From Rubeoparvulum massiliense (GTDB lineage Bacteria > Bacillota > Bacilli > Rubeoparvulales > Rubeoparvulaceae), in NCBI RefSeq assembly GCF_001049895.1, contig NZ_CVPE01000006.1:1014503-1078502 (forward strand): a DNA stretch of 64,000 nucleotides, written 5' to 3'. Shown here piece by piece: positions 1 through 64,000 of this stretch. The position numbers and the translations under genes are program-made. How positions within the stretch are numbered: position 1 is the first letter of the stretch; each line of letters starts with the position of its first letter. Under the pieces are notes generated by a model. The model was not told where the DNA came from and did no database searches. It saw only the letters and a program-made list of their open reading frames with translations.

Positions 1-917
1 AGATGGGCGTTCAACTCTTGGCGCCAGTTCGGAAGAATCTTGGTTTCCTCATCATCCATTTCCGGTAGTAGAAACTTCTCTTCATTCCGTCTTGAGGGAG
101 CCAACACCGTTCGTAGATCATCTAGCATCTCTTGCGCCGATTGATAGCGATAAGCTGGATTCTTAACCAAGGCCTTGAGAATTACATTCTCCACGCTTTG
201 GCGGATATCTGGATTAATCTCCCGCGGTTCCTTAAATGGTGCCTGTAAATGCTGAAGAGCCACAGTGATCGGTGAATCACCTGAAAAGGGAAGCTCTCCT
301 GTTACCATTTCGTAAAGAACGACTCCTAGGGAATAAAGATCAGACTTTTCACCGGTCATGCCACCACGTGCTTGCTCAGGTGATAGATAGTGAACTGAGC
401 CCATAAGAGTATTCGTATGAGTAATGGTTGCAGCTGTTGCTGCACGTGCAATCCCAAAGTCAGTAACCTTAATCCGCCCATCCTTGCCGATTAAAATATT
501 GTGAGGCTTAATATCACGGTGGATTAATTGACGCTGATGGGCATGTACTAGTGCATCGCAGATCTTGATGGCGATGGGTACGGCCTCATCATCAGATAGA
601 TGTCCCTTCTGTTGAATATACTCCTTCAAGGTGTAGCCATCTACATACTCCATGACAATATAATGAATCTCTTCCCCAGGAACTTCACCTACATCATAGA
701 TATTGACCACATTGGGATGGGATAAGCTAGCAGCTGCTTGCGCCTCACGAAAAAAACGTTTTTTAAATTCATCATCCGACGCAAATTGGGGACGTAAGAC
801 CTTAATGGCTACTTCCCTCCCCAAAAGGCGATCATAGCCACGATAGACAATGGCCATCCCTCCACCGCCGATCCGTTCTAATACATCATAGCGCTGTCCA
901 AGACATTGTCCGATCAT
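1..917 (-). CDS. prkC: Serine/threonine protein kinase PknB/PrkC, N-terminal kinase domain (partial)
   Basis: Membrane Ser/Thr kinase that senses peptidoglycan fragments and phosphorylates many cytosolic proteins. The visible 305 residues are the cytoplasmic kinase domain. The glycine loop GGGGMA is near residues 17-22, the ATP lysine in VAIKV at about 39, the catalytic loop HRDIKPHN with Asp135, DFG near 153, and the activation-segment SPEQARG. The gene runs off the left edge, so the transmembrane helix and extracellular PASTA repeats usual in this family are not visible. The ATG overlaps the stop of the phosphatase stp (ATGA), the standard kinase-phosphatase pair of Firmicutes, which points to coupled translation. 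No ORF boundary problem was seen. Family call is secure; the missing C-terminus is only inferred. Confidence 0.95.
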   Translation of the reverse strand, partial: MIGQCLGQRYDVLERIGGGGMAIVYRGYDRLLGREVAIKVLRPQFASDDEFKKRFFREAQAAASLSHPNVVNIYDVGEVPGEEIHYIVMEYVDGYTLKEYIQQKGHLSDDEAVPIAIKICDALVHAHQRQLIHRDIKPHNILIGKDGRIKVTDFGIARAATAATITHTNTLMGSVHYLSPEQARGGMTGEKSDLYSLGVVLYEMVTGELPFSGDSPITVALQHLQAPFKEPREINPDIRQSVENVILKALVKNPAYRYQSAQEMLDDLRTVLAPSRRNEEKFLLPEMDDEETKILPNWRQELNAH

Positions 918-1678
918 GGCTTACTCCCCTCCTTCTCCTGCGAGCCTCCACAATCTATTAATAATGCTGTAATGTTATCATCTCCACCAGCATTCAATCC
1001 TTCTTGAATAAGGAGAGCTACCCGTTCCTCCACTGAGCCCCCCATGGAGATGATTTCTTCAATACGTTTAAATGGAACCATATCACTAAGTCCATCGGAG
1101 CATAATAGGATGGATTGGAGCTCGTCAGTAGAAATGGTCTGCAACTCCACCTCAATGATCGCCTCCGTACCTAAAGCACGGGTAATAATATTTCGTTGAG
1201 GATGATGGAAGGCTTCCTCCTCATTAATTTGGCCAGAACGGAGTAGTTCATTGACCAGAGAATGATCCTCTGTAATCTGATGTAAGTGATGATCGCGATA
1301 AATATAGACACGACTATCGCCAATATGAGCGATGGAACAACGCTCATCATATAAGCATGCCAAAACAACCGTCGTCCCCATACCACGGCAGTTCTCATGT
1401 TCATTGGCATATGAATAGATCTTCTCATTGGCATTTTGGATGGCTTCGCGAATTCTCTTCTCCATCGAAGCTTGATCCAGCTCCTCATCTTGTGAAGCTT
1501 TTAACCATTCTTGGATTAGTTCTACCGCCATCTGACTGGCCACCTCACCTGCTTGGTGTCCGCCAACACCATCAGCTACAATGGCCAAGGTCCAACCTTG
1601 GGGAGATTGATAGAAATAACCAGAGTCTTCATTGATCGTTCTTACACAACCAGTGTGGGATTGTAAAGCCCCCTCCAT
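914..1678 (-). CDS. prpC: PP2C-type Ser/Thr protein phosphatase (PrpC/Stp)
   Basis: Metal-dependent phosphatase that reverses phosphorylation by the adjacent PknB kinase. The PPM motifs are all present: ADGVGGH near residue 40, GMGTTVV near 100, HIGDSRVY near 120, EDHSLV near 138, LCSDGLSDM near 195 and GGDDNIT near the C-terminus, so the two-metal site is intact. About 254 residues is the usual length. I chose the ATG at 1678 (protein MEGALQSHTG), which lines up with known PrpC N-termini and lies 11 nt after an AAAGGAG site. An ATG at 1687 and a GTG at 1690 are alternatives but sit on top of that site. The gene follows rlmN closely and overlaps pknB by 4 nt, so all three are probably co-transcribed. 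Confidence 0.95.
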   Translation of the reverse strand: MEGALQSHTGCVRTINEDSGYFYQSPQGWTLAIVADGVGGHQAGEVASQMAVELIQEWLKASQDEELDQASMEKRIREAIQNANEKIYSYANEHENCRGMGTTVVLACLYDERCSIAHIGDSRVYIYRDHHLHQITEDHSLVNELLRSGQINEEEAFHHPQRNIITRALGTEAIIEVELQTISTDELQSILLCSDGLSDMVPFKRIEEIISMGGSVEERVALLIQEGLNAGGDDNITALLIDCGGSQEKEGSKP

Positions 1679-1686
1679 GGATGGCA

Positions 1687-2733
1687 TCACTCCTTTGCTC
1701 GATCATATTGAGCACGTAATTGTCCACACGCAGCAGCAATATCACTGCCTTGTTCGCGGCGGATCGTTACAGAGATCCCGCGGTCCTCCAAGGTGTGCAA
1801 GAAATCAAAGATCTTATTACGAGGTGTACGAACATAATCCCGCTCTTCCACCTCATTGACTGGTATTAAATTCACATGGCATTTAAGGCCTTCGAGGAGA
1901 TCCGCTAAACGTTCTGCATGGTAGATAGAATCATTCACACCACCGAGCAAGGCATATTCAAATGAAATACGCCGCCCTGTCTTCTCAACATAGTAAAGAC
2001 AAGCCTCCATCAGCTTTTCTAAGGGATACGCACGATTAATTGGCATGATCTGCGTCCGTAATTGGGAAAGAGGAGCATGCAAGGAAATGGCCAAGGTCAC
2101 CTGTAGCCCTTCATCGGCAAATTGATAGATCTTCGGAATAATACCGCTAGTGGAGACCGTAATATGACGTTGCCCGATCTTTAATCCTCGGGTATCATTG
2201 ATAATTCGGATGAAGTTCATGAGATTATCATAGTTATCAAATGGTTCACCAATCCCCATAACAACCACATGGCTTACCCGAGCATCCTCTTGATCAAGCC
2301 AGGATTGGGCAGTGACAAGCTGGGCCACAATTTCACCAGCACTCAGATTACGTATCATACCACCTAGTGTAGAAGCACAGAAGGTACAGCCAATGCGACA
2401 GCCCACTTGAGTCGTAACACAGATTGAATTGCCATATTCGTGGCGCATGATGACTGTTTCAATGGCGTGACCATCGCTAAGCTGAAAGAGAAATTTAATC
2501 GTTCCATCACTGGATTGTTGCTTCGTTAAGATGGGAAGTTGTCCTATCTGAAAATTATGCTCCAATTTTGCCCGTAATGCTTTGGAAAGGTTACTCATCT
2601 CTGAAAAATCTAAGATGCGTTTCACATATAGCCATTCATAGATTTGCTGAGCACGATACTTGGGCTCCCCTTCTCCTTGTAACCACTCCTCCAGCTGCTG
2701 GTAGGTGAGGTCATAGATCCATGGTTTCATCAT
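1687..2733 (-). CDS. rlmN: 23S rRNA (A2503-C2)/tRNA methyltransferase RlmN
   Basis: Radical-SAM enzyme that methylates C2 of A2503 in 23S rRNA and A37 of some tRNAs. The cluster motif CxxxCxxC is seen in [11 protein letters not shown] near residue 110. The two further cysteines needed for the ping-pong mechanism are visible: one seven residues before the first cluster cysteine (ICVTTQVGC) and one in the C-terminal AACGQL. About 348 residues matches the family. Several ATGs are stacked at 2730-2736; the one at 2733 is six nt from an AAGGA site. A TTG at 2751 is in frame but lies before that site. It follows rsmB after a 60-bp gap that contains an inverted repeat, and its stop overlaps the region where stp starts. 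Confidence 0.95.
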
Positions 2734-2750
2734 CATCCATCCTTTTTGCA

Positions 2751-2789
2751 AGGGGAATTTTTCCTTATTCTATCACAGAAAACTCCCCT
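2751..2789. repeat. Imperfect inverted repeat between rsmB and rlmN
   Basis: AGGGGAATTTTTCC and GAAAACTCCCCT form an imperfect stem of about 11 pairs with a 13-nt loop. On the coding (minus) strand it ends just before the rlmN ribosome-binding site. No T-run follows on either strand, so it is not a typical intrinsic terminator. It may be a processing site or a translational element. Confidence 0.45.
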
Positions 2790-2812
2790 ATGTCCTAGTT
2801 GATTTATTCCCA

Positions 2813-4171
2813 TTACCCACGGCGCTGTATCCTTGCCATAAAGAAACCGTCTCCATCGGTAAGATAAGGTAATACTAATAGACTACCCAATTTCGCATCG
2901 CTACAGGCAGGTAAATCCTTAAAAACCATTGAGGTAGGTGGAACTCCTTTAAAATTCTCATGGCTGTTCAAAAATTGGGCTACCACCGCCTCATTCTCTT
3001 GAGGCATGATGGTACAAGTACTATAGACAAGAAAGCCCCCTGGTTTGAGATAATTTGCTACTGCTTCTAATAATTCAAGCTGTAACTGTGCTAATTGTAG
3101 GATCTCCTCCTCCTGCTTCCGCCACTTGATCTCTGGTTTTCTCCGCAATACACCTAGACCAGAGCATGGAGCATCTAAAAGTATGAAGTCAAAGGTTTGA
3201 TCAAGCTCTTTAAGCATGGTACGCACATCCCCTGCATGGGGCTGCACAATGGTAAGCTGTAGACGTTCCATCTGCTCAGCAATTAACTGTCGCTTATGGG
3301 GATGGAGATCAACAGCAATAACCTCACCGCGATTCTCCATGAGCTCAGCAAGATGTCCTGTTTTTCCACCTGGAGCCGCACAGGCATCTAATACTTTCGA
3401 ACCTGGTAGAGGTTGCAGAAGCTGGGCCACAAGCATCGCGTTCTCATCTTGGATTGTACAATAACCCTGCCGAAATGAAGTGCTCCGCGCTACGCTGCCA
3501 CCGCGTAAAATTCGTAGCCCTTCAGGCAGGTAAGGGGAAGGTTCAACGGTAAACCCTTCCTGCTCCAGCTGCGTAGCCACTTCTTCCCGAGTGGTTCGTA
3601 GTAGATTCACCCGAACATGCTGATGAGCTCGGCGCAGATTCGCCTCAGCTATCCGATAGGTCTCCGCTTCTCCATATTGCTCAAGCCAGCATTCAATCAT
3701 CCAGGTAGGATGAGACGTTTCGAGAGCAATCCGTTCTGACTTGGGAAGGGTGTCTGGAATGGCGAGGCGTTCTGGGTGACGAGTAACATTACGGAGGACC
3801 GCATTGACGAAGGATGCGGTTCCTGGATGGCCATAGCGTTTCGCTAATTCTACTGCTTCATTGATCACCGCATGAGCTGGAATCTTATTGAGATATTGCA
3901 ATTGATAAATACTCATGCGTACCAGGTTGCGTACCCAAGATTCCATCTTTCGCCATTGCTTTGCCACAACAAATTGCTGAATGTAATAGTCCAAAGTATT
4001 CTGCCTTTGAATTGTACCGTAGACAAGCTCTGTGTATAAGCCTGCATCTCGTGATGACAATGACGCATGCTCGAGAACGGCGTGCGATTCCAGATTCGCA
4101 TAGGCTTCCCCTTCATCCACTCGATTCAAGGTCTGAAGTACAAACTCACGTACACTCTGTTTACGATTCAA
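2813..4171 (-). CDS. rsmB: 16S rRNA (cytosine-967-C5) methyltransferase RsmB
   Basis: Methylates C5 of C967 (E. coli numbering) in 16S rRNA. Residues 1 to about 135 form the NusB-like RNA-binding domain; the remainder is a Rossmann methyltransferase with SAM motif [11 protein letters not shown] near residue 255, PCSGLG near 325 and the nucleophile loop YSTCTI near 385, so both catalytic cysteines are present. The 452-residue length is normal. The start codon is TTG at 4171, preceded by an AAGGTGGG site; it overlaps the end of fmt by 11 nt, which indicates coupled translation. Context fmt-rsmB-rlmN is the standard order in Bacillales. Confidence 0.95.
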
Positions 4172-5096
4172 ATTGCATTCCCACCTTCAAATAGGCTCCT
4201 GCCCCGTTCAGATAATCGGTTGCGCACATCCGTTTTTTTCCCGCTGGTTGCAGATCGGTAATACGAATAGCACCATCTCCTGTTTGGACAAGAATACCTT
4301 CATCCAACGAGAGAATCGTACCTGGCTTCTGTTGAGATGTTTCATTAACCTTTTCTCCCCACCAAATCTTGAATACCTGCTGAGCAAAGAGGGTATAGGC
4401 TACAGGCCATGGATGGAGGCCGCGGATTTGATTGTATACTGCCACATTGGATTGCGTCCAATCGATTCGTTCTTGCTCACGCTGAATATTGTAAGCATAG
4501 GTCACCTTCGTCTCATCCTGTTGAACCGGCGTTATCTCTCCTCGTATCAGCGGAGGGATGGTCTCAAGGAGTAATTGGGCACCTGCAACACTCAGTTTAT
4601 CGTGCATGCTACCCACATGATCCATTTCCAAAATAGGGACCTCAACCTGGGCTAATATATCTCCTGCGTCCATCTTCTTCACCATGTACATGATGGTTAC
4701 ACCAGACTTTGATTGTCCATCGATGATAGCCTGATGAATAGGGGCACCACCTCGATATTGGGGAAGGAGGGAGGCATGTACATTAATCGCTCCATAGGTA
4801 GGTAGATCTAACAAGACCTGTGGTAGGATCTGTCCATAGGCTGCTGTGATAAGAAGATCGGGCTGGAGCTTGGCAAGTTGCGCCAATTCTTCTTCATCCT
4901 TAATCCGTTCTGGTTGAAAAACAGGGATATGATGCTGCAAAGCTTCTACCTTGACCGGCGAGGGCGTAAGGAGCTGTTTTCGACCCTTAGGGCGGTCAGG
5001 CTGCGTTACCACACCAACCACATCATAATTCTGTTCTACTAAACTACGTAAAATGGGAACCGCAAAATCAGGGGTTCCCATGAAAAGAATACGCAT
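4161..5096 (-). CDS. fmt: Methionyl-tRNA formyltransferase
   Basis: Transfers a formyl group from 10-formyl-tetrahydrofolate to initiator Met-tRNA. The N-terminus [14 protein letters not shown] is the family signature, and the folate-site region [16 protein letters not shown] with catalytic Asn/His (NVHASLLP) and a downstream Asp in KMDAGDI is present. The C-terminal OB-like domain covers roughly residues 205-311. The ATG at 5096 is nine nt after AGGAGG; an in-frame ATG at 5105 abuts that site and is unlikely. It lies 24 bp after def, its functional partner: Fmt adds the formyl group that Def removes. Confidence 0.97.
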
Positions 5097-5120
5097 ACAA
5101 ATCATCCTCCTAAGAAACTA

Positions 5121-5585
5121 CTAGCGTTCTACATTTCCATGGTAAATTTGTTCTGCAAGATCGGTGAATAGAACACCATTTAGGTGATCGATCTCATGCT
5201 GAAAAGCTCGTGCTAGTAGGTCTTCTCCTTCGATTTCAATCTCTTCCCCAAAGCGATTCTGAGCACGCACCTTCACATATTGTGCCCTCCGAACATCGCC
5301 ATTAATCCCAGGGATACTCAGGCATCCTTCAGGACCGAACTGCTCACCTTTTTTTTCAATAATTTCTGGATTAACACATTCAATGAGACCATCGCCTGTA
5401 TCGATGACGATCACCCGTTTGGAGATTGCAACCTGAGGTGCAGCAAGTCCAACACCATTGGCATCATACATGGTCTCTGCCATATCGTCTAAAAGTCGGT
5501 GAAGTCGTTCATCAAATTTGGTCACTTGTTTCGCAATTTTACGTAAAATCGGATCTGGATCCTTCGTGATAAGTCGTATTGCCAT
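5121..5585 (-). CDS. def: Peptide deformylase
   Basis: Metalloenzyme that removes the formyl group from nascent proteins. All three motifs are intact: GVGLAAPQVAI near residue 46, EGCLSIPG near 91 with the metal-binding Cys, and QHEIDHLNG near 133 with the two metal histidines and catalytic Glu. At 154 residues it is a short, type-1-like enzyme. It sits between priA and fmt with gaps of about 20 bp, the usual Bacillales arrangement. Confidence 0.97.
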   Translation of the reverse strand: MAIRLITKDPDPILRKIAKQVTKFDERLHRLLDDMAETMYDANGVGLAAPQVAISKRVIVIDTGDGLIECVNPEIIEKKGEQFGPEGCLSIPGINGDVRRAQYVKVRAQNRFGEEIEIEGEDLLARAFQHEIDHLNGVLFTDLAEQIYHGNVER

Positions 5586-5605
5586 CTGTTATCCTCCTCC
5601 AGTTT

Positions 5606-7849
5606 TCACATTAAGAATAAGGGGTCTACATCTATACTGATCATCAATTGACGCTGTTCCATCTCTTGCTTCATATTACGAAGAACTTCCACAATATTTT
5701 CCACGATCTGCGGTTCATTTTTATATTTTATCACGCATTGCAGGCGATATCTATCTTTAATCCTTGCTAATGGCGAGGCAACTGGACCAAGAACCTGTAC
5801 CGTTGGAGCCATTCTTCCTCGTACCTGCTGTGTTACGATTTGGGCCATCTTCATCAGATAAGGAAGCTCCGTATGAGAGAAGGTGATGAGTAACAGTCTG
5901 CGAAATGGGGGGTAGGACATCTGCTTACGATGTGCTAGTTCCTCTCGAGCAAAGCCTAGATAATCATGGTGCGCAGCATACTGGATGCTATAGTGCTCTG
6001 GTGTATAGGTTTGGATCACTACATGACCTTTCTTCTGGTGACGACCAGCTCGTCCGGCAACCTGCGTTAGTAGTTGAAATGTCTTTTCTGCTGAACGAAA
6101 ATCCGGGAGGTTTAAAATGGTATCCGCTGCAATGACACCCACCAAGGTTACATTAGGAAAATCCAGTCCTTTGGCAATCATCTGAGTACCTAGTAATACA
6201 TCAGCCTCCTGTTGCCGAAAGGCTGTAAGAATCCGCTCATGACTTCCCTTGGTTGATGTGGTATCTACATCCATTCGGAGTATACGCAGCCCTGGAAATT
6301 GACGAGATAACTCCTCCTCCACCTTTTGTGTCCCTGTCCCAAAATAGCGAATATGAGGGCTTTGGCACGATGGACAATGATGGGGGGTGGGCTCTGTATA
6401 GCCACAGTAATGACAGCGAAGTAGATTCTGTCTACGATGATAGGTTAGCGAAATATCACAATGGGGACATTTCGCCGTATAGCCACATTGCCGACACATC
6501 ACAAAGGTTGCATAGCCCCGGCGATTCAAAAAGAGGATAATCTGCTCTTTATTCTTGATACAGGCTGTCATCCCCTCAATTAACTGACGGCTAAACATCT
6601 GACGGTGGCCTGCTCTTAATTCTTCCCTCATATCAACGATGGTGATCTCGGGTAGGGGCTGCTGATTTACTCGTGATGGAAGTGATAAATAAGAATAATG
6701 ATCGGTATGCGCTCTTACATAACTCTCCAAGGATGGTGTTGCACTCCCCATCACTGGAACAGCACCATAATAATCAGCTCGCCACTTGGCTACCTCCCGT
6801 GCGTGATAGCGTGGCTGTTCCTCCTGCTTATAGGTTGTTTCATGCTCTTCATCGATGATGATGACCCCAAGCTTGGTCAGTGGAGCAAAAATTGCACTAC
6901 GGGCGCCCACCACAACAGGTGCTTCACCTTGACGAATCCGTCTCCATTCATCAAAGCGCTCCCCCTGTGAAAGTCCACTATGCAAAACCGCTACCTGATC
7001 GCCAAAGCATCCCTTAAAACGCCGAACCATCTGCGGTGTGAGAGAGATCTCTGGAACGAGTAAGATGGCTTGACGTTGTTGATCTAACACCAATTGAATA
7101 GCATGAAGGTAGATCTCTGTTTTACCGCTCCCTGTTACCCCATGGAGGAGAACTGGTTTAGAGCTTTTATTTTGTATGGCTTCTTTAATCACGGCCAATG
7201 CTTCATGCTGCTCCGCTGTTAAGACCTTGGGCTCCTCCTGGGAAAATTTATGCTCCTCAAAGGGATCACGCCAGACCTCAACCTCATTGAGACTGAGAAA
7301 TCCCTTCTCTACAAGCTGATGCACAACCTGTGTGCTGACAGAAACCTCTTGGCAACATACGCGTAAGGGGATTCGCTCCTCTTCATCGAGATGCTCTAGA
7401 AGATATGTAAGTACATCGCGCTGACGGGGCGCTCGTTTCAATGAGGAGAATTGGGAGCGAACCTCCTCCTTTTTCATCGCCCATGTCAGCTGTTTCTCCA
7501 GCTTGGGTGCAATACCATTCCCCGTTAGTGATTTAAGAGGAGAGGGAAGCATCGCTTGAATGGCAGTGATAAAAAAGCAACCATAGGTTTTACTCATCCA
7601 AGAAGCCAGTTGGATCAGTTCCTCAGTGAGAGGCGGAGTCTCATCCAATACCTCGTTAAGTGAACGCAGCTTAGCAAAAGCAGATTCGCCTTTGATTCGG
7701 GTCACAAAGCCTTGGAGCTTCCGCCGACCAAAGGGAACCATCACCCGTGACCCAACCTGTAGCTTATGGGCAAAGCGATCGGGAATTTCGTAATCAAAAG
7801 GACGATCTGTATCATATGATGGCACATCAACAATCACCTCTGCGATCAT
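5606..7849 (-). CDS. priA: Primosomal protein N' (replication restart helicase PriA)
   Basis: 3'-5' helicase that recognises stalled forks and reloads the replicative helicase. The N-terminal 3'-DNA-binding domain starts MIAEVIVDVPSYDTDRPFDY. The Walker A box GVTGSGKTEIYL is near residue 240 and the DEEH box near 335. Four zinc-binding cysteine pairs lie at about 445-490 (CRQCG, CPHC, CHYCG, CPSC), followed by helicase motifs IV-VI (GTQMIAKGLDFP, QVAGRAGR). The 747 residues are slightly shorter than in B. subtilis. The gene follows a terminator (7931-7964), so it probably begins a new transcription unit running priA-def-fmt-rsmB-rlmN-stp-pknB. No strong promoter was recognised in the 80 bp upstream. 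Confidence 0.96.
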   Translation of the reverse strand: MIAEVIVDVPSYDTDRPFDYEIPDRFAHKLQVGSRVMVPFGRRKLQGFVTRIKGESAFAKLRSLNEVLDETPPLTEELIQLASWMSKTYGCFFITAIQAMLPSPLKSLTGNGIAPKLEKQLTWAMKKEEVRSQFSSLKRAPRQRDVLTYLLEHLDEEERIPLRVCCQEVSVSTQVVHQLVEKGFLSLNEVEVWRDPFEEHKFSQEEPKVLTAEQHEALAVIKEAIQNKSSKPVLLHGVTGSGKTEIYLHAIQLVLDQQRQAILLVPEISLTPQMVRRFKGCFGDQVAVLHSGLSQGERFDEWRRIRQGEAPVVVGARSAIFAPLTKLGVIIIDEEHETTYKQEEQPRYHAREVAKWRADYYGAVPVMGSATPSLESYVRAHTDHYSYLSLPSRVNQQPLPEITIVDMREELRAGHRQMFSRQLIEGMTACIKNKEQIILFLNRRGYATFVMCRQCGYTAKCPHCDISLTYHRRQNLLRCHYCGYTEPTPHHCPSCQSPHIRYFGTGTQKVEEELSRQFPGLRILRMDVDTTSTKGSHERILTAFRQQEADVLLGTQMIAKGLDFPNVTLVGVIAADTILNLPDFRSAEKTFQLLTQVAGRAGRHQKKGHVVIQTYTPEHYSIQYAAHHDYLGFAREELAHRKQMSYPPFRRLLLITFSHTELPYLMKMAQIVTQQVRGRMAPTVQVLGPVASPLARIKDRYRLQCVIKYKNEPQIVENIVEVLRNMKQEMEQRQLMISIDVDPLFLM

Positions 7850-7930
7850 CCCATCTCCTCCTTCCGTTTATTTTAAACTTGATTTAGCTATACCTACGCT
7901 AACCATGTTGAGCTCAATAGGAGTATGAGG

Positions 7931-7964
7931 ATAAAAAGAATAACAACCTGGAAACAGGTTGTTA
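7931..7964 (-). terminator. Intrinsic terminator after rpoZ
   Basis: A perfect 10-bp stem (TAACAACCTG with its complement) closed by a 4-nt loop is followed on the minus strand by TTCTTTTTAT. It ends the gmk-rpoZ transcript just before priA. Confidence 0.9.
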
Positions 7965-7979
7965 TTAGCAAGCTCTCCT

Positions 7980-8183
7980 CTAATTACGGCTTTGCTCACA
8001 AAGAAGCTTACCTGCGACAAACTCCTCGAGAGCCATACCCACAAATTTTTGTGAATTATACTTTGGCAATATTGGTGATTCACCTTCTTGTAATTTCCGA
8101 GCACGTTTGGCGGCGATGGTTACGATGGTATACTTGCTCTCTGCTTTCTCAACCAGTGTATCAATGGATGGATATAACATCAT
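7980..8183 (-). CDS. rpoZ: RNA polymerase omega subunit
   Basis: Small subunit that helps assemble and stabilise RNA polymerase by clamping beta-prime. The 67 residues begin [21 protein letters not shown] and contain the conserved [11 protein letters not shown] helix, typical of omega. AGGAGG lies eight nt before the ATG. It follows gmk by 15 bp, as in B. subtilis. Downstream there is a terminator and then priA; the coaBC gene that usually lies between rpoZ and priA is absent. Confidence 0.95.
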
Positions 8184-8198
8184 ATGGCAGTCCTCCTT

Positions 8199-8816
8199 CT
8201 ATAATGTTTCATTTAGTTTTGCTTGATAAGCGGGATAGATTCGTTCTACCTTACAGTGCTCTGCTGTGAGAATTGCCCGAATCCGTTCACAAGCCAGTTC
8301 TACTTGATCATTCATTACAGCATAATGATAATTCTCCATCATCTCGATCTCTTCACGAGCTTTTTGCAGGCGTGCCGCAATTAATTCTTCCTTCTCGGTA
8401 CCTCGTCCCTCGATACGTTTTCGTAATTCCAACATATCTGGTGGCATGAGGAAGATAAAAATCGCCTCAGGGAATCGTTGATGCACCTGCATAGCACCTT
8501 GCACCTCGATCTCCAGAATCACGTCGCGTCCAGTATCCAGTTCCTGTTCTACAAAGGATGTGGGGGTGCCATAGTAGTTACCCACATATTCAGCCCACTC
8601 TAAAAGTGCTTCTTGAGCAATCATCTGCTCAAACTGCTCCCGTGTCTTAAAGAAATAGTTGATGCCATCCACTTCACCTTCACGTGGAGAACGGGTTGTG
8701 GCAGAAACCGAATACGATAATTGGGGCATCATGCGTCGTAGTTCCTTACAAACCGTTCCCTTGCCAACGCCTGATGGACCAGAAAGTACAATAAGTAATC
8801 CTCTACTTCTCTCCAT
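8199..8816 (-). CDS. gmk: Guanylate kinase
   Basis: Phosphorylates GMP to GDP with ATP. The P-loop [11 protein letters not shown] is at about residues 10-20, the GMP-binding region [19 protein letters not shown] at about 40-58, and the lid region [10 protein letters not shown] near 135. The start is the ATG at 8816 ([13 protein letters not shown]), seven nt after GGAGG; an upstream in-frame ATG at 8840 lacks a site. About 205 residues is typical. A sigma-A promoter lies at 8873-8901, so gmk and rpoZ form a two-gene unit. In B. subtilis yloC and remA precede gmk; neither is found here. Confidence 0.96.
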
Positions 8817-8872
8817 CCAAAATCCTCCATCTTCATCCAATCTACTGATTCGTCACCGGATCTACTTTTTCT

Positions 8873-8901
8873 ATTGTAGCCAAAACTGTATGGTTACACA
8901 A
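8873..8901 (-). promoter_or_regulatory. Sigma-A promoter of gmk-rpoZ
   Basis: On the minus strand TTGTGT (8896-8901) and TACAAT (8873-8878) are separated by 17 bp, about 57 bp upstream of the gmk start. Confidence 0.75.
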
Positions 8902-8918
8902 GGGTTTATGGGAGAAGC

Positions 8919-11636
8919 TTAACGAGCCATCCTAAGCTGGCGTTGCTGAAGTAAACCACCCATACCAAAAAGAATGGTGGGCATCACTGCTAGCATCCCG
9001 ATTACAGTCCAGTCTCGTAAGGTTAAGGATACGGTATGGAAGATGGGCTGTAAGGCTTCGATTTCGATGACACAGACAAGCATGAAGAAGGAGAGCAGCA
9101 CCGCACCGACGAGCAAGCGATTTTGCAAAAGGGGTCGAGCAAAGACAGAGCGTTCGCTCCGGCAATCAAAAACATGAATCAATTGTGCCACAACCAAGGT
9201 GGCAAAGGTGACCGTTTGAGCATAGGCTAATTGCTCCATATTCCCCTTATAGGCCCAATTGAACGCCAGAATACTCACAATCCCAATGGCCAAACCACGG
9301 CTGACAATTTTACTGCCAAGACCACGACTAAAGAAGTTCTCACCGTGGTGGCGAGGTGGACGTAGCATGGTTTCTTCCTCCGGCTGATCGACCCCTAAGG
9401 CAAGGGCAGGTAAACCATCTGTAACCAAATTGATCCAAAGAATTTGGATCGGTACTAAGGGGAGAGGAAATCCTGCGAGCATGGCAAGGAACATCACCAG
9501 AATTTCGCCTACATTGGACGCAAGAAGATAGCGAATAAACTTACGGATATTATCATAAATATTACGCCCCTCTTCAATGGCAGCTTCAATGGTGGCAAAG
9601 TTATCATCTGCCAGGATTAAATCAGAGGCCTCCTTCGCTACATCAGTTCCACCCTTGCCCATGGCCACTCCGATATCCGCTTGCTTAATGGCAGGTGCAT
9701 CATTTACACCATCACCAGTCATGGCAACCACATGACCATTAGCTTGAAACGCTTTCACGATCCGGAGCTTATGCTGTGGGGAGACACGGGCAAAAAGCTG
9801 GATCTCTTCGATTTGGTCTGCTAATTCATCGTCATTCAGCTGATCAAGTTGACTTCCATCTAGTACCTTTCCCTTAGGGGGGAGCATACCCAATTGGGTC
9901 GCAATAGCAACTGCTGTTAACAGATGATCCCCAGTAATCATCACCGTACGAATCCCAGCTTCATGACATTTTTTAATGGATTGCGCCACTTCAGGACGTG
10001 GTGGATCGATCATACCTGTCATGCCAACGAAGATCAGCCCTTCTTCCATATGTTCATCCAACTTATTACCGCCTCCTAGCGGCATTGGACGATATGCAAA
10101 GGCGAGATTACGCAGAGCACTTCTTGCCATCTCCTCATTGACTGCTAATATCCGCGCGCGCTCTCCAGCTGATAAACGTTCTAAGCGTCCATCCAATAGC
10201 TGCCACTCACAGCGCTGGATGATTAAATCTGGAGCTCCCTTACAGAAGAGGAAAGCTTCATCTTTACCATTTTCAACAAGGACCGACATCCTTTTCCGTT
10301 CAGAATCAAAGGGGAGTTCTCCCATTAATCGCCAGTTTTTCTCCAGATAGGCAGCATCAACGCCACCCTTATTAGCCATGACAAGCAGAGCACCCTCCGT
10401 TGGATCTCCATCCACACGCCAATGTGCAGGATGGCTGCCATCTCCATTACAGAGTAACTGTGCTTGATTACAGAGTGCAGCAATCTCTAACAACCGTTGT
10501 AATTCCAATATTTTTGCTACATTGACTGGTGTGCTGTTCTCTGTAAATGCTCCCACCGGCTGGTAACCATTTCCGCTCACATCGATTCTCCGTCTCCCAC
10601 TAAGAAGCTGTACGACCTCCATTTTATTCTGTGTTAAAGTCCCTGTCTTATCAGAGCAGATTACTGTGGTACATCCCAATGTTTCCACAGAAGGTAGCTT
10701 CCGAACAATCGCACGTCTTCGAATCATCCGTTGTACACCAAGGGCTAGTACAATGGTAACAATAGCTGGTAACCCTTCTGGTATAGCTGCCACGGCCAAG
10801 CTGACTCCTGCCAATAACATTTGGTAGAGAGGTTCACCATTCAAAACGCCTAAGCCTACCACCACCATGGTCAAAAAGATAGCTAAGACAATGAGGAGTT
10901 TCCCCAATTGTTCGAGACGAATCTGTAGTGGGGTCGATGCCCGTTCTGCTGATTGTAAGAGATGGGCGATCTGACCAATTTCCGTATCCATCCCTGTTCC
11001 AATGACCACACCTACTCCTCGACCACGGGTCACCGAGGTCCCCATAAATGCCATATTCTCTTGATCACCTAAGGAAAGGTTAGACTTCATAATCGCATCG
11101 GTACTCTTACGTACAGGTAAGGACTCTCCAGTTAATGTGGCTTCATCAATATGGAGGCTATGGGTCTCAAGTAGGCGGAGATCAGCTGGAACACGATCTC
11201 CATCATGGAGCAATACAATATCACCAGGAACCAACTGCTCAGCTGGGATAAGTAAGCGTCTCCCTTCGCGAATCACATGGGATTGGGGAGCTGCCAATTG
11301 GGACAGTACCTTAAGGGATCGTTCTGCTCGATATTCCTGAAAAAAACCTAAGAACGCATTGAGAATGATTATCGCAATAATTGCTAGCCCATCCATATAT
11401 TCACCTAATAAACCTGATATCAAAGTGGCTACCAATAAGATAATCACCATCACATCACGAAATTGTTGTAATAATAAACTAAACGCAGATGTGCCCTGCT
11501 GCTGTTGCAACTGATTCAGCCCTACTTCTTCTAGTCGGTTGGTAACAGCTTTCGTCTGCAAGCCGCTCTTACGATCACTCTTTACTAGCTGGAGAACCTC
11601 ATCTTCCTTCATCTGATACCATACTTTTGTTGTCAC
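8919..11636 (-). CDS. yloB: Calcium-transporting P-type ATPase (PMR1/YloB type)
   Basis: P2A-type ATPase that exports Ca2+ from the cytoplasm; the B. subtilis counterpart is YloB. The actuator motif TGESLPV is near residue 170, the TM4 ion-binding PEGLPA near 288, the phosphorylated Asp in CSDKTGTLT near 330, and the hinge [11 protein letters not shown] near 595. The C-terminal membrane bundle (roughly 690-890) contains [13 protein letters not shown], with the TM6 acidic and Asn residues of Ca pumps. The 905-residue length is usual. The start is GTG with a GGGGGAG site six nt before it. It is divergent from rqcH (yloA) and reads toward gmk. Role in sporulation is known for the family, inferred here. 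Confidence 0.93.
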
Positions 11637-11709
11637 CGACCACTCCCCCTTAATCTTTCTCTCTCCACTCTATGCAGACAAGCACCATTTCATGATCTGA
11701 TTCCCATGA

Positions 11710-11738
11710 TTGTCCCATGAGAAAAAATGAAGTATGCT
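11710..11738 (+). promoter_or_regulatory. Candidate sigma-A promoter of rqcH
   Basis: TTGTCC and TATGCT are separated by 17 bp in the divergent region between the Ca-ATPase gene and rqcH, 30 bp before the rqcH start. The -10 is weak (4 of 6). Confidence 0.4.
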
Positions 11739-11767
11739 ATACAACAGACAGTAGAGAGGTGAGAATC

Positions 11768-13486
11768 ATGGCATTTGATGGTTTTGTGGTCCGTGCCCTT
11801 GTACATGAATTATCACAAGCAATTATCGGAGGAAAGATTGCCAAAGTGTATCAACCTTTTCCCGATGACCTTTTGCTGATCATTCGCAATCAAGGACAGA
11901 ATTATCGGCTGCTTTTCTCCGCAAATCCTACTTATCCACGCTTTCATCTAAGTACAGTGGAAGAGGAGAACCCGAAAGAGGCTCCCATGTTCTGCATGCT
12001 AATTCGGAAACATTGTGAAGGTGGAACGATTAAATCCATCGAGCAGGTAGGAATGGAACGGGTTATCCACATAGATATTCAAACAAGAGATGAACTTGGG
12101 GATGAGCAAACACGGAGAATGATTTTTGAATTGATGGGGCGGCATAGTAATTTAGTCCTTCTCGATCTTAAGACCGAGATGATCCTCGATAGTATTCGCC
12201 ATGTAACCCCTGCCATTAGCCAATATCGTGTAGTACTACCAGGACGTCCTTATGTGACACCGCCAGTACAGGAAAAAACCAACCCACTCCACGCTACGAA
12301 GGAGGAATTTATCAGTAAAATCCAATGGAATACAGGACGTATCGATCGCCAAATGGTAGAGCAGTATCTCGGCTTAAGTCCTTTACTGGCAAAAGCGATC
12401 CTCCATCAAGCTGGTCTTGCCAACCATGAGTCACTCTGGAACTCCTTTAGCCAAGTGATGGATTGGGCTAAACAGCATCACTATACACCGCAGATCGTCC
12501 ATACTGCGGAGAAGAGTTACTTCTCTGTATTCCCTCTTCCCCATCTTGACGGGGAGCAGATCAATTTTGCAACAGTGAGTCAATGCCTAGAAAGCTATTT
12601 TCATGGCAAAGCACAACGGGATGCCATTAAGCAAAAAGCCCATGACCTCCTCCGTTTTGTCAAGAATGAGCGGGATAAAAATGAGAAGAAGATTGTCAAG
12701 TTGGAGGCTGGAAAACTCGAGGCTGAAAATGCACAGATCTACCAATTATATGGTGAATTACTCACCGCCTATCTTCATGAAATTCAGAAAGGTCAGAGCG
12801 AGGTCCACTTGATCAATTACTATGATCCTGATCAAGCAACCCTTACCATTCCACTGCAGCCTAACAAGACACCTGTAGAAAACGCTCAGATTTATTTCAA
12901 GCAATACAATAAGGCAAAGAAGAATCTACAATTGGTTGATGCCCAAATTGCTGATGCTCAAGAAGAGATCAACTATTTTGACACATTGCAGCAACAGATC
13001 GAGGTAGGAGGTCTCTCCGATATCCAGCAGATCCGTGAAGAATTAGAAGAGGGTGGCTATCTCCGTTCCCATCAAAAAATGAAACGGAAGCGGAAGCCTG
13101 AACAACCACTTCCTCACACCTATATCTCTTCAACAGGTATCCCCATCGCTGTTGGGAAAAATAATAAACAGAATGATTATCTCACAATCAAATTGGCCAA
13201 GGCATCCCATTGGTGGCTCCATACGAAAGAGATTCCCGGTTCTCACGTGGTGATTCAAGCTGAGGACCCTGATGAAACTACCATCCAAGAAGCCGCTATG
13301 TTAGCTGCCTATTTTAGTAAAGCACAGCTTTCTAGTAAAGTCCCTGTGGATTATACTCAAGTACGTAACGTGAAAAAGCCACGGGGAGCAAAGCCTGGTT
13401 TTGTCATCTATGAAAAGCAATCCACCATCTATGTAACACCTGATGAAGGGAAGATCCAGCAAATGAACAAACGGTCCCCGCGATAG
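11768..13486 (+). CDS. rqcH: Rqc2 homolog RqcH (NFACT protein, ribosome-associated quality control)
   Basis: Binds stalled 50S subunits that carry peptidyl-tRNA and directs addition of C-terminal alanine tails, which mark the peptide for degradation. The NFACT-N domain covers about 1-170 and includes ELMGRHSNL; a helix-hairpin-helix follows, then two coiled coils (about 280-430), and the C-terminal NFACT-R domain near 455-560 with HTKEIPGSHVV. Residues 97-98 are Glu-Arg, where B. subtilis has the functionally required Asp97-Arg98. The start is the ATG at 11768 (MAFDGFVVRALVHEL) after GAGAGGTGAG; an ATG at 11717 is in frame but lacks a site. It is the only plus-strand gene in the first 55 kb and is divergent from the Ca-ATPase gene. 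Confidence 0.95.
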   Translation: MAFDGFVVRALVHELSQAIIGGKIAKVYQPFPDDLLLIIRNQGQNYRLLFSANPTYPRFHLSTVEEENPKEAPMFCMLIRKHCEGGTIKSIEQVGMERVIHIDIQTRDELGDEQTRRMIFELMGRHSNLVLLDLKTEMILDSIRHVTPAISQYRVVLPGRPYVTPPVQEKTNPLHATKEEFISKIQWNTGRIDRQMVEQYLGLSPLLAKAILHQAGLANHESLWNSFSQVMDWAKQHHYTPQIVHTAEKSYFSVFPLPHLDGEQINFATVSQCLESYFHGKAQRDAIKQKAHDLLRFVKNERDKNEKKIVKLEAGKLEAENAQIYQLYGELLTAYLHEIQKGQSEVHLINYYDPDQATLTIPLQPNKTPVENAQIYFKQYNKAKKNLQLVDAQIADAQEEINYFDTLQQQIEVGGLSDIQQIREELEEGGYLRSHQKMKRKRKPEQPLPHTYISSTGIPIAVGKNNKQNDYLTIKLAKASHWWLHTKEIPGSHVVIQAEDPDETTIQEAAMLAAYFSKAQLSSKVPVDYTQVRNVKKPRGAKPGFVIYEKQSTIYVTPDEGKIQQMNKRSPR

Positions 13487-13504
13487 GGAACCGTTTGTTT
13501 TTTC
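13467..13504 (+). terminator. Intrinsic terminator overlapping the rqcH stop
   Basis: A 13-bp stem with one bulge (AACAAACGGT-CCC with GGGAACCGTTTGTT) is followed by TTTTTT. The TAG stop of rqcH lies in the loop, so the last codons are part of the hairpin. The opposite strand lacks a good T-run, so pyrE is probably not terminated efficiently by it. Confidence 0.85.
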
Positions 13505-13526
13505 ATGCATTTTCTCTTATTAAGCG

Positions 13527-14168
13527 CTATTTCGCTTCATGCTGCGCTGTCCATGCCCATGGATCTTCCTTCCAATCATTAATGGTAGCCAATTGCTCCT
13601 GCTGCCATGTTCCTGAGTTCTGTAGGACCTCCAATAAGGTGGCAAGATTGGTGAGACTATTTAAACGATACCCTGCCTCATTAAACTTTTGTTGCGTGGA
13701 GGGAAAACCATATTGAAAGATGCTAACCACTCCAAGGGGAATGGCATCAGCAGCCTTAACTGCTTCGATACTCTGCCAGGAGCTTTTTCCTGTGGAAACC
13801 AAATCCTCTACAATGACTACCTGATCACCCGCTTTAATTCTTCCTTCGATCTGCTTGCCCATGCCATGTGCCTTGGCTTGGGAACGCACATAGATCATGG
13901 GTAGCTCGAAGCGTTCTGCCAGCCAGGCTGCATAGGGGATCCCTGCTGTAGCTGTGCCTGCTACCACATCGATTGGCCGTTCCCAGCCCTTCACCTGCTT
14001 CGCCATCTCTTCCACCACAGCCCTTCGTAGCTGAGGGAGGGAGATGATCTGCCGATTATCACAATAGATAGGGCTTAGTAAGCCTGAAGTCCAACGGAAT
14101 GGTTGATCTGGACGAAGTTGAACGATCTTCTGATCAAAAAGCACCTGTGCCCACTCATGTTCATTCAT
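13527..14168 (-). CDS. pyrE: Orotate phosphoribosyltransferase
   Basis: Converts orotate and PRPP to OMP, the fifth step of UMP synthesis. The PRPP-binding loop VVIVEDLVSTGKS is near residues 115-127, and the flexible-loop residues RSQAKAHGMGK near 95-105. The start is the ATG at 14168 (MNEHEWAQVLFD), eight nt after GGAGG; it overlaps the end of pyrF by 8 nt. The open frame extends 87 nt further upstream inside pyrF without a site. About 213 residues is normal. Last gene of the pyr operon. Confidence 0.95.
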   Translation of the reverse strand: MNEHEWAQVLFDQKIVQLRPDQPFRWTSGLLSPIYCDNRQIISLPQLRRAVVEEMAKQVKGWERPIDVVAGTATAGIPYAAWLAERFELPMIYVRSQAKAHGMGKQIEGRIKAGDQVVIVEDLVSTGKSSWQSIEAVKAADAIPLGVVSIFQYGFPSTQQKFNEAGYRLNSLTNLATLLEVLQNSGTWQQEQLATINDWKEDPWAWTAQHEAK

Positions 14169-14889
14169 CTTCTTGTCCTCCTTTAAACTGCTCAAGAATA
14201 GTGTGATAAGCAGCAAGCGGATCTGTCGCCATGGTAATAGGACGACCAACCACAAGATAATCTGCGCCTAGCTGCCTTGCCTCATTAGGTGTTGCGCTCC
14301 GCTTCTGATCATCCTGACTGATTCCAGCAGGTCGAATTCCTGGTGTCACAGTCAAGAAATTAGGAGAACAGTAGCTCTTAATCTCTTTCGCTTCCCAAGG
14401 GGAGCATACCACACCATCTAACCCTGATTGCCATACGAGCTGGCTTAAATGCTGAATCATCTTCGGTAAAGGAAGAGCATGGAGCCAGTTCTGGCGCATA
14501 CTCTCTTGATCCATACTGGTTAAGAGAGTAACACCCAGAAGATAGGGCTTGTGGCTGCCATGGGCTGCTTCTAAGCCTTCCCTCGCTGCTTCTAGCATTG
14601 CACGGCCTCCCATAGCATGTACATTCACCATTTCAATGGGATATTGCGCCATATTCTTCATGGTTAGCCGTACTGTATTGGGAATATCAAAGAGCTTCAG
14701 ATCGAGAAACAGCTTGTAGCCTTGTGTTGCTAACTTTTCTACAAGGGGTAAGCCTTCTCGGTAGAAGAGCTGCATTCCAATCTTCAAGCCCTTTACTTCT
14801 CCCTCCATTCTATCGAGAAATCCCCACAGCTCATGCTGTGTAGGAAAATCACAAGCGACATAAATCCTTTCCTGCCACGACGGTTGCAT
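14161..14889 (-). CDS. pyrF: Orotidine-5'-phosphate decarboxylase
   Basis: Decarboxylates OMP to UMP. The catalytic tetrad region LDLKLFDIPNTV (Asp-x-Lys-x-x-Asp) is near residues 62-73, and the phosphate site LVVGRPI near 217. The 242 residues fit the group I enzymes. The ATG overlaps the 3' end of pyrD by 41 nt and is preceded by AAAGGTGAG, a pattern also seen between pyrB and pyrC. Tightly coupled pyr operon gene. Confidence 0.96.
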   Translation of the reverse strand: MQPSWQERIYVACDFPTQHELWGFLDRMEGEVKGLKIGMQLFYREGLPLVEKLATQGYKLFLDLKLFDIPNTVRLTMKNMAQYPIEMVNVHAMGGRAMLEAAREGLEAAHGSHKPYLLGVTLLTSMDQESMRQNWLHALPLPKMIQHLSQLVWQSGLDGVVCSPWEAKEIKSYCSPNFLTVTPGIRPAGISQDDQKRSATPNEARQLGADYLVVGRPITMATDPLAAYHTILEQFKGGQEDE

Positions 14890-15835
14890 TCAGCTTCTCA
14901 CCTTTCTTATCAGCACTATTCTTCCAAGCCATTCCAATAACCTCTTCTACGGAACGCCAACCTCGTTCCTGCAGGGTTTCTGCCAATTCGTCGATCAGTT
15001 GGGAACAGATGAGAGGATTACGGAAGTGGGCTGTGCCAATTTCCACTGCAGTGGCTCCTGCCATCAAAAATTGTAAGACATCATCAATATTCATGATTCC
15101 ACCAATCCCAATTACCGGGATGGAGATTGCCTGGCTAACTTGATAGACCATGTATAAAGCTACCGGCTTAATGGCAGGTCCAGATAAGCCTCCATACCCA
15201 CGAGCTAGGATAGGCTTCCCAGTCCTTGTATCGATGGACATCCCCAAGAGCGTATTGATCAGGCTCACACTATCTGCTCCACCCTCCTCAGCCGCACGGG
15301 CAATGGAGACGATATCCGAAACATTGGGGGAAAGCTTCACTACCAGAAAGCGTTGTGTCAATTTGCGGAGTCGTGCTGTTAGCTCAAAGACACTCTGTGG
15401 ATTCTGACCAAAGCTCATCCCTCCTGCTGACACATTGGGACAGCTAATATTGATTTCATAACCCGTTACCCCAGCTGATTCTTCAAGGAGCATAATCACC
15501 TGCTCCATCTCCTCCAAGGTGGAGCCAGCTACATTGACCAGCACTGGACTTTGGTATTGGGCTAAAAAGGGAAGCTCATGCTCTAAGACATGATGAACTC
15601 CAGGATTTTGTAAACCGATGGAGTTAAGCATTCCACTGGTGGTCTCAGCGATCCGTGGCAACGGATTACCGATACGTGGTTCCAATGTTGTCGCTTTCGT
15701 CACAATGGCTCCTAGCTTGGATAAATCATACAATTGCCCGATCTCCTCACCATAGCCAAAGCAGCCTGATGCCGGTATAATGGGATTGGAAAGGGTAAGG
15801 GACCCTAGTTGAACCTGCAAAGGATTGGTCTTCAT
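14849..15835 (-). CDS. pyrD: Dihydroorotate dehydrogenase, class 1B catalytic subunit
   Basis: FMN enzyme that oxidises dihydroorotate to orotate and passes electrons to the PyrK subunit and NAD+. The catalytic cysteine is in INISCPNVSAGGMSFG near residue 136; FMN-binding residues are seen in VKLSPNV, ITLINTLLG-like SLINTLLGM, and GIGGIMN near 245. Pairing with pyrK identifies class 1B, the NAD-linked Gram-positive type. Its ATG overlaps the pyrK stop (ATGA) and its 3' end overlaps pyrF by 41 nt. Confidence 0.96.
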   Translation of the reverse strand: MKTNPLQVQLGSLTLSNPIIPASGCFGYGEEIGQLYDLSKLGAIVTKATTLEPRIGNPLPRIAETTSGMLNSIGLQNPGVHHVLEHELPFLAQYQSPVLVNVAGSTLEEMEQVIMLLEESAGVTGYEINISCPNVSAGGMSFGQNPQSVFELTARLRKLTQRFLVVKLSPNVSDIVSIARAAEEGGADSVSLINTLLGMSIDTRTGKPILARGYGGLSGPAIKPVALYMVYQVSQAISIPVIGIGGIMNIDDVLQFLMAGATAVEIGTAHFRNPLICSQLIDELAETLQERGWRSVEEVIGMAWKNSADKKGEKLNATVVAGKDLCRL

Positions 15836-16605
15836 CGCGATTCCACCTCACTTGCTGCCACTACTGGGCCATCGGTACAGACACGGAATGGCTTGGTAGA
15901 AGGATGAACACAGCCTTGACATACACCAATACCACAAGCCATTCGTTCCTCTAAGGAAAGGTAGCCTAGCTTGCCAGAAAGCTGCTGAGTTAACACATCT
16001 AGCATGGGTCGTGGCCCACAGGCATAATAGAGCTCCCAACGATCCTGCGCTGGCAAATATTGAGTCACATAGCCTGCTTCCCCTAGCGAACCATCCTCCG
16101 TAGCAACGATCACTTCACCTAATTGTTGAAAGGCTTCAAGATAAAAAGCTTCATCAGCAGAACGAAAGCCTGCTGCAATCACAAGGGGAATCTGCTTCGC
16201 TGCAAGCACCTTGGCCAAATAATAGAGGGGAGCTAAGCCAACGCCTCCACCAATTAAAAGGCGAGGCTTCTTAATCTCATCTTGATTAGCGAGCAAAAGG
16301 GGAAAGCCCTGACCAAGGGGACCCATCACTGAAACCATTTGACCTACTTCCCAGGTTCTCATCCGCTCCGTACCTACTCCAACTACTTTATAGATGACAT
16401 GAAGATGACCTTGCTCTGAGTCAAAGTCAGCTACGCTAAATGGGCGGCGTAGCAAAAGCTCATTCCCTTCATCTACCTGGATGGTCACAAATTGCCCAGG
16501 CTCTACCATATAAGAAGGTGGTGTTTGCAGCACCAGCTCCAAGAGATTGGTACCTAGCACCCTATGATCTAATAATTTCATCTCTTGAAGAATACTCATC
16601 CTCAT
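15832..16605 (-). CDS. pyrK: Dihydroorotate dehydrogenase electron-transfer subunit
   Basis: FAD and [2Fe-2S] subunit that transfers electrons from PyrD to NAD+. The FAD motif LRRPFSVADF is near residues 53-62, the NAD-binding GGGVGLAPLY near 120, and the iron-sulfur cysteines lie in ACGIGVCQGC followed by FRVC near 220-243. The 257 residues are usual. The start ATG overlaps the pyrC stop; a second ATG two codons later is equally possible. In B. subtilis carA and carB lie between pyrC and pyrK; here pyrC and pyrK overlap directly. Confidence 0.95.
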   Translation of the reverse strand: MRMSILQEMKLLDHRVLGTNLLELVLQTPPSYMVEPGQFVTIQVDEGNELLLRRPFSVADFDSEQGHLHVIYKVVGVGTERMRTWEVGQMVSVMGPLGQGFPLLLANQDEIKKPRLLIGGGVGLAPLYYLAKVLAAKQIPLVIAAGFRSADEAFYLEAFQQLGEVIVATEDGSLGEAGYVTQYLPAQDRWELYYACGPRPMLDVLTQQLSGKLGYLSLEERMACGIGVCQGCVHPSTKPFRVCTDGPVVAASEVESR

Positions 16606-17885
16606 CGACTCCCTTCTTCAAGCCAAGCCAAGCGGCCACCTACAAAGGTATGGGTTACACGTCCTTCTACCTTCCACCCAGTAAACGGTGTATTGCGTCC
16701 TTTCGAGGCAAAGGTAGATGGCTGAATCGTATACGTCTCATTAAGATTGACCACCGTCAAGTCCGCTACAGCACCTGGGGCAATCCTCCCGCCAGCAAAG
16801 CCAAAGATTTCGGCTGGTTGTGTAGACATCCGCTCCACCAGCTCCCGTAATGTTAAGTATCCGGGTTTAACAAGATAAGTATAGAGGAGAGGAAATGCTG
16901 TCTCTAAGCCAACGATACCAAAAGGTGCTCGCTCCATCCCCCGCTCCTTCTCCGCTACGGTATGAGGAGCATGATCAGTAGCGATCATATCTAATACGCC
17001 TGTTTGTAGAGCATGTACAAGTGCTTCCCGATCCTCTGAACTGCGGAGAGGAGGGTTCATTTTATAATTGGCGTCCAACCCAGGGATATCATCATCGGTT
17101 AAGAGCAGATGATGCGGTGTTACCTCAGCGGTTACATGAACTCCATGCCTTTTTCCATCTGCAATGGCGCGGATGGATTCCCATGCAGAGCAATGGCAGA
17201 CATGATAATGGGCACCTGTAGCTCCGGCTAACTGAATATCACGAGCTACTTGCAAGGATTCACTTAAGGAGGAGATGCCAGTGAGCTGATATTTACGAGC
17301 AAAATTTCCGTCATGCACACAGCCACCAGGCTCTAACATCCCCTCATCTTCACAATGAGCGAGAATGGGCATTTCTAAGGCTGCTGCCTCCTTCATTGCT
17401 TGATACATCATGCCTGAGTTCTGAACTCCCCGGCCATCATCGGAGAGCGCCCAAGCTCCTGCTGCCTTTAATGCAGCAAAATCGGTTAATTCTTCTCCTT
17501 TTAAGCCATAGGAGATCGCTGCCACTGGATAGAGACGAGACAGTGCTAAGCTCTTTGCTTTCTCAACCATATCGCTGATTGTCTCAGGATGATCCGCTGT
17601 GGGCTTGGTATTGGGCATACACGCCACACTGGTATATCCTCCACGAACAGCAGCCTCTAACCCTGTTTCGAGACTCTCCTTCTCAAGAAAGCCAGGGTCA
17701 CGGAAATGGACATGTACGTCGATAAAGCCCGGCATAAGATAAGAACCATTCAGATCGATCACCTGCTCACTTACATGTGGTGTAAGCGTCGGTGCGATCT
17801 CTACAATCCGGTCCCCTTCAATCCGTACATCACCATGACTCTCTTCAGGCAGAAGCAGGTTTGCTTGTTTTAGCAAGATGGACAT
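16602..17885 (-). CDS. pyrC: Dihydroorotase
   Basis: Zinc amidohydrolase that cyclises carbamoyl aspartate to dihydroorotate, third step of UMP synthesis. The zinc motif DVHVHFRDPG is near residues 57-66, further metal histidines are in ILAHCED and YHVCHCSA, and the catalytic Asp in MIATDHAPH near 303. The 427-residue length matches the class I bacterial enzyme. AGGAGGGG precedes the ATG, which lies 41 nt inside the end of pyrB. Confidence 0.96.
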   Translation of the reverse strand: MSILLKQANLLLPEESHGDVRIEGDRIVEIAPTLTPHVSEQVIDLNGSYLMPGFIDVHVHFRDPGFLEKESLETGLEAAVRGGYTSVACMPNTKPTADHPETISDMVEKAKSLALSRLYPVAAISYGLKGEELTDFAALKAAGAWALSDDGRGVQNSGMMYQAMKEAAALEMPILAHCEDEGMLEPGGCVHDGNFARKYQLTGISSLSESLQVARDIQLAGATGAHYHVCHCSAWESIRAIADGKRHGVHVTAEVTPHHLLLTDDDIPGLDANYKMNPPLRSSEDREALVHALQTGVLDMIATDHAPHTVAEKERGMERAPFGIVGLETAFPLLYTYLVKPGYLTLRELVERMSTQPAEIFGFAGGRIAPGAVADLTVVNLNETYTIQPSTFASKGRNTPFTGWKVEGRVTHTFVGGRLAWLEEGSR

Positions 17886-18798
17886 GGGACACCCCTCCTG
17901 TAAGTAGATATTCTAAAATAGCCATCCGAACAAATACGCCATTCTCCATCTGTGTAAAGATTTTGGACTTCTCTGCTTCCACAAGGATGGTGTCTAATTC
18001 CACACCACGATTGATGGGTCCAGGATGCATCAAAATCGCATTTTCTTGCAATCGGGCATAGCGTGCTCGTGTTAGTCCATAGCATTGATGATATTCTTCC
18101 TGTTCCAGCCCTAGTAAATCTTGATGCCGTTCATTCTGGATTCTTAGCATCATCACCACATCTACTTTTTCTAAATACTCATCAAAATCAACAATCGGAA
18201 CTGAATTTAACTGTGGAATAGTTGTGGAAATGGGAGTGACAAAAGGAGTAGGACCGCTCACCATCACATTAGCCCCTAGTTTCTGAAGAAGCAAGAGATT
18301 GGAATGAGCCACACGACTGTGTAAGATGTCACCAGCAATCAGGATATTTAAACCCTCTACATGACCAAAATGCTGCCAGATTGTATAGAGGTCGAGCAAG
18401 GCTTGGCTTGGATGCTCTGCAGAACCATCGCCTGCATTAATGATGTGCAAGGAGAGTTGGTCAGCAACCTCCTGAAGTAAGCCATCTTGACCTTGACGCA
18501 CGACAGCAGCTTGAACGCCTAAAGCCTCTAAGGTACGTAAGGTATCGTAAAGCGATTCCCCCTTTAACACGCTAGAATGCTGGACATCGAAGGGAAGTAG
18601 CTCTGCTCCAAGGCGGCGTGCCGCTACTTCAAATGAGCAGCGAGTTCGGGTGCTCGGTTCATAAAATAGCGTACTCATCCATGTACCCCGTAATGGAAGT
18701 GTATCGGGCATAAGATTACTTGCGTAACGATTCGCTTGCTTCATCAAGGTCCAAATCTCATCCTTTTCCAACTGATTGATGCTTAGAAGATCCTTCAT
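17845..18798 (-). CDS. pyrB: Aspartate carbamoyltransferase catalytic subunit
   Basis: Joins carbamoyl phosphate and aspartate. The carbamoyl-phosphate motif FYEPSTRTRCSFE is near residues 46-58, and the aspartate site includes HPGPINRG near 264. The start is the ATG at 18798 (MKDLLSINQL), nine nt after AGGAAGGAG; the frame continues upstream through the attenuator but is not coding there. No regulatory chain gene (pyrI) is seen, as expected for Bacillales. Expression is controlled by the PyrR attenuator at 18851-18928. Confidence 0.95.
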   Translation of the reverse strand: MKDLLSINQLEKDEIWTLMKQANRYASNLMPDTLPLRGTWMSTLFYEPSTRTRCSFEVAARRLGAELLPFDVQHSSVLKGESLYDTLRTLEALGVQAAVVRQGQDGLLQEVADQLSLHIINAGDGSAEHPSQALLDLYTIWQHFGHVEGLNILIAGDILHSRVAHSNLLLLQKLGANVMVSGPTPFVTPISTTIPQLNSVPIVDFDEYLEKVDVVMMLRIQNERHQDLLGLEQEEYHQCYGLTRARYARLQENAILMHPGPINRGVELDTILVEAEKSKIFTQMENGVFVRMAILEYLLTGGVSHVHLAKTSKPASA

Positions 18799-18850
18799 CT
18801 GACCATTCTCCTTCCTAGGCTTCATAGGGTATAGGAATGGATGGTTGGCA

Positions 18851-18928
18851 AGAAAAAGCCCTCTTCCTGAACGGTAAGAGGGCAAGCGCAATCAACCGTT
18901 CCTTATCAGCCTCACGGGACTGATTTAA
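18851..18928 (-). promoter_or_regulatory. PyrR-dependent transcription attenuator before pyrB
   Basis: On the minus strand a PyrR-binding loop fits the consensus ARUCCNGNGAGGYU (AGTCCCGTGAGGCT, within 18906-18923). It is followed by an antiterminator arm (AACGGT with ACCGTT) and a terminator: an 8-bp stem GCCCTCTT/AAGAGGGC (18858-18883) with a TTTTTCTT tail. UMP-bound PyrR would favour the terminator. Confidence 0.92.
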
Positions 18929-18959
18929 AAGAATCGTGTTCAATAGTTTTTCATTATTT

Positions 18960-20312
18960 TTATTTGTTTTCCATGGCCTTTTCCTGTTTCCTCGTACCAT
19001 AGGCAACTGCTTTATCAGGTAAGATAGCATGCAGGATAATCCCTAGGAATGTAGCCATGGCAATATTATCAACGGTTAAATGGGCAATGAAATCACTCAC
19101 ACTGGAGAGTTCAGCAAAGTCCAGCTTATATCCACCGATACCTGTGATAAAGATGACAGCAATCACGAGCATATTCCGCTTATGTGAGATATCAACGCCA
19201 TGCTCCACAAACATCCGAACACCTTGAGCAGCGATGGTACCGAAGAGCACAATGGTTACACCGCCTAATACGGGCTTAGGAATCAAGGCTAATGCTACAC
19301 CGATTTTCTCGATGAAGGAGAAGGTAATGGCAAATACTGCTGCGAGTCCAATCACTTTTGTACTAAATACTCTTGTAATGGCCAATACACCGATATTCTC
19401 ACCATAAGTAGTATTTGGAGGTCCGCCAACGAAGGCAGCCAAGGTTGTTGCTAAACCATCACCAAGGAGTGTCCGTGTAAGACCTGGTTTTTTCATCAAG
19501 TCACGGCCCATAACCTCACTAGTTACAAGCAAGTGACCAATATGCTCTGTAAGTGTTACAAGGGCAACCGGTACAATAATCAGGGCTGCCAACCATGCGT
19601 CTGGACTACCAAATGCGGTGAAGAGCTCTGAGGTTGTAAAATCCGGAACCTTGAACCAGCTTGCTGCTCGAATCGCCTCCAAATCAATCCATTCAGGGTA
19701 TCGGATGAAGGCATAGATATAGCCACCGATAATCCCTACAAGAACAGGAATTACTGAGAAGAAGCCGCGGGCAAACATCATGGTACCAACCACAATGATT
19801 AGAGTGACCAATGAAACTTCCATGGCATGTAAGGTATAAACACTACGGTCTGTAATCATGGGGTCATTCATGGCCCAGCCGATGGAAACACCAGCTAAGG
19901 CAAGACCGATGACACTGATAACAGCACCGATAACCGCTGGAGGAAGGAGACGATCCAACCAAGCAATCCCGATCTTCTTCACAATGAGTGCCACAATTAC
20001 ATAGACCAAACCTGCTAAGAGTGCACCTAGCATGGCAGCTCCTACACCTTGGCTAGCGCTTACTGCAATAATCGGCCCGATAAAGGCAAAGGAACTTCCA
20101 AGATAATTGGGAACTTGTCCCTTCGTTAGAAAGAGGAAGAGCAATGTACCTAAACCACTGGAGAATAGGGCAACTGAAATATCTAGTCCCGTAATAATCG
20201 GCACTAACACCGTCGCACCAAACATGGCAAATAGGTGCTGTAAAGATAAGGGAATCCATTTTTGAAGTGCTGGACGCTCATGCACGTCAACAAGAATTTT
20301 GCTGTTCTCCAT
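18960..20312 (-). CDS. pyrP: Uracil permease (NCS2 family)
   Basis: Proton-driven uracil importer of the NCS2/UraA family with about 12-14 membrane segments. Family features include the N-terminal QHLFAMFGATVLVP, GGPPNTTYGENIG near residue 300 (substrate-site Glu region) and the upstream TEHIGHL motif near 254. The start is the ATG at 20312 (MENSKILVDV), eight nt after AGGAGG; the ATG six nt upstream is too close to that site. Position between pyrR and pyrB matches pyrP of B. subtilis. Its leader has a PyrR-binding loop but no evident terminator. Confidence 0.94.
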   Translation of the reverse strand: MENSKILVDVHERPALQKWIPLSLQHLFAMFGATVLVPIITGLDISVALFSSGLGTLLFLFLTKGQVPNYLGSSFAFIGPIIAVSASQGVGAAMLGALLAGLVYVIVALIVKKIGIAWLDRLLPPAVIGAVISVIGLALAGVSIGWAMNDPMITDRSVYTLHAMEVSLVTLIIVVGTMMFARGFFSVIPVLVGIIGGYIYAFIRYPEWIDLEAIRAASWFKVPDFTTSELFTAFGSPDAWLAALIIVPVALVTLTEHIGHLLVTSEVMGRDLMKKPGLTRTLLGDGLATTLAAFVGGPPNTTYGENIGVLAITRVFSTKVIGLAAVFAITFSFIEKIGVALALIPKPVLGGVTIVLFGTIAAQGVRMFVEHGVDISHKRNMLVIAVIFITGIGGYKLDFAELSSVSDFIAHLTVDNIAMATFLGIILHAILPDKAVAYGTRKQEKAMENK

Positions 20313-20402
20313 CTCCATAACCTCCTCATCCACTCTTTTTCTGTTGGTCACGGAGAGTTGTGACCCTTTTCAGCCTCACTGGACTGTTTTAAAGAGTGAT
20401 CT
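20313..20402 (-). promoter_or_regulatory. PyrR-binding leader of pyrP without evident terminator
   Basis: AGTCCAGTGAGGCT on the minus strand matches the PyrR loop consensus. The lower stem can form from ACTCTTT and AAAGGGT. A competing hairpin GGTCAC/GTGACC follows, but no T-run comes after it, only AACAGAAAAAG. CACTCTTT can instead pair with AAAGAGTG right before the Shine-Dalgarno site. This suggests control of translation rather than attenuation, which is an inference. Confidence 0.7.
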
Positions 20403-20458
20403 TGTTAGTTTTTGCATTGCTGTATCATATAAACGGAGAGCATCCGTTCTATGAACGA

Positions 20459-21016
<558 letters not shown>

Positions 21017-21033
21017 TTATGGATTACAAGCAT

Positions 21034-21177
21034 ATAAAAAAGCCTCCAACCCATAGGCTGGAAGCTTGACCGCTCCTGTAAAATCGTCTCTACCTATCAA
21101 CTAGGCAGATCCCAAGATGGTTCAAATCACTTCCTTCATAGCCTCACGGGACTATCTTAAAGGACATCATTAACCCT
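21034..21177 (-). promoter_or_regulatory. PyrR-dependent attenuator before pyrR
   Basis: The transcript from the promoter at 21184-21212 carries the PyrR loop AGTCCCGTGAGGCT (21140-21153) and ends in an 11-bp terminator stem (21041-21066, 4-nt loop) followed by TTTTTTATAT on the minus strand. Confidence 0.93.
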
Positions 21178-21183
21178 TCCTGT

Positions 21184-21212
21184 ATTATGACAGGTTCTTC
21201 TCATGAAGTCAA
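21184..21212 (-). promoter_or_regulatory. Sigma-A promoter of the pyr operon
   Basis: TTGACT (21207-21212) and CATAAT (21184-21189) lie 17 bp apart on the minus strand, placing the transcription start near 21177, just before the PyrR leader. Confidence 0.88.
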
Positions 21213-21227
21213 TGAGAAATCGAAGAA

Positions 21228-22190
21228 TTATCGTAGCTTTTCCATGCGTCTTAATTCTTCGATTAATCGAGCCATCTCTTGGGGAAGTGGCGCTTCAAAA
21301 AGTAATGACTCTCCTGTACGTGGGTGCGTAAAACCAAGAACCTTTGCATGCAATGCCTGGCCTGCAATATCCAAGGTTTTCTTCGGGCCATACTTCGGAT
21401 CTCCTACGAGGGGAAATCCAATAAACCTCATATGCACCCGAATCTGATGGGTTCTTCCTGTTTCTAATCGACATTCCACCAAGGTGTAATCCTGAAACCT
21501 CTCCATCACCTGAAAATGGGTGATCGCCTCTTTTCCATTCTTCTCCACAACGGCCATACGTTGACGATCCGAGGGATCACGACCAATAGGTGCATCAATG
21601 GTTCCCCGTTCGTGGGGAATCACGCCATGAACCAATGCCCAGTAGCGACGAATCACCGTATGATCAGACAATTGCTTTGCCAGGGATTCATGGGCTAAAT
21701 CGTTTTTCGCTACCACAAGAAGGCCTGAAGTGTCCTTATCAATGCGATGGACAATGCCTGGTCGCATCATTCCATTGATTCCTGATAAATCAGTACAATG
21801 GGCCAGCAGGCCATTGACAAGGGTATCTTCAAAGTGACCTGGGGCAGGATGTACCACCATCCCTCGCGGTTTATTGACCACGAGGAGATCCTGATCCTCA
21901 TAATAAATGTCTAAATCCATTGGTGTAGCCACAAGTTCTAACTCTTCAGGTGGTGGAATTAGGAGAACGATCTGGTCATTAACAGCTACCTTATAATTGG
22001 CTTTTACCACTGCTCCATTCACCTGTAAGCGATTCTCCTTAATCCACTTCTGAATTAAGGAGCGCGACCAATTACCTGCCAAGACGAGATATTTATCGAT
22101 GCGTTCACCAGAATCCTTAGGTTGAACGTTCCATTCCCAGACATCATTACCTTCTTCTTCATCATGCCAATTGGTTACCATCTTATTCAC
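21228..22190 (-). CDS. rluD: RluA-family pseudouridine synthase (RluD/YlyB type)
   Basis: Isomerises uridines in rRNA, probably in helix 69 of 23S rRNA. An S4 RNA-binding domain covers about residues 28-90 and the catalytic domain follows with Asp in GIVHRIDKDTSGLL near 147. Additional family motif GRTHQIRVHM is near 242. The first codon is GTG overlapping the lspA stop; an ATG at the fourth codon is an alternative. Neighbours lspA-rluD-pyrR are the normal Bacillus order (ylyB). Confidence 0.93.
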   Translation of the reverse strand: MNKMVTNWHDEEEGNDVWEWNVQPKDSGERIDKYLVLAGNWSRSLIQKWIKENRLQVNGAVVKANYKVAVNDQIVLLIPPPEELELVATPMDLDIYYEDQDLLVVNKPRGMVVHPAPGHFEDTLVNGLLAHCTDLSGINGMMRPGIVHRIDKDTSGLLVVAKNDLAHESLAKQLSDHTVIRRYWALVHGVIPHERGTIDAPIGRDPSDRQRMAVVEKNGKEAITHFQVMERFQDYTLVECRLETGRTHQIRVHMRFIGFPLVGDPKYGPKKTLDIAGQALHAKVLGFTHPRTGESLLFEAPLPQEMARLIEELRRMEKLR

Positions 22191-22642
22191 CCATTCTTCC
22201 GAGACAGCACGAGCATATCAAGGATGAAAAGAAATACTCCGATGACGATAGCTGAATCGGCCACATTAAAAATTGGATAATCATATGTAAAAATGTAAAC
22301 ATCAATAAAATCAACCACTTTTCCTGAAAAGAGACGATCGATGAAATTTCCAATAGCGCCTCCCATTATCAAGGATAAGGCAATGGAACTGACACGATTA
22401 ATTTGACGTTCCTTCTCCAGCATGTAGATAATTGCAATCACAACCACCAGCGTGGTTACAATGAAAAAGATCCGCTGGTTTTCTAAAATGCCAAAGGCAG
22501 CACCAGCATTTCGATGTGAAGTGAGGTATAAAAAGGAATCGATCAACGGGATGCTCTCCCCTACTTCCATCCACTTTACCACAGCTAATTTTGTTATTTG
22601 GTCTACAGCGATTACAATCAATGCAATTAGATAGTAATACAA
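22187..22642 (-). CDS. lspA: Lipoprotein signal peptidase II
   Basis: Membrane aspartyl protease that cleaves prolipoproteins after lipid attachment. Four membrane segments are seen, and the two catalytic aspartates lie in GNFIDRLFSGKVVDFID and FNVADSAI near residues 108 and 130. I chose TTG at 22642 (reads MYYYLIALIV) because GGAGG lies eight nt before it; the frame continues to 22663 without a ribosome site. It would process lipoproteins such as the one at 61262. Start overlaps nothing upstream; 3' end overlaps rluD by 4 nt. Confidence 0.94.
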   Translation of the reverse strand: MYYYLIALIVIAVDQITKLAVVKWMEVGESIPLIDSFLYLTSHRNAGAAFGILENQRIFFIVTTLVVVIAIIYMLEKERQINRVSSIALSLIMGGAIGNFIDRLFSGKVVDFIDVYIFTYDYPIFNVADSAIVIGVFLFILDMLVLSRKNG

Positions 22643-22755
22643 TAGAGGTTCCTCCTCAACCAATGGTCCCGAAACTTATCCCTTCGATTGTATCACAGGG
22701 AGAAAAGCACCTCAATATGAAGTGAGGAGCTATAGACGCATAGCCCCTCAACTTC

Positions 22756-23496
22756 CTACTCATTATCATATTGATTGGGTAAATCCATCAAATCCGCCAA
22801 CTCATCATCCATGAGCCATTCATCCATATAGACAAAAGAATAAGGACCATCAACAATCTGTCCATGTTCATCAATCTCAAGATAGATCCCCTCCAATGGG
22901 ATCCCCTCTAATTCAGGGAGTTTCATGGTGAAATCCCCCATTTTACTAGCTACAATACTGACGTCTTCATGCTTAGACTCTAGTGTACCCCCTGATGTTG
23001 AGGTCCCATACTGCTCCACTGCATCCCATATTTCATCAAGATACCAGTCCCACATCTCATTCACCTGATTCGCTGCCATGTAGGTATTATCCTGATCACG
23101 GATGCCCTCACCTGGAACCACTTTGCCTGCAGTATTTACCATCTGTGAGTGATCTATGCAAAAGCTTGCTGTAGGAAGCGCATCGAGCCGTTCATAGGGT
23201 ATCTCCTTACCACATTCTTGGCATATTCCATATTTGCCCTCTGCTAACCGCTCCAGCGCCTGTTCAATCTCTATAACTCGTTGTTTTGAGCGTTCCAATA
23301 AGGCCGAATCCTTTTCACGTTCATAATATTGATCGCCATAATCAGCAGGATGATTGTCGTAGCTGGACAATTCAGTATTAAACATCCTTGTGCTTAGGTC
23401 GAAGCCAAGCCGTTCATTCTCTTTGATCCGTTGTAGCAGCATGGCCCGCTCTGCTTGCAAACGTTGTTGAAAATAAAGCTGATGCTCTGCTTTCAT
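22756..23496 (-). CDS. ylyA: TraR/DksA-like regulator (YlyA position)
   Basis: Likely RNA-polymerase-binding protein of the TraR/DksA superfamily. The N-terminal 85 residues are a helical coiled coil (acidic and Glu/Arg rich). A zinc-finger segment follows at about 95-122: CQECG and then, after 17 residues, CIDH, so the fourth ligand position is His rather than Cys. A C-terminal region of about 110 residues is acidic and not recognised. Position between ileS and lspA equals ylyA of B. subtilis. Its Shine-Dalgarno site is buried in a 12-bp hairpin (23505-23547), so expression may be conditional. Family is clear, exact role not. Confidence 0.82.
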   Translation of the reverse strand: MKAEHQLYFQQRLQAERAMLLQRIKENERLGFDLSTRMFNTELSSYDNHPADYGDQYYEREKDSALLERSKQRVIEIEQALERLAEGKYGICQECGKEIPYERLDALPTASFCIDHSQMVNTAGKVVPGEGIRDQDNTYMAANQVNEMWDWYLDEIWDAVEQYGTSTSGGTLESKHEDVSIVASKMGDFTMKLPELEGIPLEGIYLEIDEHGQIVDGPYSFVYMDEWLMDDELADLMDLPNQYDNE

Positions 23497-23504
23497 AACG
23501 ATGA

Positions 23505-23547
23505 ATCCCCCCTTTCATCCATTAGTCTTTACGGAGAAAGGGGGGAT
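23505..23547 (-). promoter_or_regulatory. Hairpin burying the ribosome-binding site of the DksA-like gene
   Basis: ATCCCCCCTTTC (one arm) and GAAAGGGGGGAT (other arm) are perfect 12-bp complements with a 19-nt loop. The second arm on the mRNA contains the only Shine-Dalgarno sequence (AAAGGGGGG), 10 nt before the ATG. No T-run follows. Confidence 0.8.
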
Positions 23548-23602
23548 ACGCAAACAAATTGCAACCAGTATTGTCAGCAATACGCCTGATTAATTAGTGC
23601 GA

Positions 23603-26374
23603 TTATTGAACTATGTGATGGTCCTCTTCCTCCATCACATGAGCACAACGTGGGCACAGATCAGCATGATGTGGATCATGGCCAACTTCAGGAAGCACCA
23701 TCCAGCACCGCTCACATTTTTCGCCTTGGGCGTTTTCCACTTTTACTGCAACACCATCCAAAGTCATGGCATCAGCTGGTACAGCTTCCCCTTCATGGAC
23801 ATGAACCTGGGATACAATAAAGAGCTGCTCTAGTTCATCGGTTAATCCTAACACCTTTAAGGTAGCCTCATCAGGGTAGAGATGTACATCCGCTTCCAGA
23901 GAAGAACCGATTTGCTTGTCCTTACGCGCTACCTCTAATGCTTTGAGAACCTCATCGCGAAGGGCAATCAATTGACCCCATTTATCTTCTAGATCTTGAT
24001 CCACATATTCGGAATGAACCTCTGGCATATCTACTAATTGAACACTCTCCACCGTTTGACCAGGAATGTACTGCCAAACCTCCTCCATGGTATGCGGTAG
24101 GATGGGAGCAAGGAGGCGAACCAATACCTGTAGCATCTCGTACATAGCAGTTTGAGTAGAACGTCGACGTGTACCCTTTGAAAGATCACAGTAGAGTCGA
24201 TCCTTGCTTACATCCATGTAGAAGGCACTCAAATCAACGGTAAGGAAGTGATGTAACGTCTGATACACTGTACTAAAGTTATACTCTTCATAGGCATTGA
24301 GGACTTTTTTGAGAACAGATTGCATCCGACTTAACATATAGCGATCTAACTCGTTCATTTCGGCATAAGGTAAGCGATCTGTGGCTGGATCGAAGTCCGA
24401 TAGGTTACCTAAGAGGAAGCGGAAGGTATTACGGATCTTCCGATAGCTCTCAGCAATCTGCTTCAAAATATCGTTGGAGATCCGTACATCTGCTGTATAA
24501 TCCACGCTAGATACCCATAAGCGTAGGATATCTACACCTAATTGTTCACTCACCTTCACAGGATCAACCACATTGCCTAAGGACTTGGACATTTTGCGGC
24601 CCTCTCCATCTAAAACGAAGCCGTGACTGAGAATGCTCTTATAGGGAGCTCGACCAAATACTGCAGTGGCTGTAATTAAGGATGAATTGAACCAGCCCCG
24701 GTACTGGTCTGAGCCTTCTAGATACATATCAGCTGGCCATGGGAGTCCACGTTCTTTCAGTACTGCAGCATGAGAGGAGCCTGAATCGAACCAAACATCC
24801 ATGATATCCTTCTCTTTTCGGAAGTGGTCATGGCCACAGGCTTCACAGGTCATTCCCTCTGGCAAGAGTTCCTCTTCGGATTTAGCAAACCAGACAGATG
24901 AACCATGCTCACCAAATAGCTTGGAAATATGTTCAATGGTCTGATCATTGATTAAAGGATGGCCACATTCCTTACAATAGAAAACAGGTATTGGTACACC
25001 CCAAGCTCGTTGTCTGGAGATACACCAGTCGCCACGATCGCGGATCATATTGTGGAGACGTGTCTCTCCCCAAGCAGGAGTCCAACGAATTGAAGCGATC
25101 TGTTCCAGCATTTTATCACGGAATGCATCAATGGATGCAAACCATTGCTCAGTAGCACGATAGATTACAGGCTTCTTCGTCCGCCAATCATGGGGATATT
25201 GGTGATTGATAAAAGCAAGTTTAAGTAAAGCACCCTTCTCTTCAAGTAACTGGGTGACTGCCTTATTCCCATCCTCATAGAACATCCCTGTAAATCCAGG
25301 AGCCTCTGCTGTGAAATATCCACGATCATCTAAGGGGGATAGGATTCCAAGGTCATATTTCTTACCCACCAGATAGTCGTCTTCACCATGACCAGGTGCG
25401 GTATGAACACAGCCAGTACCTGTATCAAGGGTGACATGTTCACCTAAAACAACAGGAGATTTGCGTTCATAGAAGGGATGTTGAGTGATGACTCCCTCTA
25501 ATTCTGCCCCCTTGAAGCGCTTAGCAATCTCAGGAGAGGACCATTCCAGCGCCTGACTCACATTCGATAATAATCCTTCTGCTACAAGGTATTCTTCCCC
25601 AGCAACCTTCACCAGCACATAGTCAAGTTCTGGATGAATGGCAATCCCTAGGTTAGCAGGAATCGTCCAAGGTGTAGTAGTCCAGATGATCACATAAGAA
25701 CCATTAGGGAGCTTGTCTTGGCCATCGGTGACTTGAAAGCGAACATAGATGGAGGGTGAGCGTTTATCATAATACTCAATCTCTGCTTCAGCCAACGCCG
25801 ATTCAGAGGATGGTGACCAATATACGGGCTTCATTCCCTTATAAATATAACCATTCTTAGCCATTTCACCAAAGACCCGAATTTGCCAGGCTTCGTATTC
25901 TGGCTTGAGGGTAATATAAGGATGATCCCAATCGCCACGGACACTGAGACGTTTACATTGCCCACGTTGATGGTCAACATAGCGCAAGGCATATTGGGTA
26001 CATTTTTCTCGGAACTCGATGAGGTCCATGGATTTACGATTTACTTTTTCCTTCGTTTCTACTGCATGCTCGATGGGGAGACCATGGGTGTCCCAACCTG
26101 GAATATAAGGAGCATCGTAGCCACTCATCGATTTGTAACGGACGATAAAGTCCTTCAGAACCTTATTCAGTGCATGCCCCATATGGAGATCGCCATTGGC
26201 ATAGGGAGGGCCATCATGTAAGACAAAGGTAGGGCGTCCCTTCGTTCGAGCTTGAACCTTTTCATAAATCTTCTCTTCATCCCAGCGTTGCTGTGTCTTG
26301 GGCTCATTTTGTGGTAAGTTTCCCCGCATTGGAAAAGCAGTCTGGGGCAAACATAATGTCTTGCTATAATCCAT
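23603..26374 (-). CDS. ileS: Isoleucyl-tRNA synthetase
   Basis: Charges tRNA-Ile. The HIGH box appears as HMGH near residue 70, the KMSKS loop as RKMSKSLGN near 600, and the C-terminal zinc domain as CERC followed by CPRC near 895-918. The editing domain lies between about 200 and 400. About 923 residues, bacterial (type 1, mupirocin-sensitive-like) form. The start is the ATG at 26374, eight nt after AGGAGG; a TTG six nt upstream is less likely. Controlled by a T-box leader (26418-26697). Neighbour of divIVA and lspA as in B. subtilis. Confidence 0.97.
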
Positions 26375-26417
26375 CACCAATTCCTCCTATTCACAATGAA
26401 TTCCTCATTTTAAACGA

Positions 26418-26697
26418 CAAAAAACCTTTTCATCCCAAGGGACGAGAAGGTTTGCTCGCGGTACCACCCTCGTTGATCATATTTAGTCTGACCTTCAATA
26501 TGATCCACTCAGCAATTCGTAACGTGAATTGAGACGGCTTCCCTACTAAAGATTTCAGGTTGCAGCTTATGGGTGATTTTCAAAGGCGCTCCTTATCGGT
26601 CTCTCACCATTACCGACTCGCTTCAAAAGTAGCTGCCATTTACTCTTCCCATGCATAGCTGTTGTTGGTTAACAGTTTTTAAAAAAGAGCTGTTATT
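26418..26697 (-). promoter_or_regulatory. T-box leader of ileS
   Basis: This 280-nt leader occupies most of the gap between divIVA and ileS. On the minus strand it holds the T-box sequence AGGGTGGTACCGCG (26457-26470), which pairs with the tRNA acceptor end in the antiterminator. A terminator follows (stem around 26421-26453 with a TTTTTT tail). Stem I features include AGCGAGTC and GGTGAGAG, and the specifier region AAAATCACC presents AUC, an isoleucine codon. Uncharged tRNA-Ile would allow read-through into ileS. Confidence 0.94.
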
Positions 26698-26703
26698 CTA
26701 GGA

Positions 26704-26732
26704 ATTATATCCTCTGTTTCATTCTTCGTCAA
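26704..26732 (-). promoter_or_regulatory. Sigma-A promoter of ileS, overlapping the end of divIVA
   Basis: TTGACG (26727-26732) and a perfect TATAAT (26704-26709) are 17 bp apart. The -35 hexamer lies in the last codons of divIVA. Confidence 0.9.
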
Positions 26733-27216
26733 GTAAGTTCTTGCCATTGTCTGAAGCATTGGCCAGTTCATCCCAATCATGCTGGTTTAGCATTTCCAAT
26801 TGAGCCTCAAGCAATGCGCGAAAACGCGTCCGATAGACAGAGGCACGCTTCTTCAATTCTTCAATTTCATATGTAATTTCCCGTGCTTTAACCAAGGCTT
26901 CATTGATAATCCGATCGGCATTCTTCTCTGCTTCTTTAATGATCAATTGGGCCTCTTTACGGGCATTGGTCTTCACTTCTTCAGCGGTTTCCTGTGCAAC
27001 AATAATCGATTTACTTAAGGAATCCTCAATATTATTGAAATGACTAAGACGATCCTCAAGTCCGGAGATTTTTTCTTCTAGCTCCTTGTTCTCCTTCAGA
27101 AGTAATTCATAATCCTTTGCAAGATGATCCATGAACTCATCTACATCATCCATATCATAGCCGCGAAAGCCACGACTAAATTCTTTATTGTAGATGTCTA
27201 ATGGAGTTAACGCCAT
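26719..27216 (-). CDS. divIVA: Cell division and pole-targeting protein DivIVA
   Basis: Coiled-coil scaffold that binds curved membrane at septa and poles. The membrane-binding N-terminus MALTPLDIYNKEFSRGFRGYD is the family signature, followed by a long coiled coil (about residues 30-145). The 165 residues match B. subtilis. A GGAGG site precedes the ATG. It follows ylmH after a gap of 105 bp that has an inverted repeat TTGTC-N6-GACAA (27250-27265) but no clear promoter. Works with the ylm genes and MinCD in placing the septum. Confidence 0.95.
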   Translation of the reverse strand: MALTPLDIYNKEFSRGFRGYDMDDVDEFMDHLAKDYELLLKENKELEEKISGLEDRLSHFNNIEDSLSKSIIVAQETAEEVKTNARKEAQLIIKEAEKNADRIINEALVKAREITYEIEELKKRASVYRTRFRALLEAQLEMLNQHDWDELANASDNGKNLLDEE

Positions 27217-27321
27217 CGCTGCCTCCTCCTCGTCAAGGTACTTATTTACTTGTCATATTCGACAAATACTACCATACTCCCTGCCATTCTATGAAGGATG
27301 CTGAAAAAATATACAAAATGA

Positions 27322-28098
27322 TCATATCCCAATCCGTCGATAACGAATACGAATCTTGCCCCGCTTACTCATTCCTTCTACTTCAAGGAGTTGACAACGC
27401 CCATAGGAGCGAAGGGAGAGCATATCACCTGGTGCTACCTCTTGAAATCCGCGGGTTTCTACCTTCCAATTATGCTTCACATGACCTTGCGTTAAATATC
27501 CTGCCCCCTTACTTCTGGAGAGATGGAAGATCTCACAGATCACCGCATCTAGACGGAGGGAAGCGACAGTACAGCTACCTTCCATCCACTGTTCATGACC
27601 AGGGCCAATTTGAGAGAGCGGAATTTCCTGACAGGATACAGGCTCCTTACCAATTCGATTCAGTGTGAGGCGAAGATACTCTGCCATATCCACTGTAACC
27701 AATACATAGGCCAACCCTGGATGGACTAAGATGTCTCCACACTTCTCCCGTTTAATACCTGTATTCAATAAAGCACCCAGATAATCCGGATGCTTCAAGT
27801 TGGAATGCTTATTGTGAGACCTAATCTCTAGCGCTGTGACTTGGAATTCATTCTCCACAGGCTCACGATAAGTAGGATAGAGGAGTCCACGTACCCGTTC
27901 TGCTCCTTCATATCCTCCACAAAAAGCAATGCCAATCTGCTCATAGTTTGCAATACTCTGCAAGATGAACTGCTCCCGGGGATCAAGAAATGGCGTAACG
28001 ATAGTCTGATGACGTTCTTCCACTAGATCGATCCAATCTAGAATCCGATCAACAAAGGGATGCTCCTCCTTGCGAAAATGCTGATACAGATTGTTCAT
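27322..28098 (-). CDS. ylmH: S4-domain RNA-binding protein YlmH (RqcP2-like)
   Basis: RNA-binding protein with a C-terminal S4 domain (about 180-245, ending in basic KIRIRYRRIGI). The N-terminal part has the YlmH signature IAFCGGYEGAERVRG near residue 78. YlmH binds 50S subunits in the ribosome quality-control pathway as a paralogue of RqcP, so it is functionally linked to RqcH at 11768. The 258 residues are normal. The ATG shares one base with the ylmG stop (TAATG), so the two are translationally coupled. The neighbour divIVA is the usual one. Confidence 0.92.
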   Translation of the reverse strand: MNNLYQHFRKEEHPFVDRILDWIDLVEERHQTIVTPFLDPREQFILQSIANYEQIGIAFCGGYEGAERVRGLLYPTYREPVENEFQVTALEIRSHNKHSNLKHPDYLGALLNTGIKREKCGDILVHPGLAYVLVTVDMAEYLRLTLNRIGKEPVSCQEIPLSQIGPGHEQWMEGSCTVASLRLDAVICEIFHLSRSKGAGYLTQGHVKHNWKVETRGFQEVAPGDMLSLRSYGRCQLLEVEGMSKRGKIRIRYRRIGI

Positions 28099-28370
28099 TA
28101 TTTTCCCCCGAACAACATGATAATCAATTGATTTGCCCCGATCTGTGCAAAATAAAGAGCAAAAAATGCCACGATTGGAGAAAGGTCAATCATCCCAATG
28201 GGTGGAATAATTTTTCGAAATGGTACAAAGATTGGTTCAACAAAGCGTGATAACAATTGTCCAATGGGTGAACCCTGTAAGTTTGGAACCCAGCTCATTA
28301 GAATATAAGCAAACATCATAAAATAATAAATACGAAAAAGCAGATTGACCACTGTAAGAACAAATACCAT
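28098..28370 (-). CDS. ylmG: YggT-family membrane protein YlmG
   Basis: Small protein with two predicted membrane helices (about 5-25 and 65-85) flanking the conserved stretch FRKIIPPIGMIDLSPIVAF, the YggT signature. The function is not settled; homologues are tied to septum formation and thylakoid or nucleoid organisation. 90 residues is typical. In B. subtilis sepF precedes it; here the gene before it is ylmE, 37 bp away. Confidence 0.9.
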   Translation of the reverse strand: MVFVLTVVNLLFRIYYFMMFAYILMSWVPNLQGSPIGQLLSRFVEPIFVPFRKIIPPIGMIDLSPIVAFFALYFAQIGANQLIIMLFGGK

Positions 28371-28407
28371 ATCATCACCTCGTTCGATTTGAAGAGTTCA
28401 TTTCTGA

Positions 28408-29094
28408 TTAAAATTCTCGTCCTACTAAACGACTACCGATCCGAACATGGGTAGCCCCTTCTTCTACGGCAACTACAAAATCATTCGACATCCCCATAGA
28501 GAGATACTTTAGTGGAAATTGGGGATAGTGTTCCTTGGCGCGTTCCAGCATTTCACGGGCCTTGGCAAAGACAGGTCGTGCTTTTTCAGGATCCTCTACG
28601 AAGGGAGCCATGGTCATAATCCCCACAGGTTGTAGCGATGAGAATTGATTCAGCTCCTCTAAAAATGGAAACAGTTCCTCTGGATTTAGGCCATACTTAC
28701 TCTCCTCTCCAGAAATATTCACTTGAATAAAGGCAGAGAGGGGGGGAAGCTGTAGACCATCTGATCGTTTTTCGATCTCTTCTGCTAGTGAGAGTCGATC
28801 GAGGGAATGAATATAGGAAAACTTACCCAGGATGTATTTTACTTTGTTTGTCTGTAAATGACCAATAAAATGCCATGTACCACGGGACCCTAACTCGTCC
28901 CATTTAGGAATAGCATCTTGTACCTTACTCTCACCAATATGCTGAATGCCTGCATCTAATGCAGCAGCGGTAGTAGCAGGGGAAACATACTTGGTTACTG
29001 CAATCAATGTTACATCTTCAGGACTACGGTGGGAGCGTATGCATGCTTCCTTAATTTCTTCTTCAATGGCTTCTTTCTGGATGCAAATATCCAT
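28408..29094 (-). CDS. ylmE: Pyridoxal-phosphate homeostasis protein (YggS/YlmE)
   Basis: PLP-binding protein of the alanine-racemase-like fold that buffers cellular PLP. The PLP lysine is in LIAVTKYVS near residue 36; other family motifs are WHFIGHLQTNK near 80, SMGMSNDF near 200 and the phosphate-binding GSRLVGREF at the C-terminus. Normal length 228. It overlaps ylmD (TGATG). Confidence 0.94.
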   Translation of the reverse strand: MDICIQKEAIEEEIKEACIRSHRSPEDVTLIAVTKYVSPATTAAALDAGIQHIGESKVQDAIPKWDELGSRGTWHFIGHLQTNKVKYILGKFSYIHSLDRLSLAEEIEKRSDGLQLPPLSAFIQVNISGEESKYGLNPEELFPFLEELNQFSSLQPVGIMTMAPFVEDPEKARPVFAKAREMLERAKEHYPQFPLKYLSMGMSNDFVVAVEEGATHVRIGSRLVGREF

Positions 29095-29948
29095 CAGTGT
29101 TGTCCTCCCGCGAGTTGAATAAATGCTGCCATTCGTCCCGTTTTTCCTCCCTCTTTACGATATGAGAAAAATCGATCCACATGACAACTTGTGCAATCGT
29201 TGGATTGAACAATCTGATCCGAGGGAACACCAACAGCTTCAAGGATGAGACGGTTCGCCTGTGACAAATGACATCGATACTGACCCTTATTAGATAGGGG
29301 CGTTAGCACCTCTTCAACTTTATCTTGTAAATGATAATGTTCTAATTGCTCAACTAAAGGAATGGCAACATGGTCTGAAATCTCATAGCAACAGCCCTGA
29401 ATGGATGGGCCTATGGCAACAAGGATCTCATTGGGCTGCACATGATATTCCTTCTGCCAGCGTTGGACCATTGTGGCTCCGATTCCTTTTACGGTTCCAC
29501 GCCAGCCAGCATGGGCAAGACCAATCAGTTGAGCGCCAGGAGCATAGAAAAAGAGGGGTACACAGTCGGCAAATAATGCTGTTAGAAGGATCCCTGCTTG
29601 ATCTGTGTATGCACCATCCCATTGAGGAATCGCATCCTCCAAGCTATCACGACCACGGCCTGCATCGAATTGCGATACATAACCAATTTTGTCGCTATGA
29701 ACCTGTTGAAATGAAACCCAGCCATTCCATGCAAGCTGGGCATCCTCACAGAGTTGATGGCGATTTTGCTGCACAAGCTCTTCCTTATCTCCCACATGAT
29801 AACCTAGATTATTGGATTGGAAGGGCGGTTCACTAAATCCATGCAATCGTGTAGTAAAACCGGCTCGAACCGGATAGGCATTTTCCCAGGTGGACAATGC
29901 TAAATAGTGCTGATCGAGTGTTAAAGTAAATGGCTCCTTCTGACTCAT
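29094..29948 (-). CDS. pgeF: Peptidoglycan editing factor / multicopper-oxidase-like purine nucleosidase (YlmD/PgeF)
   Basis: DUF152 (COG1496) protein. Members remove misplaced residues in wall precursors (PgeF) and have been shown to act on purine nucleosides. Metal-binding signature residues are seen in QQVHSD near 80, LFADCVPLFF near 125 and LAHAGWRGTVKGIG near 140. The start is the ATG at 29948, seven nt after AGGAGG; the frame extends 57 nt upstream without a site. It follows an intrinsic terminator (30006-30034), so it must have its own promoter, which I could not define. Confidence 0.9.
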   Translation of the reverse strand: MSQKEPFTLTLDQHYLALSTWENAYPVRAGFTTRLHGFSEPPFQSNNLGYHVGDKEELVQQNRHQLCEDAQLAWNGWVSFQQVHSDKIGYVSQFDAGRGRDSLEDAIPQWDGAYTDQAGILLTALFADCVPLFFYAPGAQLIGLAHAGWRGTVKGIGATMVQRWQKEYHVQPNEILVAIGPSIQGCCYEISDHVAIPLVEQLEHYHLQDKVEEVLTPLSNKGQYRCHLSQANRLILEAVGVPSDQIVQSNDCTSCHVDRFFSYRKEGGKTGRMAAFIQLAGGQH

Positions 29949-30005
29949 CCTCACTCCTCCTAGCTTCCATCCTGATTGTAACATAGTTTTCCTCTCCCTT
30001 GTCAT

Positions 30006-30034
30006 TAAAAAAAGCAGACCAATGCTCGTCTGCT
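30006..30034 (-). terminator. Intrinsic terminator between ylmC and ylmD
   Basis: AGCAGAC and GTCTGCT form a 7-bp stem with an 8-nt loop. TTTTTTT follows on the minus strand, and CTTTTT on the plus strand, so it can work in both directions. Confidence 0.9.
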
Positions 30035-30068
30035 CTTTTTATGACATGGATTCACCTGATTAATTTGC

Positions 30069-30344
30069 TTAAATTGCTGGGTATTCATTTCTCTGATCAT
30101 AAGGAGGAATGGGCTGCTCTAGACGAACAAGAATCACATCCTTACCCACTTTTACGATATTCTGCCAAGCGATTAACACCTCTTCTCCTGATCCAAATAT
30201 ACCGAAGCGCTTCGCATATTTAGGCAGAATGATGGCCCGTATCTTTCCTTGTTGTAAGTCGATCTCAAAATCCATAATTTGGCCAAGCCGACTACCATCT
30301 ATAATATTCACCACATCTTTAGTCTGAAAATCGGACAGTTTCAT
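30069..30344 (-). CDS. ylmC: YlmC/YmxH-family PRC-barrel sporulation protein
   Basis: Small PRC-barrel protein: MKLSDFQTKDVVNI, then a central GQIMDFEIDLQQGKIRAII and PKYAKRFGIFG. The YlmC/YmxH family is restricted to endospore formers; molecular role unknown. The start is the ATG at 30344, after AAGGTGGGTGGG; a GTG four codons upstream is within that site. It lies directly after sigG. A possible SigE-type promoter is at 30373-30399. Confidence 0.88.
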   Translation of the reverse strand: MKLSDFQTKDVVNIIDGSRLGQIMDFEIDLQQGKIRAIILPKYAKRFGIFGSGEEVLIAWQNIVKVGKDVILVRLEQPIPPYDQRNEYPAI

Positions 30345-30372
30345 AAGCCCACCCACCTTTACTTCTTACTAC

Positions 30373-30399
30373 AATATATGATGGGAGGATGAAATATGT
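30373..30399 (-). promoter_or_regulatory. Possible SigE-type promoter before ylmC
   Basis: ACATATT and CATATATT on the minus strand with a 12-bp spacer resemble the SigE consensus (kmATATT, CATACAmT), with two mismatches in the -10. Confidence 0.35.
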
Positions 30400-30408
30400 C
30401 CGCTCACT

Positions 30409-31191
30409 TCATGTTTTTACATATTTCTGCATCTGTGAGATAGCTGCTTTCTCTAGTCGTGATACCTGTGCTTGGGATATCCCAATCTCCTCAGCAACCT
30501 CCATCTGAGTTTTTCCCTCGAAGAAACGCATGGAGAGAATAACAAACTCACGATGATTCAATTTCCGCATGGCTTCTCGTAAAGCAATGTCATCGATCCA
30601 GAAAATCTCCTTATTCCGATCATCACTAATCTGGTCTAAGACATAGATAGGATCTCCCCCATCTTGATAGATCGGCTCGAAGAGGGAAACAGGTTCTTGA
30701 ATCGCATCCAGTGCAAAAACCACATCTTCCTTAGGAACGCCTAATAAGCTGGCAATCTCATATACTGTAGGCTCCCTTGAATAGCGATTAGTCAACTCAT
30801 CACGAGCCTGTAATGCCTTATAGGCAATATCTCGCAAGGAGCGTGAGACACGAATGGGATTATTATCCCGAAGATAGCGTCGAATCTCACCAATGATCAT
30901 GGGAACAGCATAGGTGGAAAACTTTACATTCTGCCCAAGATCAAAATTGTCAATGGCCTTCATTAAACCTATACACCCTACCTGAAATAAGTCATCCACA
31001 TTTTCACCGCGATTATTGAAGCGCTGAATCACACTGAGCACAAGCCGTAAGTTCCCATTAATTAAAACCTGTCGTGCTGATAATTCCCCACTTTGCAAGC
31101 GGGTGAATAGCTCACGCATCTCCTGATTTTTTAGTACGGGGAGTTTGGATGTATCTACTCCACAGATCACCACTTTGTTACGTGCCACCAT
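30409..31191 (-). CDS. sigG: Late forespore sigma factor SigG
   Basis: Directs transcription in the engulfed forespore. The N-terminus has NKVVICGVDTSKLPVLKN, specific to SigG. Region 2 (about 60-130) includes LFQVGCIGLMKAIDNFD and FSTYAVPMIIGEIRRYLRDN; region 4 (about 205-255) has the HTH EVAEEIGISQAQVSRLEK. 260 residues is normal. It lies 60 bp after sigE, as in B. subtilis, with its own SigG-like promoter at 31222-31251 that would give autoregulation. Confidence 0.97.
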   Translation of the reverse strand: MVARNKVVICGVDTSKLPVLKNQEMRELFTRLQSGELSARQVLINGNLRLVLSVIQRFNNRGENVDDLFQVGCIGLMKAIDNFDLGQNVKFSTYAVPMIIGEIRRYLRDNNPIRVSRSLRDIAYKALQARDELTNRYSREPTVYEIASLLGVPKEDVVFALDAIQEPVSLFEPIYQDGGDPIYVLDQISDDRNKEIFWIDDIALREAMRKLNHREFVILSMRFFEGKTQMEVAEEIGISQAQVSRLEKAAISQMQKYVKT

Positions 31192-31221
31192 TCTCCCTCC
31201 TCATAGAGCTATGTTAATAAA

Positions 31222-31251
31222 AAGTATCTCCATGAAGGGAAGAAATATGCA
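31222..31251 (-). promoter_or_regulatory. SigG-type promoter of sigG (candidate)
   Basis: TGCATA (31246-31251) and GATACTT (31222-31228), 17 bp apart, closely resemble the forespore SigG consensus TGAATA-N17-CATACTA. It lies immediately beyond the sigE stop and fits the known self-activation of sigG. Confidence 0.6.
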
Positions 31252-31974
31252 TTACTCCATTTTGTGGAATTCTTTCTTTAGACGCTTAATAATTCGCTTC
31301 TCCAAGCGAGATATATAGGATTGCGAGATGCCTAATAAGTCAGCAACATCCTTCTGCGTCATCTCTTCACCACTATTTAAACCAAAGCGTAATTCGATAA
31401 TCGTCTTTTCACGATCTGTTAAATTGACCAACGCATTTTTAAGTAGCTTGCGATTCACTTCCTCCTCTAATTCTCGCATTACCAGATCATTCTCAGTTCC
31501 CAATACATCAGACAATAAAAGTTCATTACCATCCCAGTCTACATTGAGCGGCTCATCAAAGGAAACCTCATGACGTATCTTGTGATTGCGTCTAAGATAC
31601 ATTAAGATTTCATTTTCAATGCAGCGGGAAGCATAGGTGGCCAATTTAATTTTCTTTAATGGATCAAAGGTACGTACCGCTTTGATTAGGCCGATGGTTC
31701 CGATACTGATTAAATCCTCAATATTGATCCCCGTATTTTCAAACTTCCGAGCAATATAGACCACCAAACGGAGGTTCCGTTCGATCAAGATTGAACGTAC
31801 CGCTTCATCTCCCAATGGCAATTGGTCAAGCAGATATGCTTCCTCCTCCTTGCTTAACGGAGGAGGTAAGGTTTCACTGCCACCAATATAATAAACTTCA
31901 TCCGATCTCAGACCCATTCGCATGAGAAGTCGGACCCAGAAAAGGTTAAATATGAAACGCCACCGCTTAAGCAT
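31252..31974 (-). CDS. sigE: Mother-cell sigma factor precursor pro-SigE
   Basis: Early mother-cell sigma factor made as an inactive precursor. The first about 27 residues form the hydrophobic/amphipathic pro-sequence, ending in the conserved [11 protein letters not shown] where SpoIIGA cleaves. Region 2 contains [19 protein letters not shown] and [20 protein letters not shown]; region 4 has the [22 protein letters not shown]. 240 residues is standard. The ATG overlaps the spoIIGA stop by 8 nt, so protease and substrate are made together. Confidence 0.97.
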
Positions 31975-32893
31975 GAAGAACCTCCTTTTTTAATTCCTTG
32001 ATCATATGGGGATGAAGAATGGCCTGAAATGAGCCCTCCGTTGCAAGAACCTCTGGATGAATCCCAACCCATACTTGCTCAATGATTCTTTGTTCTCCCT
32101 GATACACAAAGGTAAGACGTGTTGGTTTAATGGCAATTAATAGGTGACGCCCCTTAGAAGCGCCCTGAAATGGAATAAAGCGAACCAACGGTAAATATTC
32201 ATGGGGTACCTCCATGAGCTTCTCCATGGTGACTTGCTCCTGCTGCTCTACCAATCTTCTGATTGGCTCCGGTAAAAGCTCCTGAAGAAGCTTGAGCTCC
32301 ACCAACATGACAGGGACACCACTAAAGGGATCTACCAAGCGATTTCCTGTATCCACCAAGGCATTACAGGTGATGCGCTCCTGAAATAGGACAATTTCCA
32401 CTTCAACGATCCATTGCTTCAGCATGCTTTCCTTCTCACGCAATGATCGTTCTCTTATTTGGCTCCACAATACGAGCACAACCCCTAGTAATAATATGGA
32501 GAATGAGATGGTGGATCCATCACCCCAAGAGATGAGTACTCCTTGATAAGCAGTTCCAGAGGTCTGCGCCATGTAATGAAGTCCTAAGATACCTCCACCT
32601 ACTGAGAAAGAAAGAAGAAAGAACGTAAGCAGGATCTGGAAGTAAAACCTAAATTGCCGAAATCCAAAAGCAATCCAACACATGAAAGCTGCCACCAGTA
32701 CCTTGATCGGAAGACTTAATAAGAATGTCCATGTTGGCGTTAAGATCATCAGCGCATAAAGAGCTCCTATTAATGCAGCGAGCAACAGCCGCCACCAGCT
32801 GATTCTTTGTTGACGAAAGCGCCCTGTAAAATAGAGCAGTACAAGATTGAATCCTCCATTCAGGATTAGGAAGAGATCAAGGTAGACAACCAT
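31967..32893 (-). CDS. spoIIGA: Sporulation sigma-E factor-processing protease SpoIIGA
   Basis: Membrane aspartic protease that removes the pro-sequence of SigE after a forespore signal. Five membrane segments occupy about residues 1-145. The cytosolic part has the active-site [16 protein letters not shown] near residue 185. The start is the ATG at 32893 ([12 protein letters not shown]), nine nt after AGGTGG; a GTG at 32902 lies within that site. 308 residues fits the family. The spoIIG-type promoter at 32919-32951 lies just upstream. Confidence 0.95.
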
Positions 32894-32918
32894 TTTCTTC
32901 ACCCACCTAGGTGAAGCT

Positions 32919-32951
32919 AGTATACTGTATTTATATTACAATGTCTGTCAA
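32919..32951 (-). promoter_or_regulatory. spoIIG-type promoter with an extended spacer
   Basis: TTGACA (32946-32951) and TATACT (32919-32924) are 21 bp apart, not 17. B. subtilis spoIIG has a similarly wide spacing of 22 bp and needs Spo0A. The 7-mer TTTGACA covering the -35 matches the Spo0A box (TTCGACA) at six of seven positions. Confidence 0.72.
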
Positions 32952-32980
32952 AACTTGCCGATCAAGTACAGCATTTTTTG

Positions 32981-33020
32981 TAAAAAAATAGAGTAGATTC
33001 ATAGTAAAATGAATCTACTC
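32981..33020 (-). terminator. Intrinsic terminator after ftsZ
   Basis: A perfect 11-bp stem (GAGTAGATTCA with its complement) and 8-nt loop followed on the minus strand by TATTTTTTTA end the division cluster transcript and insulate spoIIGA. Confidence 0.95.
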
Positions 33021-33053
33021 AAGTATCAGGCGTATTCTAGTTTATGGCAAGAA

Positions 33054-34169
33054 TTAAGGACGATTGCGACGACGACGCTCGCGAAGGAAAGCAGGAATCT
33101 CTAGATTATTTAGATCATCACCCAAATTAGTCGGTTCCAATTCCTCTTCTAAGCGACTTGGACGTCGATTAGCACTATGGAGATGCCGTTCCTCTCTTGT
33201 TACCGGTTGCTGCTTGGTCTCATCAAAACCAGTAGCGATCACAGTGACAACAATCTCATCCTCAAGATCCTCATTGATTACAGCACCGAAAATCATATTA
33301 ACATCGCGGTCAGCTGAAGAAGAAACAATATCTGCTGCTTCATTCACTTCGTATAGACTCAAATTCGAGCCCCCTGTAATATTCATCAGAACGCCATGGG
33401 CGCCATCGATGGAAGTTTCCAGTAATGGGCTACAAATGGCCTTCTTCGCAGCTTCAGCAGCGCGGTTCTCCCCTGTGGCAATACCGATCCCCATCAAGGC
33501 TGAACCTTTTTCACTCATAATTGCCTTTACGTCAGCAAAGTCGAGATTGATTAAGCCGGGTACAGCAATTAAATCAGAGATCCCCTGAACACCTTGGCGC
33601 AGCACATTATCTGCCTCACGAAAAGCTTCAAGCATCGGGGTGTTCTTATCAACGATCTCGAGCAAACGATCATTGGGGATAACGATCAATGTATCTACTT
33701 TTTCTTTCAGAGCTTCAATTCCGTTGATCGCTTGCATCATACGCTTTCGTCCTTCAAAGGTAAAAGGACGTGTCACAACTCCAACAGTAAGGGAGCCAAC
33801 TTCCCTAGCGATCTCAGCAATAACAGGAGCAGCACCAGTTCCTGTACCGCCTCCCATTCCTGCTGTAACGAAGACCATGTCTGCACCTTTTAGTGCATTG
33901 ACGATGCTCTCTCTGCTCTCCTCAGCAGCTTTTTTTCCAACCTCTGGATTAGCACCCGCTCCTAAACCACGGGTCAACTTTTCCCCAATTTGAAGTTTAT
34001 GGGGAGCCTTGGAGAGTTGAAGTGCTTGTGCATCCGTATTCACAGCGATAAATTCAACACCTTGAACACCTGCTTCAATCATTCGATTGACCGCATTGCT
34101 GCCACCGCCACCACAGCCGATTACCTTAATTCGGGCTAATGTATCTACGTCCATATCAAACTGTAACAT
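33054..34169 (-). CDS. ftsZ: Cell division GTPase FtsZ
   Basis: Tubulin-like GTPase that forms the Z ring. N-terminal [15 protein letters not shown] near residue 15, the GTP signature [15 protein letters not shown] near 105, and the T7 loop [11 protein letters not shown] near 207 are intact. The C-terminal linker (about 320-350) ends with the conserved peptide [13 protein letters not shown] that binds FtsA and other partners. 371 residues. GGGGGA precedes the ATG. Last gene of the cell-wall cluster, followed by a strong terminator. Confidence 0.98.
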
Positions 34170-34199
34170 ATCGATGGTTCCCCCTCACTAATCATACGC

Positions 34200-35468
34200 C
34201 TAGATAAATTCTTTTAACCAATTCTTCATCTTATCGAAAAAGCCTTCTGAGCTTTCATCATCAACATTTTGTGTATTACGATTACTTGGTGCTGCATAGG
34301 TAGCAGGGGATGCAGTCGTGGTCAACGTTCTACGTTTGCGGCTTTTCTGAAAAGCATATTTAACCAAACCCACGCCTGCTGTAAATGCAGGTGTGCGCAC
34401 ACCAATATAATCTGGCACAGCTACGCGAACCGAGGTCTGTAAAATATCCCGCGCTAGATCAAGGGCACCTGGCATCGCCATTACACCACCTGTTAGCACA
34501 TAGCCTCCAGGAATCTCTTCACGAAACCCTAGACGCTTAACCTCTTTTTCAATCATTTCATAGATTTCAACGAGACGTGCCTCAATAATATGGGCAAGAT
34601 CAATCTGGTCAAATTCCTTCTCCACATTACTGCCAATCCTTGGAACACGGAATGTTTCAGATTCAAGAGCATCCTCTACCAAAGCACAGCCGTATTTCAA
34701 TTTCACCTTTTCAGCCACATCAGTTTGAGTCCTTAATCCAATGGCGATATCATTGGTAATCATATCGCCACCAAGAGGAATTACAGAGGTTGCAACTAAA
34801 GAGCCCTGATCAAAAATAGAAATGGTGGTTGAGCCTGCTCCAATATCAGCGAGAACAACACCTAAATTCTTCTCATCATCAGATAGAGCTAGCATACTCG
34901 TGGCATATGGCTGCAAAATTACCCCAGTAATCTCTAGATCTGCTCGCTTTACACACCGAATCAAATTCTGCATCATCGTCTTGGAGCCGGATACAATGAT
35001 GCCTTCCATTTCGAGACGAACACCAACCATCCCTAATGGATCATTAATGCCATCTAGTCCATCCACAATATATTGTGTAGGTATGACATCAATAATTTCA
35101 CGTTCTGGTGAAATATTAACAACCCGCGCTGCATTCATTACACGATCAATATCCTCATCGCGAATCTCCCGATCTTCACTGGATACAGCAACGACACCAT
35201 GTGTTGGAGTCAATTCTATATGGTTACCTGCAATACCTATGTATACCTCATGGATTGGGAGTGCAACCATCCGTTCGGCGTTCTCTACAGCCTGACGGAT
35301 CGCTTGTACTGTTTGATCAATATCCACGATGGAACCTTTTTTTATCCCCTTGGAATCTGCTGTTCCAACACCAATAATATGAATGGATCCACTGCTCTTT
35401 TCAGCAATGATTACGCGTATTTTTGATGTACCTATATCTAAACTAACCACATATTCATTGTTGCTCAT
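34200..35468 (-). CDS. ftsA: Cell division protein FtsA
   Basis: Actin-like protein that tethers FtsZ to the membrane. Phosphate motifs VSLDIGTSKIRV (about 8) and ADIGAGSTTISIF (about 205), the SHS2 domain (about 85-160), and GGVMAMPG near 340. The C-terminus is an amphipathic helix (FFDKMKNWLKEFI) that binds membrane. 422 residues is usual. It is especially important here because sepF, the alternative anchor, is absent from its usual place. Confidence 0.97.
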   Translation of the reverse strand: MSNNEYVVSLDIGTSKIRVIIAEKSSGSIHIIGVGTADSKGIKKGSIVDIDQTVQAIRQAVENAERMVALPIHEVYIGIAGNHIELTPTHGVVAVSSEDREIRDEDIDRVMNAARVVNISPEREIIDVIPTQYIVDGLDGINDPLGMVGVRLEMEGIIVSGSKTMMQNLIRCVKRADLEITGVILQPYATSMLALSDDEKNLGVVLADIGAGSTTISIFDQGSLVATSVIPLGGDMITNDIAIGLRTQTDVAEKVKLKYGCALVEDALESETFRVPRIGSNVEKEFDQIDLAHIIEARLVEIYEMIEKEVKRLGFREEIPGGYVLTGGVMAMPGALDLARDILQTSVRVAVPDYIGVRTPAFTAGVGLVKYAFQKSRKRRTLTTTASPATYAAPSNRNTQNVDDESSEGFFDKMKNWLKEFI

Positions 35469-35546
35469 CTGGTGGCACCTCCTCTAGCAACATACTATGT
35501 CAATCCCATTACTGCAGATGAGATAGATCAAATCTAAATAATACTA

Positions 35547-35572
35547 ATTCTACAAGCATAGCTATAAAGCCT
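35547..35572 (-). promoter_or_regulatory. Possible SigH-type promoter of ftsA-ftsZ
   Basis: In the 265-bp gap between divIB and ftsA, AGGCTTT (35566-35572) and GTAGAAT (35547-35553) resemble the SigH pattern (RnAGGAwww and RnnGAAT), spacing one base longer than in spoVG. B. subtilis ftsAZ has a SigH promoter here. The gap also holds a 7-bp inverted repeat (35621-35642) and is AT-rich; nothing else was recognised. Confidence 0.4.
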
Positions 35573-35733
35573 ACTAGAAATGTAAAAAATTATCGTCTAA
35601 CAATATATATTTCAAAATACCTATACTTAATCTTTAGTATAGCATACTTCTTTCCCCCTCGTAGGAGACTTTTTACCTGTATATTGATGGATTATTAGTA
35701 TGAATATCATGAGGATAGGAAGGAAAATTGGTC

Positions 35734-36486
35734 TCATTCGCCAGAGGAATCTAGGTCTTTATTCTCGTTTAGAAGATCGTAGGGTTGAAACCATGCTGCT
35801 TCAAGTAAATAGATAACCCCTTTCTCCGTTCCCATGACACTGGTAATCTCTAAATAGCGTTGCATTTTTTCCAGATAGCGTAATGAAGTAACTGTTTCAT
35901 TACCATCTCTCATATAGATGTGAATCCGATCAGGTTCCTTCTCCGTTGGAACGAGAATCACTTCTGACATGGATTGTAGAATCGCTTCATCGAGACGATC
36001 TAACTTGATCCCTAGCTCAGGCAACAGTGTGGTATCTGACCAAGTGGTGATTAATGGTCGATCCACATAACGGCTTGTCCAATCAATGGACTTTAAAATA
36101 ACCCCATTTCCTAATAAGGGGTAAAGTTTTCCATCCTCTTTCCATAGAGCGACTCGTTCGTACTCGGTGATCTGAAGTAATAGCTTCCCTGGAAAGCTTT
36201 TTTTAATCTGAACTTCTTTCACCTCATCTAATTCTTCTAGTAAGCGTATTACTTCTCCTGTACGTAATTCAAAAAAATTGATACCAGGATGTAATTTGGC
36301 ATAGGAGAGGATCTCCTCATCGGTGAGTAACTCATTGCCAACAATTCGTATGGTGTCAATTTTACTCCAAGGTGAACGCAGAAAAAGAATAACGAATATG
36401 AGAACAAAGAAAAAAAGCAAAAGAAAAAGGAGTCGATAATTCTTACGTTTCTTTTGTGGTTCTGGTTGCGCATGTGGGATAGCCAT
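35734..36486 (-). CDS. divIB: Cell division protein DivIB (FtsQ)
   Basis: Bitopic membrane protein of the divisome that stabilises FtsL and FtsW-PBP complexes. A basic cytosolic segment (KKRKNYR) is followed by one membrane helix (about 20-40) and a POTRA domain starting IDTIRIVGNELLTDEEIL. A beta domain covers about 110-235. The start is the ATG at 36486 with GAGGTG six nt before; GTG at 36495 is an alternative. Position after murB is normal; ylxW, ylxX and sbp of B. subtilis are lacking. Confidence 0.92.
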   Translation of the reverse strand: MAIPHAQPEPQKKRKNYRLLFLLLFFFVLIFVILFLRSPWSKIDTIRIVGNELLTDEEILSYAKLHPGINFFELRTGEVIRLLEELDEVKEVQIKKSFPGKLLLQITEYERVALWKEDGKLYPLLGNGVILKSIDWTSRYVDRPLITTWSDTTLLPELGIKLDRLDEAILQSMSEVILVPTEKEPDRIHIYMRDGNETVTSLRYLEKMQRYLEITSVMGTEKGVIYLLEAAWFQPYDLLNENKDLDSSGE

Positions 36487-36517
36487 CACCTTCACCTCAC
36501 CAATTCAACCAATCGTC

Positions 36518-37432
36518 CTACATTGTTAGATGTTCACCAACACGCAAGACCTCTGTTTCCAATTGAATACCAAATTGTCGTTTAATCTCTTGTTGAACAT
36601 GGCTAATAAGCTGTTCAATATCTGCTGCTGATGCTTTTCCACGATTCACAATAAAATTTGCATGAATGGTGGATACTTGTGCATCACCCAACGAAAAACC
36701 TTTTAAGCCTGCTGCTTCAATTAAGCGGCCTGCATGATCTCCTTCAGGATTTCGGAACACACTACCAGCACAGGCTTCTTTGAGTGGCTGTGTTTTTCGT
36801 CGACGATCCTTATAGCTAGCAAGCGCTGCAGCGATCTCCTTACGATCACCTTTCTGCAATTGAAAATGTAGCTCTGTTACAATCCAAGGTTTTTCTTGAA
36901 GAATGGAAGTACGATATGCAAACTGCATCTCACGATTGGTAAGATGCAGAATTTTACCAGTTTCGGTCACCACTTCTACCATTTCGCATACGGCAGCCAT
37001 ATTTGATCCATGGGCACCTGCATTCATATAGCAGGCACCTCCTACAGTACCTGGAATTCCTCCTGCAAACTCCAATCCTGTTAATCCTGCTTTGCCAGCG
37101 GTTATGGCTAAATTGACCATGGAATAGCCAGCACCTACTTGAATCCGAGTATCCATGATCTCTAATTGATTAAAGCGATCTAATTTTATCACAGCACCGC
37201 GAATTCCAAGATCAGAAACAAGGATATTGGATCCCTTTCCCAGAACAAGCCAAGGAATTTCATGGCGATGTAGGATTTCAATCGTGCGCTGAAGTGCAGC
37301 TTTGTCTTGGATCACGAGGAAGAGGTCAGCAGGACCCCCAACCTTCCATGTGGTATACCTTGCCATGATTTCATTACATACGATGGTACCCACTTTCGCT
37401 TCATGTAGCTCCTTGATGGCATTCTGTAACAT
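36518..37432 (-). CDS. murB: UDP-N-acetylenolpyruvoylglucosamine reductase
   Basis: FAD enzyme that reduces the enolpyruvyl group to make UDP-MurNAc. The FAD domain begins YTTWKVGGPADLF near residue 26; GKGSNILVSD near 68 and GGIPGTVGGACYMNAGAHG near 122 follow, and the catalytic serine lies in CAGSVFRNP near 225. The C-terminal IHANFIVN is the type II enzyme. 304 residues. Located between murG and divIB as in B. subtilis. Confidence 0.96.
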   Translation of the reverse strand: MLQNAIKELHEAKVGTIVCNEIMARYTTWKVGGPADLFLVIQDKAALQRTIEILHRHEIPWLVLGKGSNILVSDLGIRGAVIKLDRFNQLEIMDTRIQVGAGYSMVNLAITAGKAGLTGLEFAGGIPGTVGGACYMNAGAHGSNMAAVCEMVEVVTETGKILHLTNREMQFAYRTSILQEKPWIVTELHFQLQKGDRKEIAAALASYKDRRRKTQPLKEACAGSVFRNPEGDHAGRLIEAAGLKGFSLGDAQVSTIHANFIVNRGKASAADIEQLISHVQQEIKRQFGIQLETEVLRVGEHLTM

Positions 37433-37516
37433 GGGATGCCCTCCTTCTGTTCAACACAATCATATCTTGCATGATAAATATTGTATGCACATCTAGAGGC
37501 TAAAGTGCCAATTAGC

Positions 37517-38629
37517 CTATCTCTTCGGTAATAGCTTCATCATTTCCAGATAAAAGCGTTGACTTGCATCGGGAATTCCTAGCTTTTTGGCTGCAATACT
37601 CATGGTCTCCATACATGTAGGGTTATTCATAATTTGTAACACTGTATCAAAAAGCAATGTCCCAGTCAAATGTGGCTCTAGAATCATGATGGAAGCACCT
37701 GCTTCTTCAAGCCACACAGCATTCTTCTCCTGATGATTATTCGTAACGTAAGGGGACGGGATCAAAATACTTGGGATTCCAAGTGCAGTAATCTCAGCAA
37801 TGGTTGATGCACCTGCACGATTTATGATACAAGAGGTACGGGCAAGTAGTTCAGGCATCTGATAAATATAAGGAAGGATGGTGAGATTCTCTGGAATCGT
37901 AAGCTGTTCATCCTTGATCAATTTTTCTACCATGGAATAGTTAGCATCGCCTGTTTGTAAGATAAAATGAAGATCAGGATGCATTACCATATAGGGAATC
38001 ATCTGAACAGCAGCCTCATTGATTGGTCTCGCACCACGACTTCCACCTACAATAAGCACAATACGACGCTCTGGGGGAATTGGTATATTCAATTCTTCCT
38101 TGCCCTCACTATTCTGAACAGAGACCACTTCTGAAGCTCTAGGATTGCCAGTTAAGACTACCTTTTTCTTTGGAAAATACCCACGGACTCCCTCAAGACT
38201 AATGGCAATCCGATCCACATACCGTGCTAGAAAGCGATTGGTTACCCCTGGTATTACATTCTGCTCATGAATCATCGTAGGAATTCCCAAACGATGGGCA
38301 GCATAAACAACGGGACCGCAAACATATCCGCCTGTTCCAACAACAACATCTGGCTGAAACTCTCGCAGCATCTTTTTCGCCAGATACGTTGACTTGATGA
38401 ACTGCTGAATCACTTTGAGATTTTCCAGTGTCAGCTTTCTTTTAAATCCTGATATCTCAATACTTTTAAATGGAATTCCAGCCTTTGGTACCAATTCGCT
38501 TTCAAGGCCTTTGGCAGTTCCAATAAAAAGAAACTGTGAATCAGGTTCCTGTCGCTGTACTTCTTTTAATATCGCTAAGGCTGGATAAATATGACCACCA
38601 GTTCCTCCACCAGATAATACGATCTTCAT
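37517..38629 (-). CDS. murG: UDP-GlcNAc:lipid I N-acetylglucosaminyltransferase
   Basis: Peripheral GT-B enzyme that turns lipid I into lipid II. N-terminal GGGTGGHIYPALA near residue 8, VVGTGGYVCGP near 98, and the UDP-GlcNAc site GGSRGARPINEA near 187 and RAGASTIAEI near 268 are intact. The start is likely the ATG at 38629 (MKIVLSGGG); another ATG lies two codons upstream. Between spoVE and murB, as in B. subtilis. Confidence 0.96.
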   Translation of the reverse strand: MKIVLSGGGTGGHIYPALAILKEVQRQEPDSQFLFIGTAKGLESELVPKAGIPFKSIEISGFKRKLTLENLKVIQQFIKSTYLAKKMLREFQPDVVVGTGGYVCGPVVYAAHRLGIPTMIHEQNVIPGVTNRFLARYVDRIAISLEGVRGYFPKKKVVLTGNPRASEVVSVQNSEGKEELNIPIPPERRIVLIVGGSRGARPINEAAVQMIPYMVMHPDLHFILQTGDANYSMVEKLIKDEQLTIPENLTILPYIYQMPELLARTSCIINRAGASTIAEITALGIPSILIPSPYVTNNHQEKNAVWLEEAGASIMILEPHLTGTLLFDTVLQIMNNPTCMETMSIAAKKLGIPDASQRFYLEMMKLLPKR

Positions 38630-38697
38630 TTTCATACCCCAATCTGAAGCAGATCTTCTTTATTCATTCTAAGATATTGACTACATTGATTAAATAG

Positions 38698-39807
38698 CTA
38701 AAGTCGAGAAAATCGCGAAATGTTTAGCAAAACTCCAAGGGATAAAAGAATCAACGTCAGCGATGAGCCACCGTAACTAATGAGTGGTAGTGTAATACCT
38801 GTTACAGGAAACATTCCTGAGACAACCCCAAGATTGATTACAACTTGAATCGCAATCAAGCCTACAATACCTGCTGCCAAAAAGCTACCAAATCGGTCTG
38901 GTGCAGCAAAGGCAATGGAAATTCCCCGCCATAAAACAATCATAAAAAGTCCGAGTACTGTAGCAACTCCAATAAAGCCTAATTCCTCTGCAAGGATGGA
39001 GAAAATAAAATCATTATACGGTTCAGGTAGATAGGAAAACTTTTGCCTACTCATCCCTAATCCAAGACCTGTAAAGCCTCCTGGCCCAATAGCATACAAG
39101 GATTGAATTAAATGATAGCCACTGCCCAATGGATCTTGCCACGGATCTAAAAAGGCCAAAATTCGGGCAATTCGATAGGGAGCCGCTAGAACCAAGGCCA
39201 CAAAACCTACGATGCCTAGCAAGGCCAAACCAAAAAGATGTGCAAGACGTGCCCCAGCGATGTAGATAAGGACAAGCACTGTTCCCATCATCACCGTTCC
39301 TGTTCCAAGATCAGGCTGCATCATAATCAAAGCAAAAGCGCTTCCTGATAAGAGCAACAGGGGTAAGACACCCTTCCGGAAGTGGATAATTCGTTCCCCG
39401 TAATCGGAGAGCCAACGTGAGATAAATAAAATCATCGCTAGCTTCATAAACTCAGAAGGTTGTATGGAAAAAGCACCGATCCCTAACCAACTACGAGCCC
39501 CACCCCGCTGTAATCCTACACCGGGAATTAACACAAGTAGAAGTAAAACAAAACAGATAATAAGAAGCAGTTGGGACCAGCGTTGCCAACGCCAATAATC
39601 TACTTTCATGACTACAAACATGAGGAATAGTCCAATTCCTGCAAAGAGCAGTTGCCTTTTTACATAGAAAAGCCCATCGCCAAATGTTTCTTGAGCGATA
39701 ACAGCACTTGAACTATATACCATCACCACACCCACTGCTAGCAAAGCACAGGTGGCAATAAGCAATAGTAAATCAGGGGGTCGTACCGTTTTGGCCACAG
39801 TGGACAC
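38698..39807 (-). CDS. spoVE: SEDS glycosyltransferase SpoVE (FtsW/RodA family)
   Basis: Polytopic lipid II polymerase of the SEDS family with about 10 membrane segments. Conserved features: GARSWLGIGAFSIQPSEFMKLA near residue 103, the catalytic Asp region MQPDLGTG near 168, and NDFIFSILAEELGF near 255. Location between murD and murG, with spoVD in the same cluster, identifies SpoVE, the spore cortex enzyme, rather than vegetative FtsW; the sequence alone does not exclude a division role. Confidence 0.9.
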   Translation of the reverse strand: MSTVAKTVRPPDLLLLIATCALLAVGVVMVYSSSAVIAQETFGDGLFYVKRQLLFAGIGLFLMFVVMKVDYWRWQRWSQLLLIICFVLLLLVLIPGVGLQRGGARSWLGIGAFSIQPSEFMKLAMILFISRWLSDYGERIIHFRKGVLPLLLLSGSAFALIMMQPDLGTGTVMMGTVLVLIYIAGARLAHLFGLALLGIVGFVALVLAAPYRIARILAFLDPWQDPLGSGYHLIQSLYAIGPGGFTGLGLGMSRQKFSYLPEPYNDFIFSILAEELGFIGVATVLGLFMIVLWRGISIAFAAPDRFGSFLAAGIVGLIAIQVVINLGVVSGMFPVTGITLPLISYGGSSLTLILLSLGVLLNISRFSRL

Positions 39808-39846
39808 TCCAATCTGTAATAAGTCCTGTCTTAGTAGACAGGCTTA

Positions 39847-41217
39847 TTACAGGTTATGCACGGCCTCCTTGAAAATATGCCCTCTTTCTTCAAAGCATGA
39901 ATACATATCCCAGCTCGCACAGGCAGGAGATAGTAGAACCACATCACCTTTATTTGCAAGCTTGGCACTTGCTGTAACCGCTGCTTTCACATCATTCACC
40001 TGAATAATCGTAGGAATCTGCGCAGACTCTCCGAATTCTTTAAAACGTTCTGCCGTCTGACCATAGACAACCATGGCCCGAACATGCTGAAGATAAGGGC
40101 GTAATCCCTCAAAGGAGTGACCGCGATCTAAGCCACCTGCAATCCAGATAAGCGGTTCATCAAAAGCTGATACTGCTTGAATTGCTGCTTCTACATTGGT
40201 TGCCTTGGAGTCATTATAGTAACGAACATCTTGAAGGGTTCGAACATACTCAAGCCGATGTTCTACCCCTTGGAAATTTCGGAGAACTTGTTGAATCGCT
40301 TCTACCTTTCCTCCTGCTAGTAGTGTCATACAAATCGCAGCGAGGATATTGGCAATATTATGCATACCCTTCAGCTGAATCTCACTTTCCTCAATAATGG
40401 GGATGGGGACCTGCTTGGCGTATTTAAAATAGACCTTGCCATTCTTTAAATAGGCACCCTGTTCAACCTCTTCATAGGTATGAAAGAAGCAGACTTGTGA
40501 TGCCACTTGCTTTGCCAGCTTATATGAAATCTCCTGTTCACCATTGAAGATGGCCCAATCGGTGCTGGTTTGATTTTGAAAAAGCTTCATTTTCGCTGCG
40601 ATATAGGCTTCCTTAGTTTTATGAAAATCTAAGTGGGCATCAAAGATGTTGAGTAAAGCAGCAATATGTGGATAGAATTGGCTTGTCCCTTCCAGTTGAA
40701 AGCTACTCAATTCTGTAACTAACCAATCATTCCGTTGGCTCTCCATGGCAACAGAGGTGAGAACCGTTCCAATATTTCCTGCAACATGTACAGGTAATCC
40801 AGATTGAGCGAGCATCTCACCAACCAGTGTAGTTGTTGTTGTCTTCCCATTGGAACCTGTAATTCCAATGATCGATGACTCTGTCAGGCGACTGGCAAAT
40901 TCCACCTCGGTGATGATAGGAATACCATGTTCCTGGGCCCAACGAATAGGAGGAATATCATAAGGAATCCCTGGATTTTTCACAACCAGATCAAAAGGTT
41001 GCGCATAGACCTCCTCAGGATGACCACCGCAATGAACCTGAATCCCCATCTCTTCTAGAGCGGCAGCTTCAGGAACCTCTTCCCGTGGTTTCTTTTCGTT
41101 GACAATAACCTTAGCACCTAGTGAATGTAAAACTTGAGCAGCAACAAATCCGCTTTTCGCCATACCAAGCACTAGGATATGTTGGTTATGAAAAACCTTG
41201 CTTTTCTCTTCATTCAT
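39847..41217 (-). CDS. murD: UDP-N-acetylmuramoylalanine--D-glutamate ligase
   Basis: Cytosolic ligase that adds D-Glu. The ATP motif GITGSNGKTTTTTLV is near residue 113, substrate His in NIFDAHLDFHKT near 190, and YNDSKATN near 325 are the family motifs. The start is the ATG at 41217 (MNEEKSKVFHNQ), eight nt after GAGGTG and overlapping the mraY stop (ATGA); the frame continues inside mraY but is not used. 456 residues. Confidence 0.96.
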   Translation of the reverse strand: MNEEKSKVFHNQHILVLGMAKSGFVAAQVLHSLGAKVIVNEKKPREEVPEAAALEEMGIQVHCGGHPEEVYAQPFDLVVKNPGIPYDIPPIRWAQEHGIPIITEVEFASRLTESSIIGITGSNGKTTTTTLVGEMLAQSGLPVHVAGNIGTVLTSVAMESQRNDWLVTELSSFQLEGTSQFYPHIAALLNIFDAHLDFHKTKEAYIAAKMKLFQNQTSTDWAIFNGEQEISYKLAKQVASQVCFFHTYEEVEQGAYLKNGKVYFKYAKQVPIPIIEESEIQLKGMHNIANILAAICMTLLAGGKVEAIQQVLRNFQGVEHRLEYVRTLQDVRYYNDSKATNVEAAIQAVSAFDEPLIWIAGGLDRGHSFEGLRPYLQHVRAMVVYGQTAERFKEFGESAQIPTIIQVNDVKAAVTASAKLANKGDVVLLSPACASWDMYSCFEERGHIFKEAVHNL

Positions 41218-42176
41218 GCTGCATACACCTCGATATAGATTCCTAGAATGGCAAAGATGAGGGAGACGATCCAGAAGGTGATCACAACTCGCCATTCTGA
41301 CCAGCCAACCAACTCAAAATGATGATGAATGGGACTCATTCGGAAAACACGTTTCCCACGTAATTTGAACGATAAGACTTGAATGATTACGGATAACGTC
41401 TCAATAACATAGACTCCACCAAGAATAATCAAGAGTAACTCCGTTTTTGTCAAGACAGCAATTCCTGCCAACGCGCCACCCAAAGCAAGCGAACCCGTAT
41501 CCCCCATAAAGACTTTCGCAGGATGGCGATTGTATACTAAGAATCCTAAGACCGCACCGACGATCACAGCGCTATAGGTAGCAACATTCCATTCACTTAA
41601 TGCCCAAGCAATCACAGCATAAGCGCTGAAGGTAATCGCGCTGCTTCCTGCTAGTAAACCATCCAAGCCATCGTGGAGGTTCACAGCATTGGTAGTAGCA
41701 AGAAAGAGTATGATTAAAAATGGCAAATAGAACCAACCCAAATCCCATCCAATGTTGGTTCCTGGCAGATAGATTGAATGATCAAATGAACGTTGTAATA
41801 AACCATAATAAAAGATGAGGGCGATGACAAGCTGGCCAAATAATTTCTGCTTGGCAGTTAAGCCAAGATTGCGTTTTAATCCTACTTTAATAAAATCATC
41901 TAAAAAACCAATTAACCCATACCCGACGGTGACCACCAGTAACAGATAGAAGTCACTATTCTTGACGGCATAGAATAAGGTTGTTAGCAAAATCGAGGTT
42001 AAAAAGATCACACCACCCATGGTAGGTGTCCCCTGCTTTTTAAAGTGGGACTTGGGTCCTTCTTGACGAATACTTTGACCCACCTTTAAGCGACGTAACA
42101 AGGGGATATAAATAGGTCCCACCAAGAGAGCGATAATAAAAGCAGCAGCTGCACTTACCAGTAGTATCTGCTTCAT
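41214..42176 (-). CDS. mraY: Phospho-N-acetylmuramoyl-pentapeptide transferase
   Basis: Integral membrane enzyme (10 helices) that makes lipid I. Conserved GTPTMGG near residue 47, FLDDFIK near 92, the DGLDGL aspartates near 170 and MGDTGSLALGG near 225 are present, as is the C-terminal SPIHHHFE loop. In the NAVNLTDGLDGL motif Thr is replaced by His (NLHDGLDG), which is unusual. 320 residues. Overlaps murD. Confidence 0.96.
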   Translation of the reverse strand: MKQILLVSAAAAFIIALLVGPIYIPLLRRLKVGQSIRQEGPKSHFKKQGTPTMGGVIFLTSILLTTLFYAVKNSDFYLLLVVTVGYGLIGFLDDFIKVGLKRNLGLTAKQKLFGQLVIALIFYYGLLQRSFDHSIYLPGTNIGWDLGWFYLPFLIILFLATTNAVNLHDGLDGLLAGSSAITFSAYAVIAWALSEWNVATYSAVIVGAVLGFLVYNRHPAKVFMGDTGSLALGGALAGIAVLTKTELLLIILGGVYVIETLSVIIQVLSFKLRGKRVFRMSPIHHHFELVGWSEWRVVITFWIVSLIFAILGIYIEVYAA

Positions 42177-42223
42177 GCTACAACACTTCCTTCCACGAAA
42201 ACTTTGATCTCGCTGATTGTTCT

Positions 42224-43702
42224 CTACCGGTGGTAACGAAGATGAATCGCTTCAGCTGCTTCTTCACGGTCATCAAAATGATGACGTACCCCGTTAATCT
42301 CTTGATAAGTTTCATGGCCCTTCCCAGCAATTATCACAATATCGCCTGGCTCTGCTTGAGCAATAGCATATTGAATTGCGTCACGGCGGTTCTCAATCAC
42401 TTCATAGGTTGCATCAGGATCATTTTGAACACCTGTGAGCATATCCTGTAGGATGGCCTCAGGAACCTCTGTCCGTGGGTTATCTGACGTAAAAACTGAT
42501 AGATCAGCCAGCTGTGTAGATATTTGAGCCATTAAAGGACGTTTACTCCGATCACGGTCGCCCCCACAGCCACAGACTGAGATCAATCTGCCCTCCTTCA
42601 CTTCCTTCATGGTTTGTAATACATTCTGAAGTCCATCAGGAGTGTGGGCATAATCTACAATTACCCGGAATGGTTGGCCTGCTTCAACTCGTTCACAGCG
42701 GCCGGGCACCCCGTGGGCCTTTTCTAGACTGGCTTTAATCTGTTCTAAGGAGAGTCCTTCCAACAATGCAGCTGTAATCACTGCTAATGCATTATAAACA
42801 TTGAAGCGCCCCATTAGGTGAAGAGCAAATGGGGCAGAACCAGCAAAGCTCTCCACGATAAACTGTACGCCATCTGAGTTGAGTGTCACATTCGTCGCCC
42901 GAACATCTGCCTGTTCATGAATGGCATAGGTAAGAACTGGTGCTGCAGTTGCCTCTGCCATCAACTTTGATGCAGGATCGTCCCCATTAAGAATGGCAAC
43001 GGGTAGATTTTCTCCTTCATAAGCATTTCCAAGCTGAGCAAAGAGCAGGGATTTTGCATAGGCGTATGCTTCCTTCGTATGGTGATAATCCAGATGATCT
43101 TGCGTCAAATTGGTAAAAATAGCACTACGGAATTTACAGCCCCATACCCGTCCTTGGGTGAGGGCATGGGAGGAGACCTCCATCATGGCATAATCTGTTT
43201 TTTCCTTACGCATTAAAGCAAATGTTTCCTGAAGAGTAACAGGATCAGGGGTGGTATTATTCGTTGGAAAGCTTGTTGTCCCAACCTTCCGTTCAATGGT
43301 GCCGATCAGACCTGTTCGATAGCCAGCATCTTGAAAGATCTGCTCCAATAAATATGTCACTGTACTCTTTCCATTGGTTCCAGTAACCCCAATTAAACGC
43401 AAGTGCTGAGTAGGATGATCATAGAATCTATCTAAAAGAATGGCAAGTGCTCGTCTTGTATTACGTACATAGAGGGTAGGAACCGTAACCTCTACTGGTT
43501 GAGATGCAACAATGGCGACAGCTCCCTTAGCAACCGCTTCTTCAGCAAATTGATGCCCATCTACACGGTATCCTGGGATGCAGACAAATAATGTGCCAGG
43601 AACAACCTCGTTCGATTTATCAGTTATTTTTGTAATGGTACATTCATGATGATTTACCACTGTAATAAAGGGTAAACCATGAATGAGGGTAGATAAGTTC
43701 AC
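42224..43702 (-). CDS. murE: UDP-MurNAc-tripeptide synthetase (meso-diaminopimelate adding)
   Basis: Adds the third residue to the UDP-MurNAc dipeptide. The ATP motif GVTGTNGKSTVTYLL is near residue 107, the carbamylated Lys and substrate motifs follow, and SDNPRTE near 400 carries DNPR, the meso-diaminopimelate-specific sequence (Lys-adding enzymes differ). The start is GTG at 43702 (reads MNLSTLIHG), nine nt after GGGAGG; the frame reaches 43723 without a site. Placed between spoVD and mraY as in B. subtilis; murF is not in the window, as expected. Confidence 0.96.
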   Translation of the reverse strand: MNLSTLIHGLPFITVVNHHECTITKITDKSNEVVPGTLFVCIPGYRVDGHQFAEEAVAKGAVAIVASQPVEVTVPTLYVRNTRRALAILLDRFYDHPTQHLRLIGVTGTNGKSTVTYLLEQIFQDAGYRTGLIGTIERKVGTTSFPTNNTTPDPVTLQETFALMRKEKTDYAMMEVSSHALTQGRVWGCKFRSAIFTNLTQDHLDYHHTKEAYAYAKSLLFAQLGNAYEGENLPVAILNGDDPASKLMAEATAAPVLTYAIHEQADVRATNVTLNSDGVQFIVESFAGSAPFALHLMGRFNVYNALAVITAALLEGLSLEQIKASLEKAHGVPGRCERVEAGQPFRVIVDYAHTPDGLQNVLQTMKEVKEGRLISVCGCGGDRDRSKRPLMAQISTQLADLSVFTSDNPRTEVPEAILQDMLTGVQNDPDATYEVIENRRDAIQYAIAQAEPGDIVIIAGKGHETYQEINGVRHHFDDREEAAEAIHLRYHR

Positions 43703-43808
43703 GTCTCTCTTCCTCCCGATCACGATATTACGGCTACGATGGAATGAAAATCATCATTCAGTATTGACATTAGTTCATAAAAACAGTCAGAAACCGTACC
43801 AATTCATT

Positions 43809-45743
43809 CTAATTCTTCTCCTGCAGATTGTCACCTAGATATATGCGGATTCGCTTTCCCTCTTCTACTTTTGTTCCTGGGGCTGGTGACTGCATAATCA
43901 CCTGCTCACCATGGCCTGTAACCTCAATAGGGAGCTGAAAATAACTCTGCCGTAGTTCATCAATGGACATTCCCCGTAGATCAGGTACCTCATAGAGAAT
44001 GGGATCACCCCAGCGATATTGCTTGGGCAGCTGATTTTTCCGTGGTTCAACCTCCAGGTATTCTAAGACATCCTCCATGATTTTTTGAACCACCGGTGCT
44101 GAAACCACCGAGCCAAACTGAATACCACTAGGATTATCTACAGCTACATAGATGACTACAGCAGGTTCATCTGCAGGAGCAAACCCGATAAACGAAACGA
44201 TATGTTCATTGGCAAGATATCGCCCATTAGGTCCAACCTTCTGTGCTGTACCTGTCTTACCACCAACACGAAAACCATCGAGATAAGCTGCACGACCAGA
44301 GCCATTGGCTACCACGCTTTCCAATGCCTCACGTACCTTGGTACTAGTCTCCTCGGAGATGACTTGTTCTCCTTTAGGAACATTGATGATCTCTGTAACC
44401 TCATGAGATTCAGGATTCACCCACTGCTTTCCTACATGGGGTTGGACCAAGTATCCCCCATTAATAGCAGCTGAAATTGCTGCGACTTGTTGAATCGGTG
44501 TGACGGAAACACCTTGACCAAAGGAAGTGGTGGCTAACTCCACAGGCCCTACACGATCCAACTTAAAGAGAATACCTGTCCCCTCACCTGGCAAATCAAC
44601 GCCTGTCTTCTGACCAAACCCAAAACGTCGAATATAATCAAACAAGCGATCCTTTCCCAAGCGTTGGCCCATGGCGATAAATCCTGGATTGCAAGAGTTC
44701 TCTACAACTTGTAGATAGGACTGAGAACCATGTCCACCATGCTTCCAACAACGAATTCTTGCACCACCTACCATGGCATACCCCGGGTCAAAAAAGTGAT
44801 CACGATGAAGATCCACCTGACCTTCCTCGATCGCAGCAGCTAAAGTAATCACTTTAAAGGTTGAACCAGGCTCATAGGTTTTCCAAATCGGTAGATTGCG
44901 ATTGTAGATTTCGCTCTCGTACTCTCGATACTGCCCAGGATGATAGGTAGGACGTGAAGCCATACCCAATATTTCTCCATTACCTGGGTCCATTGCAATG
45001 GCCAAAATATTATCGGGTTGAAACTGCTGCACTGCTGAATCTAATTCTCGTTCAATGATCTTCTGAATATTGATATCGATGGTTAAATAGAGATCCTCTC
45101 CATCGCGCGGTGGAAGAAAGCGCTCACTCTGATTGGGCATCATTTTCCCTTTCGCATCCGCATAGAAGGAAATATATCCTCGGTTACCCACAAGACGTTG
45201 ATCGTATTGACGTTCAACCCCAGTCAACCCTTGATTATCAACACCTGTAAAGCCTAAAATATGTGCGGCTAGCTCACCATGGGGATAATAACGTTGACTA
45301 TCCTCCACAATGAGGACACCTGGTAGCTGTAGTGCTCCAATTGCCTGTGCTTTCTCCTCCGAAATTCTTCTACCTTCCGGTGCGATCCAAACCAATAACT
45401 GTCGTTTGCGTACAAGCTTATCTATCTTGTCTCGATCAATTTCGAGAATGTGAGCAAGCTGAAAAGCTGTTTCATCCTTATCGACAATTTGCGAGGGAAT
45501 TAACATCACTGAAGGTACACTTACATTGTAGGCTAATACATGTCCATTCCGATCCAAGATCTGTCCCCGTTTTGCATCGAATGGAACATCCCGAGTCCAA
45601 AGATTTTCCGCTTTATCCATCAATTCTTGCCCTGCGAATAATTGAACATATGCAAAACGAGCTAATAATAAAAAGTAGAGCAATATACTGAAAAACAGTG
45701 TGATTGCAAGCCGCTTACGTATTGTTACATTGGAGTTTTTCAT
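43809..45743 (-). CDS. spoVD: Sporulation-specific class B penicillin-binding protein SpoVD
   Basis: Transpeptidase for the spore cortex, partner of SpoVE. One N-terminal membrane helix (about 10-32), a dimerisation region, and the transpeptidase domain with STFK near residue 298, SCN near 355 and KTGTAQK near 498. One PASTA domain is at the C-terminus (about 582-640). 644 residues. GAGGTG precedes the ATG by seven nt. It follows pbpB; the intergenic region may hold a SigE promoter, but no convincing match was seen. Confidence 0.95.
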   Translation of the reverse strand: MKNSNVTIRKRLAITLFFSILLYFLLLARFAYVQLFAGQELMDKAENLWTRDVPFDAKRGQILDRNGHVLAYNVSVPSVMLIPSQIVDKDETAFQLAHILEIDRDKIDKLVRKRQLLVWIAPEGRRISEEKAQAIGALQLPGVLIVEDSQRYYPHGELAAHILGFTGVDNQGLTGVERQYDQRLVGNRGYISFYADAKGKMMPNQSERFLPPRDGEDLYLTIDINIQKIIERELDSAVQQFQPDNILAIAMDPGNGEILGMASRPTYHPGQYREYESEIYNRNLPIWKTYEPGSTFKVITLAAAIEEGQVDLHRDHFFDPGYAMVGGARIRCWKHGGHGSQSYLQVVENSCNPGFIAMGQRLGKDRLFDYIRRFGFGQKTGVDLPGEGTGILFKLDRVGPVELATTSFGQGVSVTPIQQVAAISAAINGGYLVQPHVGKQWVNPESHEVTEIINVPKGEQVISEETSTKVREALESVVANGSGRAAYLDGFRVGGKTGTAQKVGPNGRYLANEHIVSFIGFAPADEPAVVIYVAVDNPSGIQFGSVVSAPVVQKIMEDVLEYLEVEPRKNQLPKQYRWGDPILYEVPDLRGMSIDELRQSYFQLPIEVTGHGEQVIMQSPAPGTKVEEGKRIRIYLGDNLQEKN

Positions 45744-45850
45744 CCTGAGTCACCTCGCCATCTACTTGCTTTCACCTTTATTCAGGCGAGGTTTTGTTTA
45801 GAACAAGCTATCTCCTCTAATGCTGAGATAATCTAGTATTACCAGTATGC

Positions 45851-48118
45851 TTACTCAAAAGGAATTGTCCCTGTTTCCCGTTGCCCCCCTTTTCCTTCGT
45901 TGGAATCCTGTGATTCCTGTTCTGAATTACCCTCCTGCTGTTGTTGCTCAGATATATCCTCTATCTCTTCATCTCTTCCCTGGCCTGGAACGGGACCAGA
46001 AAGAGGCTGTAAACGGAAATGAATCACCTGGTCGCTAGCAATTTTTACTCCAGGCTCAATGGATTGAGCAATGACATAGCCTTGACCATCCGTTTGTGCT
46101 TGAATTCCTAATAATGAGGTATACTCCATCACCTCACGCAATGAAGTCCCTGTAAAATCAGGGATCGGAATTTCCTCTGGCTTTTGTACCAATAAATAAA
46201 TGGTCTGCTCATTGGTCACCACCGTATTGGGGCGAGGGTATTGCTGAATGATCGTGTCCCCCGTACCCACAACCTCCACATTTTTCCCCTGCTCTAATAG
46301 CATCTTCTTTGTAGGAAGGACCTGCTCACCTTCAAAGCTAGGTAATTGATAGGATTGTGCCTGATTAGATACAACCACCATTTCAGAATTAGGTGCTACA
46401 TTGAGATACTGTAAGCTACTCTGCATCACTGATGTAAAAATTGGGGCAAGCACCTTACTACCGATATAAGGAAATTCCAATTGTGGTTCATCTACAACAA
46501 CATAGACCAATAATTGTGGATCATCCTTTGGTGCGTATCCGATAAAGGAGACAATATGCTTGGTATTTGAATAACGGCCATTTTCAATTTTTTGAGCTGT
46601 CCCTGTTTTTCCTGCTACCTCATAGCCAGGGATTTCATATTTTCTCGCCGTGCCATGTTCACTGGTTACGGTAGATACAAGATATTCCGTCACCTGTTTA
46701 GCTGTTTCTTCTGAGATAACACGATGGATCTCCTCACGCTGGCTTTGATAGAGTACAGCGCCAGTATCCTCGTCAATAATCTCCTTCACAATATGAGGTT
46801 TTAGAAGAGTACCTCCATTGGCAACTGCACTTACAGCAGTGACCATCTGGATCGCGGTGACATTGATCCCTTGTCCAAATGAAATATTAGCTAACTCAAT
46901 GGGTACAACATGGGCAATATCTTTGGCGACACCGCCAGCCGCTTCCCCAGAAACTTCTATACCAGTTTGTTTCATAAATCCAAACCGTTCAATATATTGA
47001 AAGAGTCGTTCCTTCTGTAATCTTTCATAGCCAAGAATAGCAAAGGCAACGTTACTAGAACGTTGTACCCCTTCAAGAAAGGTGAGTTCTCCCCAATGGG
47101 TATTTACGTCAGGAACGATCCCACCTGGAACCTTTAACCTTCCAGATTGATAGCGTTCCTCCGGATTAAAGAGTCCTTCTTCTACAGCAGCTGAAAGGGT
47201 CACAATCTTAAAGGTTGATCCCGGCTCAAACGGGGCACCAACGGAGTAATTTACATAGTTGCTAATCCCCTTCCAATACTCTGACGGATTAAAATGTGGG
47301 CGATTCGCCATGGCTAATATCTCCATGTTGTTTGGGTCGACAACAAGAACACTCATCCGATTGGGATGAAACTCCCTTTCCGCTTCATCCAATGCTTTCT
47401 CCACATATTGTTGGATTCTTTCATCAATCGTTAGAATGATTTTTTTACCGTTTTCTGGTTTTTCTAAAGAAGCTTTGGTAGCAGCCAACTGGTACCCTCG
47501 CTTATCCTTCGTAAAGAGTTGGAATCCCGCTTTCCCTTCCAATTGTACATTGAAGTCTTTTTCAATTCCCATCACCGGCTCATTATCGAGGTTCACATAG
47601 CCTAGTACATGGGAGGCAAATGATCCATTGGGATAGAAGCGCTTGGTGGTCTTCACTAATTCGATGCCAGGCAACTCAAGTGCCATAACCTGTTGGGCCA
47701 CATCCTGCGTAATCTTATAACCACCTGGACGAAGCTCTACTTGGTAAACCCCGTCCTTACTCAATAATTTATTAAGTTGATCCACATCCATCTTAAGAAT
47801 GGGAGCTAGCTTCACTGCCGTTCCCAGCTTATCCTCAACATAGGAGTCTGCTTTCGAATTGAGTACAGCTACCACATTATACGCCCGCCCCTCATAGGCA
47901 AAAGGCTTACCATTCCGATCAGTGATAGTTCCTCTCTGTGGTTCCAGTACAGAGGAGCTACGCCAATATTTTACCGCCTGCTCCTGTAGCCACTCCGCAT
48001 CTACTACTTGAAGGGTAAAAGACTTAAACATTAGCAAAAAAAATAGGAGCGTGACAATAAGTCCAATGCCCATCGCTCGAACTTTTGTCTTCCTCCGAAA
48101 TTGACTCATCTCACTCAT
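45851..48118 (-). CDS. pbpB: Division class B penicillin-binding protein PBP2B
   Basis: Septal transpeptidase. N-terminal helix (about 17-38), then the dimerisation domain, and the catalytic domain with STFK near 311, SSN near 370 and KTGTAQK near 525. Two PASTA domains follow (about 600-720), and then an acidic, Gln/Glu/Ser-rich tail of about 40 residues, probably outside the cell and flexible. The start is the ATG at 48118 overlapping the ftsL stop by 8 nt; an ATG nine nt later (48109) is an alternative. In the normal place between ftsL and spoVD. Confidence 0.95.
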   Translation of the reverse strand: MSEMSQFRRKTKVRAMGIGLIVTLLFFLLMFKSFTLQVVDAEWLQEQAVKYWRSSSVLEPQRGTITDRNGKPFAYEGRAYNVVAVLNSKADSYVEDKLGTAVKLAPILKMDVDQLNKLLSKDGVYQVELRPGGYKITQDVAQQVMALELPGIELVKTTKRFYPNGSFASHVLGYVNLDNEPVMGIEKDFNVQLEGKAGFQLFTKDKRGYQLAATKASLEKPENGKKIILTIDERIQQYVEKALDEAEREFHPNRMSVLVVDPNNMEILAMANRPHFNPSEYWKGISNYVNYSVGAPFEPGSTFKIVTLSAAVEEGLFNPEERYQSGRLKVPGGIVPDVNTHWGELTFLEGVQRSSNVAFAILGYERLQKERLFQYIERFGFMKQTGIEVSGEAAGGVAKDIAHVVPIELANISFGQGINVTAIQMVTAVSAVANGGTLLKPHIVKEIIDEDTGAVLYQSQREEIHRVISEETAKQVTEYLVSTVTSEHGTARKYEIPGYEVAGKTGTAQKIENGRYSNTKHIVSFIGYAPKDDPQLLVYVVVDEPQLEFPYIGSKVLAPIFTSVMQSSLQYLNVAPNSEMVVVSNQAQSYQLPSFEGEQVLPTKKMLLEQGKNVEVVGTGDTIIQQYPRPNTVVTNEQTIYLLVQKPEEIPIPDFTGTSLREVMEYTSLLGIQAQTDGQGYVIAQSIEPGVKIASDQVIHFRLQPLSGPVPGQGRDEEIEDISEQQQQEGNSEQESQDSNEGKGGQRETGTIPFE

Positions 48119-48524
48119 CCGCCCCTCGACTTTCTTCGGCAAATTCTCGAGCACTAACATCTCCATTCTCTTTCTGTACCATCTGCTCTTGAGGATTCGA
48201 TGTGAGTACTTTCACGGTTCCGTTTCCCATCTTTAATCCCTTCGATTCTGCAAAGCTAATAATCCTCTCCTGATTGGATAGTTGCTCTTTTTCATACAAT
48301 AGCTGTTGATTCCGATCCTTTAAATCTTGAATTTCAATCTGCAGCTGTTGTAGTTGATAGTTATACTTATTAATCTGTCCATAGCGTGAAAGAATCAATG
48401 TGGACATGAGAACGATAGCAATGATTAGAAAGATATATAATAATTTATCAAAGCCGCTTAAACCACTACGCATTTCTACAACTCTTTCAGTTGAAACACC
48501 GGTACCATACGTTTGCCCACTCAT
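48111..48524 (-). CDS. ftsL: Cell division protein FtsL
   Basis: Short bitopic protein with one membrane helix (about 28-46) followed by a coiled coil (about 55-95) that pairs with DivIC and DivIB. 137 residues, slightly longer than in B. subtilis owing to an acidic C-terminal tail after residue 105. Sequence similarity within this family is low, so identity rests on topology and its place between rsmH and pbpB. Overlaps pbpB by 8 nt. Confidence 0.88.
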   Translation of the reverse strand: MSGQTYGTGVSTERVVEMRSGLSGFDKLLYIFLIIAIVLMSTLILSRYGQINKYNYQLQQLQIEIQDLKDRNQQLLYEKEQLSNQERIISFAESKGLKMGNGTVKVLTSNPQEQMVQKENGDVSAREFAEESRGADE

Positions 48525-48567
48525 GCGAGTTCACCTCTTTCCTTACTGCATCTAATAGACAGATTCG

Positions 48568-49506
48568 TTATTCCAGTATTTTTTCAGCCACCCGTAACTT
48601 CGCTGAGTGTGCTCGACGATTTGTTGCTACTTCCTCGTCTGTTGGAAGAATCGGTTTTCTTGTAATAATTTTCACAGAGGGTTGGCGTCCACAAACACAA
48701 ACAGGAAATGCAGGGGGACACTCACAGCCTTTTGCTGCTTCTTGATAAATCTCTTTACAAATTCGATCCTCTAAGCTGTGAAATGTAATCACAGCGATCC
48801 TGCCATGAAGGTTTAGCAATTGGACTCCTGCTTGAACCGCCTCGGTGAATGCACCTAGCTCATCATTGACAGCAATTCGGATCGCCTGAAAGGTGCGTTT
48901 TGCTGGATGACCACCAGTTCTACGTGTTGCAGCAGGGATCGCATTCTTGACTAACTCCGCCAATTGAAGTGTTGTCTCGATTGGTGCTTCAGCCCTTGCT
49001 TGACAGATTGCATGTGCGATCCGCTTCGAAAATCGTTCCTCGCCATATCGCCAGATAATCGATGCCAGTTCTTGCTCAGGCCATGTGTTCACAAGTCCTT
49101 TTGCTGATAGCGGTTGCGTACGATCCATGCGCATATCCAATGGAGCATCCTTCTGGTAGCTAAAACCTCGTTCAGCATCATCTAATTGTGGCGAAGAAAC
49201 ACCAAGGTCGAAAAGAATTCCATCAATTTTATTGACACCAAATGTCGCAAGCTCCTCTTGGAGCCTACGAAAATTAGCATGGATATAGGTAATCCGATCA
49301 GCGTACTTCTGTAGTCGCTCTTGGGTAGCCTGTAGTGCTTCTTCATCTTGGTCAAAGGCGAAGAGCCGCCCTTCCGAACCAAGACGTTGGGCAATCAGTT
49401 CACTGTGACCTCCACCACCCAAAGTTGCGTCGACATAGATGCCATCCTCTTGTACATTGAGTGCTTCTACAGCTTCATGTTGTAACACAGTCACATGATG
49501 AAACAT
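48568..49506 (-). CDS. rsmH: 16S rRNA (cytosine-1402-N4) methyltransferase RsmH
   Basis: SAM-dependent methyltransferase (MraW). SAM motif VDATLGGGGHSELI near residue 25; FDQDEEAL near 50; FDLGVSSPQLDDAERGFSY near 95 and ITFHSLEDR near 240 are diagnostic. The start is the ATG at 49506 (MFHHVTVLQHEAV), six nt after GGAGG; the frame extends 24 nt upstream without a site. 312 residues. Contains a Cys-rich stretch near 265 (CECPPAFPVCVCG). Confidence 0.96.
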   Translation of the reverse strand: MFHHVTVLQHEAVEALNVQEDGIYVDATLGGGGHSELIAQRLGSEGRLFAFDQDEEALQATQERLQKYADRITYIHANFRRLQEELATFGVNKIDGILFDLGVSSPQLDDAERGFSYQKDAPLDMRMDRTQPLSAKGLVNTWPEQELASIIWRYGEERFSKRIAHAICQARAEAPIETTLQLAELVKNAIPAATRRTGGHPAKRTFQAIRIAVNDELGAFTEAVQAGVQLLNLHGRIAVITFHSLEDRICKEIYQEAAKGCECPPAFPVCVCGRQPSVKIITRKPILPTDEEVATNRRAHSAKLRVAEKILE

Positions 49507-49598
49507 GATCGTCCTCCATTTCAGGATCATTTTTCAGAAATATTATTTGTTAAATATATTGCGCATTCTCTAGGATCCTCATCCTAAGATGTAAGAAT

Positions 49599-50024
49599 CT
49601 ACAGTTGGAAATCCACAATGGTCTCGGCAATTTCCGCAAAGGATTCTTCAGATTCTTCATAGTACTTTTGCCATTCATCATAGGACCATATTTCCACCCG
49701 ATTGGAGACACCAATAATGACACAGTCCTTTTCCAAATGGGCATATTCACGAAGGTGGGCAGGTATATTGACACGTCCTTGCTTATCAAGCTCGGCATCA
49801 ACAGCACCAGAAAAGAAGAAACGTGTAAATTTGCGGGCATCGGCACGTGTTACCGGCAGAGCTCTAAACTTTTGCTCTATTGCTTGCCACTCAGCAGGTG
49901 GGTAGACAAATAAGCAGCGGTCAAGCCCCCGTGTGATAATAAAGGAGTCCCCCAGAAGCTCACGCAACTTGGCTGGCATAAAGATTCTACCTTTTGCATC
50001 TAAAGAATGCTGGTATTCTCCCAT
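49599..50024 (-). CDS. mraZ: Transcriptional regulator MraZ
   Basis: AbrB-like (SpoVT-fold) protein that forms ring-shaped oligomers and represses the division cluster. Two repeats of the fold are visible: [19 protein letters not shown] and [15 protein letters not shown], each with the signature DxKGR or DKQGR. About 141 residues. The ATG at 50024 corresponds to MGEYQH; GTG at 50030 is an alternative. Target repeats are in its own promoter (50039-50086). First gene of the cluster. Confidence 0.95.
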
Positions 50025-50038
50025 CAACACAGGCCTTC

Positions 50039-50086
50039 ACCACCTTTACCCCTATTATACCCACTTTGCCCCACTTTTCACCACCT
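50039..50086 (-). promoter_or_regulatory. mraZ promoter with phased MraZ-type repeats
   Basis: On the minus strand at least four GTGG/AGGG units recur every 10 bp, two of them reading AAAGTGGG, and they flank and overlap the TATAAT (50054-50059). A weak GTGAAA -35 is 17 bp upstream. E. coli MraZ binds TGGG units at 10-bp period, and a Mycoplasma MraZ binds AAAGTG-type repeats. Confidence 0.78.
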
Positions 50087-50110
50087 ATTCTCCTTTTATT
50101 CGTTGGAAAA

Positions 50111-50144
50111 ACATAAAAACCCTGCTAAGTACTTAGCAGGGTTT
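50111..50144 (-). terminator. Intrinsic terminator after bshC
   Basis: A perfect 28-nt palindrome (AAACCCTGCTAAGT and its complement) is followed on the minus strand by a TTTTTATGTTTTT tail. It insulates the mraZ promoter from the bshC unit. Confidence 0.92.
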
Positions 50145-50203
50145 GAAAAACAGGTCTAAAGTAATATAAAGGCCAAGTTATATGCAACTAAAGTATAGCG
50201 TGG

Positions 50204-51853
50204 TTAAGCTGGAGAATCAGTGGCACCGCCGAGGCAAATTTCATAGTGACAACCATCTGCAGGTAAATCACACTGCATTAATTCCTTAAACCAGTTCTCA
50301 CCATACTTATTTATATATTGAAAAATATTATAAGTTCTTTCTTGATATCTCCCCGTTGGTAATAGACCATATTCCATCCTTTGAAAATGTTGAATCGCTG
50401 TATGGTGCTGTTTCTCCATCTCATTGAGGGTTCGTTGCTGTAAAAATTGTACCTGCTCCAGAATTTTCTGTAGGTTCTTTTCTCCTAGCTGCTTCATGCC
50501 ATCATGAATCTGTTCCAATCCAGCAAGGATCGTATCATAACGACGAACTAAGTCCTCTTGCAAGTGGGTAAACTGTGCAAGGAGCTGCTGGTCGTCCTGT
50601 CCCTTAATCCAAGCATCCTTATATTGCTCCACACCATGTAAAACTTGCGTGCATTTCAGATCATATTTACGTAGTAATTTTTGAATCGTTCCTTCAACAA
50701 TTGTCCCTGAGAAACGTGGAATGATAGGTGGCATGGGGCTCCCTAGCCATTGAAAGAGTGGTTTTAACATCGCCCAGTAAGCAATTTCTCCAGGTCCAGC
50801 CACAAAAGCAAGGGTGGGAAAAAGATATTCTTGCATCAATGGTCGTGTAACCACATTGGAACTGAAGCGACTGGGATCAGCTTCAAGAAGCCGGAGTAGT
50901 GCTGGTGTATCCCACTTCAGTTCACCATGCTTTCCAGACCATTTCCCCTCCATATGATCAAGCAGCTCCCGTTCCTGCTCCTTAATGTAGAAGAGATGTC
51001 CATTCTCCTCCACAGTCTGAATCTGACAGGGATAATCCAACTCCATGACTTGCATCTTTCCCTGTCTAAAGGCTGCTTGTACCTGAGAATTCTCCTTGAT
51101 GATCCTCGCAAATAATGGTGACTCCACATGGCGTAATGGTGGGTAAGCAGAATCAATTAACACTAAGCCATGCTCTCCAAGCAGCCGAACCATGATCTTC
51201 GAGAAAAATTCCGTCAAGGAACTGGAGGCTTGCGCTAATTCCAGATAGGCCTGTTTTAAGGAAAGAGTAAATTCCGTTTGCAGGCAGCTGTCAAAAAAAT
51301 GATTCACATATTCAGATAAAACCTTGGGCTCAATTCTCCGATATGAAATGGGTATTCGTTGTTCACCCTCTAGCGGTAATCTTTGTCGCTCAATGCTATT
51401 GTCTTTGTTAAGCAAATATGTATGATTGACCTCAGCAAAATCATGATCCTCCCCAGCGATCCAAAAAACAGGAATGACAGGGCGCTGTAAGCTCTCACTC
51501 CATTTATTAGCCAATTGTACAATGGAAATGGCCTTATAAATGGAATAGAGGGGTCCTGTTAAGATTCCTGCCTGTTGTCCTCCTACAATCACAAGGGCAT
51601 CCTCATCGATGAAACGATGGATATTTTCCAACGCTCTAGGATGGTTGTCAACCAGTTTGTTATATTGAAGCAGTGCTTCTCCAACATCTTTTCGCCGATC
51701 CTTTGGATACTGTTTTAATTGGCCCACCCGATCATGGAAGCTTGTATCCATAAATGGTGGATAAGCAAAGAGCGATGATACACGTGAATATTCTGTACAG
51801 TATGCTTCAAAAATAGGATTGGAAAATCCAATCTGACATGCTTCTATCTTCAT
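50204..51853 (-). CDS. bshC: Bacillithiol biosynthesis cysteine-adding enzyme BshC
   Basis: Attaches cysteine to GlcN-malate, the final step of bacillithiol synthesis. Diagnostic motifs are VGGQQAGILTGPLYSIYKAISI near residue 90 and PVFWIAGEDHDFAEVNH near 127. A coiled coil covers about 415-480. 549 residues is typical. The ATG follows AAGGAG. Position just upstream of mraZ is as in Bacillus; here a TetR gene precedes it in the same transcript. Confidence 0.96.
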   Translation of the reverse strand: MKIEACQIGFSNPIFEAYCTEYSRVSSLFAYPPFMDTSFHDRVGQLKQYPKDRRKDVGEALLQYNKLVDNHPRALENIHRFIDEDALVIVGGQQAGILTGPLYSIYKAISIVQLANKWSESLQRPVIPVFWIAGEDHDFAEVNHTYLLNKDNSIERQRLPLEGEQRIPISYRRIEPKVLSEYVNHFFDSCLQTEFTLSLKQAYLELAQASSSLTEFFSKIMVRLLGEHGLVLIDSAYPPLRHVESPLFARIIKENSQVQAAFRQGKMQVMELDYPCQIQTVEENGHLFYIKEQERELLDHMEGKWSGKHGELKWDTPALLRLLEADPSRFSSNVVTRPLMQEYLFPTLAFVAGPGEIAYWAMLKPLFQWLGSPMPPIIPRFSGTIVEGTIQKLLRKYDLKCTQVLHGVEQYKDAWIKGQDDQQLLAQFTHLQEDLVRRYDTILAGLEQIHDGMKQLGEKNLQKILEQVQFLQQRTLNEMEKQHHTAIQHFQRMEYGLLPTGRYQERTYNIFQYINKYGENWFKELMQCDLPADGCHYEICLGGATDSPA

Positions 51854-51895
51854 TTGATCGCTCCTTATTGTGACATTCTCGCATTGATGCTCTGT

Positions 51896-52459
51896 TTACT
51901 TGGTTAACAGATGAGTAAATAACCAAGTCATATATTGGGTATTCTCCTCCGCATTTTCAGGATATGTAACGCCTAACTGTGTAAGCGTTCCAACAAAGGT
52001 TAAGGTGAGTCTCGTTGCTTGCTCTGATGAATATCCGCCATCCATGAACAGTTGATTCAATTGGTCTTTCAATTCTTGATGGGCGAGCAATTGTGCCTGT
52101 CGACCCTTGTCGCCATGGTGATGATATTGAACATCCGCCATAATTTCATGCCATTCATTGATATGACCAGAAATAAAGGGGAAGAGCAATGCAGAAATCT
52201 GTTTAATCCGCTCTCTGCACGAGGATTCCTCAATCATCAAGCGTTCAATTCTTGTACGGATGGTTTCCCACTCGCCAATTAATATATCGTGATACAAAAG
52301 TGCCTTGTTTTGATAATAGTTATAGATGGTGCCTACAGCAATATTCGCTTCTTGGGCAATAGTTCGCATATCAGCTCGTTCATATCCTCGTTCCTTAAAC
52401 ACCTTTTCAGCTGCTTGTCGAATACGCCATTGAATCTCCTGTTTCGAATCCATTTCCAT
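51896..52459 (-). CDS. TetR-family transcriptional regulator
   Basis: Probable repressor. N-terminal helix-turn-helix at about residues 12-58 (RGYERADMRTIAQEANIAVGTIYNYYQNK), followed by an all-alpha ligand/dimer domain. 187 residues. The specific subfamily is not recognised. It lies 42 bp upstream of bshC and 42 bp after a DUF3397 gene, all probably in one transcript from the promoter at 52947. Its target and ligand are unknown; autoregulation or control of the unit is a guess. Confidence 0.85.
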   Translation of the reverse strand: MEMDSKQEIQWRIRQAAEKVFKERGYERADMRTIAQEANIAVGTIYNYYQNKALLYHDILIGEWETIRTRIERLMIEESSCRERIKQISALLFPFISGHINEWHEIMADVQYHHHGDKGRQAQLLAHQELKDQLNQLFMDGGYSSEQATRLTLTFVGTLTQLGVTYPENAEENTQYMTWLFTHLLTK

Positions 52460-52501
52460 TCCTATCTCCGCCTTCTAAAGTTCCTATTAGTCCAGCATAG
52501 A

Positions 52502-52888
52502 TTACGAGATTTGATATTGATATATGATTCCTAGTACTACAGTAACTACATGTAGTATAAGCAGAACTAAAAAACTTAAACGCCAGCCAGCACGGAATAG
52601 ACGTTGTGGGTAAAAGTCGCCATGCAATTTATACTGCAATAAGGCAAGAATAATGAAAAATAGGAGCATGACAATGGCATACCACCAAAGAAAAGCCTTT
52701 GATTGATAGGTGATGTAAATCGCCGTTTGGATATTGAAGAGCAAGAAAAGTGTGATGATATCCGTGGTATGCTGAAAGGCTATTTTTCTTTCCTGGCGGG
52801 CAATTCGAAAAATGATATAAATAATCGGCAATATCAAAAGTGGATAAGTGATCATTATCGATAAGATATTAACCAAGAATGCAAACAC
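52502..52888 (-). CDS. DUF3397-like integral membrane protein
   Basis: 128 residues with four predicted membrane helices (about 4-24, 40-60, 68-88, 100-124) and short basic loops (ARQERK, FRAGWR). Length, topology and position upstream of bshC match the DUF3397 proteins of Bacillales, of unknown function. First gene of the DUF3397-tetR-bshC unit. Confidence 0.7.
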   Translation of the reverse strand: MFAFLVNILSIMITYPLLILPIIYIIFRIARQERKIAFQHTTDIITLFLLFNIQTAIYITYQSKAFLWWYAIVMLLFFIILALLQYKLHGDFYPQRLFRAGWRLSFLVLLILHVVTVVLGIIYQYQIS

Positions 52889-52946
52889 GGGCTACTTCCT
52901 CCTGAAGCATCCAAAAAGAATCGGGATGCTAGTCTTGTTTCTTCCT

Positions 52947-52976
52947 ATTATAGTTTATAATAAGTACTTCGTGCAA
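52947..52976 (-). promoter_or_regulatory. Sigma-A promoter of the DUF3397-tetR-bshC unit
   Basis: TTGCAC (52971-52976) and TATAAT (52947-52952) lie 18 bp apart on the minus strand, about 60 bp before the DUF3397 start. Confidence 0.75.
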
Positions 52977-53012
52977 AGTAGAGTGTGAAAATCAGTAAAA
53001 TAAACTCTTGAA

Positions 53013-53050
53013 AGTAATATAAAGAAGGCGAGACAGACTGCCACGCCTTC
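53013..53050 (-). terminator. Intrinsic terminator after the carboxyltransferase gene
   Basis: A 7-bp stem GAAGGCG/CGCCTTC with a 13-nt loop, followed on the minus strand by TTTATATTAC. The T-run is moderate. Confidence 0.65.
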
Positions 53051-53074
53051 ATACTGCCTAGGAACATTCCAATT

Positions 53075-54616
53075 TCAAACAGGATATACTGGCTTTTTAC
53101 GCTGTGAAAAGGTCATGTTCTTCGTAGCGTAAAGAGCGTAACGATGGATCAACTCCTGACGTACATTTTCAATGGGGATGATTCCATCCACAATCAACTT
53201 GGAGCCTAAGCGATAAATATCGATATCCTCTTGATACTCCCTACGCTTTTCGTGGATGAAGCGTTGACGTTCCTCTTCATCCTTGAGCTGGGCAATTTTA
53301 TTCAAATAAACTGCATTCACTGCTGCTTCTGGTCCCATCACCGCAATTTGTGCATCCGGTAAGGCCAGGCAGCAATCTGGTTCAAAGGCTGGACCTGCCA
53401 TCGCATAAAGTCCAGCGCCATACGCCTTTCGTACAATCAAAGAGATCTTTGGTACAGTAGCCTCACTTACCGCAGCGATCATTTTCGCCCCATGACGAAT
53501 GATCCCTGCTTGCTCGACCTTTGTTCCTATCATAAAACCAGGCACATCAGCCAAAAAGAGTAAAGGAATCTGGTATGCGTCACAGAGATGGATAAAGCGT
53601 GCAGCCTTATCTGCAGAATCAACAAATAAAACCCCACCTTTAACCGAGGGTTGATTGGCCACAATGCCAATGGTTCGCCCTCCCATACGTGCGAGGGCAG
53701 TAATCAACTCAGGGGCAAACTCTTCTTTAATTTCTAAGAAACTATCTGCATCGATGATACCATGAATCAACTCCTTCATATTAAACGGAGCATTAGGATG
53801 CTTGGGAATAATGGTAGAAAGTTTTGCATTGGCTTCTCCATCAGGCTCTTGACTCTCCTGAATTGGAGTAGAATGGCGATAATTGGCGGGCATATATTGG
53901 AGGTAGCCACGAGCGATGACGATCGCTTCTTCTTCATCGCTAGCCAAAAAATCTCCACAACCACTGATTCGACAATGCATGGCAGCCCCACCCATCTCCT
54001 CCAAGCTTACTTTTTCTCCAATCACCATCTCTGCCATCCTTGGGGAGCCCAAATACATGCTACTATTTCCTTCTACCATGATGACCACATCACAAAATGC
54101 TGGAATATATGCCCCACCAGCTGCTGATGGTCCAAAAAGCAGACAAACCTGCGGAACTCTTCCCGACATGCGAACCTGTTGATAAAAAATTTTACCTGCT
54201 CCTCGTCTCCCTGGGAACATCTCCAGTTGATCGGTAATTCTTGCACCTGCAGAGTCCACTAAATAAAACATTGGCACTTCTAAACGGTCCGCTAACTCCT
54301 GAATTCGAATGATTTTCTCCACCGTATGAGGTCCCCAAGAGCCTGCCTTAACTGTAGAGTCATTAGCCATGACACATACAGTTTGGCCAGCGATCTTTCC
54401 CATTACAGTCACTACACCATCTGCAGGAAGACCAGATTCTAAACAATTTGCAAATAATCCATCCTCAACCATGATCGAGTCTGGATCTAATAGGCGCTGG
54501 AGCCGTTCTCTTACGAACCATTTCCCTTGTGCCTTTTGCTGCTCATGATATTTTGCTACACCACCTTGTAAAATCCGCCCGACTCGCTCTTGCCATGTTT
54601 GATTAATCTCTTCCAT
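53075..54616 (-). CDS. yngE: Acyl-CoA carboxylase carboxyltransferase subunit (YngE-like)
   Basis: Carboxyltransferase beta subunit that moves CO2 from biotin to an acyl-CoA, probably methylcrotonyl-CoA in leucine breakdown (propionyl-CoA also possible). Two crotonase-fold halves are seen: the first has GPSAAGGAYIPAFCD near residue 160, the second KAYGAGLYAMAG near 395, which are the oxyanion Gly-rich loops. 513 residues. It follows the YngF-like crotonase by 12 bp. The order biotin carrier-crotonase-carboxyltransferase resembles the sporulation-expressed yng genes; biotin carboxylase is missing from the unit. Confidence 0.88.
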   Translation of the reverse strand: MEEINQTWQERVGRILQGGVAKYHEQQKAQGKWFVRERLQRLLDPDSIMVEDGLFANCLESGLPADGVVTVMGKIAGQTVCVMANDSTVKAGSWGPHTVEKIIRIQELADRLEVPMFYLVDSAGARITDQLEMFPGRRGAGKIFYQQVRMSGRVPQVCLLFGPSAAGGAYIPAFCDVVIMVEGNSSMYLGSPRMAEMVIGEKVSLEEMGGAAMHCRISGCGDFLASDEEEAIVIARGYLQYMPANYRHSTPIQESQEPDGEANAKLSTIIPKHPNAPFNMKELIHGIIDADSFLEIKEEFAPELITALARMGGRTIGIVANQPSVKGGVLFVDSADKAARFIHLCDAYQIPLLFLADVPGFMIGTKVEQAGIIRHGAKMIAAVSEATVPKISLIVRKAYGAGLYAMAGPAFEPDCCLALPDAQIAVMGPEAAVNAVYLNKIAQLKDEEERQRFIHEKRREYQEDIDIYRLGSKLIVDGIIPIENVRQELIHRYALYATKNMTFSQRKKPVYPV

Positions 54617-54628
54617 CTTCGCCTCCCC

Positions 54629-55402
54629 TTACTCTCCTCGATATATTGGCTTCCGTTTTTCTTGAAATGCCCGTAATCCTTCCAAACGATCTTGCGTCCC
54701 AATGACTCGCTCATATGCTTCTTGCTCCAACTGTAGTCGCTCTTCCAGCGTGAGATGTGAACCCATATCAAGTGCTTTTTTTGCCTGCTGAATGGCAACA
54801 GGACCATTGGCTGCAATAACTGCAGCCATGGTCTCCGCTTGTTTCAGCACTTCTTCCTGCGGTGCAATCTGCTGAACTAGGCCGATCCGCCATGCTTCCC
54901 GTGCGCTTATACGGCATGCGGTATAGATTAATTCCTTCGCCTTCCCAACACCCACTAGTTGGGGTAAGCGTTGTGTTCCTCCTGCTCCTGGGATAATGGC
55001 CCAGGATGTCTCCGTCAATCCTACACTGGCACGTTCCGCTAAGATTCTAATATCTGCAGCCATGGCCAATTCTAATCCGCCCCCAAAGGCATTGCCTGTC
55101 ATTGCGGCGATGACAGGAACACGAAGCTTGGATAAGTGAGTAAAGGTAAAACTAAGTTCGCGAACAAAACGACGGACATCCTCCACAGACATTCTGCTCC
55201 GTTCAGTTAAGTCTGCACCAGCACAGAAGGATGAGGAACCTTCTGCTGCCAAGATAACGACGCGAAGATTGGGAGTATGAGCACATTGCTCGATGGCGAT
55301 CCCTAGATCTTCAACCATCTGACGGTTTAAAGCATGATGTACCTCAGGACGCCTTAACCAGATATAGCCGATGGTTCCATCTCTCTCGTACTGTACACTC
55401 AT
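54629..55402 (-). CDS. yngF: Enoyl-CoA hydratase/methylglutaconyl-CoA hydratase (YngF-like)
   Basis: Crotonase family. The oxyanion-hole segment SSFCAGADL is near residue 60. Both catalytic glutamates are present, Glu111 in GGGLELA and Glu131 in GLTETSWAIIPGAGGTQRL, twenty residues apart as in true hydratases. 257 residues. The ATG overlaps the biotin carrier stop (ATGA). The setting next to a carboxyltransferase suggests 3-methylglutaconyl-CoA hydration in leucine breakdown. Confidence 0.87.
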   Translation of the reverse strand: MSVQYERDGTIGYIWLRRPEVHHALNRQMVEDLGIAIEQCAHTPNLRVVILAAEGSSSFCAGADLTERSRMSVEDVRRFVRELSFTFTHLSKLRVPVIAAMTGNAFGGGLELAMAADIRILAERASVGLTETSWAIIPGAGGTQRLPQLVGVGKAKELIYTACRISAREAWRIGLVQQIAPQEEVLKQAETMAAVIAANGPVAIQQAKKALDMGSHLTLEERLQLEQEAYERVIGTQDRLEGLRAFQEKRKPIYRGE

Positions 55403-55626
55403 TCCTTGCTCTCCGTCTCATAGAAGACCAATGGGTCACCTTCATTCACAAATTGACCCGCTTCTACACAAACCTGACGAACAATGCCTGCGGAGGGTGT
55501 AATCATAGGAATCTCCATCTTCATTGATTCCATAATGACTACATCCTGTTGGGCACGAAGTATCTCACCCTCTTCCACTAATATGGCGATCACAGTACCT
55601 GCCATTTCAGCATTAATCTGCTTCAC
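55399..55626 (-). CDS. yngHB: Biotin/lipoyl attachment protein (YngHB-like)
   Basis: 75-residue single biotinyl domain with the biotin-accepting lysine in IMESMKMEIPM (Lys36), the normal biotin sequence. The start is GTG at 55626 (reads MKQINAEMAG), seven nt after GAGGAGG; the frame continues to 55665 but is not preceded by a site. It would carry biotin for the carboxyltransferase. No biotin carboxylase gene lies beside it. Confidence 0.87.
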   Translation of the reverse strand: MKQINAEMAGTVIAILVEEGEILRAQQDVVIMESMKMEIPMITPSAGIVRQVCVEAGQFVNEGDPLVFYETESKE

Positions 55627-55821
55627 TCTACATCCTCCTCGCATATTATGCTCAATGGACCACACTGAGCCACTGTTCAGTATGGCTACTTATTTCTACA
55701 CCATATTGTACGAATCCTCCAATTATTCTAAAAAATAGAATGAAGCTTTTAATGAGGTAAGCTCGTTGGAAATACGGTATAATAATGGATATAGATGCCT
55801 ATGGCGAAAGGATGAGGATTG

Positions 55822-56301
55822 ATGAATAATGAACCATTTTCCGTCGTCCCCTTAAAGATCAACTACAAGACCTTGGAAGATTTTAAACAGTTTCGCGAAT
55901 ATGGCTTAGAAGAGTTGTATATGTTAGAGGACTTGGAAGAGAACCTGATCGAAAATCACCTGCGTTCACCCTTCTTTGGTATCTATGATGGGGACCGTTT
56001 GGTGGCCCGAATGAGTCTATATGAAATAGAAGCACCCTATGATCGATTCTTTCAACCTCCACAAAACTACTATGAACTCTGGAAATTAGAAGTACTGCCT
56101 GACTATCGCAACAAGGGATTAGGTAGCAAGATGGTTCAATATGCTAAAAACTTAAACCATCCCATTAAAACCAATGCACGTAGCCGTTCTGATCAATTTT
56201 GGCTCAAGATGGGCTTTCAACCAGTACATTACGATCCAAATCGTGACCGTGGAGAAAATCCATACGTCTGGCTTCCTGAAGGTATTGAGTTACAAAAATA
56301 A
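55822..56301 (+). CDS. ylbP: GNAT-family N-acetyltransferase (YlbP-like)
   Basis: Probable acyltransferase. The acetyl-CoA loop YRNKGLGSKMV is near residue 92, preceded by the strand WKLEVLPDYR; the C-terminal FWLKMGFQPVHYDP is typical of GNATs. About 159 residues. The ATG at 55822 follows GAGG; a TTG one codon upstream is possible. TATAAT at 55780 region gives a weak promoter. Neighbours rsfA (ylbO) and, beyond, bshC match ylbP of B. subtilis. Substrate unknown. Confidence 0.85.
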   Translation: MNNEPFSVVPLKINYKTLEDFKQFREYGLEELYMLEDLEENLIENHLRSPFFGIYDGDRLVARMSLYEIEAPYDRFFQPPQNYYELWKLEVLPDYRNKGLGSKMVQYAKNLNHPIKTNARSRSDQFWLKMGFQPVHYDPNRDRGENPYVWLPEGIELQK

Positions 56302-56302
56302 C

Positions 56303-56349
56303 AAACGGAAACGACCGCTACTCTTATGCGGTCGTTTCCGTTTTATTTC
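56303..56349 (+). terminator. Terminator between convergent ylbP-like and rsfA genes
   Basis: A perfect 16-bp stem AAACGGAAACGACCGC with its complement and a 9-nt loop is followed by TTTTATTTC on the plus strand. It can work on the minus strand too, with a weaker T-run. Confidence 0.9.
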
Positions 56350-56987
56350 TCTACGCGCTCTAGATTCCCATTGCCATCCATCCGAAATACCGATTTTGGA
56401 TGACTAGATTCACCGAAAATCGCCATTTTTCGGGCCCGATCCATAATTTCTAGCAATGTTCGGTAGTCATCATTTACAATGCGATAATCCTTCTCCACAT
56501 GATGAAAACTGTTCATAATCTCTTGGTTCTCCTGCAATAGCCGTTCGTTCTCATACTGTAGTTCTTCTAATTTCCGCTCTAAATTTTTTAGCCTTCTTTC
56601 CTGTTCCTCGACACGTCCCTTTTCAGAGCGCAAGAATTGAATAATCGTGGAATAGGTAAGAGATTCATGCTCTTTCTCATTGACTTCCATAACAGGTAGT
56701 CCTCTTGTCTCCTCTTCCATTTCTCCAGAAAATTCTCTAGAATTCCAACGCTTCTGTTCTTTCATCTGCTGACGCTGGGCTTTGGCGATGGCGATGGCTG
56801 TATCATATTTTTTTCGAATGGCACTATTCCAACGGAAACCACAGGCCGCAGCTGTCCGAGATAACTTTTTCGCCACCTCTTCAAATGCTGCTAGCTGGGT
56901 GCTTCCTTCCCGTATATGACGAAGAACTACCTCTGCCAATGCCAAATCATCATCTGGTGTCCAAGCATCTTGTCGATTAGCCGTCAT
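56343..56987 (-). CDS. rsfA: Prespore-specific transcription factor RsfA
   Basis: RsfA family, related to Myb/SANT. N-terminal Myb-like domain (about 5-60: DAWTPDDDLALAEVVLRHIREG, then KLSRTAAACGFRWNS), and a coiled coil (about 115-165). 214 residues. In B. subtilis RsfA tunes SigF-dependent forespore genes. The stop lies in the terminator shared with the convergent gene. Confidence 0.92.
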   Translation of the reverse strand: MTANRQDAWTPDDDLALAEVVLRHIREGSTQLAAFEEVAKKLSRTAAACGFRWNSAIRKKYDTAIAIAKAQRQQMKEQKRWNSREFSGEMEEETRGLPVMEVNEKEHESLTYSTIIQFLRSEKGRVEEQERRLKNLERKLEELQYENERLLQENQEIMNSFHHVEKDYRIVNDDYRTLLEIMDRARKMAIFGESSHPKSVFRMDGNGNLERVEK

Positions 56988-57109
56988 GTATTTCCCTCCT
57001 ATACTATTTATGTATATTCTATGCTACTGCTAGAGTTCATAGAATAATCCACATCTAGTATAGAATTATCTCCACACCCCTCCTGCTTTAAACCTAGTAT
57101 AAGAACACG

Positions 57110-57883
57110 TCAAAGTTTTTTTTGAAGAAAGGCTTCAATTCGCATGCGGTGATTAGGATGAATCCAGAGACGCGTGGCCTCTTCCCTCTCAACCTGTAAA
57201 CAAGTTTCGTAGTCTTCTCCTCGTTGGACAGTCCGATACAGCTTCATATATGCCAAGATACTCTCACGCTGGTGTACTGTCATCGAGCGCACATACGCCA
57301 TGACAGCTTCGAGAAACCCCTCCTGGGGAAGCAGCCTATCTAACAAGCCTAGACGCTGTGCTTCATCAGCAGGAATCAGCTTGCCACTAAGTAATAGGGG
57401 GAGTGCATTTTTTCCCAAGAGACGAATAAGACGAGTTCCACCACCCCAGCTCGTCATGATGTGATGTATAATTTGAATAAACCCTAGTTTTATCTGGGGA
57501 TGAGCAATACGAAAATCACAGGCCAATGCTAATTCACAGGCTCCTCCCAGTGCATTCCCATTTAGCGCTGCGATAGTAGGAAGGGGAAACTGCTCCAATT
57601 GGCTTAAGATATCATTTGCTTTTTCTAAAATATTGGAGACCTCTTCTTGACTCTGGTATTGATGAAACTCTTTCACATCACCACCTGAACTAAAATAGTC
57701 AGAATCTCCTCCCGTGATAATTAGAGCTTTTATGTTTGGTGCGCTTTTGACCTGATGGAGGACAATTCCTAGTTCATCTAGCATCCTAAGATTGATTGCA
57801 TTTTTTACCTTGGGTCGATTCATGGTGATAATCGCTAATTCATCACTTGCTATTAGCGTTAGTGTGTCAAAACTATCTCCCAT
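57110..57883 (-). CDS. Crotonase-family enzyme with an atypical active site
   Basis: Second crotonase, 257 residues. The oxyanion-hole segment FSSGGDVKEF is near residue 64. Glu117 (GGACELA) is present, but the second catalytic Glu is replaced by Gln137 in KLGFIQIIHHIMTSWGGGTRL. A SWGG-TRL sequence there recalls ethylmalonyl/methylmalonyl-CoA decarboxylase-like crotonases. It may decarboxylate, isomerise or thioester-hydrolyse rather than hydrate; function undetermined. It lies between rsfA and an MgsR-like gene, with a terminator before it. Confidence 0.8.
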   Translation of the reverse strand: MGDSFDTLTLIASDELAIITMNRPKVKNAINLRMLDELGIVLHQVKSAPNIKALIITGGDSDYFSSGGDVKEFHQYQSQEEVSNILEKANDILSQLEQFPLPTIAALNGNALGGACELALACDFRIAHPQIKLGFIQIIHHIMTSWGGGTRLIRLLGKNALPLLLSGKLIPADEAQRLGLLDRLLPQEGFLEAVMAYVRSMTVHQRESILAYMKLYRTVQRGEDYETCLQVEREEATRLWIHPNHRMRIEAFLQKKL

Positions 57884-57962
57884 TTACAAACTCCTTTCTC
57901 CTAACAAAAAAGTGAGAGGATTAATAACGCAGTTTGAGCCACCTGAGCAATGGCACCGATAA

Positions 57963-57997
57963 GATAAAAAAAGGAAGGCGGATTTACCGTCTCCCCT
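57963..57997 (-). terminator. Terminator after the mgsR-like gene
   Basis: Imperfect stem (AAGGGGAGACGG with CCGCCTTCCTT, one bulge and one mismatch) followed by TTTTTTTATC on the minus strand. Confidence 0.65.
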
Positions 57998-58008
57998 TTT
58001 ACTTTAGC

Positions 58009-58371
58009 TCAAGCCAAGATACTTCGCAAAGCTGATTTATTGTAGCCAACGATGAGATGTTCGCCATCAATGATTAGTGGGCGACGTAGAAGCCTTGGCT
58101 CCTCAGAAATCATCTCAAGAAGTTGGGTCATATTCATATCTTCGATATCCATGTCCAACTCCTTATATTTTTGGCTCCGCGTGGATAAAATATCATCAAA
58201 ACCATTTGTAGTAAGACGCATGATATCCTTTAATTCTTCGATTGAGGGTGGATCTTTAAGAAGATGACGCTCTTCATAATTAATACCATTCTCTGTTAGC
58301 CACATTTTTGCTTTACGACATGAAGTGCAACTTGGATAAGTATAAAATTGAACTGCCTTTGCCACAACCAT
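58009..58371 (-). CDS. mgsR: Spx/ArsC-family stress regulator MgsR-like
   Basis: Thioredoxin-fold regulator that contacts the RNA polymerase alpha C-terminal domain. The redox pair CTSC lies at residues 15-18 (FYTYPSCTSCRK), then ERHLLKDPP, ILSTRSQ and LLRRPLIIDGEHLIVGYN follow, a pattern closer to MgsR (YqgZ) than to Spx. 120 residues. It is divergent from a HTH gene and close to a yqgY-like gene, as yqgZ is in B. subtilis. I saw no clear SigB promoter. Confidence 0.82.
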   Translation of the reverse strand: MVVAKAVQFYTYPSCTSCRKAKMWLTENGINYEERHLLKDPPSIEELKDIMRLTTNGFDDILSTRSQKYKELDMDIEDMNMTQLLEMISEEPRLLRRPLIIDGEHLIVGYNKSALRSILA

Positions 58372-58479
58372 CGTCTCCTCTCATTTTCATTTTTCAACAT
58401 TTTTTAGAGTATGGTTGACCTTACGGGCAGGCAGCACCGTATTAAAAGATGAAATGATTACTTATTTATATCTATTCTG

Positions 58480-58567
58480 TTCAAATTCATTATATTCCTA
58501 AATATAATACTATGTCAATAATGTTTATGTGTTTTTTGTTTACCCCATACGACAAATGTACTATAAT
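58480..58567 (+). promoter_or_regulatory. Tandem sigma-A-type promoters before the SufR-like gene
   Basis: TTCAAA-N17-TATAAT (58480-58508) and TTTACC-N17-TATAAT (58539-58567) lie in an AT-rich 238-bp divergent region. The second is nearer and more likely; AT-richness raises the chance of a false match. No further structure was recognised here. Confidence 0.6.
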
Positions 58568-58609
58568 ATTGTATAATGTATGATCTTTTTAACAGAAGGG
58601 AGTATCACC

Positions 58610-59314
58610 ATGAATGAGGATGCGCTAAAACTAACCAATGTCCTTTCGGATCCCACACGTTTCTCCATTTATCAATATGTAACTAGGAAACATGACACAG
58701 TAATCGTTCAGGAGATCGCTGAAGTATTTCATATTCATCCCAACGTGGCACGCCTACATCTAAGTAAACTAGAAGATGTCCGTTTACTTCAATCTACAAC
58801 TGAAAAAAACGGTAAAGGAGGACGACCCAGTCGTCTTTATTATTTATCTGATGAAGTGATTAGTCTGCAGTTTCCTCCTCGTGATTACACCTTGTTAATC
58901 CGTGTACTTATGGACACACTTAGTACCTTTGGTGAGCAGGGGTGTGAAGCCTTGATTCAAGTAGGCGAACAGTTTGGTATTGAAGCTGCAAAGCTAGCTC
59001 TACAGCAAGAGTCTAAAGTCCTCTCTCAGATGAGTGATGAAGAGAAGATAAACAGTATTGAACGTGTTATTGTAGCGCAAGGATTAAATCCCGAGCTAAA
59101 AATTCTTGATAATAAATCCATTCAGTTCATGGTTCACAACTGTACCTTTAAGGAACCTGCTGAGAAGCATCCTGACTTAGTATGTGAAATGCATCACGCC
59201 TTGTTAAAGGGGATTTTCGCCACATACTTCGATAAAGTGAATTTTACCCAAGGTAAAGAGAAAATCGCCTGCGGTTCGGGTGCATGCAGCTATACAGTAG
59301 TCAAGATCGACTAA
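58610..59314 (+). CDS. SufR-like HTH regulator with cysteine cluster
   Basis: 234 residues. A winged helix-turn-helix lies at about 8-80 (TNVLSDPTRFSIYQYV, then HIHPNVARLHLSKLEDVRLL, and the wing KGGRPSRLYYL). The C-terminal part has cysteines 178, 192, 221 and 226. The spacing of the first three (14 and 29) resembles the [4Fe-4S] ligands of cyanobacterial SufR (13 and 28), and CGSGACSY ends like SufR. A redox or iron-sulfur sensor is therefore likely but not shown. ATG at 58610 after AAGGGAG; the frame starts earlier without a site. Divergent from mgsR. Confidence 0.72.
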   Translation: MNEDALKLTNVLSDPTRFSIYQYVTRKHDTVIVQEIAEVFHIHPNVARLHLSKLEDVRLLQSTTEKNGKGGRPSRLYYLSDEVISLQFPPRDYTLLIRVLMDTLSTFGEQGCEALIQVGEQFGIEAAKLALQQESKVLSQMSDEEKINSIERVIVAQGLNPELKILDNKSIQFMVHNCTFKEPAEKHPDLVCEMHHALLKGIFATYFDKVNFTQGKEKIACGSGACSYTVVKID

Positions 59315-59394
59315 TTTTTGGCTAGATTACATACGACATGATTACATTCAATGTGATCTGCTGTTCATTCCCTCCTTATACTTTTGTAATAAAG

Positions 59395-59423
59395 TTTACA
59401 CAATTTCATTTCTTCGTTATAAT
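59395..59423 (+). promoter_or_regulatory. Sigma-A promoter of the yqgY-like gene
   Basis: TTTACA and TATAAT separated by 17 bp, 50 bp before the start codon. Confidence 0.8.
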
Positions 59424-59472
59424 GAATGTGTATTATTACCATGCTTATATTGGAATTAGGGAGGGATATTGA

Positions 59473-59712
59473 ATGGCCCGGATGTATCGATTGTTAGGAT
59501 TTATTTCTTTACTTATTGCATTAATGGCTTTATGGGGCGATTTAATGACCATGTTTTATATTTTCCTTGCACAGATGGTGCTTTTTGTTGCCCTTGGGTA
59601 TATGAATCTGCGAGAAAAAACGTATCTCTATCTATTTTGGGGATACATGGCCTTCTCTTTTGCAGGATACCTATTTTACACATTCTTTCTACATACACCA
59701 CCACAAATTTAA
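59473..59712 (+). CDS. yqgY: DUF2626 membrane protein (YqgY-like)
   Basis: 79 residues with about three membrane segments. The N-terminus MARMYRLLGF and the MNLREKTYLYLFWGY segment match the DUF2626/YqgY family of unknown function. A GGGAGGG site precedes the ATG. Closeness to mgsR (yqgZ) is conserved with B. subtilis. Confidence 0.85.
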   Translation: MARMYRLLGFISLLIALMALWGDLMTMFYIFLAQMVLFVALGYMNLREKTYLYLFWGYMAFSFAGYLFYTFFLHTPPQI

Positions 59713-59722
59713 GGAAGCAGAG

Positions 59723-59766
59723 AGCGCTGATAAGGTACCGATTCTGGTAGCTTATCAGCGCTTTTT
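59723..59766 (+). terminator. Terminator between yqgY-like and methyltransferase genes
   Basis: 12-bp stem AGCGCTGATAAG with its complement, 16-nt loop, then TTTTT on the plus strand. Convergent genes share it. Confidence 0.88.
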
Positions 59767-60906
59767 CTATCCCAGTGTGAACTTAAAAGGACGAATGATA
59801 CTTAATTGATTCGATACCTCTCCCTTTCCTTGAACACAGACCATAAATTGATCGCCCATCCCACCTGGAAGAATCAATTGTTGAATAGCACGGAGCTGCT
59901 TGTAGTTCGACGAGAATGGATCTTCTCTCTCATGAATTGTCGGGATCAATTGTAGTATACCTGCAGAGAGCAAAAATTCTCGCTGTGTCATAAAACGAAG
60001 CGTATGTAACTTATGTTCCTCTCCCCGTTCCATCCACTGTGAAAAATTTACATGACTCGTAATATCCTTCTGACCCGGCTGTGATAATAGCTCATCATCT
60101 AGCTGATGCTCCTTAAAAGCACGAAGGGTCCCATGCTTGCGCTGTGGCAGATAGAGTTGTTCACGTGTTAGCCCATAATCGATGGTGATGAGATAGCCAC
60201 GCTCTAGTAATTGACTGATTTGTTGCTGCCATTGAAGCATGGCTAGATTCACTTCCATCCGCTGACCTACCATGGCTTGCACTTGTTCTTGTTGAACCCA
60301 ATCATGTATCTGCTCATCTTCAATGGGATAAAGTACTTCGATAAATCGTTGCCTTTCTTCGTCCCATCTTACATAGATCTCTTCCCAAGCTTCATCGGTA
60401 AATTGTAGCCAATGCACAGGAAATGCATCCAGTAATTCATTGGATAGGACGATTCCCTGAAATGCAGAAAGTGCAGTTAATGATGGGATAATATGAACTC
60501 GCTTTTCATGGCGCTGCACCATATCCTCGATCATTTGGCGGTGTGTAGGACTCTGCTCTACAATGGTATAAGTTAAGCGGTTGTAGAGAGGATTCCCCTG
60601 TAAGGCATCTAAGATTTGACAGGCTAATCTTCCGTTTCCTCCACCGACCTCCACAAGTGTCATCCTTTGATCGAGGAACATCTTCTCACCAATCTCTGCA
60701 ATGGCTAATGCCAATGCCCTACCAAACACATCCCCTACCATAGGACTAGTATAAAAATCACCATCTTTACCAATCTTCACTCTCTGCTGTTGATAGTATC
60801 CCCAACGCTCATGATAAAGTGCCGCTTCCATCCAATCGGAAAATGAAATTGCTTTTTTAGGAGAAGCGTTGATTTGATCTTGTAATAGTCTTTCTAAGTT
60901 TTCCAT
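59767..60906 (-). CDS. SAM-dependent methyltransferase, MidA/NDUFAF7 family (COG1565)
   Basis: 379-residue class I methyltransferase of the DUF185 family, which in mitochondria methylates a complex I arginine. Visible features: ISFSDWMEAALYHERWGYY near residue 20, then GDFYTSPMVGDVFGRALA near 48, the SAM motif LVEVGGGNGRLA near 83, and VLSNELLDAFPVHW near 145. Bacterial substrate unknown. The start is the ATG at 60906, five nt after GGAGG. It is divergent from the small RNA gene at 60951. Confidence 0.87.
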   Translation of the reverse strand: MENLERLLQDQINASPKKAISFSDWMEAALYHERWGYYQQQRVKIGKDGDFYTSPMVGDVFGRALALAIAEIGEKMFLDQRMTLVEVGGGNGRLACQILDALQGNPLYNRLTYTIVEQSPTHRQMIEDMVQRHEKRVHIIPSLTALSAFQGIVLSNELLDAFPVHWLQFTDEAWEEIYVRWDEERQRFIEVLYPIEDEQIHDWVQQEQVQAMVGQRMEVNLAMLQWQQQISQLLERGYLITIDYGLTREQLYLPQRKHGTLRAFKEHQLDDELLSQPGQKDITSHVNFSQWMERGEEHKLHTLRFMTQREFLLSAGILQLIPTIHEREDPFSSNYKQLRAIQQLILPGGMGDQFMVCVQGKGEVSNQLSIIRPFKFTLG

Positions 60907-60950
60907 CCAATCCTCCCCAGACAGCATGTCCAAATTTTTATTTTATACCA

Positions 60951-60979
60951 TTGACATAGTGTTAACGTGATATTATACT
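60951..60979 (+). promoter_or_regulatory. Strong sigma-A promoter of the candidate small RNA
   Basis: A perfect TTGACA (60951-60956) and TATACT (60974-60979) with exactly 17 bp between. Transcription would begin near 60986. Confidence 0.85.
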
Positions 60980-60985
60980 GAAAAT

Positions 60986-61090
60986 GAACCATCTTACATC
61001 AGTATGATGTTATGGGTAATCCTCCCACCCTCTGTAGGTTCATTATTTTACCTCCCCCAAACAACCTTCGTTATAGAAGGTTGTTTTTTT
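60986..61090 (+). ncRNA. Candidate small regulatory RNA (about 105 nt)
   Basis: Lies in the 355-bp gap between the methyltransferase and lipoprotein genes, which has no ORF. TGAACC (60985-60990) pairs with GGTTCA (61037-61042) to close a three-way junction holding ACATCA-GTA-TGATGT and TGGG/CCCA hairpins. Two C-rich stretches, CCTCCCACCC (61021-61030) and CCTCCCCC (61051-61058), are complementary to Shine-Dalgarno sites, as in FsrA- or RoxS/RsaE-type RNAs. A 10-bp terminator with seven T closes it. No known family was recognised. Confidence 0.7.
61060..61090 (+). terminator. Terminator of the candidate small RNA
   Basis: AACAACCTTC and GAAGGTTGTT form a 10-bp stem with a 6-nt loop, followed by TTTTT. 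A 12-nt direct repeat (TTTTTGTCTTAA at 61086 and 61099) follows. Confidence 0.92.
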
Positions 61091-61195
61091 GTCTTAAATT
61101 TTTGTCTTAACAATGTAGACTTGAAAGTAAGCATCGTTCTGTAGTGGATTTCCTGTCAAAACCATGCAATTTTTTTCATCAAATGTCAAGAAACG

Positions 61196-61224
61196 CAGAC
61201 ATTTTTTCCTTTTCATTATATAAT
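61196..61224 (+). promoter_or_regulatory. Promoter of the lipoprotein gene
   Basis: CAGACA (61196-61201) and a perfect TATAAT (61219-61224) with 17 bp spacing, 38 bp before the ATG. It is separate from the small RNA promoter. Confidence 0.65.
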
Positions 61225-61261
61225 GAGATGGATATTGATAAAAGTGAGAGGAGCATTTTGC

Positions 61262-62341
61262 ATGAAGTTTCAAAAAAAGATTTTCCTACTTTTCTTGTTA
61301 TTAGCAATCTCAGTTACCATGATCACTGGCTGTGGATCCAGTGTAAGTGGAAATCCGAAGGGTTCACTTCAAGACGCTGTAGTTAAATTTGGCGAAGCCA
61401 AATCCTATAATTACTCAGGCTCGTTTACCCTCAACTTTGATTTAGATGAAAATTTCTTAGCTACGGATCCAGAGGCAGCTGAAGGTTTGGCCATTTTAAA
61501 TTCTAGTGTGATTAACTTCCGCGGGGCACAAACCTTGGAGCCATTCCAAGCAGAGTTTGAATTATCCACTGAGGTTGATTACCAAGGGCTAAAATTATCC
61601 ATTGAGATTCCAATCTTTATGAATACCGAAGCAATGTGGATCAAGGTTCCTGAATTCCTCGCAACATTTGATCCAACATTTGAAGCATTAAGCGGGAAGT
61701 ATGTTGAGCTTAATTTTGCTGAGCTCGCAGAAATGTCTGGAGAAGAAGTTCCTGACCTTGCGAAGGAAATGAAAGCGCAAATGGAGCTTCAACCTAAGTT
61801 AGTAGAAGCTTTAATTAGTCCTTATGAAAAGGATTACTTTACCTCTGTTAAGACAGAGGATGTGACCTTACCAACTGGTGTTGATACTAAGGATATTGTG
61901 AAGGTCTCCATTACCAATGAAAACTTAGCAGCATTTCTAACCACTGCCATTGATGAAGTTCTTCCAAAAATGATGGACATCCTTGCTGAATCTGAACTTT
62001 ATAGTGATGTACCAGAAATTAAGACAGAACTTGCAACAGCTAAAGAAGAATTGGCTGCCAGCAAAGAAGAGTTTTTAAATGATTTAGAGGCAAACAAGGA
62101 TACTTTCAGTATTAACAAATTTGATCTTCTCTTCGGAATCAAGGATGGCGTTCAAAACTTCCAGTCTATTGATCTTGATATGAACTTCAATGATGCTGGT
62201 GAAACCCATGCTGTGAAGCTTCAAGGTCATATCTATGTGACCAATATCAATAAAGAGCCAGAATTTAAATATACTGTTCCTACAGAAGAGGAATCCATCT
62301 CTCTCTTCCAATTGATGGGGCTTTTCATGGGTGCCTATTAA
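61262..62341 (+). CDS. Lipoprotein of unknown function
   Basis: 359 residues. Basic N-terminus, hydrophobic helix, and a lipobox VTMITGCGSS with Cys at about residue 25, so it would be lipidated and held on the outer face of the membrane. The mature part (about 30-355) alternates strands with Asp/Glu-rich stretches, including AKSYNYSGSFTLNFDLD near residue 44, and a helical AKEELAASKEEF segment near 270. The pattern resembles LolA/LppX-like lipoproteins, but I do not recognise the family. ATG at 61262 after AGAGGAG; the frame starts 39 nt earlier without a site. Confidence 0.82.
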   Translation: MKFQKKIFLLFLLLAISVTMITGCGSSVSGNPKGSLQDAVVKFGEAKSYNYSGSFTLNFDLDENFLATDPEAAEGLAILNSSVINFRGAQTLEPFQAEFELSTEVDYQGLKLSIEIPIFMNTEAMWIKVPEFLATFDPTFEALSGKYVELNFAELAEMSGEEVPDLAKEMKAQMELQPKLVEALISPYEKDYFTSVKTEDVTLPTGVDTKDIVKVSITNENLAAFLTTAIDEVLPKMMDILAESELYSDVPEIKTELATAKEELAASKEEFLNDLEANKDTFSINKFDLLFGIKDGVQNFQSIDLDMNFNDAGETHAVKLQGHIYVTNINKEPEFKYTVPTEEESISLFQLMGLFMGAY

Positions 62342-62366
62342 TCGTCAGAAATTCCATGTGTTCATT

Positions 62367-62400
62367 GTAAAAAGAGCATCGTACCTGATGCTCTTTTTAC
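62367..62400 (+). terminator. Terminator after the lipoprotein gene
   Basis: Perfect 14-bp stem GTAAAAAGAGCATC with its complement, 6-nt loop; the stem itself ends in TTTTTAC. It may be bidirectional. Confidence 0.85.
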
Positions 62401-62432
62401 ATAACTAGACTTCTAGAGAAGGTGAGTCTTGC

Positions 62433-63509
62433 ATGTCTCATTTAAAGCAAAGGTGGGATCTGCTCCTATTTCTCATCTCCCTATTATTTTTATTACAGTG
62501 GGCTTTCCCTAGTGTCGCTGCAGATGATCCGTTCACATCTCCAGAGCTAAAAGAGCATATTAGCATCGAGGATCTAAAGTTTCAGCTCCAGCAAATGGAG
62601 AAGAAAGAACGCACCCTTGGGCAAAAAATCGCTGGGGTTGAAGAGCAAATAAAAGTACAAGAAATCAATCGACTGTCACAAAAGGAGCATGTTGACCAAA
62701 TTCTGATCGCTTACTACACTGGGGAGCGAGATGATTTGCTCCAACTGTTGTTTGAAGCTGATGGTTTAAAAGAAGCTATCGCCATTTGGGAATATATGCA
62801 GGTGGTTTTTGAATATGATATGCATCAATTACTACGATATCAGGACACCTATGATAAGCTCTGTGAAAGCAAGCAGGAACTCCAATATTTCCAACAAGAC
62901 TTACAGGCAATACATGACCATTATCAAGCACAGGAGCGTCTTCTAGCTGAGCTGGCAAGTATTTATGCAGACAAGTGGGAGCACTGGACAACAACCAAAC
63001 GAAAAGAAGTCCTGATGGAGCAATTGTTAATCCATTGGAATGCAAGTGGGATACAATCATTCCATCAGTTCTTCCAAGCATTGGCTAGCTCCATGGAACA
63101 GCTGCCCGAGATGTTTAATGAGTCCAATCTGAAGCATTCACTTCTCAATTATGAGCTTACCATTACTGATCAAGAATTAAATGATTTTTTAAAGAAGAAG
63201 AATCCTTTATTTCAGAACCTGTCTTTTCGCTTTCAAGCTGGAGAACTAATTGTCCATGGAACTTATCAAGAATCAGTACTGTCGATGCGAGGCTATTATC
63301 ATTTAGATTCGCCAAGTGAATTACAATTTACCATTAATGAGATGATCTATGATGGCTACTACCTTCCAAGCACAAGTATTGAGGAAATGGCTCAATTCTA
63401 TGATTTAGGCTTCTATCCGCAACAGATTGTACCAAATGTGGAGATTACGCAGTTCTCCATGGAACAAGGCAAAATGGTGGTTCAGCTTTCACTCTCACTA
63501 AAAAAATAG
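62433..63509 (+). CDS. Secreted CwlO/PcsB-like coiled-coil protein with a C-terminal beta domain
   Basis: 358 residues. Signal peptide with cleavage near PSVAA (about 31). Residues about 45-200 form a coiled coil with IAYYTGERDDLLQLLFEADGLKEAIAIWEY, resembling the coiled coil of CwlO/PcsB, yet the NlpC/P60 hydrolase domain is absent. Residues about 235-358 (TITDQELNDFLKK, GELIVHGTYQES, and further short strands) look like a small beta-rich domain, perhaps of the YpmS/LmeA type. Lies 33 bp after a terminator without a clear promoter of its own. Function not known. Confidence 0.75.
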   Translation: MSHLKQRWDLLLFLISLLFLLQWAFPSVAADDPFTSPELKEHISIEDLKFQLQQMEKKERTLGQKIAGVEEQIKVQEINRLSQKEHVDQILIAYYTGERDDLLQLLFEADGLKEAIAIWEYMQVVFEYDMHQLLRYQDTYDKLCESKQELQYFQQDLQAIHDHYQAQERLLAELASIYADKWEHWTTTKRKEVLMEQLLIHWNASGIQSFHQFFQALASSMEQLPEMFNESNLKHSLLNYELTITDQELNDFLKKKNPLFQNLSFRFQAGELIVHGTYQESVLSMRGYYHLDSPSELQFTINEMIYDGYYLPSTSIEEMAQFYDLGFYPQQIVPNVEITQFSMEQGKMVVQLSLSLKK

Positions 63510-63543
63510 TGTAGCCCTGAGCATAGGGACTACACTATTTTTC
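63502..63543. terminator. Bidirectional terminator between convergent genes
   Basis: Long stem AAAAATAGTGTAG with its complement plus CCCT/AGGG, loop of about 6 nt; T-runs on both strands. It serves the coiled-coil gene and the capA-like gene. Confidence 0.9.
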
Positions 63544-64000
63544 ATTTCTCTACAGGAGGAGTACGGAGAAATTGAAACACATTTTCTCCAAGGCGTGAGT
63601 GGACATGTCCTCTCAGCTCTTCGTGGTATTTTTCTAATTGTGTAATTTGTTGTGCCGTTAATCCTTCTGCACCCTGATCTTTCACTACCTGTTCTAGAGG
63701 AAGGATGCGATAAATACGCTTACCATCCTGCCAATAACGATTCACATAGGTTGGGATGGCCTCTACTTGTTTAAAGATCACTTTTTGACTAGGATACTCT
63801 TTTTCAATGGTCAGATCAAAGATAAGACCTAAATCCTTATAATCTCCCCGTTGATCGGAAATGAAATTACCCAGGGAATAAATCACCACTCCTTGATGTT
63901 CTTTGCCTGCTTCATCCTCCCAAGTACGAATTTCAAACGGTTGAACCACATGAGGATGACTTCCATAAATAATATCCACCCCTGCTGCGAACAGCTGATC
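63542..64000 (-). CDS. CapA/PgsA-family protein, C-terminal part (partial)
   Basis: Only the last 152 residues are visible; the gene continues beyond the right edge. The stretch GVDIIYGSHPHVVQPFE and VIYSLGNFISDQ are characteristic of the CapA (poly-gamma-glutamate capsule) metallophosphatase-like family. Members include poly-gamma-glutamate export or anchoring proteins and uncharacterised metal-dependent phosphatases, so capsule production cannot be concluded. An internal GTG at 63979 is not taken as the start because the frame remains open upstream. Confidence 0.88.
   Translation of the reverse strand, partial: DQLFAAGVDIIYGSHPHVVQPFEIRTWEDEAGKEHQGVVIYSLGNFISDQRGDYKDLGLIFDLTIEKEYPSQKVIFKQVEAIPTYVNRYWQDGKRIYRILPLEQVVKDQGAEGLTAQQITQLEKYHEELRGHVHSRLGENVFQFLRTPPVEK

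Follow-up and report, generated by a model that had tools for sequence, protein, structure and literature searches.

A conserved C-rich small RNA gene of Bacilli whose promoter carries a candidate operator for a SufR-related regulator

C-rich small RNAs and Fe-S repressors

The known systems closest to the locus presented here are (i) FsrA, an 84-nt, Fur-repressed iron-sparing sRNA of Bacillus subtilis, (ii) RoxS/RsaE of Bacillus and Staphylococcus, which is linked to ResD and Rex, and (iii) IsrR, a Fur-repressed iron-sparing sRNA of Staphylococcus. On the protein side, SufR acts in cyanobacteria and Mycobacterium as an Fe-S repressor of suf.

The locus lies in the window, i.e., the whole stretch of 64,000 nucleotides of Rubeoparvulum massiliense DNA that was analyzed. 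It holds a gene for a free-standing sRNA with C-rich motifs, close to a gene for a SufR/MsvR-like regulator. Taken as a whole, the locus is best read as follows, with reasonable though incomplete confidence: a trans-acting C-rich sRNA would be derepressed via this sensor and would block ribosome-binding sites. A published description of the sRNA or of the operator of the regulator was not found in the titles and abstracts of the literature searched.

Anatomy of the sRNA gene

The promoter of the sRNA gene consists of TTGACA (60951-60956), a 17-nt spacer, and TATACT (60974-60979), with 11 of 12 positions matching the consensus, and is followed by an intrinsic terminator such that a ~108-nt RNA would result (Table 1). 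The original prediction had named this promoter, the terminator behind it, and the lack of an ORF between them, all of which are found. No ORF that closes inside the sRNA exceeds 7 codons, and a 46-aa ORF that starts at 61004 runs on through the terminator.

The segment 60980-61095 folds with −31.6 kcal/mol as compared to −16.8 ± 2.9 kcal/mol for dinucleotide shuffles (z −5.0), and 0 of 200 shuffles fold as well; the terminator supplies part of the excess stability. Two CCUCCC-type stretches, one of them unpaired, had been predicted, and the fold agrees: the internal stretch is partly paired, while the 3′ stretch, CCTCCCCC, has a computed mean unpaired probability of 0.99. The predicted TGAACC/GGTTCA stem that closes around two hairpins exists in the window, G022, and G048-like members and does not hold as a general feature of the family.

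Table 1. Features of the sRNA locus, numbered from the first nucleotide of the window
Feature	Position	Strand	Remarks
Spx/MgsR-family gene	58009..58371	−	CxxC, TIGR01617; conserved neighbor, shares operator
Second operator copy, ATTATTGACATAGT	58509..58522	−	mgsR-like/regulator intergenic region; holds −35 of mgsR-like promoter
SufR/MsvR-like winged-helix regulator gene	58610..59314	+	HTH_20 and V4R-like C-terminal domain; proposed sRNA repressor
DUF2626 membrane protein gene	59473..59712	+	Conserved neighbor
SAM-dependent methyltransferase gene	59767..60933	−	PF02636; divergent neighbor of sRNA, conserved
Operator dyad	60945..60966	+	Core ACCAT-TGAC-ATAGT at 60947-60960, overlaps −35 box; ACTATTGACATAGTGTTWA at same place in relatives
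Sigma-A promoter, TTGACA-N17-TATACT	60951..60979	+	From sequence; kept in relatives
Closing stem, AATGAACC/GGTTCATT	60983-60990/61037-61044 (span 60983..61044)	+	From fold; outer stem in some relatives only
sRNA, ~108 nt	60986..61093	+	Start inferred from −10 box; homologues in 31 loci
Two hairpins inside closing stem	60996-61010, 61013-61027	+	From fold; second with compensatory changes among close relatives
Internal C-rich motif, CCTCCCACCC, CCTCCC(ACCC)	61021..61030	+	Partly paired; CCCCACCCTATT in relatives
3′ C-rich motif, CCTCCCCC	61051..61058	+	Proposed anti-Shine-Dalgarno seed; unpaired; CCTCCCC(C)/CATCCCCC in relatives
Intrinsic terminator	61059..61093	+	11-pair stem 61059-61086, then T run; stem covaries

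Distribution and conservation of the sRNA family

When 100 other genomes were searched at the DNA level, G022 (69% over 141 nt) and G048 stood out as clear relatives; in both, the sRNA copy adjoins the same methyltransferase gene as in the window. The wider distribution emerges from a survey of 60 stretches from 59 genomes that encode the neighboring regulator. Most of these loci share the gene order mgsR(−), regulator(+), DUF2626(+), methyltransferase(−), yqgX(−). In 28 of them, as in the window, a same-type promoter, a C-rich RNA, and a terminator, each on the plus strand, occupy the gap on the methyltransferase side. A covariance model derived from 14 members recovers two more outside its training set, G033 (95.6 bits) and G137 (71 bits), both where the gene was expected. 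The total stands at 31 sRNA loci from eight family-level groups within the Bacilli; orientation and neighbors are shared, with the sRNA(+) placed between methyltransferase(−) and yqgX(−). Weak matches of the model in other groups (E 0.0008-0.05) are probably due to chance. A fixed-pattern scan across the wider set of named genomes returns a single match, in Tepidibacillus decaturensis, and the RNA is therefore not traceable by one fixed pattern.

When searched against Rfam 15, the window RNA has no match at gathering score, those with E up to 10 being sub-threshold and to unrelated families; the RNAs of the relatives likewise have none at gathering score and, besides rRNA and tRNA, give sub-threshold noise. 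The initial impression that the sRNA resembles no recognized one is thus borne out by covariance search. On the minus strand of the window, Rfam identifies a T-box leader and two PyrR binding sites (at 26435-26665, 21033-21167, and 18850-18935).

Sequence and fold drift within the family, and the constant elements are the promoter, the terminator stem, and the unpaired C-rich motifs. All 29 loci examined have CCTCCCC(C) or CATCCCCC immediately 5′ of the terminator. The RNAs attain two shapes: type A, represented by the window, G022, and groups f27 and f12 (as well as f8, in a longer and looser form), and type B, represented by groups f37, f33, and f29, which is 84-92 nt long and has TATCCCCTCCCAT and AACATCCCCCA invariant in ten genomes. 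Both end with an unpaired CCUCCCC(C) or CAUCCCCC (mean unpaired probability 0.67-1.00). The bodies of the two types align poorly; that they nevertheless descend from one gene is suggested by the location, orientation, promoter, and C motifs common to both.

Compensatory double changes affect 9 of the 11 pairs of the terminator stem, and the second hairpin has one such pair by the count of the tool and further ones on visual inspection of f12 members. Covariation of the stems and the upkeep of promoter and C-rich motifs in the same gap of relatives had both been named as checks, and both are observed, the former chiefly in the terminator and, among close relatives, in the second hairpin. No conserved ORF was found in the sRNA family. 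Judged by comparative sequence analysis, the sRNA gene is real, previously uncatalogued, and kept at one position of the chromosome in Bacilli from at least eight family-level groups, and the proposal of a new regulatory RNA with C-rich anti-Shine-Dalgarno motifs is supported. Because place, promoter, and seed are kept over these groups while the remaining sequence drifts, the family represents an unusually good case for the evolution of sRNA seeds, folds, and operators.

Operator and SufR-related regulator

The sRNA promoter is present as predicted and is not just a promoter, as its −35 box lies within a conserved operator common to the regulator/mgsR promoters. The operator consensus is near AACACTATTGACATAGTGTTAA (ACTAT-TGAC-ATAGT). 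Of 400 Bacilli genomes, 59 contain CTATTGACATAGTGTTWA with at most one mismatch, usually as one site; a reversed control pattern gives 4 matches. The regulator gene is found in 91 of the 400 genomes, including 56 of the 59 with an operator; 35 regulator genomes have no site within one mismatch. This association (Fisher p 3e-40, relatedness ignored) spans about ten family-level groups. The operator is located at both the regulator/mgsR divergent promoter and the sRNA of one genome in the window, G022, G048, f12, and f27. Five loci keep regulator, operator, and sRNA with mgsR missing beside the regulator, and group f22 (five loci read) has the mgsR/regulator operator only, its methyltransferase gap being devoid of the sRNA.

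Two further observations concern individual groups. In f12, the dyad also occurs 5′ of another sRNA, unrelated to the first, that lies near a perR-like gene of the Fur/PerR type (L032, L033, L035-L038, and L005, 1501 onward; minus strand in some). This sRNA contains 46 nt, TGTACATTTCTTTTACTCTTCCTGAGGTACTAACTATATCCTTCTT, that are identical in seven genomes, its terminator varies, and an Rfam scan of L033, L037, and L005 gives no above-threshold match at the sRNA. A frameshift or stop interrupts the regulator gene of G048 (L108 5001-5701) and that of G109 (C1:635322-636006), and both genomes keep the operator; these genes are either pseudogenes or sequencing errors.

All 33 regulators compared match the SufR family TIGR02702 (best E 2e-13), and that of the window scores 27.4 bits, which is below the curated equivalog cut-off of 178.8 bits. 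MsvR is matched by 13 of the 33 and the V4R domain by 17, in each case weakly. In the AlphaFold model of the regulator (pLDDT 84), the C-terminal domain groups with V4R-type sensor domains, and a fold search returns V4R aromatic-sensor domains and not a solved Fe-S protein. The window regulator gene does not lie beside suf genes. Three residues, C178, C192, and H195, are invariant among the 33 proteins, and C226 is present in at least 90%. The cysteine spacing is 14/34 as compared to 13/28 in M. tuberculosis SufR, whose cysteines C203, C216, and C244 are all needed (PMC6034842). Since the conserved cysteines resemble these, an Fe-S or thiol-redox signal is the leading guess for the regulator, and the CxxC retained in the mgsR-like partner fits this redox theme.

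The sRNA promoter is probably switched off by this neighboring, cysteine-rich sensor, for which we infer repression and not activation. As co-occurrence suggests, the SufR/MsvR-like repressor would bind the ACTAT-TGAC-ATAGT dyad over the −35 box and, when bound, would silence the sRNA, the Spx/MgsR-type gene, and probably its own gene. Loss of an Fe-S cluster from the three-cysteine center, or its oxidation, would then allow the ~108-nt RNA to be made.

Control by Fur and control by Rex were both rejected because pattern searches gave no site: no Fur-box-like sequence with up to 3 mismatches lies closer than 2 kb to the sRNA promoter (across the window, their number is at chance level), and no Rex-like sequence is found at the promoter. 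It is unlikely, although conceivable, that the operator of this C-rich base-pairing sRNA belongs to some other regulator and that the SufR-like protein is only a passenger of the locus. Such an arrangement would accord with the f3 regulators (33-35% identity to that of the window), which have no recognizable operator nearby, and the binding of the dyad by the regulator is deduced from co-occurrence. It would, however, leave unexplained why nearly all operator genomes encode the SufR-like regulator and why the operator sits in the divergent promoter region of that regulator, where it is kept even if mgsR is not adjacent; Fur-like and Rex-like sites are lacking at the sRNA promoter.

Repression by the SufR-related sensor also invites a broader reading, in which a SufR-type Fe-S/redox repressor in Bacilli has a regulon composed almost entirely of small regulators (one or two C-rich sRNAs and an Spx/MgsR-type RNA-polymerase-binding protein) and drives a sparing response that does not depend on Fur and senses the state of the clusters themselves, not free iron. 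This broader reading is tentative and rather more doubtful than not.

Candidate targets

By analogy to described sRNAs, the C-rich tail, which is unpaired, probably acts by blocking ribosome-binding sites. The unpaired seed CCUCCCCC, aided by the internal C-rich motif, would pair with G-rich Shine-Dalgarno regions and thereby block translation.

Exact complements of the 3′ motif are not enriched in the genome of the window (71 matches; the reversed control gives 111). In eight f12 genomes, they correspond mostly to the sRNA itself, and no recurrent gene was noticed. Relative to 283 control leaders drawn from the same genomes, the leaders of acnA and leuC are average and those of sdhC only slightly better. 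The sdhC-type leaders often have a run of at least 5 G at the Shine-Dalgarno site, which is seen in 7% of controls. About half of 24 sdhC-like leaders elsewhere, nearly all from genomes with no recognized sRNA, also show the run, which is therefore not tied to this RNA. The G runs of sdhC in Bacilli (L230-L248, L269-L291) may serve C-rich sRNAs in general as a docking site. For type B, the seed complement has 52 non-self matches versus 17 for the reversed pattern in ten genomes, and among these only a rocA-like ribosome-binding site recurs at a plausible position (G095, G256). This site matches at 12 of 13 bases (L341, L342, near 1501), the gene name (pyrroline-5-carboxylate dehydrogenase) being taken from the translation, and may be regarded as a weak lead. 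Taken together, these results make a single target of perfect complementarity unlikely and speak neither for nor against Fe-S enzymes.

That complementarity searches gave no target would also be expected if the sRNA titrated or sponged another RNA or a protein, such as a G-rich sRNA or an RNA-binding chaperone, and left mRNA ribosome-binding sites alone. We give this little credence, given that the C motifs match the anti-Shine-Dalgarno seeds of known Firmicute sRNAs and are kept while the remaining sequence drifts.

Flanking genes

A lipoprotein gene lies 3′ of the sRNA on the same strand in the window, which would suit a premature-termination leader or riboswitch of that gene. It has its own promoter-like site, at 61196-61224, and most relatives have no same-strand gene within 500 nt. 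As there is usually no co-directional gene 3′ of the sRNA and yqgX is often convergent, the sRNA is not a leader, and this very improbable reading was rejected on the grounds of the convergent downstream genes. In G022 (L021 1100-2122), an HD-GYP-like gene takes the place of yqgX as the convergent neighbor of the sRNA. Consensus scans return promoter matches alone and terminator matches alone at counts near shuffle expectation for the region, yet a functionless chance promoter beside a terminator shared by flanking genes has a negligible likelihood, being refuted in practice by conservation in eight family-level groups, invariant C motifs, and covariation. The non-chance feature of the gene is the combination of promoter and terminator and, above all, their conservation.

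Comparison with known systems

The SufR-like regulators resemble SufR in having a winged helix, a C-terminal domain, and three similarly spaced conserved cysteines, in addition to the common TIGR02702 match (PMC6034842). They differ in that the window protein scores far under the family cut-off, the neighbors are mgsR and the sRNA and not suf, and they seem to act on an sRNA and an Spx-type gene. Likeness to MsvR and V4R proteins extends to the partial family matches and the sensor domains found by fold search; these matches are weak. Should the repressor sense Fe-S clusters or thiol redox, Firmicutes would have a second way, independent of Fur, of exerting control through sRNAs, and the signal of an uncharacterized SufR-like family would become directly testable.

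Among the sRNAs, FsrA is likewise small and free-standing, with unpaired C-rich regions that are thought to pair with mRNA ribosome-binding sites (PMC8464778). In contrast to FsrA, the sRNA described here has no Fur-box-like site or Rfam match and a different locus, sequence, operator, and neighboring regulator. RoxS/RsaE is comparable in size (~115 nt), in its several C-rich regions, and in its redox-linked control (PMC8464778), whereas the present sRNA lacks an Rfam match and a Rex-like site and differs in operator and synteny. IsrR is set apart by its Fur boxes, to which nothing corresponds here, by the lack of a visible relation in sequence or locus, and by its occurrence in other groups of Bacilli. 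The sRNA may thus work in a manner analogous to FsrA, RoxS, and IsrR but, on the features tested, is not a member of those families.
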